This document shows, piece after piece, positions 1-32,110 of a stretch of DNA of 32,110 nucleotides. The DNA is from a virus. The stretch is from positions 1-32,110 of the IMG/VR virus record IMGVR_UViG_3300032331_002422; one strand, written 5' to 3'. The translations under genes were made by a program, and so were the position numbers. Below the pieces are notes generated by a model. The model was not told where the DNA came from, made no database searches, and saw only the letters and a list, made by a program, of their open reading frames with translations. The first letter of the stretch is position 1. The number at the start of each line of letters is the position of its first letter.

Positions 1-123
1 CGAAGAGCGCGCGGCCATCCTCGACCGCGCGGAGCTCGAGGCCATCAACGAGACGGCCCTCCGTGAGGAGGAAATGGGCGGCCTCGACTCAGCGGAGGCG
101 GAGCTCGTGCGTAAGCAGCGCGC
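1..123. repeat. Left copy of the 123-bp direct terminal repeat
   Basis: These bases are identical to 31988-32110. The repeat lies inside a coding sequence and preserves its frame, so it most simply marks the closure point of a circular or circularly permuted genome, not an extra copy of anything. A true fixed terminal repeat is the alternative, but a virion end placed in the middle of a structural gene would be odd. Confidence 0.95.
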
Positions 124-2137
124 GGACCTTGAGCAGGCCCGACGCGATAACCTCGAATTCGCGACCGCTCAAAAAGAGCTCGTGGATCGCGAGATGGCTC
201 GTTTCAAGTCTACGGACACGGAGATTTCTGCACGCGCCCGCCGTGACCTCGCCGACGCGAGCGACGAGATGGAGAAGATCGCCCGCAGCTTCGGCGACTT
301 CCGCGAAGGTTACATGGCCAAGGCCGTGCGCGGCTACGAGGCAGCCTATCGCGCCGTGACGGGCGCGGAGAAAGATGCGACCATGCAGCGCCTCGCAAAG
401 GCGCTCCCGGAGGAAGAGGCCGCGAGCTATGCGCGCCTCGCACGCCGTGGCCTCGTGGAGCGCCTCGAGGAGACGGCCGCCGAGATTGAGCAGCAGACGG
501 GCAACCTGCCCGGCCTGCAACGCACGTTCGGCAAGCAGGTCGATAACATGCGCAAGGCGGCCGCGGAAATCGGCTCCCTTACGGACGACACGGCCGAGAA
601 CCTCGCGAAGATGCATCGCGCGGCGGACCTCGCAAAGCGGGAGTTCGATCGCATCCTCGCGCGTGGCCCATCGAGCGCGGCAACGACCGACGAGGCGGCG
701 GCGTTCAAGTTCTTTCGCCAGTCAAACGGCGCAAGCAGCTTGCGCAACGCGCTCGCGGACGCGCAGCTTTTCGGCGAGGAAATGGCCGCGACGCAAGCCG
801 CGGTTAACCAGGCGTGGACCAAGGCGATCCCTCGCCTGAAAGACATTCAAGGCCGCCTCCTTCGCGAGGGCATGAACCCGACCGAGGTGGACCCGTTCCA
901 GCTCGAGAAGGTGGTGGACCCGTCGAAGGTGCTCCCGTTCATCCGCGGAATCGGCAGCGCGGAGCAAGAGTTCAACGCGCAGACCCTCGCCGAGTGGGCG
1001 CAAACGCAACTCGACCTTCAGCAGACCGCGCTCCGCCTCTTCAGGCCATCGCCCCGCCAGGCGCAACGCATTCAAGAGAGCATCGGCGCGCTGCAAGTCA
1101 TGAAACGCGACATTGACCTGGCGCGCAAAGCGTCGGCGCGTGTCGAGGCGGCAAAGCTCATCGCCGAGGACGCGCAAAGCGCGCTTTCTCGCGCCGCGGC
1201 CGAGAACCTCGGCGGCGTTGGTCGCGTGCTGACGACCATGTTCGACCTTGAGCGCCGCGCGACCATCGAGCGCACGCTCTCGGCCCTCGTGGGCGACGCA
1301 GACCGCAAGGTATCCGAGGCGGCCAAGGCGTTCGTGCGCGGCGGTGAGAAGCCGGGCAAATTCATCGCCGAGGCCGCGAAGGCCACGGCACGCGGTGCGC
1401 AACAGGTCGACAAGCCCGCGCCGCAAATCGCGCCCAAGGAAGCCGTCGCGAAGGAGCTCGCGACCACGGCCCCGAAGGAGACGCGTGCGAAGCGTGCCGA
1501 AGAGGCCCTTCGCCAAATCGCGATCATCACGAGAATTGCCGGCACGCCGCAAGCCGTCGAGGCGTTCGCTTACCAGGGCACGACGCCGCTTCACTCGTCG
1601 ACGGATGCGCGCCTTTCGCAGAACGTGGCAACGGCCATGGGCCGCACCGTGGCTTACCTCGCCGCAAAGGCCCCGCCCGTCTTCCAGAGCAACACGCTGC
1701 AACCGCAGCTCGTGCAACGCCAGCTCTCCGACGCGGAGATCGCGCGCTGGAACGCCTACGTGACGACGGCCGCGAAGCCGCTTTCCGTGCTCGACGACCT
1801 GGCACGCGGCACCATCCGCCGTGAGCAGGTGGAGACGCTGCGGGCGCTCTATCCGGCGCTCTACTCGTCCATGAGCGCAAAGGTGCTCGAGGCCCTGCAC
1901 GACTCCCGCGCCGAGGTGAGCTACACTCAACGCGTCCTTCTCGGAACACTCTTCGGAGCGCCCACCGATCCCACCTTGCAGCCCGCATCCATTCGCGCGC
2001 TCCAAGCAGCTTTCTCGCCGGTGCAAACGCCCGCCCCTCGTGGCGCAAGCGGTACACCGGGCCGCGTGCGTGGTTCGTTTGCCGCCGACCTCCGCACGTC
2101 TTCCGAGTCTCTCGCGGCACGTAGGGCCCTTCCATGA
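2..2137 (+). CDS. Internal virion / ejection protein, C-terminal part (gene split by window edges)
   Basis: This is the continuation of the gene that starts at 31050. Joined across the terminal repeat, the product is 1024 residues and this piece is residues 314-1024. There is no start codon here: the frame is open from base 2. The segment is almost entirely helical and rich in Ala, Glu and Arg, with long coiled-coil-like stretches over its first two thirds. It ends in a less charged domain (from about base 1500) with a Tyr/Leu-rich patch near 1840-1960. Family knowledge: short-tailed phages carry a few very large proteins of this kind inside the capsid and eject them with the DNA to build a channel across the cell envelope. 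No lysozyme-like active site is visible. The virion role is inferred from position after the tail gene and from composition. It overlaps the next gene by four bases. Confidence 0.7.
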   Translation, partial: EERAAILDRAELEAINETALREEEMGGLDSAEAELVRKQRADLEQARRDNLEFATAQKELVDREMARFKSTDTEISARARRDLADASDEMEKIARSFGDFREGYMAKAVRGYEAAYRAVTGAEKDATMQRLAKALPEEEAASYARLARRGLVERLEETAAEIEQQTGNLPGLQRTFGKQVDNMRKAAAEIGSLTDDTAENLAKMHRAADLAKREFDRILARGPSSAATTDEAAAFKFFRQSNGASSLRNALADAQLFGEEMAATQAAVNQAWTKAIPRLKDIQGRLLREGMNPTEVDPFQLEKVVDPSKVLPFIRGIGSAEQEFNAQTLAEWAQTQLDLQQTALRLFRPSPRQAQRIQESIGALQVMKRDIDLARKASARVEAAKLIAEDAQSALSRAAAENLGGVGRVLTTMFDLERRATIERTLSALVGDADRKVSEAAKAFVRGGEKPGKFIAEAAKATARGAQQVDKPAPQIAPKEAVAKELATTAPKETRAKRAEEALRQIAIITRIAGTPQAVEAFAYQGTTPLHSSTDARLSQNVATAMGRTVAYLAAKAPPVFQSNTLQPQLVQRQLSDAEIARWNAYVTTAAKPLSVLDDLARGTIRREQVETLRALYPALYSSMSAKVLEALHDSRAEVSYTQRVLLGTLFGAPTDPTLQPASIRALQAAFSPVQTPAPRGASGTPGRVRGSFAADLRTSSESLAARRALP

Positions 2138-2520
2138 CGCAACGAATTGGCACCGGCGCAAACGCCGAAATCACGCAGTATGCCGTGACGCTCTCGACCA
2201 CGCCCCGGCAGGTCGAATGCTCGCAGCCCGTGGGCACCGCGGTAAGCCCGACGCTCACGGCGCAAAGCCCGAGCGCAACGGCCTCGCGCGTGCTGAACAC
2301 CGGGCCCGTAAACCCCGGACGCTTCTACACGCAAGGCGCGGTGCTCGTGAACACCGACACCGCGATTACGGTCTACGTGGGCGCGAGCTCCTCGCACACG
2401 GCCACCGTGGCGCTCCCGCTCGCTCCTGGCGCGGCGCTGCGTCTCGACGTGAACCGCCTCGATAACGTGTGGCTCTTCTCTGCGTCGGGAACGCCCGTCG
2501 TGAAGATCTTGGGGGTGTGA
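2134..2520 (+). CDS. Small beta-rich phage structural protein
   Basis: This 128-residue protein is rich in Thr, Ser, Val and Ala with almost no charged residues in its second half. A segment reading TAITVYVG, then PLAPGAALRLDV, then DNVWLFSASG, resembles small beta-sandwich virion proteins that phages often carry beside their tail fibre genes. The ATG overlaps the stop of the ejection protein (ATGA). Location between the internal proteins and the fibre supports a virion role, for example a fibre base or head-surface protein. That role is inference; I do not recognise a named family. Confidence 0.55.
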   Translation: MTQRIGTGANAEITQYAVTLSTTPRQVECSQPVGTAVSPTLTAQSPSATASRVLNTGPVNPGRFYTQGAVLVNTDTAITVYVGASSSHTATVALPLAPGAALRLDVNRLDNVWLFSASGTPVVKILGV

Positions 2521-2521
2521 G

Positions 2522-3367
2522 ATGGGCGCACCTCAGTACGAGCAGGCAGGCGCAGACGTAGCGGGCTCCGGCACCACCGGCACGATCCCGGTGTGGAGTT
2601 CGGGGACGACGCTTGATGACTCTCCGCTGACCGTAAGCGGCTCCAACGTGACCGGCGCGGGCGCCATCCGCGCCACCGGCACGTCGGCAACCGCACCGGC
2701 GTTCACGGGCAGCGACACCGACACCGGCATGTACTTCCCGGCGGCGAACCAAATGCGGTTCGCGACGGCTGGATCGTTTGTAGCCGCGTTTGATTCGACA
2801 GGCAATTTCGGCATTGGTGAAACGTCGCCGAGCACCTACGGCAAGCTCGCGATCACGGTAGGAACCACGACCCTCGCTCTGAACGCTGACGCAACGCGCG
2901 CGGATCTTCAGAGCTACAACAAGCCGCTCGCGATCAACCGACTCGGCAACAACACGCTGATGAACGAGGGCGGCGGTTTCGTCGGCATCGGCACGGCGGG
3001 TCCAGCAGCGAAACTCCACGTCAAGGACGCGACGAACCGAAACATCATTATGACCAGTGGCACCACTGGCATGAAGATCACATCGATCACCGACGCAAGT
3101 GCGGAGGCAGACATCGGCGTGCAGGGCAACACGGTTCAGTTCTTGACTGGAGGCACGGAACGCGCCCGCATCGACAGCTCCGGAAACGTCTACGCCACGC
3201 CTGGCACAACCGGCATGACGAACGGCTTTTTCTACATCCCAGGCGCAGCAGGCGCGCCGAGCGGAACGCCCACCGCCGTTTCCGGTCGCGTGCCCATGTA
3301 CTACGACACGACCAACAATAACTTTTACGTCTACAACGGCGGATGGAAGAAGGTTCTCCTCGCATGA
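2522..3367 (+). CDS. Tail fibre-like protein
   Basis: This 281-residue protein has the repeat style of phage tail fibres. Residues about 90-110 read FDSTGNFGIGETSPSTYGKL and residues about 150-167 read GGFVGIGTAGPAAKLHV, two copies of the common G-N-V-G-I-G-T-xxP-xxKL motif of trimeric fibre shafts. The tail ends with a YYDTTNNNFYVYNGGWKKV segment typical of fibre tips. The N-terminal 80 residues are Gly/Thr/Ser-rich. I see no chaperone domain at the C-terminus. It starts one base after the upstream stop, behind a G-rich ribosome site. Its likely job is receptor binding, and its short length suggests either a stubby fibre or a simple host contact. Confidence 0.8.
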   Translation: MGAPQYEQAGADVAGSGTTGTIPVWSSGTTLDDSPLTVSGSNVTGAGAIRATGTSATAPAFTGSDTDTGMYFPAANQMRFATAGSFVAAFDSTGNFGIGETSPSTYGKLAITVGTTTLALNADATRADLQSYNKPLAINRLGNNTLMNEGGGFVGIGTAGPAAKLHVKDATNRNIIMTSGTTGMKITSITDASAEADIGVQGNTVQFLTGGTERARIDSSGNVYATPGTTGMTNGFFYIPGAAGAPSGTPTAVSGRVPMYYDTTNNNFYVYNGGWKKVLLA

Positions 3368-3795
3368 TCACGATCACCTGGGCGGTCACCGGAATGACCG
3401 CATATCCGCAGAAGGAAGGCGAAACGGACGTAGTGTTTCAGGTGTCGTGGTGCTGCACTGCGACCGATGGCACGTTCACGACCGCCATCCCCGGCTCGAT
3501 TGGCGTAGCGTGGCAAGCTGGGACGCCGTTCACACCATACAACCAATTAACTGAGGAGCAGGTGCTCGGGTGGGTCTTCACGGGCCTAGGCTCGGAAAAG
3601 GCAACCGTCGAAGGCTACGCCGTCGAAGGCGTCGAGGCGCAGGCGCACCCGCCCGTCGTCTCGCCTCCGCTTCCGTGGGCTCCGCCGCCCACGATCGTCG
3701 AGATCGTGCCCGACGCGCCCGCCATCATCGCGCCGCCGCTCCCCGATATGAGCGTGCCGCCGATGGCAGACGAGCCCGCGCCCGTGGTAGGGTGA
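3364..3795 (+). CDS. Conserved phage protein of the PPLPW family (probably DUF7936)
   Basis: Start chosen at the ATG overlapping the fibre stop by four bases; an in-frame ATG 21 bases upstream lies inside the fibre gene and is less likely. Residues 1-105 match a phage family I recognise by pattern: an N-terminal TITWAVTGMTAYPQ strand, a VVFQVSW strand, FTPYNQLTEEQVLGWV, and the closing PPLPW. It is usually found beside tail fibre genes. The remaining 40 residues are a Pro/Ala-rich tail ending in acidic residues, perhaps a flexible linker. Function is unknown. A virion or fibre-accessory role is only suggested by neighbourhood. Confidence 0.7.
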   Translation: MITITWAVTGMTAYPQKEGETDVVFQVSWCCTATDGTFTTAIPGSIGVAWQAGTPFTPYNQLTEEQVLGWVFTGLGSEKATVEGYAVEGVEAQAHPPVVSPPLPWAPPPTIVEIVPDAPAIIAPPLPDMSVPPMADEPAPVVG

Positions 3796-3800
3796 CCGCC

Positions 3801-3986
3801 ATGGACCCCAAGACCGCGTTCCAAAACCTGGCCAACCTCGCGGCGTTCGCCACGCAGCGCGGCGGTCTCGAAATGCACCAGGTTGTGGCTCTGCACGAGA
3901 GCCTGACCGTTCTCGCCGGCGTGCTCGGCATCGAGCCCGCAGCGCAGGCCCCCGCCGTGGTGCCAGCGCCCGAGGCCGCGCCGTGA
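3801..3986 (+). CDS. Small phage protein of unknown function
   Basis: This 61-residue protein starts at an ATG five bases after the previous stop, with a TAGGGTG-like ribosome site ahead of it. Residues 1-40 form a predicted helix pair (FQNLANLAAF, then HQVVALHESLTVLAGVL). The remainder is an Ala/Pro-rich tail. Short proteins with the pattern LHESLTVLAGVL are common between fibre and lysis genes of short-tailed phages. I cannot assign a function. The frame is open well upstream, but that stretch shadows the preceding gene. Confidence 0.6.
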   Translation: MDPKTAFQNLANLAAFATQRGGLEMHQVVALHESLTVLAGVLGIEPAAQAPAVVPAPEAAP

Positions 3987-4216
3987 TTATCGCGATCGCG
4001 TCTCTTGCCATCACCGTCCTCGTCCATTTGGCGGGGGCGGTGTGGTGGGCTTCTCGCATGAGCGAGCAGCTTGCGGGCGTGGTCAAAGTGGTCGAAGAAA
4101 CGCGCAAGGATATTGCGGTGCTTCGTGGCGAAGTGCAGCGCCACGACACCGCGATCGCCGTCATGCGCGCGCTCGACGCCGCAGACAAGCGCAGCAACGG
4201 AGCGGGACACCCGTGA
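3983..4216 (+). CDS. Single-pass membrane protein with coiled coil; inner-membrane spanin candidate
   Basis: This 77-residue protein starts at GTG, overlapping the previous stop as GTGA. Residues 1-23 form one strongly hydrophobic N-terminal segment ending in WWA. Residues 28-65 form a charged helix with heptad spacing (VVKVVEETRKDIAVLRGEVQ), which would lie in the periplasm if the N-terminus stays inside. That layout, together with a putative lipoprotein gene two genes downstream and an endolysin further on, fits an inner-membrane spanin or another lysis accessory protein. Phages also carry many unexplained proteins with the same layout, so this is a candidate only. Confidence 0.55.
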   Translation: MIIAIASLAITVLVHLAGAVWWASRMSEQLAGVVKVVEETRKDIAVLRGEVQRHDTAIAVMRALDAADKRSNGAGHP

Positions 4217-4434
4217 CGCTCGAGGCGCTGGCAACTCACGCGGTGGTGTGGTGGCCGATTGTATCGGGCGTCCTCAACGTCGTGCTGCGCACGCGGACCC
4301 CGGAAGAGTGGGTGCGACGGTGCGAAGAGCGCCCGCGCCTCGCGGCGTTCACGCGCCTCGTGCGCTCGATTGGTCTCGACCCGGTTAAGATGGTTCGAGC
4401 TCTCGGAGAGCTCGCAAGTGGGGGTGAAAAGTGA
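4213..4434 (+). CDS. Small membrane-associated phage protein; holin candidate
   Basis: This 73-residue protein starts at GTG (GTGA overlap). Residues about 8-27 are hydrophobic with paired Trp (HAVVWWPIVSGVLNVVL). A conserved-looking stretch TRTPEEWV...ERPRLAAFTRLVRSIGLDPVK follows. I recognise that second motif as a recurrent pattern in small phage proteins with one hydrophobic segment near lysis genes. A holin is the obvious candidate because the endolysin in this operon lacks a signal peptide, but no holin family is assigned with certainty. It sits between a coiled-coil membrane protein and a putative lipoprotein. Confidence 0.5.
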   Translation: MTLEALATHAVVWWPIVSGVLNVVLRTRTPEEWVRRCEERPRLAAFTRLVRSIGLDPVKMVRALGELASGGEK

Positions 4435-4673
4435 ATGGACGCAATTTTGGATTGGTCGCCGTGGCTTGCGTGGGCTTGCTATGCGGCGGGTGTGCTCACG
4501 AGTGCAAGGTGGCCTACCACGCAGCGACGGCGCTTGACGCAGCCTGCGCTTCCGCTGGCTTGGCAACGAGTGATCCTGAGCTCCTCCTCGTGTGCGCGTC
4601 GCAAGCCCTGAGCACGAAGCGCGCGCTTAAATCCGGCAAGTGCGCCGCCGAAACGAGCGGGCTTTACCCATGA
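4431..4673 (+). CDS. Putative lipoprotein; outer-membrane spanin candidate
   Basis: This 80-residue protein starts at GTG (GTGA overlap). It has a short basic N-terminus, a hydrophobic core (residues 7-19) and LLCGGC at 16-21, where Cys21 could be the lipidated residue. The lipobox is imperfect, because the -3 position is Cys and not Leu. Six cysteines in 80 residues (13, 18, 21, 25, 39, 55) plus Cys71 are unusual for a phage protein. If exported it would sit in the outer membrane, matching an o-spanin partner for the coiled-coil membrane protein encoded at 3983. A secreted disulfide-rich protein is the alternative. Confidence 0.55.
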   Translation: MNGRNFGLVAVACVGLLCGGCAHECKVAYHAATALDAACASAGLATSDPELLLVCASQALSTKRALKSGKCAAETSGLYP

Positions 4674-4948
4674 CCGACACGCTCAAACTTGTCGAAGCCG
4701 CGGTGCGGTTGGCGCTCGTGCTTTGGCAGTGGATTACCGACGAGGCCCACGAGCAGCCCGTGAGCGCCTCCCTCGTGGCCCTCGTGACGATGCTCGACAC
4801 GCGCCCCGACGTGCGAGCCGAGCTCGTGGCGCGCGCCCGCGTCAACGTGGCCTTGCGCGAGCAGCTCATCGACCTATGCGACGCTTACGCGGAGGAATGG
4901 CCCATCCTCGTCACGACGAAACAGGAGATCGAACATGCCGCTGGGTAA
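4670..4948 (+). CDS. Hypothetical helical phage protein
   Basis: This 92-residue protein starts at the ATG that overlaps the lipoprotein stop (ATGA); an upstream in-frame ATG is inside the lipoprotein gene. It is mostly alpha-helical by composition, with a moderately hydrophobic segment at residues 7-22 (AAVRLALVLWQWI) and an acidic C-terminal half. There is no motif I recognise. It lies within the late operon between the lysis candidates and two small conserved proteins, and its last 14 bases overlap the next gene. Confidence 0.55.
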   Translation: MTDTLKLVEAAVRLALVLWQWITDEAHEQPVSASLVALVTMLDTRPDVRAELVARARVNVALREQLIDLCDAYAEEWPILVTTKQEIEHAAG

Positions 4949-5081
4949 AGACATCGGGAAGAACATCAAAGAGCTCCAGGCCGACAACAAGAAGAAGGGC
5001 AAGGCGAAGGGCGCAGGAGGCAAGAAGCGCCCCATCAAGCAGATCATCGCGATCGCCCTCGAGGCCGCACGCGGCAAATGA
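4935..5081 (+). CDS. 48-residue basic phage protein (DUF6496-like)
   Basis: This tiny gene has a clear ribosome site (AGGAG at 4922-4926) before its ATG. The product is very basic, with a run of lysines at 19-25 and a C-terminal helix KRPIKQIIAIALEAARGK. The KQ-IAIAL-xAR ending is a pattern I know from short phage proteins annotated as DUF6496 or unnamed; their role is unknown. It overlaps the upstream gene by 14 bases and the downstream one by four (ATGA), so it is embedded in a tightly packed translational unit. Confidence 0.65.
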   Translation: MPLGKDIGKNIKELQADNKKKGKAKGAGGKKRPIKQIIAIALEAARGK

Positions 5082-5431
5082 GCAAGTACGAGAACCCGAA
5101 GGGCGGGCTCACGGCCGCTGGCCGCGCGAAGTTTCGTCGCGAGGAGGGCGCGAACCTCAAGCCAGGCGTCAAAGGCCCCGCCGATACGCCGGAAAAGATG
5201 CGCCGCAAAGGGAGCTTCCTCGCGCGCTTCTACGGGCGCGACGACGTGCCGCCGCTGACGAAGCCCAACGGCGAGCCCACGCGCTATGCGTTGGCCGCTC
5301 GTGCGTGGGGCGAGAACGCGCCGACGACGCTCTCCGCGGTGCGTGCGCTCGCGGCAAAAGGCCGCCGTCTTCTCGACCGTTACGCCGTGATTCGCGTTGC
5401 ACGCGACCACGCTCGCGGGCCGAAGAAGTGA
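5078..5431 (+). CDS. Conserved phage protein, DUF6321 family
   Basis: This 117-residue basic protein carries the signature NPKGGLTAAGRAKF at 6-19, then LKPGVKGPADTPEKMRRKGS at 27-46 and FLARFYGR directly after. It ends with RYALAARAWGE and an AAKGRRLLDRY segment. I recognise this as the DUF6321 pattern, widespread in phages and of unknown function. Its abundance of Lys/Arg and conserved Gly/Pro turns suggests nucleic-acid contact, but that is speculation. It overlaps the preceding and following genes by four bases each. Confidence 0.75.
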   Translation: MSKYENPKGGLTAAGRAKFRREEGANLKPGVKGPADTPEKMRRKGSFLARFYGRDDVPPLTKPNGEPTRYALAARAWGENAPTTLSAVRALAAKGRRLLDRYAVIRVARDHARGPKK

Positions 5432-6267
5432 CCGCGCGCGAGCTCCCTGCTAGGGCGACGCCGGTGGACCCCGCCGCGCTCTACCTCACCCTCCGCCTGG
5501 AGCTCTCGCACCAGCTCGGCGCAATGCCACCGCGTGAAGCGACGACCATCCTTCTCGGGCAGATGGCCTTGGAGACGGGCCGGTTTAAGTCGGCCATGAA
5601 CTACAACCTGGGCGGCATCAAATGCGCGAAGAATTGGCCCGGCTGCTGGCAACACTTCACGACCACGGAGCGCCTCCCGATCGCGACGGCGCAGAAGTAT
5701 TTGGCCGAGGTGCCACCGGATGCGACCGTCGAGATCGTCACGCGTGACGGCGACGTGTGGACGCTGCGCTTCCGCGGAAAGCACCCGGTCAACCGCTTCG
5801 TGGCCTTCGAGACCCTCGAGGCCGCCGTGGAACATCACGTAGCGTTTCTCCTCGGGCGCTACCGCTCCGCCGTGGAGCTCGCCATGACGACCCGCAGCGC
5901 AGAGGCATACGTGCGCCGGTGCTACGAGCTCCGCTATTTCACCGCCGACCCGGACGGCTACGCGAAGAGCGTGGCGAGCCTGGCGCGCGAGTATGCCCGC
6001 ACGTTGCCACCCGACCCCGTTCCCGCTCCTACGCGCCCCGTAGAGCCCCTCGTGAGCCTCGCAGCCACCGTGCCCGCACCGGAGCCGCAAACGCCCCGTG
6101 TCGAGGCCCCTGCGCAGCCCGGCGAGCCCGCGCCGTCACCGGCCCCGCCGCTGGCACCCGTGGCGCTCCCGCGCATCGGCGAACCGCTCGTGACGCCGCC
6201 GCGCCCGTGGTGGCTCCGCGTGCTCGTGTGGCTCGCGCGTCTCGTGGTTCGTCGCCCGCTCCCGTGA
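5428..6267 (+). CDS. Endolysin: glucosaminidase (GH73-like) with C-terminal amphipathic helix
   Basis: This 279-residue protein starts at GTG (GTGA overlap). Residues 15-195 match the FlgJ/GH73 beta-N-acetylglucosaminidase fold. Motif QMALETGRF carries the predicted catalytic Glu49, followed by NYNLGGIK (58-65), an HFTTTE strand, RFVAFETLEAAVEHHVAFLL, RY, and the closing YFTADPDGYAKSV. It should cut the glycan strands of peptidoglycan at the end of infection. There is no signal peptide, so release needs a holin. Residues about 198-250 are a Pro/Ala linker, and the last 19 residues (PWWLRVLVWLARLVVRRPLP region) form a Trp/Arg amphipathic helix or short membrane anchor, an unusual addition. It is the last gene of the late operon. 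Confidence 0.85.
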   Translation: MTARELPARATPVDPAALYLTLRLELSHQLGAMPPREATTILLGQMALETGRFKSAMNYNLGGIKCAKNWPGCWQHFTTTERLPIATAQKYLAEVPPDATVEIVTRDGDVWTLRFRGKHPVNRFVAFETLEAAVEHHVAFLLGRYRSAVELAMTTRSAEAYVRRCYELRYFTADPDGYAKSVASLAREYARTLPPDPVPAPTRPVEPLVSLAATVPAPEPQTPRVEAPAQPGEPAPSPAPPLAPVALPRIGEPLVTPPRPWWLRVLVWLARLVVRRPLP

Positions 6268-6306
6268 GCGAATCACCTGAGCAAACAAAAAAACGTCTCC
6301 TAAAGT

Positions 6307-6324
6307 GTTAACGTACGTTGACAC
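6307..6324. promoter_or_regulatory. Operator copy O1
   Basis: The 18-base word GTTAACGTACGTTGACAC occurs here and again at 9312-9329. Its first 16 bases are palindromic except for one symmetric pair, with a perfect AACGTACGTT core. It covers the -35 element of the adjacent promoter, the usual place for a phage repressor to block RNA polymerase. The likely ligand is the HTH protein encoded at 9331, which sits directly behind the second copy. Confidence 0.8.
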
Positions 6325-6346
6325 GATGCACGGGCGTGCGTATGGT
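6318..6346 (+). promoter_or_regulatory. Sigma-70 early promoter
   Basis: TTGACA at 6318-6323 is a perfect -35. TATGGT at 6341-6346 is a good -10, and the spacer is exactly 17 bases. Transcription would begin near 6353 and read the recombination operon starting at 6394. The -35 is embedded in operator O1, so this promoter is probably repressed or modulated by the phage regulator. This is the clearest promoter in the genome. Confidence 0.8.
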
Positions 6347-6393
6347 TTCCGAAGACAGGGAAACGCGATTCCCAAAACGCGCAGGAGACCATC

Positions 6394-6540
6394 ATGTACA
6401 AGCTCGACGAACAGGACGCACAACACGCGGAAGAGCTCCGCGCGCTCGGCTGGGAAGTGGAAGTACACTTCGCCGAGACCGATGACGAGCTCCCGGACTT
6501 CGACGACGCGGAGACCTTCGGCCGTGAGGTGTGGTCGTGA
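6394..6540 (+). CDS. Acidic 48-residue early protein
   Basis: This is the first gene behind the early promoter, with a strong ribosome site (CAGGAGA at 6382-6388). The product is small and very acidic, with the C-terminal half reading ETDDELPDFDDAETFGREVW. The N-terminus MYKLDEQDAQHAEELRALGWEV is a single helix. First genes of phage early operons are often small host-takeover or inhibitor proteins, and an acidic surface could mimic DNA, but nothing here proves either role. It overlaps the next gene as GTGA. Confidence 0.65.
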   Translation: MYKLDEQDAQHAEELRALGWEVEVHFAETDDELPDFDDAETFGREVWS

Positions 6541-6629
6541 CCCGCGGCGAAGTGTTCGTGCAGCTCCTCGGCATCCTCGTCGCCTTCGCGTGTATGGCCG
6601 CGATGGTGCTCGTGTGGGCCGCCCTCTGA
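6537..6629 (+). CDS. 30-residue membrane mini-protein
   Basis: This tiny frame starts at GTG overlapping the previous stop (GTGA), the overlap used for most genes in this genome. The product starts MTRGEVFVQLLGILVAF and continues as one uninterrupted hydrophobic helix to the end, so a single-pass inner-membrane peptide is likely. Its position as second gene of the early operon suggests superinfection exclusion or membrane modulation, but no family is recognised. It could also be a chance frame; the GTGA coupling is the main support. Confidence 0.5.
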   Translation: MTRGEVFVQLLGILVAFACMAAMVLVWAAL

Positions 6630-6640
6630 CGTTGCCACTG

Positions 6641-6659
6641 CGCTCGAGGCCCTCGGGCG
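6641..6659 (+). other. Short hairpin in the leader of the ERF gene
   Basis: CGCTCGA and TCGGGCG can pair around a five-base loop, within the 69-base gap between the membrane mini-protein and the recombinase gene. No T-tract follows, so it is not a clear terminator. It could be an mRNA processing or stability element, or chance in GC-rich DNA. Confidence 0.3.
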
Positions 6660-6698
6660 TAGCAGGCAGCGCCACAAGGCGTTCGCAGGAGAAGGACA

Positions 6699-7283
6699 AT
6701 GGCCACCACGAAGACGACGACCAACGAAGAGCGCCCGCGCACCATCGCGGACGCGCTCGCCGCTGCTCAAGCCGAGCTCACCGACCCGGCAAAGGATAGC
6801 GTCAACCCTCACTTTAAGAGCCGCTACGCCGACTTGGCGACCGTGCTTAAGACCGTGCGCCCCGTGCTCGCCAAGCACGGCATCGCCGTCACGCAGACCA
6901 CGCGCGTGGAGGATGACGGCCGCGTGCTTCTCGTGACGCGCCTGCACTGGCACGACGAGGAGATCGTGGGGTACTACCCCGTAAGCCCGACGAAGAACGA
7001 CCCGCAGGGCCTCGGGTCCGCCATGACCTACGCGCGCCGCTACACGCTCCAGGCGATGGTGGGCGTGGCGGCCGACGAGGACGACGACGGCAACGCGGCC
7101 AGCGCGAAGCCGAGCGCCCCGCAGGCTGACGAGCTCGCGGCGTTCATTGGCAAGGTCAAAGCGTGTAACGACGTGGACGAGCTCCGCACGTGGCGCGCGG
7201 ACGCGGCTCGCTTGGGCGCAGCGGCGACCGCGGCCCTTAACGCCCGCGGCCAGTTCCTCAAGGCCGCAGCGGAGGCACCGTGA
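6699..7283 (+). CDS. erf: ERF-family single-strand annealing protein
   Basis: This 194-residue protein has the two hallmark blocks of ERF recombinases: NPHFKSRYADLATVLKTVRP near residues 35-54 and DPQGLGSAMTYARRYTLQAM near 101-120, followed by an acidic EDDDG stretch. ERF proteins form rings on single-stranded DNA and anneal complementary strands. In phages with P22-like replication this supports genome circularisation and concatemer formation. A classic ribosome site, AGGAG at 6687-6691, sits seven bases from the ATG. The next gene, overlapping by four bases, is a nuclease that could make the single strands it anneals. The C-terminal 60 residues are a variable Ala-rich tail. Confidence 0.9.
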   Translation: MATTKTTTNEERPRTIADALAAAQAELTDPAKDSVNPHFKSRYADLATVLKTVRPVLAKHGIAVTQTTRVEDDGRVLLVTRLHWHDEEIVGYYPVSPTKNDPQGLGSAMTYARRYTLQAMVGVAADEDDDGNAASAKPSAPQADELAAFIGKVKACNDVDELRTWRADAARLGAAATAALNARGQFLKAAAEAP

Positions 7284-8308
7284 ACCGCGTCACCGCCAGC
7301 GGCGCGGGCCGCCTCCTCCAGTGCTCCGGTCACGTGCGCCTTCCGTGGCTCCGTGAGAACAGCGCCGCGGCTTCCGAGGGCACGCGCTTGCACGCCGTCA
7401 TGGAGACCATGCGGGGCGACGCCACCGCCAGCGACGAGATGCGCGGCGAACCGCTCGCGCTCGCGGCCTGGAACGAGCTCGAATCGACGATCCTCTCGAG
7501 CTACGGAGATGTCACGCACCTTGAGCATGAGGCCGCGTTCATCCTCGACACCGAGACCCGCACGGGCCGCCGCGTCACGTTGGCCGCCCCGCGCGAATAC
7601 GGGCCGCTTAAGTGGCACGAAGTGGCCGGCACCGCTGACGCGCTCGTGTGGATCGAACCGCACGACCGCGGCCAGGTCGTCCCGCTCCTCGTGGACTGGA
7701 AGTTCGGCATGGAGCCCGTGCAGGCCGACTCGGCGCAGCTCCGCACCCTCGGCGCGGCGTTCCTGACGACGCCCGCCATGGCCGAACACGAAGGGCTTCA
7801 CGTGGCCATCGTGCAGAGCAACGAGGGCGGCGTAGACGTGCGCATCGGGTACTGGACCCGCGCGGACCTCCTCGCGCACACCGAGCTCCTCGGCGACGCG
7901 TTGAACGACGCCAACGAGGGGCGCATCGAGCTTCAGCGTGGACCGGAGTGCCGCTACTGCCCCGCCGCTGGCTCGTGCCCCGCGCAGCTCGCGGCCATGA
8001 GCGCGCTTGTGGCACCGAGCGGCCCCGGCCCCATCACCACCGCGCGAGCGGGCGAGATATGGGCCGAGCTCCGCCAGGCCAAGAAGCGCCTCGAGGCCAT
8101 CGAGGACGCCTGCAAGGCCCTCGCAGAGCAGGAAGGCGGGCTACCGCTCCCCGGTGGCAAGCGCCTTGTGATGGCCACGCGCTCGCGGAGCAGCGTCGAC
8201 GCGAAGCAGCTCGAGGCCATCGCACGTGGCCACGGAGCAAGCGACGAGGAGATCGAGGCGTGCCGCAAGGTCTCGACCTACACGACCACGCAAGAGGTGA
8301 AGGCGTGA
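7280..8308 (+). CDS. DUF2800 / Cas4-RecB-like Fe-S exonuclease
   Basis: This 342-residue protein starts at GTG (GTGA overlap). It has the ordered features of PD-(D/E)XK nucleases of the DUF2800/Cas4 group. Residues 11-20 contain LLQCSGHVR with Cys15, and EGTRLHAVME contains His38. GTADALVW contains Asp120, and LVDWKFG contains the Asp139-x-Lys141 catalytic pair. Gln153 follows, then CRYCPAAGSC with Cys224, Cys227 and Cys233. The four cysteines can hold an iron-sulfur cluster. The likely role is processing DNA ends for the annealing protein encoded just before it. The C-terminal 100 residues add a helical region and a basic SRSSVDAKQLE segment of unclear role. Confidence 0.85.
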   Translation: MNRVTASGAGRLLQCSGHVRLPWLRENSAAASEGTRLHAVMETMRGDATASDEMRGEPLALAAWNELESTILSSYGDVTHLEHEAAFILDTETRTGRRVTLAAPREYGPLKWHEVAGTADALVWIEPHDRGQVVPLLVDWKFGMEPVQADSAQLRTLGAAFLTTPAMAEHEGLHVAIVQSNEGGVDVRIGYWTRADLLAHTELLGDALNDANEGRIELQRGPECRYCPAAGSCPAQLAAMSALVAPSGPGPITTARAGEIWAELRQAKKRLEAIEDACKALAEQEGGLPLPGGKRLVMATRSRSSVDAKQLEAIARGHGASDEEIEACRKVSTYTTTQEVKA

Positions 8309-8898
8309 AACTGAGTGGCGCATGGGCTGACGTGGAGCGGATCTCGCGCCAGGTGGCCCGGCGCGTCACGCGCCAGCACTTCCGCGAATGGGAGGAAGAC
8401 GTCGTGCAGGAGCTTTTGACCAAGGCCGCCGAAGTCGGACCCGATGAGTTCCTGCGTTTCCGTATCCGCTACGAGGCGATCAGTGTGATCCGGACATGGT
8501 TCGGTCGCATCGGCTCGCACAAGCTCGCTGGTGGTGACTACACGTTCGACCTCGAGGAAGCGATGAGCGTTCCCGCGCAGGCCATCCGGCACGAGGGCTT
8601 CATAGCATGGCACCGGCTCCGCGAGGCCTGGGGCAACCTGACGCCGAACCAGCGGACCGGGATCTACTGCGTACTCACGGACACGACGCCGACCGAGGCC
8701 GCGGAAGAAACCGGCGGCAGGATGCAGTGCATCGACTCGGCTCGACGCAGTGCGCTTGCGCGCATCGACTGCCCTGGCGCGTACACGAAACCGGCGAAGG
8801 ACTACCGAGACGCCACGACCAAGGCGCGCGAGGCCCTGCGGGCTAGACGCGCACGCATGAAAGCACTGGGAATCAAGAGAGATAGGAGCAAAGGATGA
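8305..8898 (+). CDS. Sigma-factor-like protein
   Basis: This 197-residue protein starts at GTG (GTGA overlap). Residues 11-66 resemble sigma-70 region 2: a helix ISRQVARRVTR, then EEDVVQELLTKAAEV, then FRFRIRYEAISVIRTWF in place of the usual R-N-x-x-x-D-x-x-R helix. Residues 108-153 resemble region 4: LTPNQRTGIYCVLTDTTPTEAAEETGG with a following recognition-like helix DSARRSALARI. The layout and length match small ECF-type sigma factors. It may direct host polymerase to late promoters, or act as a DNA-binding relative that lost polymerase contact. It ends with a strongly basic tail. It is encoded within the recombination operon, so it would be made early, as a late activator should be. Family placement is by pattern only. 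Confidence 0.6.
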   Translation: MKLSGAWADVERISRQVARRVTRQHFREWEEDVVQELLTKAAEVGPDEFLRFRIRYEAISVIRTWFGRIGSHKLAGGDYTFDLEEAMSVPAQAIRHEGFIAWHRLREAWGNLTPNQRTGIYCVLTDTTPTEAAEETGGRMQCIDSARRSALARIDCPGAYTKPAKDYRDATTKAREALRARRARMKALGIKRDRSKG

Positions 8899-9263
8899 GC
8901 ATCGAAGACAGACTCGCAGCCCTCGAGGCGGCCGTTTTTGGCAAGGGCGGCAGCGCGCGCAAGGGCGCGAAGCCCATGACCGTGAACATTGACGATCCCA
9001 AGTGGGGCGACCCGGAGATCCGCTACGTGCCGAAGAAGTGGGACGGCCCCTCGCCGGCCGGCCAGCGAATGAGCCAGTGCAGCGTTCGCTTCCTCGAGTT
9101 CCTCGCGGGCGAGCTCGAGCGCAGCGCCGCGTGGAAGGACAACAACGGCAAGGCGGAACACGCCGAGTGGGACCGCCGCGACATGGCCAAGGCGAAGGCG
9201 TGGGCCGAGCGCAAGCGGAGCCAGGGCGAGGGCAGCCTCGACGACGCCGACGACCTCTTCTGA
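8895..9263 (+). CDS. Phage protein with SSB-like acidic tail; possible ssDNA-associated factor
   Basis: This 122-residue protein has an N-terminal helix (MSIEDRLAALEAAVFG), then a conserved-looking core with YVPKKWDGPSPAGQRMSQCS, FLEFLAGELE and DRRDMAKAKAWAERKR. I have seen this core pattern in phage proteins encoded next to ERF or SSB genes; its function is not established. The last residues, LDDADDLF, are an acidic tip ending in Phe, like the tail by which bacterial SSB recruits partner enzymes. No OB fold is visible, so it is not an SSB itself. It starts by ATGA overlap and ends just before a terminator. Confidence 0.6.
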   Translation: MSIEDRLAALEAAVFGKGGSARKGAKPMTVNIDDPKWGDPEIRYVPKKWDGPSPAGQRMSQCSVRFLEFLAGELERSAAWKDNNGKAEHAEWDRRDMAKAKAWAERKRSQGEGSLDDADDLF

Positions 9264-9275
9264 CCTGCAACGCTC

Positions 9276-9307
9276 GGGGCGGCTTCGGTCGCCCCTTGCG
9301 TGTTTGC
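9276..9307 (+). terminator. Rho-independent terminator of early operon 1
   Basis: GGGGCGGC and GTCGCCCC pair as an eight-base stem (one G-T pair) around a stable TTCG tetraloop, followed by the moderately T-rich TTGCGTGTTTGC. It lies 12 bases after the stop at 9263 and just before operator O2, so it should insulate the regulator gene from transcription arriving from the early promoter. Confidence 0.75.
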
Positions 9308-9324
9308 ATCCGTTAACGTACGTT
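9296..9324 (+). promoter_or_regulatory. Weak promoter candidate for the regulator operon
   Basis: TTGCGT (9296-9301) and TACGTT (9319-9324) are separated by 17 bases. Both match sigma-70 consensus only partly, and the -10 falls inside operator O2. The predicted transcription start is at or next to the ATG at 9331, which would make a leaderless mRNA. A competing TTGACA at 9323-9328 has no acceptable -10 downstream. Confidence 0.35.
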
Positions 9325-9329
9325 GACAC
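9312..9329. promoter_or_regulatory. Operator copy O2
   Basis: This is an exact second copy of the 18-base word at 6307-6324, including its near-palindromic 16-base core. It ends one base before the ATG of the HTH regulator gene, so binding here would directly control the regulator and the replication operon behind it. I found no third copy in the window by eye. Confidence 0.8.
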
Positions 9330-9330
9330 C

Positions 9331-9525
9331 ATGAAGGCAATTAACCAAAGCACGATGACGATGACGGAGATCGCCGCAGCGGCCGGCATCAGCCGCACCG
9401 GCCTCTACCTATGGTTGCGCCGTCCCGGCATGGGCCGCGCCGATACGGCGCAGCGCATCGCAAAGGTGCTCGGCGTGACCGTTGAGGAGCTCCTTCGCCA
9501 AAAGGCCCGCCGTGCTCGTGCTTGA
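9331..9525 (+). CDS. Small HTH regulator, Cro/XRE type
   Basis: This 64-residue protein has a classic helix-turn-helix: MTEIAAAAGISRTGLYLWLR around residues 11-30, followed by TAQRIAKVLGVTVEELL, the third and fourth helices of the XRE fold. Its size fits a Cro-like repressor with no separate dimer or cleavage domain. Start chosen at 9331 because operator O2 ends just before it; an in-frame ATG at 9355 is also possible. No Shine-Dalgarno sequence precedes either. The two identical operators, one here and one at the early promoter, make it the probable autoregulated controller of both early operons. The basic tail RQKARRARA may help DNA binding. It overlaps the next gene. Confidence 0.85.
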   Translation: MKAINQSTMTMTEIAAAAGISRTGLYLWLRRPGMGRADTAQRIAKVLGVTVEELLRQKARRARA

Positions 9526-9940
9526 CCTGACCGGCCAACGCTTCGGGCTTTTGACGGCGTGCGAGCGTCGCCCAACGCCACCGAGCGATCGTAAGAAGAA
9601 TCGTTATTGGGAGTGCGTGTGCGAGTGCGGTCAACGCGTCACGGTGCGCGCGAATCACCTTCGCTCGGGCGCAACCCGCTCGTGCGGATGCAAGCGCACG
9701 TACGACCTATGGGGCCAGCGATTCGGTCGCCTGGTCGTGGTCGACCGCTCGGAGAAGCAATTTGACGGCCTCCGCCGTTGGGTGTGCGAGTGCGACTGCG
9801 GAGCCCGCAACGTGCTGCGCTTCGGGTGGCAGCTCCGCGCGCGTGATTCGGTCTCGTGCGGCTGCGCGCTCCGTGATGCGCAAGCCGAGTTTGCAGCGCG
9901 CGCCCTCAAGGCGCGGAGGAGAGAACCATGCGAACCGTAG
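9512..9940 (+). CDS. Tandem zinc-motif protein (SCGC repeats, HNH/AP2-associated type)
   Basis: The start is uncertain: GTG at 9512 (AAAGG six bases upstream) or GTG at 9518. From 9512 the product is 142 residues made of two copies of one unit. Unit 1 reads LTGQRFGLLTACERR...WECVCECG...RSGATRSCGC, with Cys35, 37, 39, 58 and 60. Unit 2 reads LWGQRFGRLVVVDRS...WVCECDCG...RDSVSCGC, with Cys92, 94, 96, 116 and 118. Such units occur in phages, often fused to AP2 or HNH domains of homing endonucleases. No nuclease domain is present here, so this may be a stand-alone zinc DNA-binding protein or a remnant. A half-like copy is encoded at 14292. Confidence 0.75.
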   Translation: MLVLDLTGQRFGLLTACERRPTPPSDRKKNRYWECVCECGQRVTVRANHLRSGATRSCGCKRTYDLWGQRFGRLVVVDRSEKQFDGLRRWVCECDCGARNVLRFGWQLRARDSVSCGCALRDAQAEFAARALKARRREPCEP

Positions 9941-10170
9941 AAGAATTGGAAGCACTCTTGGAGGTGGCCACGCGCGAGCGCGACGAAGCGCGCGCCGAGG
10001 TGGCGCGGCTCACCGACGAACGCGACGAGCTTCTCGTTCGCGTGGCCGACCAGGGCGCGGAGCTTCGCGCAACGCGGGAGGCGTACGTGGACGCCTACCG
10101 ACGCGGAGTGGAGGCTATGCGCGAGTCGTGGTGTCGGATGCGCGCCCTGCCGATCCCGGAGGAGCCATGA
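9928..10170 (+). CDS. Coiled-coil phage protein of unknown function
   Basis: This 80-residue protein has a good ribosome site (GGAGAGA) before the ATG and overlaps the zinc-motif gene by 13 bases. Residues 3-60 are a continuous charged helix with regular leucines and valines (VEELEALLEVATRERDEARA and onward), a likely coiled-coil dimer. The rest is short, with ESWCRMRALPIPEEP at the end. It resembles the next gene product in style. It may be a scaffold, an RNA-polymerase-modifying factor or filler; the sequence does not decide. Confidence 0.6.
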   Translation: MRTVEELEALLEVATRERDEARAEVARLTDERDELLVRVADQGAELRATREAYVDAYRRGVEAMRESWCRMRALPIPEEP

Positions 10171-10556
10171 ACCTCGACGCAATCGAAGGACGCTGGCCCG
10201 AAAACCGACTTGCAAACAGCGACGCCCGCACCGACGTGCTCGCGCTCATCGCCCGCGTGCGGGAGCTTGAAGAAGAGCGCGACCAGGCGCTTGCGGACTA
10301 CCAAGACCTAGGCCGCGTCATGCACGAGGAGTGCTCGCGGCTGGAGTCCGAGTGCGAGCGCCTGAAGACGTTCGCTGCGCAGAACTTCTCGCAGATGATT
10401 CGCCAGGAGGCCGAGCAAATGCGCGAGTACGGCCTCAGCTACGAGGGCGTGCGGAAGGTGCTCCGCGAGTACGACGACGGAGAGATCTCGTTCGGAAAAT
10501 TGATGGACCTGATTCGCGCCGCAGCGCGGGCGATGGCAGAGGACATGAAGAAATGA
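10167..10556 (+). CDS. Coiled-coil phage protein of unknown function
   Basis: This 129-residue protein starts at the ATG overlapping the previous stop (ATGA); the frame is open far upstream but that part shadows the preceding genes. Residues 20-75 form a charged helix (VRELEEERDQALADYQDLG and ECSRLESECERLK). Residues 95-129 form a second helical region with DDGEISFGKLMDLIRAAARAM. I recognise no family. Two adjacent coiled-coil genes suggest they could act together or derive from one another. Confidence 0.6.
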   Translation: MNLDAIEGRWPENRLANSDARTDVLALIARVRELEEERDQALADYQDLGRVMHEECSRLESECERLKTFAAQNFSQMIRQEAEQMREYGLSYEGVRKVLREYDDGEISFGKLMDLIRAAARAMAEDMKK

Positions 10557-10792
10557 GCGGTTACTTCACCATGACACCAAGCATCATCGACAACGACGCA
10601 CGCAACCACAACGGCGCAGGGTGCTCCGTGAGAATCACGTTCGAGGCTGGGCACATGGACGACTACGACCGCCCCTGCTTCGACGTGCTCGTGCTCGTGG
10701 ACGACGAGCGCATGGCGACGCTGACGCTGCACTACGAGGCCGCCACGGAGCTTTGCAAGGCGCTGAAGGGCGCGATGAAGGGGGACCGATGA
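10553..10792 (+). CDS. Hypothetical early protein, alpha-beta
   Basis: This 79-residue protein starts by ATGA overlap. It has the alternation of a small alpha/beta domain: CSVRITFEAG, CFDVLVLVDDERMATLTLHY and a closing helix EAATELCKALKGAMKG. The sequence is slightly acidic, with three cysteines but no metal motif. I recognise no family. The coupling to its neighbours indicates it is part of the regulator-led early operon. Confidence 0.55.
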   Translation: MSGYFTMTPSIIDNDARNHNGAGCSVRITFEAGHMDDYDRPCFDVLVLVDDERMATLTLHYEAATELCKALKGAMKGDR

Positions 10793-11220
10793 CCCTCGAA
10801 GACCTCGGCCTCCGCGCGGTGGCCTGCAAGCATTGGCGGTGGATGCCTGGGATGATCACGCACTCCGGTGAGCGCGTGTTCGCCGTGGACAACAAAGAAA
10901 ACGTGAAGCACATCTTCGTGCTGACGCCTGGGCAGTTCGTTCGTTCGCTCCGCGCGGATGAACGAGTGCCAAGGATTGACGACCCCGCAACGCTCGGCTG
11001 CCTGCTCGCGCTGGTGCGGGAGGCGTGGACGCGTGACGCAGACTTCAACGAGTGGGTCGCCTACGCAGTGCCGATATTTGACGGGCTGGAGACATGGCGC
11101 GTCGGGTGCTTCACCGGAGAGCAAAAAATGATTGCGATTTGCAACATGTCCACGATGAAACCGGTGGACGCATCGACCGAAGCCGAAGCCCTCGTCGCCG
11201 CACTGGAGGCCGCGCCATGA
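10789..11220 (+). CDS. Conserved phage protein with CKHWRWMPGM motif
   Basis: This 143-residue protein starts by ATGA overlap. The N-terminal block LRAVACKHWRWMPGM and the later block DDPATLGCLLALVREAW are a pairing I recognise from many small-phage genomes, in proteins annotated as hypothetical. The space between holds a variable insert, here HSGERVFAVDNKENVKHIF. The C-terminus ends in an Ala/Glu-rich helix (ASTEAEALVAALEAAP). Function is unknown; its wide occurrence suggests a useful rather than decaying gene. Confidence 0.65.
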   Translation: MTLEDLGLRAVACKHWRWMPGMITHSGERVFAVDNKENVKHIFVLTPGQFVRSLRADERVPRIDDPATLGCLLALVREAWTRDADFNEWVAYAVPIFDGLETWRVGCFTGEQKMIAICNMSTMKPVDASTEAEALVAALEAAP

Positions 11221-11408
11221 CGATCAAAGTCTTCGCCGTCTACCAAGACGGTCGCCGTGAAGAGGTCGGCCCCGACGAGGAGGGCTTCTACCGCGCACCG
11301 AACGACGCGCTCTACGTCGAGCACGTCGAGACGGGCTGGTACGACTTCCACGCCAAGCAGGTGGGTATCAACTGGGCCATCAGCAGGCCGAGCGACGAGG
11401 AACCATGA
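11217..11408 (+). CDS. Small hypothetical early protein
   Basis: This 63-residue protein starts by ATGA overlap. It reads as a compact beta-rich domain: TIKVFAVYQDGRREEVG, then DALYVEHVETGWYDFHAKQ, then a short Pro/Glu-rich end. Aromatic residues are frequent. I recognise no motif. Support rests on the coupled start and the continuous operon. Confidence 0.5.
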   Translation: MTIKVFAVYQDGRREEVGPDEEGFYRAPNDALYVEHVETGWYDFHAKQVGINWAISRPSDEEP

Positions 11409-11716
11409 CCCGCGAAGACTTTGAAGGCCCCGGCCACTTCTGCGGCAGCTCGGCTTGCCGATTCGCACGGCACACGCACGTCGGCCCCTACTGCGTTTCC
11501 ACCGTAGGAGACTACTGGCCACGCGGTGCCAAGCAGCGCGAAGACATCGGATACAAGCGTACGCACGAAACGATGGTCTTCCGCCTTGACGACAAGGGCG
11601 AGACGGACGGCAACAACATCGACTTCGCACCATACAACGACGACGAAGCCGCATCCTTTGGGCACGAGCGCATGGTTCGCAAGTGGCTCGGCGTGGCGCG
11701 ACGGAGGAAGCTATGA
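11405..11716 (+). CDS. Hypothetical phage protein with Cys/His-rich N-terminus
   Basis: This 103-residue protein starts by ATGA overlap. Residues 8-36 hold GPGHFCGSSACRFARHTHVG and then PYCVSTVGDYWP, with three cysteines and several histidines that could bind zinc. The later IGYKRTHETMVFRLD region looks like a small beta unit with acidic surroundings. The HFCG...CRF...THVG pattern recurs in phage genomes as an unnamed protein. I do not know its function. Confidence 0.6.
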   Translation: MTREDFEGPGHFCGSSACRFARHTHVGPYCVSTVGDYWPRGAKQREDIGYKRTHETMVFRLDDKGETDGNNIDFAPYNDDEAASFGHERMVRKWLGVARRRKL

Positions 11717-11907
11717 CCCGCGAGCACCTAACCGTCCACCAGCTCCCAGGCTCCCGCACCGTCACGCTCTACTGCGGGCGATGCACGGGCGCGTTGCACC
11801 TGGCGCTTCCGGTGCGGGCAAGCGAGCTCACCGAGGCGGTGCAGCAGTTCAGCGGCCGCCACGGAGCGTGCCGCGAGATGCTTGCGGAGGAGCCAAAGGG
11901 CGCGTAG
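11713..11907 (+). CDS. Small zinc-ribbon-like protein
   Basis: This 64-residue protein starts at the ATG overlapping the previous stop (ATGA). A strand pair ends in LYCGRCTG, supplying a CxxC knuckle. A later GRHGACREML supplies His and Cys that could complete a zinc site. It is the last of the run of small genes and is followed by about 110 bases without a clear gene. Role unknown; nucleic-acid binding is a guess from the motif. Confidence 0.55.
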   Translation: MTREHLTVHQLPGSRTVTLYCGRCTGALHLALPVRASELTEAVQQFSGRHGACREMLAEEPKGA

Positions 11908-12023
11908 AAAGAACGAGCCCCCGGAACGCGACCAACGTCCGAGGGCAGAAAATCAATCAGGCAAGACCTAGGCTAGCGCCATCATGGGCGCTTGTCGAGC
12001 CTTGCCATCACGCGGGAATGGTT
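11908..12023 (+). other. Short intergenic stretch before the replication gene
   Basis: This 116-base gap holds an imperfect hairpin (GCCC pairing with GGGC, and GGA with TCC, between about 11919 and 11948) and no convincing sigma-70 promoter. There is no T-tract, so it is probably not a terminator. It may contain a ribosome-loading site for the replication gene or a processing site. I see no other signal. Confidence 0.35.
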
Positions 12024-12716
12024 ATGGCGGGATGGTACAAGCAACACACGAGCGAGCTCGCATCGCTCGAAGCGTTCGCAAGGTGCGGACGAGCGGACGT
12101 GCTCGCGGCATGGCTCCGCGTCACGCGGTGGACCGTAGACCACGAATCCGACGAGCTCCCGGAAGAGATGGCCGCGGAGCGCGTCACGTTGCAGGACGCT
12201 GGCTTGCTCATGACCTTTGCAGACCGGTGCAACGGGCTCACGAAGCATCGCGAAGCAACGGCCAGGTGGAGGGAGCGCAAGGCAACCGCAATCACACCTA
12301 GCGTGACATCACGTGATATCACCGAACATCACGTGACCTCACGTGATAACCAAGACAAGACAAGACAAGACAAGACTTCTATAGAAGATCGAAAAGAGAA
12401 CGCCGCCGGGAGCGGCGACGCGGGCGTGTCAAAGCGTGAGACGCGGCAGCAGCTCGTGGCGCGCTTCGACGCTTGGACGCCAAGCGACGAGACAAAGGCC
12501 ATGACGAAGGCGCTAGGCTTCAGCATCGAAGCAGAGCGGCCATTCATCCGCGACTGGCTCCTTTCAACGCAGAAGCCGTGGAAAGGGAGCTTCGATGCAG
12601 GCGTGCGCAATTGGGCACGCCGAAACGCGCCCAAGCAAGCCGCGCCGCGTCCCGTCGTCAAAGGATGGGACGACGGCGACACGTGGCTAGGCATCCCGAA
12701 GGGCGGCACCCGATGA
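12024..12716 (+). CDS. Phage replication initiator (O-like)
   Basis: This 230-residue protein is given the ATG at 12024; the ATG at 12018 is also possible, but its spacing to the GCGGGA ribosome-like site is too short. The N-terminal 90 residues (AGWYKQHTSEL, then AWLRVTRWTVDHESDELPEE, then LMTFADRCN) look like the winged-helix domain of phage replication organisers. The middle holds TSRD repeats and the stretch QDKTRQDKT, which in this gene class is the translation of origin repeats. The C-terminal 80 residues (TRQQLVARFDAW, then WLLSTQKPWKGSFDAGVRNWARR) match the helicase-loading ends of such proteins. A replicative helicase follows directly by ATGA overlap, supporting an initiator that recruits it. 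Confidence 0.75.
   Translation: MAGWYKQHTSELASLEAFARCGRADVLAAWLRVTRWTVDHESDELPEEMAAERVTLQDAGLLMTFADRCNGLTKHREATARWRERKATAITPSVTSRDITEHHVTSRDNQDKTRQDKTSIEDRKENAAGSGDAGVSKRETRQQLVARFDAWTPSDETKAMTKALGFSIEAERPFIRDWLLSTQKPWKGSFDAGVRNWARRNAPKQAAPRPVVKGWDDGDTWLGIPKGGTR
12299..12390. other. Putative replication origin inside the initiator gene
   Basis: Five 10-base units lie head to tail from 12299 to 12348. Units two, four and five contain the palindrome TCACGTGA (12309, 12329, 12339); units one and three are degenerate. Next come five CAAGA repeats (12351-12375), then the perfect palindrome CTTCTATAGAAG (12376-12387) and a locally A-rich stretch. Iterons followed by an easily melted region inside the initiator gene is the arrangement of lambda-type origins. 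The unit length is close to one helical turn, so all sites would face the same side of the DNA. Confidence 0.7.
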
Positions 12717-14053
12717 GCTCCCTCGTCGACCTCGAGGCCGAGCTTGCGGCGTGCGTCTTCGTCACCAGCACGACCGCGGCCGCGCGGGCGGGCGTCTTCG
12801 AGCGACTGGACCCGTCACACTTCGCGCAGCAGCCATGCGGCGACTTTTGGCGCGTGGCCAAGGCCTTCGAGGCCGAGGGAACAAGCACCGCGTGGGCGCG
12901 AGTCTGCGAGGCGCTACAGGCAAGCGGAGCGTCGCACCCTAACAGCAGGTCGTGGAAGGATTGGTTTCTCGCCATCCGCGACCAGGCCGCGCCCTACCTC
13001 ACCCGCGGAGGTCTCGCGCCAGACGAGCGAGCGGAGGAGCTCGTGGGCGACCTGCTGAACGCAGCCGAGCGCCGAGAGATTCGGCGCGTGTGCCTCGAAG
13101 GTGCAGCAAGGGCAGAGCAGAAGCGCGAGGCCGGCCAGGCGTTGCGCCAAGAGCTTGCAGAGCGTCTCGTGATCCGCACGGCCGAGCGGGACGAAGGCCT
13201 TGTGTCGACCCGTGAGGCCGCGGTGGAGCTCCTCGAGCGCCTCCAGGCGAGGACGAGCGCGGCAACCCCGAGCCCGTGGCCAAACGTCGACCGTCACGCC
13301 CCGCTGACGCCTGGGAGCCTCACGGTGCTCGCGGCGGCAACGGGCGTGGGTAAGACGGTGCTCGGCATCCAGTACGCCCGCGCGTGCCATCACGCGGGAG
13401 CGTGGTGCATGTTCGTCGGTCTCGAGATGGGCGCAGGGCAGAACCTCGCCCGCGTGGCCCGGCAGGAGTACGGCATCGAGCACCGGCCCGAGCTCGCGCC
13501 CGAGCCCTTGCGGGCGCAGGCGTATTCGATCCTGACGCGCTCGGTCTCACGACTCGTGGAGGAGGGCCTTCGCATCGAGTGGGCGTGCAGCCCCGTGCAG
13601 AGCACCGACCACGTGGCGATGCGCGCCAAGCTCTTCGGGGCACGCCTGGCGGAGCAGGGTGAGCGCCTTGGCCTTGTCGTGGTGGACTACCTCGGCATCC
13701 TGACACCGACCAGCGAAGACGCGCGCAACAGGCGCGAGCGCCACGAGCTCTTCGGCGAATACGCGCTCCGGCTCAAGACGCTTGCGCGTACGCTCAACGT
13801 CCCGGTCATCGCGCTGGCGCAGCTTAACCGCGAGGCCGAAAAAGCCGGCGCACGCGCCACGCGCGGCATGATTGGAGATAGCTACGCCATCCTGCGGCAC
13901 GCGGATAACGTGCTGATTCTCACCCGCCCGATACCGGGCACCGAGAGCGAGGGAGCGAGCGAACCCCGCCTCAGCATCCAGAAGGCCCGCGAAGGTTCTC
14001 CGGCCTGGTTCACTCTCAACTGGAACGCCCAACACGAACGGTACGACGCATGA
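12713..14053 (+). CDS. DnaB-type replicative helicase
   Basis: This 446-residue protein starts by ATGA overlap. The N-terminal 180 residues are a helical domain. The ATPase core shows Walker A AATGVGKT (208-215, Lys214), GLEM with Glu238, Walker B LVVVDYLGIL with Asp325, the VIALAQLNRE motif near 365-373 and a closing SIQKAREGSPAWFTL with the arginine-finger region. These define the RecA-like fold of DnaB helicases. It should form a hexamer that unwinds the phage fork and is loaded by the initiator encoded just upstream. Encoding its own helicase means the phage need not steal the host DnaB, though it still lacks a polymerase and primase. Confidence 0.9.
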   Translation: MSSLVDLEAELAACVFVTSTTAAARAGVFERLDPSHFAQQPCGDFWRVAKAFEAEGTSTAWARVCEALQASGASHPNSRSWKDWFLAIRDQAAPYLTRGGLAPDERAEELVGDLLNAAERREIRRVCLEGAARAEQKREAGQALRQELAERLVIRTAERDEGLVSTREAAVELLERLQARTSAATPSPWPNVDRHAPLTPGSLTVLAAATGVGKTVLGIQYARACHHAGAWCMFVGLEMGAGQNLARVARQEYGIEHRPELAPEPLRAQAYSILTRSVSRLVEEGLRIEWACSPVQSTDHVAMRAKLFGARLAEQGERLGLVVVDYLGILTPTSEDARNRRERHELFGEYALRLKTLARTLNVPVIALAQLNREAEKAGARATRGMIGDSYAILRHADNVLILTRPIPGTESEGASEPRLSIQKAREGSPAWFTLNWNAQHERYDA

Positions 14054-14295
14054 TCCGCATCGAAGAACATCAAATCAAACGCATCGACGCCATCGCCAAG
14101 GCCGCGGGCGAAGAGGCCGTGGACGTGTTCACGCGCGCCCTGGTGGAGCTCGGCGACGACATGACCGCCGGCGAGCTCACGGGGTGGCTTTGGGACGAGA
14201 GCGTGCGCGTGGGCCTCGAGCAACGCAGCGCGCACCGCAGCAAGCCCGAGCACGTGGCGGCCTGGCAGGCCATCGAGGAGGATATGGGCGTATGA
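14050..14295 (+). CDS. Small hypothetical protein of the replication operon
   Basis: This 81-residue protein starts by ATGA overlap and is helical throughout. It opens MIRIEEHQIKRIDAIAKAAG, then VDVFTRALVELGDDMTAGEL, then WLWDESVRVGLEQRSAHRS. It is moderately acidic and has no recognised motif. Its place between helicase and resolvase suggests a DNA-metabolism accessory, without direct evidence. Confidence 0.55.
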   Translation: MIRIEEHQIKRIDAIAKAAGEEAVDVFTRALVELGDDMTAGELTGWLWDESVRVGLEQRSAHRSKPEHVAAWQAIEEDMGV

Positions 14296-14528
14296 CAACC
14301 CGAGGCCCCATGATGCACCTGAACCGCCCGGCCAAGTTCAAGCCGGGCGACACGTGGCACAACTGGACCGTGCTCGAGCTCCTCGTGGCCGGCCCGCGCG
14401 GTGCCGATCGGCAGTGGCTCATCGTCTGCGGGTGCGGATACCAAAGCCGACGATGGGAAAACGAGATGGGAACGCGGGGCGGCAAGTGTGTCTCGTGCGC
14501 CAACGGAGACACGAGGAAGAAGCCATGA
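14292..14528 (+). CDS. Single zinc-motif protein related to the SCGC family
   Basis: This 78-residue protein starts by ATGA overlap. It matches one unit of the tandem zinc protein encoded at 9512: FKPGDTWHNWTVLELL parallels GQRFGRLVVVD, WLIVCGCGYQSRRWE parallels the CxCxCG knuckle, and GGKCVSCANG replaces SCGC. Metal ligands would be Cys46, Cys48, Cys66 and Cys69. It is divergent at DNA level, so not a recent duplication. DNA or RNA binding is likely for the fold. No nuclease domain is fused. Confidence 0.6.
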   Translation: MTTRGPMMHLNRPAKFKPGDTWHNWTVLELLVAGPRGADRQWLIVCGCGYQSRRWENEMGTRGGKCVSCANGDTRKKP

Positions 14529-15178
14529 GCAAGCGACGACTGACCGCCGACGAAATCAACGTGCCATCGTTCGCGCACGACGTGCCGGGAGGGTATCCGG
14601 TCTACACGAGCGAGAGCATGGGATGGGATTTGTGCGTGCATATCTTCGCGCCGCACGTGCCGAGCCCACGCCCCCGCGTGACGCGCTTCGGGTCGTTCAT
14701 GCCCACCGAGTACCGCGTGCATTGCCAGAAGCTCGCGGCCTCCCTGGCCTACGCGCGAGGGCTTCACGAGGCGACGAAACGCCCGTGGGACGCCCGCGCA
14801 GCCTTCCGTGTGGACCTGGCGTTTTGGGGCGAGACGCAACGCGGAGACCTCGACAACCTGGCGAAGACGATCATGGACGCCGGCCAGCTTCACCGAGGCG
14901 AAACCCCCGGCGCGGAGCTTTGGCAGAACGACCGGCAGATCCGCTCGCTCCTCGTCGACTGGATTGACGTAGAGGACGATGCGCAGTGGAGCCAGCTCGT
15001 GGTGAGGGTACGCGCCCTCCCGACCCGCAGCGCCAACATACCAAACGCGGAAGCAGAACCGGCCCAAGAACGAACGAACGCCGAGCCGGGCACCGTAGGT
15101 GGCTTGGAGAGGCCAAATGCCCGCCAAAGGGCAACGGAGGCCAAGCAAAAGCCAAAGGCCAAAAAGGCCAGCAAATGA
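14525..15178 (+). CDS. rusA: RusA-like Holliday junction resolvase
   Basis: This 217-residue protein starts by ATGA overlap. The motif RGDLDNLAKTIMDAG places Asp108, Asp110 and Lys114, and WQNDRQIRSL places Asp136. These acidic residues and the lysine match the catalytic set of RusA. An upstream PRPRVTRFG strand is also typical. RusA cuts four-way junctions, clearing recombination intermediates before packaging, and fits the ERF and nuclease genes. The N-terminal 45 residues and the Lys/Ala-rich last 50 (ending KPKAKKASK) extend beyond the usual 120-residue fold and may bind DNA. Confidence 0.9.
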   Translation: MSKRRLTADEINVPSFAHDVPGGYPVYTSESMGWDLCVHIFAPHVPSPRPRVTRFGSFMPTEYRVHCQKLAASLAYARGLHEATKRPWDARAAFRVDLAFWGETQRGDLDNLAKTIMDAGQLHRGETPGAELWQNDRQIRSLLVDWIDVEDDAQWSQLVVRVRALPTRSANIPNAEAEPAQERTNAEPGTVGGLERPNARQRATEAKQKPKAKKASK

Positions 15179-15366
15179 GCGAACCCATGGGCAGCTTTGC
15201 GGAATGGCGATGCTCGGAGTGCGGCCGGCTCGAGGTAGCGGAGACGGTGTGGAACAAGCGCGCCCGTGTCTCGAGGTGGCCGATCGGATGGCGCATCGTC
15301 GAAAGCGAGACGTTCGCCCGCGTGGTGTGCCCGAGGTGCGTTGCGCAGAGCGACGAGCCGCGCTAG
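15175..15366 (+). CDS. Small zinc-ribbon protein
   Basis: This 63-residue protein starts by ATGA overlap. Two CxxC knuckles are visible: RCSECGR at 12-18 and VVCPRCVAQ near 50-58, the spacing of a small zinc ribbon. Between them lies a basic, Trp-rich stretch (NKRARVSRWPIGWRIV). It is the last gene before the strong terminator of the regulator-led operon. A nucleic-acid or polymerase-binding role would be usual for the fold but is not shown. Confidence 0.6.
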   Translation: MSEPMGSFAEWRCSECGRLEVAETVWNKRARVSRWPIGWRIVESETFARVVCPRCVAQSDEPR

Positions 15367-15404
15367 CGTCGCAGGTCTCTCAGATACGCTGAGGGAACCC
15401 CCCA

Positions 15405-15441
15405 GACCCGTGCCGGGCTTCCCGGTGCGGGTCACTCTTTA
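15405..15441 (+). terminator. Strong Rho-independent terminator of early operon 2
   Basis: GACCCGTGCCGGG and CCCGGTGCGGGTC form a 13-base stem with two adjacent wobble pairs and a CTT loop (15405-15433), followed by ACTCTTTA. It closes the operon that starts at the HTH regulator. A smaller hairpin, CTCAG-ATACG-CTGAG, lies just upstream at 15379-15393. Confidence 0.8.
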
Positions 15442-15479
15442 TACGCGCACGTCATGTGCAAATAACCTGGCAAGACAAC

Positions 15480-15680
15480 ATGAGCGCAACGACGAAGAGT
15501 GACGTGCGAAAAAGGGTGCCGTGTCCAGCGTGCGGAGCCGAGGCCGCGCAGCCATGCCTTGGCGTCATGCGGACGAACGGCACGCAGCGGAAACGCGTGG
15601 CGTGTCATGCGGAACGGTGGAGCCTCGCGCGCGCCCGCGCTTCTCTTTCTGTTGCGTATTCGGTCTCCCCGGCAACCTGA
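15480..15680 (+). CDS. Small zinc-finger protein (CPxCGA type)
   Basis: This 66-residue protein is given the ATG at 15480; an in-frame GTG at 15456 has no better support. The motif VPCPACGAEAAQPC (Cys15, Cys18, Cys26) followed by RVACHAERW (Cys42, His43) is the small finger CPxCGA-xxxxxC-...-H-xxR that I know from many phage proteins of unknown role. It stands alone between the early terminator and the hairpin region, not coupled to any neighbour, so it probably has its own promoter or comes from read-through. Confidence 0.65.
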   Translation: MSATTKSDVRKRVPCPACGAEAAQPCLGVMRTNGTQRKRVACHAERWSLARARASLSVAYSVSPAT

Positions 15681-15695
15681 AAGAAAAAAGAATTG

Positions 15696-15711
15696 GTGCG
15701 CGCCAGCGCAC
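15696..15711. other. Hairpin 1: GTGCGC-GCCA-GCGCAC
   Basis: This is a perfect six-base stem with a GCCA loop. Read on the minus strand it is followed after a short gap by a T-rich run (complement of 15681-15690), so it could stop leftward transcripts, although no minus-strand genes exist. Confidence 0.5.
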
Positions 15712-15721
15712 TAGGCAGGGG

Positions 15722-15747
15722 TCCGGGGACGGCTATGAGTCCCCGGA
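15722..15747 (+). terminator. Hairpin 2: perfect 9-bp GC-rich stem, terminator-like
   Basis: TCCGGGGAC and GTCCCCGGA pair perfectly around an eight-base loop. The following AGGCTTCTTAT is only moderately T-rich. It could terminate the zinc-finger transcript at 15480-15680 or act as a late-gene attenuator. Confidence 0.5.
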
Positions 15748-15749
15748 AG

Positions 15750-15764
15750 GCTTCTTATAGAAGC
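15750..15764. other. Hairpin 3: GCTTCT-TAT-AGAAGC
   Basis: This is a six-base stem with a TAT loop, directly after hairpin 2. Its arms resemble the origin palindrome CTTCTATAGAAG at 12376-12387, differing by one extra T. The shared word could be a binding site or coincidence. Confidence 0.45.
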
Positions 15765-15895
15765 GCGCACGCGCGCGAAGCAAGAAAGCTCACGAGTCGC
15801 AGGGCGTGTCAAGCGTGAAAGTTTCGCCTTGTGAAAAGCAGCGGAAAACGCTACCAAGAAAGTGAACCTCACCAGACCAGAGGGAGCGCCCCAGC

Positions 15896-16348
15896 ATGGC
15901 CGGAAGACCGACACTCTGCACACCGGAACGAACCGAGAAGATTCTCGCGCTCATCCGTGAAGGCAACACGAGGCGGTGCGCTGGAGAGTGCAACGGCATC
16001 GCCTACAACACGTTGCGTCAATGGGTGCAGCTTGGGCGAAAAGGCCAGGAGCCCTATGCGTCCTTCGCGGCAGGGATGGAAAAGGCCGAAGCAGAGGCCG
16101 AGGCGTGGCACGTGTCAAACATCAAGCGACACGCGGACCAGAGCTTCGCGGCGAGTGCATGGTGGCTTGAGCGCGTTCGCTTCAAGACCTACGGCAAGCG
16201 CGACGTGAGCTACGAGCGTGAGCGGCGCATGGAACGCATGGCCAGCAAGATGCAGCTCAACGAGATCCCGCTTGCGGACCTCGAGGCGATGGTGGCGGCG
16301 GAGAAGCGGCGAAGGGGTATCCCCCTAGAAGTGCCGGGCGTGCAGTGA
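15896..16348 (+). CDS. Terminase small subunit
   Basis: This 150-residue protein has the pattern of HTH-type small terminases. GRPTLCTPERTEKILALIRE is the first helix pair, GNTRRCAGECNGIAYNTLRQW is the recognition helix-turn-helix, and EPYASFAAGMEKAEAEAEAWH and AWWLERVRFKTYG are the oligomerisation helices. It recognises the packaging site and hands the DNA to the large subunit. Its start follows an AGGGAG-like ribosome site. The adjacent non-coding region is a logical place for its target. It overlaps the next gene by four bases (GTGA). Confidence 0.85.
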   Translation: MAGRPTLCTPERTEKILALIREGNTRRCAGECNGIAYNTLRQWVQLGRKGQEPYASFAAGMEKAEAEAEAWHVSNIKRHADQSFAASAWWLERVRFKTYGKRDVSYERERRMERMASKMQLNEIPLADLEAMVAAEKRRRGIPLEVPGVQ

Positions 16349-16743
16349 TCCGAATCCGCCCGGCTCGGGAGACCGATGCGGCGTACGTGGCAGCGACGGC
16401 CTTAAAGCAGGCCGGGCGCTTCGTGCGTGCCGTCGACCGCGAAGAGCTCGCCCTTGTGGTGCGTGCGATGCTCTCGAGTTCCCGAATCGTCGTGGCGTGC
16501 TCCGAGGCCGACGAGGACACGCTCTTGGGGTGGGCCGCCGCGATTGGCGGCGCACCGTGGTTTCGCTTCGTGGCGCGTGACGCACGGGGCAACGGTATCG
16601 GCGCAAGGCTGCGCCTGGAGGTGGTGCGTGGAAGTGACGATCCGATTGGTCTCCGCGGTACACGTGGACGCGAGGATGCAGGAAACGATTCGGGTGCCCG
16701 AGGAGCGCGTGAGCCTCTCGGCATTTGGGGTGCTCGTTCGTGA
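16345..16743 (+). CDS. GNAT acetyltransferase-like protein, overlapping next gene
   Basis: This 132-residue protein starts at GTG (GTGA overlap). The N-terminus IRIRPARETDAAYVAATAL and the core RIVVACSEADEDTLLGWAA, then WFRFVARDARGNGIGARL, follow the GNAT fold. GNGIGARL stands where the acetyl-CoA loop (R/Q-x-x-G-x-G/A) sits. GNAT-like genes between the two terminase genes occur in other short-tailed phages, with unknown targets. The fold appears complete only to about residue 95. The last 38 residues (from RGSDDPIG on) are low-complexity Arg/Gly-rich and share bases with the next gene, as if an original stop had been lost. Confidence 0.6.
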   Translation: MIRIRPARETDAAYVAATALKQAGRFVRAVDREELALVVRAMLSSSRIVVACSEADEDTLLGWAAAIGGAPWFRFVARDARGNGIGARLRLEVVRGSDDPIGLRGTRGREDAGNDSGARGAREPLGIWGARS

Positions 16744-16969
16744 CGCCTCGGGCGAGCTCGCAACGCTCCTCCCGTGGTCGCGCGTCGAGCACCTCCGCCT
16801 CGCCGCTTCTTCGGGCCTATTGGGGGCATCAGAGAGCGGAAGTGCTCGGGAGCCTGGAGAGCCTGCTAACGCACCGCCTCGGCTTCGGGCTGACGACGGC
16901 GACACCGCTCCAGAGGCAGCTCGCGCGCCTCGTGGACGGAAGCCCGCAGCTCGACCCATCGTCGCCTGA
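16628..16969 (+). CDS. Small protein overlapping both neighbours
   Basis: This frame has a GTG start six bases after a perfect GGAGG at 16617-16621. Its first 68 residues are protein-like: MEVTIRLVSAVHVDARMQET and then LSAFGVLVRDASGELATLLP with WSRVEHLRLA after it, suggesting a small beta domain with a conserved-looking LPWSRVEHL. From about residue 70 the sequence turns into Arg/Pro/Ala-rich shadow-like text that overlaps the large terminase start. It overlaps the acetyltransferase-like gene by 116 bases and the large terminase by about 128. Similar small proteins lie before large terminases in related phages by my recollection; function unknown. Confidence 0.55.
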   Translation: MEVTIRLVSAVHVDARMQETIRVPEERVSLSAFGVLVRDASGELATLLPWSRVEHLRLAASSGLLGASESGSAREPGEPANAPPRLRADDGDTAPEAARAPRGRKPAARPIVA

Positions 16970-18356
16970 GCTCCTCGAGGCCGTGGGAGACACGGCGCAC
17001 CTCGTGGGCGTGAGGCCACGGGAAGTCACCATCGTTGCGGCCATCCGCTCAGCGAAGACGATGCTTAGCGCCGCTGCGGCCATCCGCATGACGCAGACGG
17101 TGGACCTCGAGGGCCTCGGGCACGGCGAGATTCCCCGCGTGCCGATTCTCTCCCTCGACCTCGACCTGGCGCAGGTAGCGCACCAGCACCTAACGGGGAC
17201 CGTTCTCGCAAGCCCCGTGCTTCGCGAGCTCCTCGTGGAGGAGCCCAAGGCCGACTCGCTGAAGCTCTATCACCCGAGCGGCCGGCCCATCGAGATCTGC
17301 ACCGTGGCAGGCAAGCGAGCGGGCTCCAGCCTCATCGCACGATGGATGGCCGGCGTGATCGTCGACGAAGCCCCTCGCATGGCCGGAGAGGGCGAGGCGG
17401 TGGCCAACTTCGACGAAACACGGCGCGTCATCCTCGGACGCTTGCGCCCTGGCGCGCAGTTCATTTCCATCGGCAGCCCGTGGGCTCCCTTCGGGCCGAT
17501 CTTCGAGCAGGTGCAAAGCGACTGGCGCAAGCCAACCGCGCAGCGCGTGGTGGTGCGCGCTCCAGGGTGGGCCATGAATCCGGTCTACTGGACGCAGGAG
17601 CGCATGGACGAGCTCCGCGCGAGCGACCCGGACGCCTGGCGCGTGGACTGCGCCGCCGAGTTCGCCGCTCCCGAGTCGGCGCTTGTGCCGCCCGATGCGC
17701 TCGCGGCCGCGACGCGGCAAACGGGCGACCTCGAGCCAGACCCGCTCCGCAGTTACGTGGCCGGCATGGACGCGGGCACACGCGGCAACGCGTGGACGCT
17801 TATCGTCATGTCTCGGCACGGGGACAAGCGACGCATTGACCTTGCGCGGGAGTGGGTAGGAAGCCGCAACGCGCCCCTTTCGGCGACGGAGATCCTGCGC
17901 GAGGTGGCGGCCATCGCGACGCGTTACCGCGTGGCCTCGGTGTGGTGCGACCAGTGGAGCGCGGACCCGCTGCAAGAGCTCGCGCAGCAGCACGGGCTTA
18001 CGCTCTACCCACGCATGACGCCGACGCGTGACAGGTGGGAACAGGCCGCCCGCTTTCGCGGCGAGCTCCTCGAGGGCCGCCTTGAGATGCACCCGCACCC
18101 GGTGCTTCGCGAGGACGTGCTACGGGCCCGGCGCACCACGACGATGCAGGGCGTACGGCTCGACCTCCCGACCGGCGGAGACGGCCGGCACTGCGACTTC
18201 GTGCCGTCTCTCATGCTCGCGACCGCGCAGCACATCCCTGACAAGCGCCCCGCGCCGAATGAACGCGGAACCGAAGCATGGTACGACGCAGAAGCGGCGC
18301 GCCTGGAACGCGCAGCCGAGGACGCCGCGCGCCGCGCGCAAAAGAGGAGATGGTAA
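16842..18356 (+). CDS. Terminase large subunit
   Basis: This 504-residue protein is given the GTG at 16842; the frame is open to 16725 but that stretch is out-of-frame text of the preceding gene, and no better start exists. The ATPase half has a deviant Walker A, VAAIRSAKT (65-73, Lys72), Walker B GVIVDE (171-176) and a coupling-like ISIGSPWAPFGP. The nuclease half has VAGMDAGTRGNAWTLIV with Asp310, VWCDQWSADPL with Asp370 and GDGRHCDFVPS with Asp452. It packages DNA into the prohead and cuts it. The HPSGRPIEI and RAGSSLIARWMAG blocks are typical of terminases of small short-tailed phages. Confidence 0.9.
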   Translation: MLGSLESLLTHRLGFGLTTATPLQRQLARLVDGSPQLDPSSPELLEAVGDTAHLVGVRPREVTIVAAIRSAKTMLSAAAAIRMTQTVDLEGLGHGEIPRVPILSLDLDLAQVAHQHLTGTVLASPVLRELLVEEPKADSLKLYHPSGRPIEICTVAGKRAGSSLIARWMAGVIVDEAPRMAGEGEAVANFDETRRVILGRLRPGAQFISIGSPWAPFGPIFEQVQSDWRKPTAQRVVVRAPGWAMNPVYWTQERMDELRASDPDAWRVDCAAEFAAPESALVPPDALAAATRQTGDLEPDPLRSYVAGMDAGTRGNAWTLIVMSRHGDKRRIDLAREWVGSRNAPLSATEILREVAAIATRYRVASVWCDQWSADPLQELAQQHGLTLYPRMTPTRDRWEQAARFRGELLEGRLEMHPHPVLREDVLRARRTTTMQGVRLDLPTGGDGRHCDFVPSLMLATAQHIPDKRPAPNERGTEAWYDAEAARLERAAEDAARRAQKRRW

Positions 18357-20155
18357 TGGCTACGCAGAGCATGAGATGGTGGGCGCTGGAAGGTAAGGCC
18401 GCGCTGGACGGCGTGTGGAGCACGGTGCGCGAGCTCCGAGACGTGGGCGCGACGCGCCTTGACGCGTATGCGCGCTACATCGAAGCGTATGACGTGGAGC
18501 TTCCGGTGCAGGGTCGCAAGGGAAGCCCGTACCGACTCATCGACGAGGGCGTGCTTACCCCGAACAAATACCGCCGTGTCCTCGATACCATCCACGCGAA
18601 GATCATCCGCAACAAGGTGCTGCCGCAGGCCGTGAGCACGGGCGGAGACTATTCGACGCGCGCCAAGGCCAAGGGCTTTTCGCTCTTCCTCGAGGGTGTG
18701 CTCGCGACCGAGAACATGGACCGCCTCGCGGACCTCGGGGTGCGTGACTCCCTCCTTTGCGGATTCGCGGCCCTGAAGGTGACGCCCGAGACCGAGCGCG
18801 TGTGCTTCGAGCGCCTCAAGCCGTGGTGCCTCTTCCTTCGCGAGGCCGAGTGCAACGGAGACCTTCCCCGCCGGCTTTACTACGTGGACGACTTCGACCG
18901 CGGGGCGCTCGCGGACATGTTCCCCGATTCGGAGAACGCGATCATGGCCGCGCCGATGCCGTCGCAGGTGGGTACGACGCGTCTCATGGACACGTGGAAC
19001 CCCGACGCGGTGCGCGTGGTGGAGGCGTGGAGCCTCGGCACGCCCGAGAAGCCGGGCCGGCACGTTATCGCGATCGAAGGGCACGCGCTCCTGGACGAGG
19101 AGTGGACGGAGCCTGAGTTCCCGGTGGCCGTGCTTCGCTTCTACGCGCCCCCGGTGGGCTTCTTCCCGGTGCCGGTTGCAAAGCTCCTGCTTCCGATTCA
19201 GCGGGAGCTTGAGTTCACCGCGGCTCGACTCCAGCGCGCGTTCCGTATCATGAGCTCGGCGCACTTCGTCGTGGCCCCCGGTGTGGAGTTCAGCACGGAG
19301 CAGATGACGAACGAGATCGGCACGGTGTGGCGCGCGAACCCCGGCCAGATTCAGCCGTTCGTGCCGCCGGCCGCATCGCCCGACCTGTACCGTTACTTCA
19401 CCGACCTCGGGCCCATGATGACCGAGATGAGCGGCGCATCGGCCATGAGCGTTGCGAACCAGAAGCCCGGCGGCGTGACGAGCGGCATCGCGCTTCAGAC
19501 GCTCGACGACGTGGAGGCCGAGGGCTTCCTTGCGATGCACCGCGCGTTTGCCGATTGGCACGTGCAGATCGCGCGCCTGGCCATCCGCGCTTGCGCCGTG
19601 GTCGCCGAGGAAACGCCATCCTTCGCGGTGCGCGTCATGGGCAAGGGCCGCGCGCAGACCATCCGCTGGCGTGACGTGGCCATGGATGACGACGAATACG
19701 AGATCCGCGTGATGCCCACGAGCCAGTTCGCTCGTGACTTCGCGGCACGCATCGACCAGGCCGAGAAGCTCTTGCAGCTCGGGGCGCTCACCGTGCCGCA
19801 GTTCCGCGAGGTGCTCGACCTGCCCGACCTGCAAGCGGAAACCGACCTCGACCTTTCGGACCTCCAGATCATCGACCGGAACATTGAGGCGATCCTCGTG
19901 CGCCAGATCCCGATCATCGCGGAGCCGTTCGACAACCTTGCATTGATCATGCAGCGCGGCGTGAAGGCGTACAACCTGGCGCGCCTGAACGACGCCGACC
20001 CCGTGGCCCTCGAGCTCCTGCGTCGGTACATCCAGAGCGCGCAAGACCTCCAGGCCGCCGCCGCACCGCCTCCCGCCCCGATGGCCGCTCCTGGCCCCGA
20101 GGGCCTCCCGCCTGACCTTGCGCAGCTCGCAGGCCAGGCACCCGCACTAGCCTAG
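18356..20155 (+). CDS. Portal protein
   Basis: This 599-residue protein starts at the ATG of TAATG overlapping the terminase stop by one base, with AGAGGAG seven bases upstream. It follows the large terminase and precedes a scaffold gene, the usual place for the portal. The sequence is a long alpha-beta protein: LDTIHAKIIRNKVLPQAVS, then KPWCLFLREAECNGD, the central VAKLLLPIQRELEFTAARLQ helix, a region with SGASAMSVANQKPGGVTSGI, and a C-terminal helical stretch ending in a Pro/Ala tail. These fit P22/T7-like portals that form a dodecameric ring for DNA entry and exit. Confidence 0.8.
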   Translation: MATQSMRWWALEGKAALDGVWSTVRELRDVGATRLDAYARYIEAYDVELPVQGRKGSPYRLIDEGVLTPNKYRRVLDTIHAKIIRNKVLPQAVSTGGDYSTRAKAKGFSLFLEGVLATENMDRLADLGVRDSLLCGFAALKVTPETERVCFERLKPWCLFLREAECNGDLPRRLYYVDDFDRGALADMFPDSENAIMAAPMPSQVGTTRLMDTWNPDAVRVVEAWSLGTPEKPGRHVIAIEGHALLDEEWTEPEFPVAVLRFYAPPVGFFPVPVAKLLLPIQRELEFTAARLQRAFRIMSSAHFVVAPGVEFSTEQMTNEIGTVWRANPGQIQPFVPPAASPDLYRYFTDLGPMMTEMSGASAMSVANQKPGGVTSGIALQTLDDVEAEGFLAMHRAFADWHVQIARLAIRACAVVAEETPSFAVRVMGKGRAQTIRWRDVAMDDDEYEIRVMPTSQFARDFAARIDQAEKLLQLGALTVPQFREVLDLPDLQAETDLDLSDLQIIDRNIEAILVRQIPIIAEPFDNLALIMQRGVKAYNLARLNDADPVALELLRRYIQSAQDLQAAAAPPPAPMAAPGPEGLPPDLAQLAGQAPALA

Positions 20156-20164
20156 CGGAGAAGC

Positions 20165-21175
20165 ATGAACATCGAGACCACGACCCCCATGACTACGAGT
20201 GCGCCGGCAGAGCAAACGGCGCAGTTTGCCAACACCAACGGCGACGACCGCCGGGCCCGACGCGAAGCCGCGATGGACGCCCTTCGCAGCGCGCAGCGTC
20301 CCGCAACCAAGGCCGAGCCCGAGGCATCGGAGCCGGATGAGGAGCCGGCACCCGAGGCCCCGGCGCTTTTGCGCGCGGAGCCCGAGGAAGAGCCCGAGGC
20401 CGACGAGAGCGAGGAGGACGAAGAGCCCAAGCTCGCGGCCGTTGTTCGCGCACGCGAGAAGGCGAACCGCCTTCGACGTGAGGCCGAGGCGCAGCGCATG
20501 GAGATTGAGCGCGACCGAATGCGCCTCGAGCTCGAGCGCCGCGAGGTGGAGCAGCTCCGCCGCGCCCGTGAGGCGATGGCCAAAGACCCGCTGGCGGGCC
20601 TTAAAGAGCTCGGCGTTGACTTGCGCGACCTGACGGAACGCGCGGCCATGGAGGGCACGCCCGACGCGCAGATCCACGAGCTCCGCCAGGCCCTCGAGGC
20701 GCAGCGCAAGGAGCTCGAGGACTACCGCCGCGGGCAGCAGGCGCGCGAAATGGAGGTGACGCGCACCAAGGCCGAGGCCGATTTCTTCGCCATGGCGCGT
20801 TCTGAGGAGCAGTTCCCCTACCTCGCCGCGCGGGCCGAGCTTCACCCGGAGCTCGTGAAAAGCCAGGCGTACGCGCTCCAAGACCAGTATTACAAGCAGA
20901 CCGGCAAGGTGCCGAGCCTGCAAGAGATTGCAGAGGCGCTGGACTACCTCGCAAGCGAGGAGTATCGTCACGTCAACGAGCGCCAAGCTCGACGCGGCAC
21001 CAGCACCGCCGCGGCATCCGGGACGGTCCCCGCAGCAGGCAAGCCGAAGCCCTCTCGCACGCTGAGCGCGTCGCGAGCCGGTGAGAAGTCCACCACGACG
21101 CCAGACCTGCGCACCATGGACCGCGATTCGCGGAAAGCCTACGTTGCGCAGCTCTTGAAGGCCGGGCGGCTCTAA
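20165..21175 (+). CDS. Scaffolding protein
   Basis: This 336-residue protein lies between portal and capsid, with CGGAGAAGC as ribosome site. It has the composition of phage scaffolds. Residues 1-90 are disordered and very acidic (EPEEEPEADESEEDEEP region), 90-215 a long charged coiled coil, 215-270 a more globular helical part with PYLAARAELHPELVKSQAYA, and the end is a basic Ser/Lys-rich tail closing in RKAYVAQLLKAGRL. It would guide capsid subunits to the correct shell size and then leave. Confidence 0.8.
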   Translation: MNIETTTPMTTSAPAEQTAQFANTNGDDRRARREAAMDALRSAQRPATKAEPEASEPDEEPAPEAPALLRAEPEEEPEADESEEDEEPKLAAVVRAREKANRLRREAEAQRMEIERDRMRLELERREVEQLRRAREAMAKDPLAGLKELGVDLRDLTERAAMEGTPDAQIHELRQALEAQRKELEDYRRGQQAREMEVTRTKAEADFFAMARSEEQFPYLAARAELHPELVKSQAYALQDQYYKQTGKVPSLQEIAEALDYLASEEYRHVNERQARRGTSTAAASGTVPAAGKPKPSRTLSASRAGEKSTTTPDLRTMDRDSRKAYVAQLLKAGRL

Positions 21176-21191
21176 CGGCTAGCGCGCTCCA

Positions 21192-21225
21192 GGGCGAGAG
21201 GAATCCTCACCCTCTCGCCTGTTTT
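21192..21225 (+). terminator. Terminator-like hairpin between scaffold and capsid genes
   Basis: GGCGAGAGG and CCTCTCGCC pair perfectly (nine bases, loop AATCCTCAC), followed by TGTTTT and then the capsid ribosome site. It sits inside the late operon, so it must be leaky or serve as an RNA-stabilising 5' hairpin that boosts capsid message. Confidence 0.75.
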
Positions 21226-21236
21226 GGAGCCCTCAC

Positions 21237-22550
21237 ATGGCCGTTCTCGACCTCTCGAATGCCGAAAAGATCGTCAAGTTCCTTTATCCGGACTACACGG
21301 TCCCGCGCGAACTCCGCAAGACGAACCCCTTCTATGCGATGCTCGCGAAAAAGACGAATTTCGTTGGTAAGAGCGTGGAAGTTCCGCTCACCATCAACAC
21401 CACGCAGGGTGGTGGCTCGACCTTCGCGACCGCGAAGACCGCGAACGAGCAGAACTACGCCTATTCGGACACCTACAAGTCCTTTACGCTGACCCGCAAG
21501 AGCGACTATTCGCTCGCGACCATCGGCGGCGAGGCCATGAAGGCCGCCGTTATGGATGAGGGCGCGATGGTCGACCTCTTCCAGGACACGATCGACCTCG
21601 CGATGATGACCGCGATGCGTTCGATCGCGCGCAACCTCTTCCGCGACGGTTGCGCCTGGGCGGGCAAGGTCGGCTCGGTCTCGGGCTCCACGATCACGCT
21701 CTCGACGCCCTCTGACGCGTTCAACTTTGACCTGGGCATGCGCGTCACCGTGTTTTCGTCGACGACCTACCTCATGGACGGCGTTGTCAACTCGACGGAC
21801 ACGACCCCCTACTACGTCACGGGCGTCGACCGTAAGGCCGGCACCATCACGCTGAACAGCGTGACCAGCGTTTCGGCCGGCCAGTACATCGCGCGCGCGG
21901 GCGACCGCACCGCGTCGACGACGGACGCGAGCGTGTTCACCAACTCGCGCGTCATCACGGGTGCTTCGCAGTGGATCGCGGGCTCGGCGGCGGGCTCGAC
22001 CACGGGCGCGAGCGCCGGTGCGCAGTTCCAGGCGTCGATTTACGGCGTGACCCGTACGAGCGATAAGACGGCTCTCGCCGGCAACTCGCTCGACTGCACC
22101 GCGGCGGCTCCCGACGAGGCGATCATTCAGCTCGTCTCGGACGTTGCGGCGGAGGGTGGCCGTCCCGACCACTGCTTCATGAACCCGCGCGACTTCGCGG
22201 CCCTGAACAAGTTCCTCGGCAGCCGCACGGTCTACGACCGCGCCGTGAGCATCGAGGACGCGGACATTGGCTTTCAGAGCATCGTGCTCATGGGCGACAC
22301 GGGCCCCGTGAAGTGCGTCTCCGACATCAACGTGCCGCAAAGCCAGATCTTCGCGCTCCAGCTCGACACGTGGGACTTGTTCAGCCTTAACGCGGCTCCG
22401 CACATCCTCGACTACGACCGCAACCAGTTCCTCCGCGTGAGCGATGACGATGCGTACCAGATCCGCATCGGCAGCTACGCGAACCTGCGTTGCAAGGCCC
22501 CGGCGTTCAACGGCCGCGGCTTCAACTACCTCGCCACCTCCACCTTCTGA
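21237..22550 (+). CDS. Major capsid protein
   Basis: This 437-residue protein follows the scaffold gene. Its features fit an HK97-fold capsid of the short-tailed type. The N-terminal arm contains KIVKFLYPDYTVPRELRKTNP, and the DTYKSFTLTRKSDYSLATIGG strand leads into the long spine-like helix AMKAAVMDEGAMVDLFQDTI. A Thr/Ser/Gly-rich beta insertion follows (residues about 150-270), then MNPRDFAALNKFLGSRTVYD in the axial domain. No cleavage or protease gene is seen. GGAG lies eight bases before the ATG. It should be the most abundant late product. Confidence 0.85.
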   Translation: MAVLDLSNAEKIVKFLYPDYTVPRELRKTNPFYAMLAKKTNFVGKSVEVPLTINTTQGGGSTFATAKTANEQNYAYSDTYKSFTLTRKSDYSLATIGGEAMKAAVMDEGAMVDLFQDTIDLAMMTAMRSIARNLFRDGCAWAGKVGSVSGSTITLSTPSDAFNFDLGMRVTVFSSTTYLMDGVVNSTDTTPYYVTGVDRKAGTITLNSVTSVSAGQYIARAGDRTASTTDASVFTNSRVITGASQWIAGSAAGSTTGASAGAQFQASIYGVTRTSDKTALAGNSLDCTAAAPDEAIIQLVSDVAAEGGRPDHCFMNPRDFAALNKFLGSRTVYDRAVSIEDADIGFQSIVLMGDTGPVKCVSDINVPQSQIFALQLDTWDLFSLNAAPHILDYDRNQFLRVSDDDAYQIRIGSYANLRCKAPAFNGRGFNYLATSTF

Positions 22551-22557
22551 GGCCACC

Positions 22558-22935
22558 ATGGCAGCCCGATCATTTGTCCAACTTCTCGGCGCTCCCGATC
22601 CGGGCGTCGTGGTGCTCGCCTTCAACTTCACGCCCAACGGCACCGGCGCAATCGCGTCGAGCGCCATCCGTGGGCGTGGGGTGGCCTCGGTCTCGTGGAA
22701 TAACACCGACAAGGTTTACGACGTGGTTTTGTCCGACGAATACCCGTCGTGTCTCGCCGCGCAAGCGACGTATGTTCTCGCCGGCCCCGACGACAAAATC
22801 GCGCAGGTGCGCGCCGTCTTCGCCACCTCGAAGACTATCGGCGTGTGTATCTACGACATTAGCGCCGGCACGCGCGGTGATGTCAGCGCGGGCACGATCC
22901 ACGTCACCCTCGTTCTCAAAAACTCGGGCGTCTAA
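22558..22935 (+). CDS. Head-decoration-like structural protein
   Basis: This 125-residue protein starts at an ATG seven bases after the capsid stop. It is beta-rich: VVVLAFNFTPNGTGAIASSA, then GVASVSWNNTDKVYDVVLSD, then a closing IHVTLVLKNSGV. The TPNGTG...VYDVVLSD layout is one I associate with small capsid-associated proteins of short-tailed phages. A role as a capsid decoration or stabilising protein is inferred from its position directly after the capsid gene. Confidence 0.6.
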   Translation: MAARSFVQLLGAPDPGVVVLAFNFTPNGTGAIASSAIRGRGVASVSWNNTDKVYDVVLSDEYPSCLAAQATYVLAGPDDKIAQVRAVFATSKTIGVCIYDISAGTRGDVSAGTIHVTLVLKNSGV

Positions 22936-23138
22936 TGAAGAAGCCCGCGCTTTTGATCGCTCTCGGTCGCGGACCGAAGGGCGGCATGGAAGACGAGGAA
23001 GAAGCGCCGGAATCCGAGCGCGGATACGCCGAGGAAAAGAAAGCCTTGGCCGCTGACGTGCTCGACGCCGTGAAGAGCGGCAACAAGCAAGACCTCGCGG
23101 ACGCTCTCGAGGCGTTCGTGATGGCCTGCAACGACTGA
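22935..23138 (+). CDS. Small acidic helical phage protein
   Basis: This 67-residue protein starts at TAATG overlapping the previous stop by one base. The first 14 residues are hydrophobic and basic (MKKPALLIALGRGPKGG). The middle is acidic (MEDEEEAPESERG). Residues 36-64 form a helix pair with VLDAVKSGNKQDLADALEAF. Short proteins ending in a DLADALEAFV helix are common next to capsid genes of phages. Function is unknown; it may be a minor head protein. Confidence 0.6.
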   Translation: MKKPALLIALGRGPKGGMEDEEEAPESERGYAEEKKALAADVLDAVKSGNKQDLADALEAFVMACND

Positions 23139-23149
23139 GGAGATGAGAG

Positions 23150-23839
23150 ATGGCACGGAGCAGGACACTCGGAGACATGCGCTCGGACGTTCGGCTCCGT
23201 GCCGATCTCGTTGGGAATCAGTTCGTTACGGACTCAGAGCTCAACGAATACATCAACCAGAGCCTCGCGGAGCTCTATGACCGCCTCGTTGGCTCGCGCG
23301 GCCAAGAGTACTACGCCGCCGAGCAGGTCATCACGACCACGGGCGTGGAAGGTTACGCGCTCCCGGCGACGCATTACGAGACGCTCTATGTGGAGCTCGA
23401 GGACAGCGGCGCACGCGTGCGGCTCGGGTCGTACAGCTTCCACGAGCGCGCTTCCCTCATCGGCACGTCAACGGCCAACCCTGGCCGGCCGGTGGCCTTC
23501 CGCATTATCGCGAGCAACATCACCTTTTTGCCGGCCCCCACGGCCGGCTACACGATCCGTCATTGGTACGTGCCCGCGTGCCCGCGCCTGGCCTCGGATT
23601 CGGACTCCTTCGACGGCGTGGATGGCTGGGAGGAGTACGCCATTTGGCGAGCGGTGGCCTACGTGCAGCAGAAGGAGCAGCTTGACCCGAGCTTTGCGCT
23701 TTCCTTCGTGACGGCGCTCGGTCAACGCATTGACCGCCTTGCGCCCTTCCGCGCGACGCAGAACACGGAGCGCGTCACCGACGTGTACGGGACGCTCCGT
23801 TACGACACGGACCCTTCGCGCTTCCTCCCGAGGCCCTGA
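23150..23839 (+). CDS. Head-tail adaptor (P22 gp4-like)
   Basis: This 229-residue protein has the ribosome site GAGGAGATGAGAG before its ATG. The N-terminus DVRLRADLVGNQFVTDSELN, followed by EYINQSLAELYDRLVGSRG and QEYY, matches the adaptor or connector pattern of short-tailed phages. It continues with a beta region (YALPATHYETLYVELED, then RLGSYSFHERASL) and helices (WEEYAIWRAVAYVQQKEQ). This protein would form the ring under the portal to which the tail attaches. It starts 11 bases after the previous stop. Confidence 0.75.
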   Translation: MARSRTLGDMRSDVRLRADLVGNQFVTDSELNEYINQSLAELYDRLVGSRGQEYYAAEQVITTTGVEGYALPATHYETLYVELEDSGARVRLGSYSFHERASLIGTSTANPGRPVAFRIIASNITFLPAPTAGYTIRHWYVPACPRLASDSDSFDGVDGWEEYAIWRAVAYVQQKEQLDPSFALSFVTALGQRIDRLAPFRATQNTERVTDVYGTLRYDTDPSRFLPRP

Positions 23840-23842
23840 GCC

Positions 23843-24280
23843 GTGGCCAAGCCACTATCTGGACGCCCCGAGCTCATCGGCCTGACGACCACGCGCCTTC
23901 GCACCGTGCCGACGCGCGTGCTGCGGACCGAGGAGGCCGCCACGACGGACGCGCAGCGCCAAAGCCAAATGGGCTTCACGCGCACGAACGAAGTGATCAA
24001 AGCCGTCGAGGCGCTCCAGCAAGTGCCATTCGGCAACGGCGAATTTTTGACCGTGCCCGATGGGAGCGGCGGACGAAACGAGCTCATCACGTTCGGCGCG
24101 GCGGGTACGTACACGATCCCGCACACGCTCGGGCGGCCCGTCGAGGGCTTCGTGGTGGTCGACTGCCAGACCTCGGGAAACCATCGCATCCACCGCATCG
24201 CCCGCACGCGCAGCGAGGACGAGCGCAGCGTACAGTTCGACATTCAGGCCGCGTGCAGCCTCAAAATTTGGGTATGGTGA
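23843..24280 (+). CDS. Small structural protein with fibre-like C-terminal domain
   Basis: This 145-residue protein starts at GTG three bases after the adaptor stop. The first 65 residues are helical and polar. The rest, GAAGTYTIPHTLGRPVEGFV, then RIHRIARTRSEDERSVQFDI and the final LKIWVW, is a beta domain seen in several small phage virion proteins that follow adaptor genes. It may be a tail or head-completion protein. The HTLGR turn and the KIWVW end are the recognisable parts; no specific function can be given. Confidence 0.6.
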   Translation: MAKPLSGRPELIGLTTTRLRTVPTRVLRTEEAATTDAQRQSQMGFTRTNEVIKAVEALQQVPFGNGEFLTVPDGSGGRNELITFGAAGTYTIPHTLGRPVEGFVVVDCQTSGNHRIHRIARTRSEDERSVQFDIQAACSLKIWVW

Positions 24281-24283
24281 GCC

Positions 24284-27200
24284 ATGGCTAACGAAGCGAA
24301 GCCCGGCGCGGGCGTCATTGTGCGGGCCGACTTCGGCGGCGGCATCGACCAAAGCATGGACGCGTGGCGCGTCCCGCCGTCGCAGCTCTCCGCCCTCGTC
24401 AACGGCCGCCTTGAGCGCGTGGGCAGCGTGCGCAAGCGCACCGGATACACGGCACTGACGCCGCCGATTGCCAGCACGGCGCAGCAACCCGTAGCGGCGC
24501 TCTCGCAAGGCAAGCAGACCGCTACCGTGGAGCTCGCGACCGACAACGCCGCGGACAACTGGACGCGCAATTTCGTTGACCAGCGCATCGGCAACGAGTG
24601 CCGTCGTGTGGCCCGTAGCTACGCGCCCGGTAGCGCCGCGGACTGGGTTACGACGGGCCCGGTGGCCGACGTGGTTGCCGATACGATCGTGCTCGACGGC
24701 AACGCGGGCAACATCGCCGAGACCGTGGACTACGCAACCTCGGGCGAGTTCATTTTCGTGGCGAAGCTCAATGAGCCCACCAGCGCGACCTCCGCGGCCG
24801 CCCTGACGCTGACGCAGTACGACCGCACGACCCGCGCCGTCATTTCAGAAAAGACGCTGATTTGGACCTCGGCGCGTGTGTACGTCAAGCTCCTCGCGTT
24901 CGACACGCCGCAGGCTCTCGTGGTGTCGGTGGCCCACAACAGCGCACCGGGCCTCGGGACGTGTGAATTCTTCCTTTACACGTTCAGCGCGTCGGGCCTG
25001 ACGTTCGTTACGGCTCCCGCGCCAACGGTGCGCCAAACCACGATTTCGTGGGTCGACGTGACCGCGTTCCAGGGCCTCCCAGAACAGAAGTACCGCCCGC
25101 TTTGCCCGTTTGACGTAATCAAGCGCGGGCAACGGCTCTTCTTCGTGAGCTACTCGGCAAGCGCCTCGGCTTACCGTGCGGAGCTCTTCGACGTGTCGGC
25201 GGTGGCCATCACCTCGGTGGGAAACAACGACTTCAAGCCCGCGGGCACGGTGGACGCTCACGTACTGAGCGCATGTAACATCAACAGCCGCGTGGCCATT
25301 TGCGCGGGCGAGTACCATCCCGCGGCTTCGCCGGACTACTACACAGCCGCGAACACGAACGCCGTTCTCATCGTGCTCGACATGGCCGCAATCACGGTCA
25401 ACGCGTTTTCGATCTTCCCCATCACGCGTACGAACGCCGCGGCACGCGTGGCCCCTGGCCGCGTGACGGTGCAGCAGTACAAGGCAACCGACGCGACGGA
25501 GGCCCGCGTAGTGGGCATCCTCGAGCAACTCGAGTACTCCGCGCCCGGCATCGTATGGACGCACCAGCTCGTGCGCGTGGGCATCGGCGAAAGCCGCGCG
25601 ACGGCAGATGACGTGCTCGTGCGCCTCTCCTCGGCGGTGCCATCGTCGCGCATGTTCAACTTGCAGGCGACCACGCAAATCCCTTCGACGGACGTTCTCC
25701 TGACGCGGATGCCCGTGACCGTGGGCGCAAGCGTGCAGACGTTCTACGGGCGCGACACGGGCAACCCGGTGACGGATTTCGTCTCCAACTACTCGAGCAC
25801 CATCGGAACGCTCGCCATCGTGGGCCCCACGGCAACGACGTTGACGACCGTGGCCGGCCCGGTGCAGACCATCGCGCCGCGCCTCGTGCCGGCCCCGCCT
25901 CCCTCGCCGATTCAGATCAGCGGTCAATGGTACGTACCGCAGCTCGTGGCGCTCGACGGCTCCGCGGGCTTCGGTGTGGCGCTCGTGCGCCTAACGGAGC
26001 GCAGCGTGGGCGACGTGAGCCCTGGCAGCTTTGGCGGCCTCCCGGTCTACCCCGGCGGCGTGCTCCAGCAGATCGACGGCGAACGCGTAGGCGAGGTCAC
26101 GCTCGCAGACCGCCCGCACGTGTGGTTCGTGAGCGCCACCAACGCGGGAGCCGTGGACGACTTCGCGGCCGGAGATTACCTCATCCAAGCCGTGGCGAGC
26201 TACCGTGACTCCGCGGGCAACATTCACCGCAGCACCCCGAGCGATCCTTATCGCATGGTCGTTGGAGGCGTCACGGCCCGCACGTGGACGATTTATTACT
26301 CGCCGACGAGCTACACGAACCGCAACGACGTTTCGATCGAGTTCTACGTGACCGAAACAAACGGGACCATCCTCCGTTCGTGGTTCACGCGTCCCAATCC
26401 CACGCAAGGCTCGGTCGCCACCTTCGTCGTGAACGACCCGCAAGCCGGCGGGACGGGCCTTCCCTCGCTTGACTCGACGACGATCTACACGACCGGCGGC
26501 GTTCTTCCGTTCGTGCCCGTGCCATCGTGCCGCTTCGCGACGCTCTTTAAGAATCGGCTTATCGTCGGCGGCGCAGACGACCCGAAGAGCGTCTACTACT
26601 CCAACGGCCCCACGGCGTACCAATCCGCCAACTTCGCGGTTGGCAACGTCATCCGCATGGAGCACGAAAGCGGATGCACGGCCGCGGGCAACGTCAACGA
26701 TAAGCTCATCCTCTTTTCCGCGAACGGCGTCTATGCGAGCTTCGGGCAGTTCCGAGACGCGACCGGCGCGGGTGACGCGCTCGCGGAGCTCGAGAGCATT
26801 CACGATTACATCGGCTGCACGCAGCCCGTAAGCGTGGTGAGCATCCCGCCGGGCCTTATCTTCTTCGCATCGGACGGGCGCTTCTACCTCATCGACGAGC
26901 GCCTTGGGCTCAACCCGATCGGCCTCAAGGTGCAGGACGTAACGCTTGGTACCGGCTCGGGCGCGTTCAACGTCGTGCAAGCGGCGGTACACATCGAGGC
27001 CGAGCGCGAAGTGCGCTTCTACATGCAAGACCCGCTGAGCCTCACCGCGGCCGCGCTCGTCTATAACTACCAAGTAGACCAGTGGAGCTTTGACCTTATC
27101 ACCGACCCGTCAACGAGCAGCTTTCCCGGCTCGTGGGCCGGCGCGTGCTTCTCGGACGCCCTGCGGTGCTTTGTGGTGACGCCCTCGAGCTACATGCAGG

Positions 27201-27616
27201 ACAACGGGCAAAGCTACCTCGACGGGACGGTGTATTACTTTCTCCAGCTCCGCACGGCATGGATTCAGCCCGCCGGCACGCAGGATTACAGCCGCTTCCG
27301 GTACGCGCAGATCCTCGGGCGTGTCGCCGACGCGCACAACCTGACGATGAACGTCTATTGCGACTTCGACGAGACGACCGTGCGCGCCACGGGCACGTGG
27401 ACCGCGGCGCAGCTCGCGCCGGTGTCCTCGACGGTCTACCCGGAGCAAGTGCGGCTCCAGGTGGGCACGCAAAAAACGCAAGCCATCAAGATCGAATTGT
27501 ACGACGCCGCGCCCGCCGGTGGTAGTACTGGCAAGGGCCCCCAGTTCGTCGGCCTCGCCCTCGAGATGCTTCCGCTTGGCGGAATGCGGCGACTTCCAGA
27601 CACGCGCAAGAGGTAA
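24284..27616 (+). CDS. Very large tail protein (hub/nozzle type)
   Basis: This 1110-residue protein is the largest gene product contained in one piece. The N-terminus ADFGGGIDQSMDAWRVPPSQ, followed by LSALVNGRLERVGSVRKRTG, is a signature of big tail proteins of short-tailed phages, where it leads a beta-propeller-like body. Most of the rest is beta-rich with repeated Thr/Val/Ser strands. Near residues 750-870 it has SCRFATLFKNRLIVGGADDP and FFASDGRFYLIDERLG, which look like blades of a propeller. No enzymatic motif is seen. It would form the tail tube or nozzle through which DNA leaves. It begins three bases after the upstream stop. Confidence 0.7.
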   Translation: MANEAKPGAGVIVRADFGGGIDQSMDAWRVPPSQLSALVNGRLERVGSVRKRTGYTALTPPIASTAQQPVAALSQGKQTATVELATDNAADNWTRNFVDQRIGNECRRVARSYAPGSAADWVTTGPVADVVADTIVLDGNAGNIAETVDYATSGEFIFVAKLNEPTSATSAAALTLTQYDRTTRAVISEKTLIWTSARVYVKLLAFDTPQALVVSVAHNSAPGLGTCEFFLYTFSASGLTFVTAPAPTVRQTTISWVDVTAFQGLPEQKYRPLCPFDVIKRGQRLFFVSYSASASAYRAELFDVSAVAITSVGNNDFKPAGTVDAHVLSACNINSRVAICAGEYHPAASPDYYTAANTNAVLIVLDMAAITVNAFSIFPITRTNAAARVAPGRVTVQQYKATDATEARVVGILEQLEYSAPGIVWTHQLVRVGIGESRATADDVLVRLSSAVPSSRMFNLQATTQIPSTDVLLTRMPVTVGASVQTFYGRDTGNPVTDFVSNYSSTIGTLAIVGPTATTLTTVAGPVQTIAPRLVPAPPPSPIQISGQWYVPQLVALDGSAGFGVALVRLTERSVGDVSPGSFGGLPVYPGGVLQQIDGERVGEVTLADRPHVWFVSATNAGAVDDFAAGDYLIQAVASYRDSAGNIHRSTPSDPYRMVVGGVTARTWTIYYSPTSYTNRNDVSIEFYVTETNGTILRSWFTRPNPTQGSVATFVVNDPQAGGTGLPSLDSTTIYTTGGVLPFVPVPSCRFATLFKNRLIVGGADDPKSVYYSNGPTAYQSANFAVGNVIRMEHESGCTAAGNVNDKLILFSANGVYASFGQFRDATGAGDALAELESIHDYIGCTQPVSVVSIPPGLIFFASDGRFYLIDERLGLNPIGLKVQDVTLGTGSGAFNVVQAAVHIEAEREVRFYMQDPLSLTAAALVYNYQVDQWSFDLITDPSTSSFPGSWAGACFSDALRCFVVTPSSYMQDNGQSYLDGTVYYFLQLRTAWIQPAGTQDYSRFRYAQILGRVADAHNLTMNVYCDFDETTVRATGTWTAAQLAPVSSTVYPEQVRLQVGTQKTQAIKIELYDAAPAGGSTGKGPQFVGLALEMLPLGGMRRLPDTRKR

Positions 27617-27621
27617 CGACG

Positions 27622-28353
27622 ATGCCCGACATTTTTGAGACGATCCTAGGTGGCGCACTCGCCGGCGGCGCGAAGAAGTATTTCGTCCCGGAGAAAATCC
27701 AGCGGCAAGACGTGCTCGGCGTGGGCCAGATTGGCGGAGACCCGAATCGCGTCGAGGACGAATACCAGCGCCAGCTTCGCGAGCAGCTCGCGCAGCGTCA
27801 ACGCGCCGAAGAAGCGCGTCTCTACGACGAACAGCGTCAACGCATCCTTGGTGCAATGCAGCCCTCAACCGTCGCGACCGAGGCCGCACGCCAGCAAGCC
27901 TACCAAGGCGCGCAAGCGACCCTTGGCGCAGCTCGAAGCCAGGGAGGCATCGCCGGTGCGCAAACGAGCGGCCTCGCCGCTCTAGGTGCCGGCCAGGCGC
28001 AGCAGGCGGGCATGGTCGAAGCTCGCCAGGTGCAGGCGCAGGAGGAGCAGCGCAACGCGCTCGCGCAGGCGCAGCTTGCGGAGATGCTCCGCCAGCAGGA
28101 GCTCGCACGCATCGCGCTTGAGCGCGGCGACGTGGCGCAAGCCCTCGGGGCGCAACGTGCGCTTCTGGTGCCCGAAATCGAGATGCGGCAGCAGTACGCC
28201 GCAGCCGAGGCCGAGCGCGCTCGCCGGATGCAAGGCGCAACGGCGCAGGGCCTCGCGACCCTCGGCGCGTCAGCATACGATGCGTATTCGGCATACGAAA
28301 AAGAGCAGCAGAAGAAGGCCGACGACGAATTCAAGCGCGTGATGGGGTTCTAA
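27622..28353 (+). CDS. Internal virion protein with N-terminal glycine zipper
   Basis: This 243-residue protein begins six bases after the tail gene. Residues 6-16 (ETILGGALAGG) form a short glycine-zipper hydrophobic segment. The remainder is a long Gln/Ala/Arg-rich coiled-coil rod with few aromatic residues. The ILGGAL segment recurs, at DNA level too, in the last ejection protein (31677). Proteins of this style are carried inside the head of short-tailed phages and ejected first. The C-terminal YEKEQQKKADDEFKR is a charged helix. Confidence 0.6.
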   Translation: MPDIFETILGGALAGGAKKYFVPEKIQRQDVLGVGQIGGDPNRVEDEYQRQLREQLAQRQRAEEARLYDEQRQRILGAMQPSTVATEAARQQAYQGAQATLGAARSQGGIAGAQTSGLAALGAGQAQQAGMVEARQVQAQEEQRNALAQAQLAEMLRQQELARIALERGDVAQALGAQRALLVPEIEMRQQYAAAEAERARRMQGATAQGLATLGASAYDAYSAYEKEQQKKADDEFKRVMGF

Positions 28354-29064
28354 ATGGCGATGCAACCTTTCCAGATGCAACCGCGTGCGGTATCGTTCGG
28401 TCAACCGGCCGCGCAGCCCGAGCAGTTCTACGCGGGCAACGTGCCGCCCGAGCTCATGGCGCAGGTGCAGGCCAGCAAGCAAGCGCAGGAAGAGGAGCGC
28501 CGCGCCTACGAGGAGCAGATCGCAAGGCTCCGCGCGATGCCCGGCCAGCAGATCGAACGCATGTTTGCAGCGCGCGCCCCGCAGGAGGCCGCGGTGACGG
28601 CCCTCGGGCAGCGTGCAGCAACGCTCGAAGGCGGTGCAGCTCTCCAAGGCGTGCAGCAGGCTCGCGAGCGCGCGCAAGCTCAGGCGATGCAATCCCCGCA
28701 AGCCATCCTCGGCGGCCAGATCGGCACCGCAGCGGCCTCGCAGTTCGGCGCGCTCGAGCAAGAGGCAGCGGCGCGTCAAGCGGCCTACCTCCGCGGCCTC
28801 GGCGCGCTTGGCCAAGGTCTCGCGAGCGAGGCCGAGCAGATGCGCCTCACGGAGCAAGAGCTCCTCCGCGACATGCAAACTCGCTTCCTTGCGGCGCAGC
28901 GCGCGGCCGGTGGCCTCCAGGAGCGCAGCGCGGCATCGCGTCAAGCGCAGTTCGGGACGGCCGGCACGGTGGCCGGGACCATCCTCGGCGCTGTGGTGGG
29001 AGGCCCCGCCGGTGCAGGTATCGGCGGCAAGCTCGGCGGTGCGGCCGGCGGCGGTATGGGTTGA
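28354..29064 (+). CDS. Internal virion protein with C-terminal glycine zipper
   Basis: This 236-residue protein starts at the base following the previous stop codon. The body is an Ala/Gln/Glu coiled coil. The C-terminus (from about 205) is a hydrophobic Gly-rich stretch, GTILGAVVGGPAGAGIGGKL, ending in Gly/Met residues, a classic membrane-inserting glycine zipper. Together with its neighbours it probably forms the ejection conduit. The mirrored placement of zippers (N-terminal in the previous protein, C-terminal here) suggests the two could pair. Confidence 0.65.
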   Translation: MAMQPFQMQPRAVSFGQPAAQPEQFYAGNVPPELMAQVQASKQAQEEERRAYEEQIARLRAMPGQQIERMFAARAPQEAAVTALGQRAATLEGGAALQGVQQARERAQAQAMQSPQAILGGQIGTAAASQFGALEQEAAARQAAYLRGLGALGQGLASEAEQMRLTEQELLRDMQTRFLAAQRAAGGLQERSAASRQAQFGTAGTVAGTILGAVVGGPAGAGIGGKLGGAAGGGMG

Positions 29065-29073
29065 GGTAACAGC

Positions 29074-31050
29074 ATGTCCAACGGATTCATGAGCCCAATT
29101 CCGAGCCCGCTCGACTTCGATCCCAACATCCCCGGCGGGTACGCCGTCCCGGCCGCCGTGCTCGGCTCAACGCCTGGCAGTGCGCAGGCAAGTACGGCCG
29201 TGCTCGGCTCCGCGCCCGTCGCGACGCCCGCACCGGCTCCCGCTCCGCCTCCTCCCACGCGCGTTCCGTATAGCGCCGATTGGTTCACGTTCGGCGGCGC
29301 ATCGGCGGCGCAACGTCTCCTCGAGCGCGTGGGCGCGGCGACGATGGGCATCGACACGAGCGGCCCGGCAGCGGCCCCGGCCGCAGCAGCGCCCCAGGCA
29401 ACGGGCGTGGGCGTGCTTCCGCTTTCGCAGCTCCCGCAGAGCTTTAGCGGCGTGGGCGCGCAGTATGCCCCGCCGTTGCCCGCAGAGGGCCCTAGCGCGG
29501 CCCCGGTGGCGCAAGGCGCACCGATGGCAGCCCCGGCCGCCGCAGCCCCGCCACGAGGCGCGCAGGGCGCGGGAGCGGGCGTTCCTGACTCGTTCATGGG
29601 CGTCGACCTTCGCGGGGCGAAGCAAGCGGCCGCGGGCCTTGGCCAGGTCTCCGAGGTGGGCGGCATCCAGATGGGCGCGCTTACGGGCGAGCGCAAGGCA
29701 CTCGAGGAGCGTGCGGGACGACTCACCGAGGCGACCACGGCAGCAGAGGCGAACCTAGCGAAGGCGCAAGAGGCTGAGCAGGCGGTGGCGCGCGAGCGCG
29801 AGGCGCTCGCCGGCCAGCAGGCCGAGGCCGCGCGAGTGGCCGAAGAAGACTTGGCTATTGAGCGCCAGACGCGCCGAGTCGCAGCGGAAGACGCCGCGAA
29901 GAAGCTCGAGTCCGCGCAAACGGCGCTCGACGAGACCAAGATCGACGTGGACAAGGCATACGGCGGAGCAGCCGGGAGAATTTTCGCCGGTCTCGCGGTG
30001 GCCCTCGGCAGCTTTGGCGCTTCGCTCACGGGCGGCCCCAATTACGCGATGCAGATCGTCAACGACCGCATTAACCGGGAGCTCGACGCGCAACGCACGG
30101 AGCTCGACAAGGCCAAGGGCAAAGTTTCGGAGCTCGGGCGCATCCTCCAGAAAAATGAGGATTTGCTCGGCGACGCGACAAAGGCCCGCAACCTGGCGCG
30201 CGCGCAGACGTTCACCGCCCTCGCGGCTGACGTAGAAGCCCGCGCCAAGGGCCGCGAGCTCGCACCGCAGCAAGCCAAGGTGGTCGCGGACCTCCGCGCC
30301 CGTGCAGCAGCGGAAATGGACCAGCTCCAAGCCGGCATCCGCGAGACGCAAACGAAGGCGCAGCTTATCCCGGCCGTGGAGCGTCAGCAGCGCGCGCAAG
30401 CGGCTTTTGCGGCCAAGGCAGCGGCAGGGAAGGAAGAGCGCGACATTCGCAAGGCCGCGATTCTGGAAAGCATTAAGCAAGGGAACCTTACGATCGACCC
30501 GACGACGGGGAACCTTGTGCGCGGCGCGGGCAGCCCTGAGCAGCAGGAGAAGCTCATCGGCCGCACGACGGCGCTCGTGAAGACGCTGGACGAAAAGAAC
30601 CTGATTACGGGCCCGCAAAGTATGGCCGAGCTTATGCAGAGCGTGGGTGTGGACCCGACGACGGGCACCCGCAACCCGAGCGCCAACGTGGCCGGGTTTG
30701 CCTTTGGGCGCACGAACCCGATGGCGATTAGCTCCGATGCGCGCGAGATCCGCCGCAAAATCGTGGAGCAGGTCGAATCCGTTGCCAAGGCATCGGGCGG
30801 CGTTGTCACCGACAGCGATCGCGAAGGGGCGCTCAAGCGCATCAACGGATCTGGCACGCTCGACGAGCTCCAGAGCGCCGTTGGCGACTTTTACGGCAAG
30901 TATGCCGCGAAGGCCCGCAGCTTCGCAGCCGCAGACCCGCAGGCCTTCCAGGTCATCGCGCAAAGCAACCCGGCCCTTGCGTCCGTGGTCAACTTCGGCC
31001 AGGCGCAATCCGCGGCAACGGCCGCGGGCCTCCGTCGCGGGGCGCGCTAA
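29074..31050 (+). CDS. Large internal virion / ejection protein
   Basis: This 658-residue protein has three parts. The N-terminal 190 residues are disordered and Pro/Ala-rich (APAPAPPPPTRVP and similar). Residues 195-310 are a coiled coil (ERKALEERAGRLTEATTAAE and on), followed by a membrane-like AGRIFAGLAVALGSFGASL segment near 301-320. The C-terminal 330 residues are helical, with a globular-looking region around NLITGPQSMAELMQSVGVDP. It fits the middle-sized ejection protein of short-tailed phages. Start at ATG after GAGGTAAC. It overlaps the next gene by one base (TAATG). Confidence 0.7.
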   Translation: MSNGFMSPIPSPLDFDPNIPGGYAVPAAVLGSTPGSAQASTAVLGSAPVATPAPAPAPPPPTRVPYSADWFTFGGASAAQRLLERVGAATMGIDTSGPAAAPAAAAPQATGVGVLPLSQLPQSFSGVGAQYAPPLPAEGPSAAPVAQGAPMAAPAAAAPPRGAQGAGAGVPDSFMGVDLRGAKQAAAGLGQVSEVGGIQMGALTGERKALEERAGRLTEATTAAEANLAKAQEAEQAVAREREALAGQQAEAARVAEEDLAIERQTRRVAAEDAAKKLESAQTALDETKIDVDKAYGGAAGRIFAGLAVALGSFGASLTGGPNYAMQIVNDRINRELDAQRTELDKAKGKVSELGRILQKNEDLLGDATKARNLARAQTFTALAADVEARAKGRELAPQQAKVVADLRARAAAEMDQLQAGIRETQTKAQLIPAVERQQRAQAAFAAKAAAGKEERDIRKAAILESIKQGNLTIDPTTGNLVRGAGSPEQQEKLIGRTTALVKTLDEKNLITGPQSMAELMQSVGVDPTTGTRNPSANVAGFAFGRTNPMAISSDAREIRRKIVEQVESVAKASGGVVTDSDREGALKRINGSGTLDELQSAVGDFYGKYAAKARSFAAADPQAFQVIAQSNPALASVVNFGQAQSAATAAGLRRGAR

Positions 31051-32110
31051 TGGCCGACGTAACGATCCGCACTCCGCAAGGAGAGCTTTTCACCGGCCCG
31101 CAAGAGCGCGTCGCGAAGTTCCAGGAGCTCATCCCTGGCGCGCAGGTGCTCACGCCCGAGCAGGCGACCGAGGCCGCACGCGTCGAGGCGCTGCGCGAGG
31201 AGCAAGGCGGCATCACGGGCGCGGGCGTGCAGTTCGCCGAGAGCCTTATCGAGGGCGGGACGGCGCTCCCCATCGGCCAGGCGCTTGAGCGCGCCTATGG
31301 GCGTCTCAAGGGTGGCGAGCAAGGCGAGCAAGAGGCCATCGAGCGAATGCGCATCCGCGAGGAGCAACAGCCCGCGGCAGCTCTCGCAGGGCTGGCCATC
31401 GGCTTCGGTGGCGCGGCGCTCGTGCCGGGCGTTGGCGAAGCCGTGGGCGCGGCCCGTGCGGCCCGTCTCGCGACGACCGCCCCGCGTGCGATTATGGGCC
31501 TTGGTGGCCGTGCGGCGGCGCTTGCGGAAGCGCGCGTGGCTCAAGAGGGCATCAAGCGCGGCATCGCGGGCGCAGCAGCTCGCGGCGTGGCGGAAGGCGC
31601 AGCCCTCGGCACCGGCCAACTTGCGAAAGACCTGGTGCTTGACCGCGACATTAGCGGTGAGCTCGTGGCCGAGCGCATCCTAGGTGGCGCACTCATCGGC
31701 GGCGCGGGCGGTGCGCTTTTCGAGGGCCTTGGGCAAGCCGCAGTGAAGGCAGCGGAAGCAGCCGGCGCAGGAACCGCGCTCGGTCTCGCTGGCGCTGGCC
31801 TTGGTGGCGCTATGTTCGGCGTCCCCGGCGCGGCGGCCGGCGGCTACCTCGGCACCCGTGTAGGTCGCGCGCTTGGCAAGAGCGCCGCAGCGGGCGAGCG
31901 TGCAGCATTGGCAGAGGCAGCCGAGCGCGAGGCGTTCGCGGCCAAAGCGGCACGCGGCGAGACCGTCAAGACGGGCGATCTGACCGCCGAAGAGCGCGCG
32001 GCCATCCTCGACCGCGCGGAGCTCGAGGCCATCAACGAGACGGCCCTCCGTGAGGAGGAAATGGGCGGCCTCGACTCAGCGGAGGCGGAGCTCGTGCGTA
32101 AGCAGCGCGC
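31050..32110 (+). CDS. Internal virion / ejection protein, N-terminal part (runs off the edge)
   Basis: This piece starts at the TAATG overlap and runs off the window edge. Through the terminal repeat it continues in frame at base 2, for 1024 residues in total. The first 100 residues are globular and polar. Three hydrophobic glycine-zipper stretches follow, near 109-136 (LAGLAIGFGGAALVPGVG), 210-226 (ILGGALIGGAGGALFEG) and 240-266 (LAGAGLGGAMFGVPGAAAGG), each able to insert in a membrane. A charged helical region follows and continues in the other piece. The combination, membrane segments first and a very long helical tail after, is typical of the largest ejection protein of short-tailed phages. 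Confidence 0.75.
   Translation, partial: MADVTIRTPQGELFTGPQERVAKFQELIPGAQVLTPEQATEAARVEALREEQGGITGAGVQFAESLIEGGTALPIGQALERAYGRLKGGEQGEQEAIERMRIREEQQPAAALAGLAIGFGGAALVPGVGEAVGAARAARLATTAPRAIMGLGGRAAALAEARVAQEGIKRGIAGAAARGVAEGAALGTGQLAKDLVLDRDISGELVAERILGGALIGGAGGALFEGLGQAAVKAAEAAGAGTALGLAGAGLGGAMFGVPGAAAGGYLGTRVGRALGKSAAAGERAALAEAAEREAFAAKAARGETVKTGDLTAEERAAILDRAELEAINETALREEEMGGLDSAEAELVRKQR
31988..32110. repeat. Right copy of the 123-bp direct terminal repeat
   Basis: This stretch is identical over its full length to bases 1-123. It closes the circle, and the ejection-protein frame (starting 31050) passes through it without change. The unit genome is therefore 31,987 bp. Confidence 0.95.

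Follow-up and report, generated by a model that had tools for sequence, protein, structure and literature searches.

The window analysed here comprises 32,110 nt of the IMG/VR virus record IMGVR_UViG_3300032331_002422. All recognisable genes lie on one strand, as the original prediction had it, and the features described below are on the + strand. A recombination unit lies between an early promoter (P1, 6318–6346) and a terminator-like hairpin (9276–9295). Its first gene is an ORF for a 48-aa acidic protein (6394–6540; AGGAG ribosome site, no family match), followed by genes for an Erf-like single-strand annealing protein (6699–7283; Pfam ERF, 1.2e-25; PHROG 2324, 2e-42) and a PD-(D/E)XK exonuclease (7280–8308; family match to DUF2800), a 197-aa gene (8305–8898; no family match, missing in a sibling contig and in relative G001) and, as the last gene, that of a 122-aa protein (8895–9263), which has no family match and is conserved in relatives G001–G004, G013 and G024.

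The hairpin parts this unit from a second one. Behind it lies the gene of a 64-aa XRE/HTH_3 regulator (9331–9525), followed directly by a gene for a zinc-motif protein (9518–9940) and, among small ORFs, by genes for a DnaB-like helicase (12713–14053) and a RusA-like resolvase (about 14522–15178), both recognised by family matches. Another terminator-like hairpin (15405–15433) ends the probable remainder of this second unit (9518–15433). As the consensus scan called neither a promoter nor a terminator on the + strand from 9525 to 15405, the regulator probably heads the unit and is probably co-transcribed with the helicase and the resolvase. Bases 1–123 of the window are identical to bases 31988–32110, and the G001 record shows the same over 127 bases; both records look like closed circles or permuted genomes.

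P1 has a −35 element TTGACA (6318–6323), a 17-nt spacer and a −10 element TATGGT (6341–6346). It had been described as a perfectly spaced sigma-70 promoter; the spacing is indeed ideal, but the −10 element matches the consensus at only 4 of 6 positions (10 of 12 overall). The consensus scan called P1 as the sole sigma-70-like promoter of the genome on either strand. Since about 0.5–1.4 such promoters are expected by chance per scanned stretch, the weight rests on the conservation of P1 in relatives: it is present as TTGACA-17-TATAGT in G001, G024 and G013. The leader (6358–6386) consists of a conserved hairpin, GGGAAACGCGATTCCC (6358–6373), upstream of the first ribosome site, and then ACGCGCAGGAG; it is nearly invariant in all relatives, including G004. 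As G004 has no regulator, the leader hairpin is independent of the regulator. Across the window, G002, G001, G004, G013 and G024, the product of the first P1 gene ends in an acidic stretch that stays constant (DFDDAETFGREVW and variants), and its N-terminal part is exchangeable; both where the gene lies and how its product is composed would be in keeping with an early anti-defence protein.

An 18-base word, GTTAACGTACGTTGACAC, occurs exactly twice on the + strand, at 6307–6324 and 9312–9329, as originally reported. No copy is expected in shuffled sequence, and the window holds no further match within three mismatches save the reverse of copy 1. Copy 1 is itself part of a near-palindrome of 20 bp, GTGTTAACGTACGTTGACAC (GTGTTAACGT followed by ACGTTGACAC; 6305–6324), in which 9 of 10 pairs match, a level attained by only 4 of the 32,091 20-mers of the window. 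This putative operator, O1, contains the TTGACA of P1 and thus spans its −35. Copy 2, the putative operator O2, has 7 of 8 pairs over a 16-bp core (9312–9327) and abuts the start codon of the regulator gene, ending one base before the ATG at 9331. The positions of both copies, and their near-palindromic character, are as they had been described. The two sites are about 3 kb apart, on units of the same orientation. A third, weaker operator scored at 9302 (18 bits) was rejected: most of it is the self-complementary GTTAAC half-site over again, and the sibling lacks the other half. The sequence GTTTGCAT at 9302–9317, which precedes O2 by 10 bp (one helical turn) and is absent from the sibling, may be a third half-site.

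The regulator is the only HTH_3 protein of the genome (Pfam; E = 6.6e-8, 32.9 bits versus a curated cut-off of 23). Its predicted structure is a five-helix XRE fold (pLDDT 85; helices 2–6, 11–18, 22–30, 37–47 and 51–63), and the model lies near the structures of SinR, P22 c2 and C proteins (Foldseek probability ~1, with weak E-values). The recognition helix, G-[IL]-[ST]-R-x-G-L-Y, is nearly constant among orthologues. A match to the HI1420/HigA-like antitoxin family TIGR02684 (26.9 bits) fell below its cut-off of 53.7. When genome contigs were searched with the regulator alignment, the sole outcome was a partial match of 28 residues in two Nocardia, and a PDB sequence-profile search yielded nothing but designed repeat proteins and further matches that were short and repetitive. 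While AGGAG or a similar sequence precedes most early genes of the window, the regulator genes of the window, G001 and G024 have no Shine-Dalgarno sequence between O2 and their ATG (G013 has AGGTGA). The absence of a ribosome site suggests a near-leaderless message, as for cI and cro of PY54, whose messages are leaderless and in which a 16-bp palindromic operator adjoins the cI start codon (PMC4488713).

Regulator orthologues, 56–97% identical to the protein of the window, were found in four other phage records; the distant relatives were retrieved by DnaB and terminase searches. A separate collection of Erf-based relatives (80 loci) had little in common beyond Erf and added no informative genome. 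The group has no close relative in the named-phage collection, where the best terminase match was 26% over 58% of the protein. The sibling contig IMGVR_UViG_3300045999_007911 (G002) has the identical word pair at the same two places. In the more distant genomes, a related dyad was again found at both places: in G001 (regulator 63% identical), GTGTTAACGTGCGTTGACAC on the P1 −35 and GTTAGCATACGTTGAC, then GAC, before the ATG; in G013 (59%), GTGTTAACAGGTGTTGACAC on the −35 and GTTATCAGGTGATGAC directly before the ATG; and in G024 (56%), GTGTTAACAGGCGTTGACAC on the −35 and GCTAACGAACGTAAAC directly before the ATG. All four further regulator-bearing records therefore have the paired sites, with the second dyad 0–3 nt before the regulator ATG in every regulator-bearing genome, and none of these records keeps the regulator without them. 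The claim that the two operators are identical holds for the window and its near-identical sibling; elsewhere, the words differ between the two sites.

The dyad cores drift between lineages (CGTACG, CGTGCG/CATACG, CAGGTG), and the arms are largely kept. O1 and O2 of G013 are the same apart from one symmetric pair, positions 5 and 12; nothing else in its 25 kb lies within three mismatches of its O1. With a leave-one-genome-out matrix, the two sites ranked first and second in the window (matrix trained without its sibling), G001 and G024, and first and fourth in G013. The second site of G024 is the weakest, with 5 of 8 pairs and a similarity to its own first site that is within the shuffle range. 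Modest support comes from the symmetry of the eight distinct sites, whose halves match each other at 47 pairs versus 42.4 for shuffled halves (P = 0.02).

One relative that spans both regions, G004, has no HTH_3 protein and serves as a negative control (n = 1). Promoter (TTGACT, TATATG) and leader, the latter with GGGAAACGCGACTCCC, are retained in G004; the left arm of the palindrome is gone, and there is no hairpin or dyad directly behind the homologue of the 122-aa protein. The dyad is thus missing together with the regulator. A host regulator, rather than the phage protein, might read the dyads, and the sequence alone is compatible with a host factor; nevertheless, we regard this as very unlikely, since G004 lost the dyad together with the phage HTH protein, O2 is attached to the regulator gene and the core drifts with the phage lineage.

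The repeat could also be a chance match or a promoter-derived duplication (two −35 regions) with no operator function. In line with this, the word contains TTGACA, and seven unrelated contigs match a loosened form of it, GTGTTAACNNNYGTTGACAC, with no regulator orthologue found in the stretches examined. Yet shuffling gives an expectation of zero copies, O2 has no −10 at the right distance and several lineages conserve, at both sites, the left arm that a −35 does not need, so that we give this explanation almost no credence. Among the contigs matching GTGTTAACNNNYGTTGACAC, L210 contains, about 3 kb away from its copy of the loosened word, a weak regulator-profile match (E = 4.5e-4, small search set). 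Dyads with three mismatches in G055 and G044 lie inside an amidase-like gene and were set aside as chance. A nearly perfect similar dyad, TGTGTTAACACGTGTTGACACA, was observed at 12073–12092 of the otherwise unrelated L216 (IMGVR_UViG_3300009038_000003), with no regulator orthologue in the stretch examined.

The surroundings of the regulator vary. In G001, G024 and G013, an extra gene, whose window copy is at 5078–5431, lies between the 122-aa gene and the regulator; the hairpin and O2 stay with the regulator even though the upstream gene differs between lineages. The gene behind the regulator encodes a zinc-motif protein in the window, is a coiled-coil-type ORF in G001 and is a second XRE gene in G013 (G013:C1:31926-32150). 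In G003, a record without the promoter region, an unrelated XRE gene (G003:C1:26250-26500) is located directly behind the homologue of the 122-aa protein, with no matching dyad. Regulators seem to be exchanged at this locus.

The hairpin between the units has a C(UUCG)G loop and a weak U tract and sits 16–17 nt before O2. Its folding energy is −24.1 kcal/mol (z = −4.4) in the window and −19.2 kcal/mol (z = −2.4) in G001, and its stem shows compensatory changes among the window and relatives (GGGGCG/CGCCCC, GAGCCG/CGGCTC, GGGCCT/AGGCCC); the consensus scan did not call it as a terminator. At O2, neither the scan nor inspection by eye found a recognisable sigma-70 consensus. The TTGACA of O2 was rejected as a working −35 because there is no −10-like hexamer at the right distance in the window or in G001, where O2 reads TTGACG instead of TTGACA; the TTGAC of O2 is therefore not kept as a promoter element. 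Two other registers read by eye (TTGCGT-17-TACGTT and an extended −10, TGnTA) are not kept across lineages. Thus, of the proposed promoter of a replication operon at 9312, the dyad is there, but the promoter itself is only presumed, with no sigma-70 consensus found.

These observations bear on a reading with a single promoter, where P1 would be read through to the regulator with partial termination at 9276–9295, and protein bound at O2 would act as a roadblock or a termination aid. The conserved hairpin with its compensatory changes so close to O2 and the lack of a promoter consensus at O2 would both fit. Small XRE dimers are usually weak roadblocks, which counts against such a role for O2; moreover, if P1 drove all expression, there would be little sense in a second conserved terminator-like element, and the lack of a ribosome site is easier to reconcile with transcription beginning at the ATG than with a long message. 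We consider the single-promoter reading unlikely.

We favour a linear circuit with two operators, as originally proposed, on the grounds that paired dyads occur in all regulator-bearing relatives and the dyad is absent from G004, which lacks the HTH_3 protein. A Cro-like 64-aa dimer would repress both P1 and its own gene through two near-palindromic operators, a reading to which we assign a probability of roughly 75%. The XRE protein would dimerise on the two sites. At O1, it would cover the −35 of P1, a strong early promoter, and block RNA polymerase, turning off the recombination unit (the first gene, Erf, the exonuclease and others); at O2, just before its own ATG, it would block its own gene together with the replication unit that follows. 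Both units would fire at the start of infection, and as the protein accumulates, both would be turned down. Such a circuit, confined to one strand and lacking a CI partner, would amount to a Cro-like brake by negative feedback. As O1 spans the whole consensus −35 and O2 adjoins the start codon, repression at both sites is the simplest reading. The protein could instead have a dual role, activating at one site and repressing at the other, like the C proteins of restriction-modification systems or lambda CI. It shares the XRE fold class with C proteins, and the centre of O1, ~38.5 bp before the predicted start, is near activator positions. Still, the −35 that O1 covers entirely is already consensus, so an activator should be unneeded, and there is only one operator per promoter; a dual role is improbable.

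The proposed circuit would act in the manner of Cro, yet it does not amount to a CI/Cro switch. The latter point had been made in the original prediction and is borne out: there is one HTH_3 protein, both sites have the same direction and no divergent promoter was called. Like lambda-type Cro, the system would comprise an HTH repressor of very small size, sites of a single short palindrome each and a brake (here proposed) on early transcription. It differs in that no divergent promoter pair, CI partner, operator cluster or integrase was found and the operators are 3 kb apart on units of the same direction. No PF00589 (tyrosine) or PF00239 (serine) integrase match was detected in the window or its relatives; lysogeny, if there is any, might be extrachromosomal. 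Judged as a Cro-like system, the locus has a clear palindrome on the −35 of the early promoter and a second one abutting the start codon of the regulator, whose own promoter is not recognisable.

Aca proteins are HTH proteins of 60–65 aa that recognise an inverted repeat within the core promoter of their own operon, which they repress (PMC9410906). Regulator size, the proposed autorepressor logic and an inverted repeat in the promoter are alike; unlike Aca, the regulator here does not belong to the unit of the P1 genes but has a unit to itself, preceded by a hairpin and a second operator. No anti-CRISPR gene was identified here, and the first P1 gene (6394–6540) has no known family. HigA/HI1420-type antitoxins are similar in the weak HMM match below the cut-off and in the proposed logic of an XRE autorepressor, whereas here there is no conserved toxin partner, the downstream gene differing among relatives. 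In the lytic phage SPP1, according to the accessible text of PMC6316719, gp34 is a small putative repressor, its function a prediction, encoded amid early replication and recombination genes; the general idea thus has a precedent, although that text describes no paired operators for gp34. Small repressors (Cro, Aca and, putatively, SPP1 gp34) are known already; the candidate described here differs in having its own unit and two distant operators of the same direction.

More tentatively, and with somewhat less than even confidence, we suggest that the hairpin together with the operator and the regulator makes up a detachable ‘brake cassette’. Its carriers would split one long early operon in two, with a matching operator on the promoter 3 kb upstream, and G004-like phages would run one unbraked operon. 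Both distant operators would then evolve in step with the regulator, and the lineages would provide a natural series of protein–operator pairs.

If the favoured circuit is true, these phages would have a minimal Cro-type early-gene brake without a lysogeny switch, in a group without a close named-phage relative. The system offers one 64-aa protein, two sites, diverged lineages with co-drifting operators and a relative without both. Operator–repressor co-evolution, and the purpose of Cro-like feedback where no lysogeny genes are detected, would then become directly testable.
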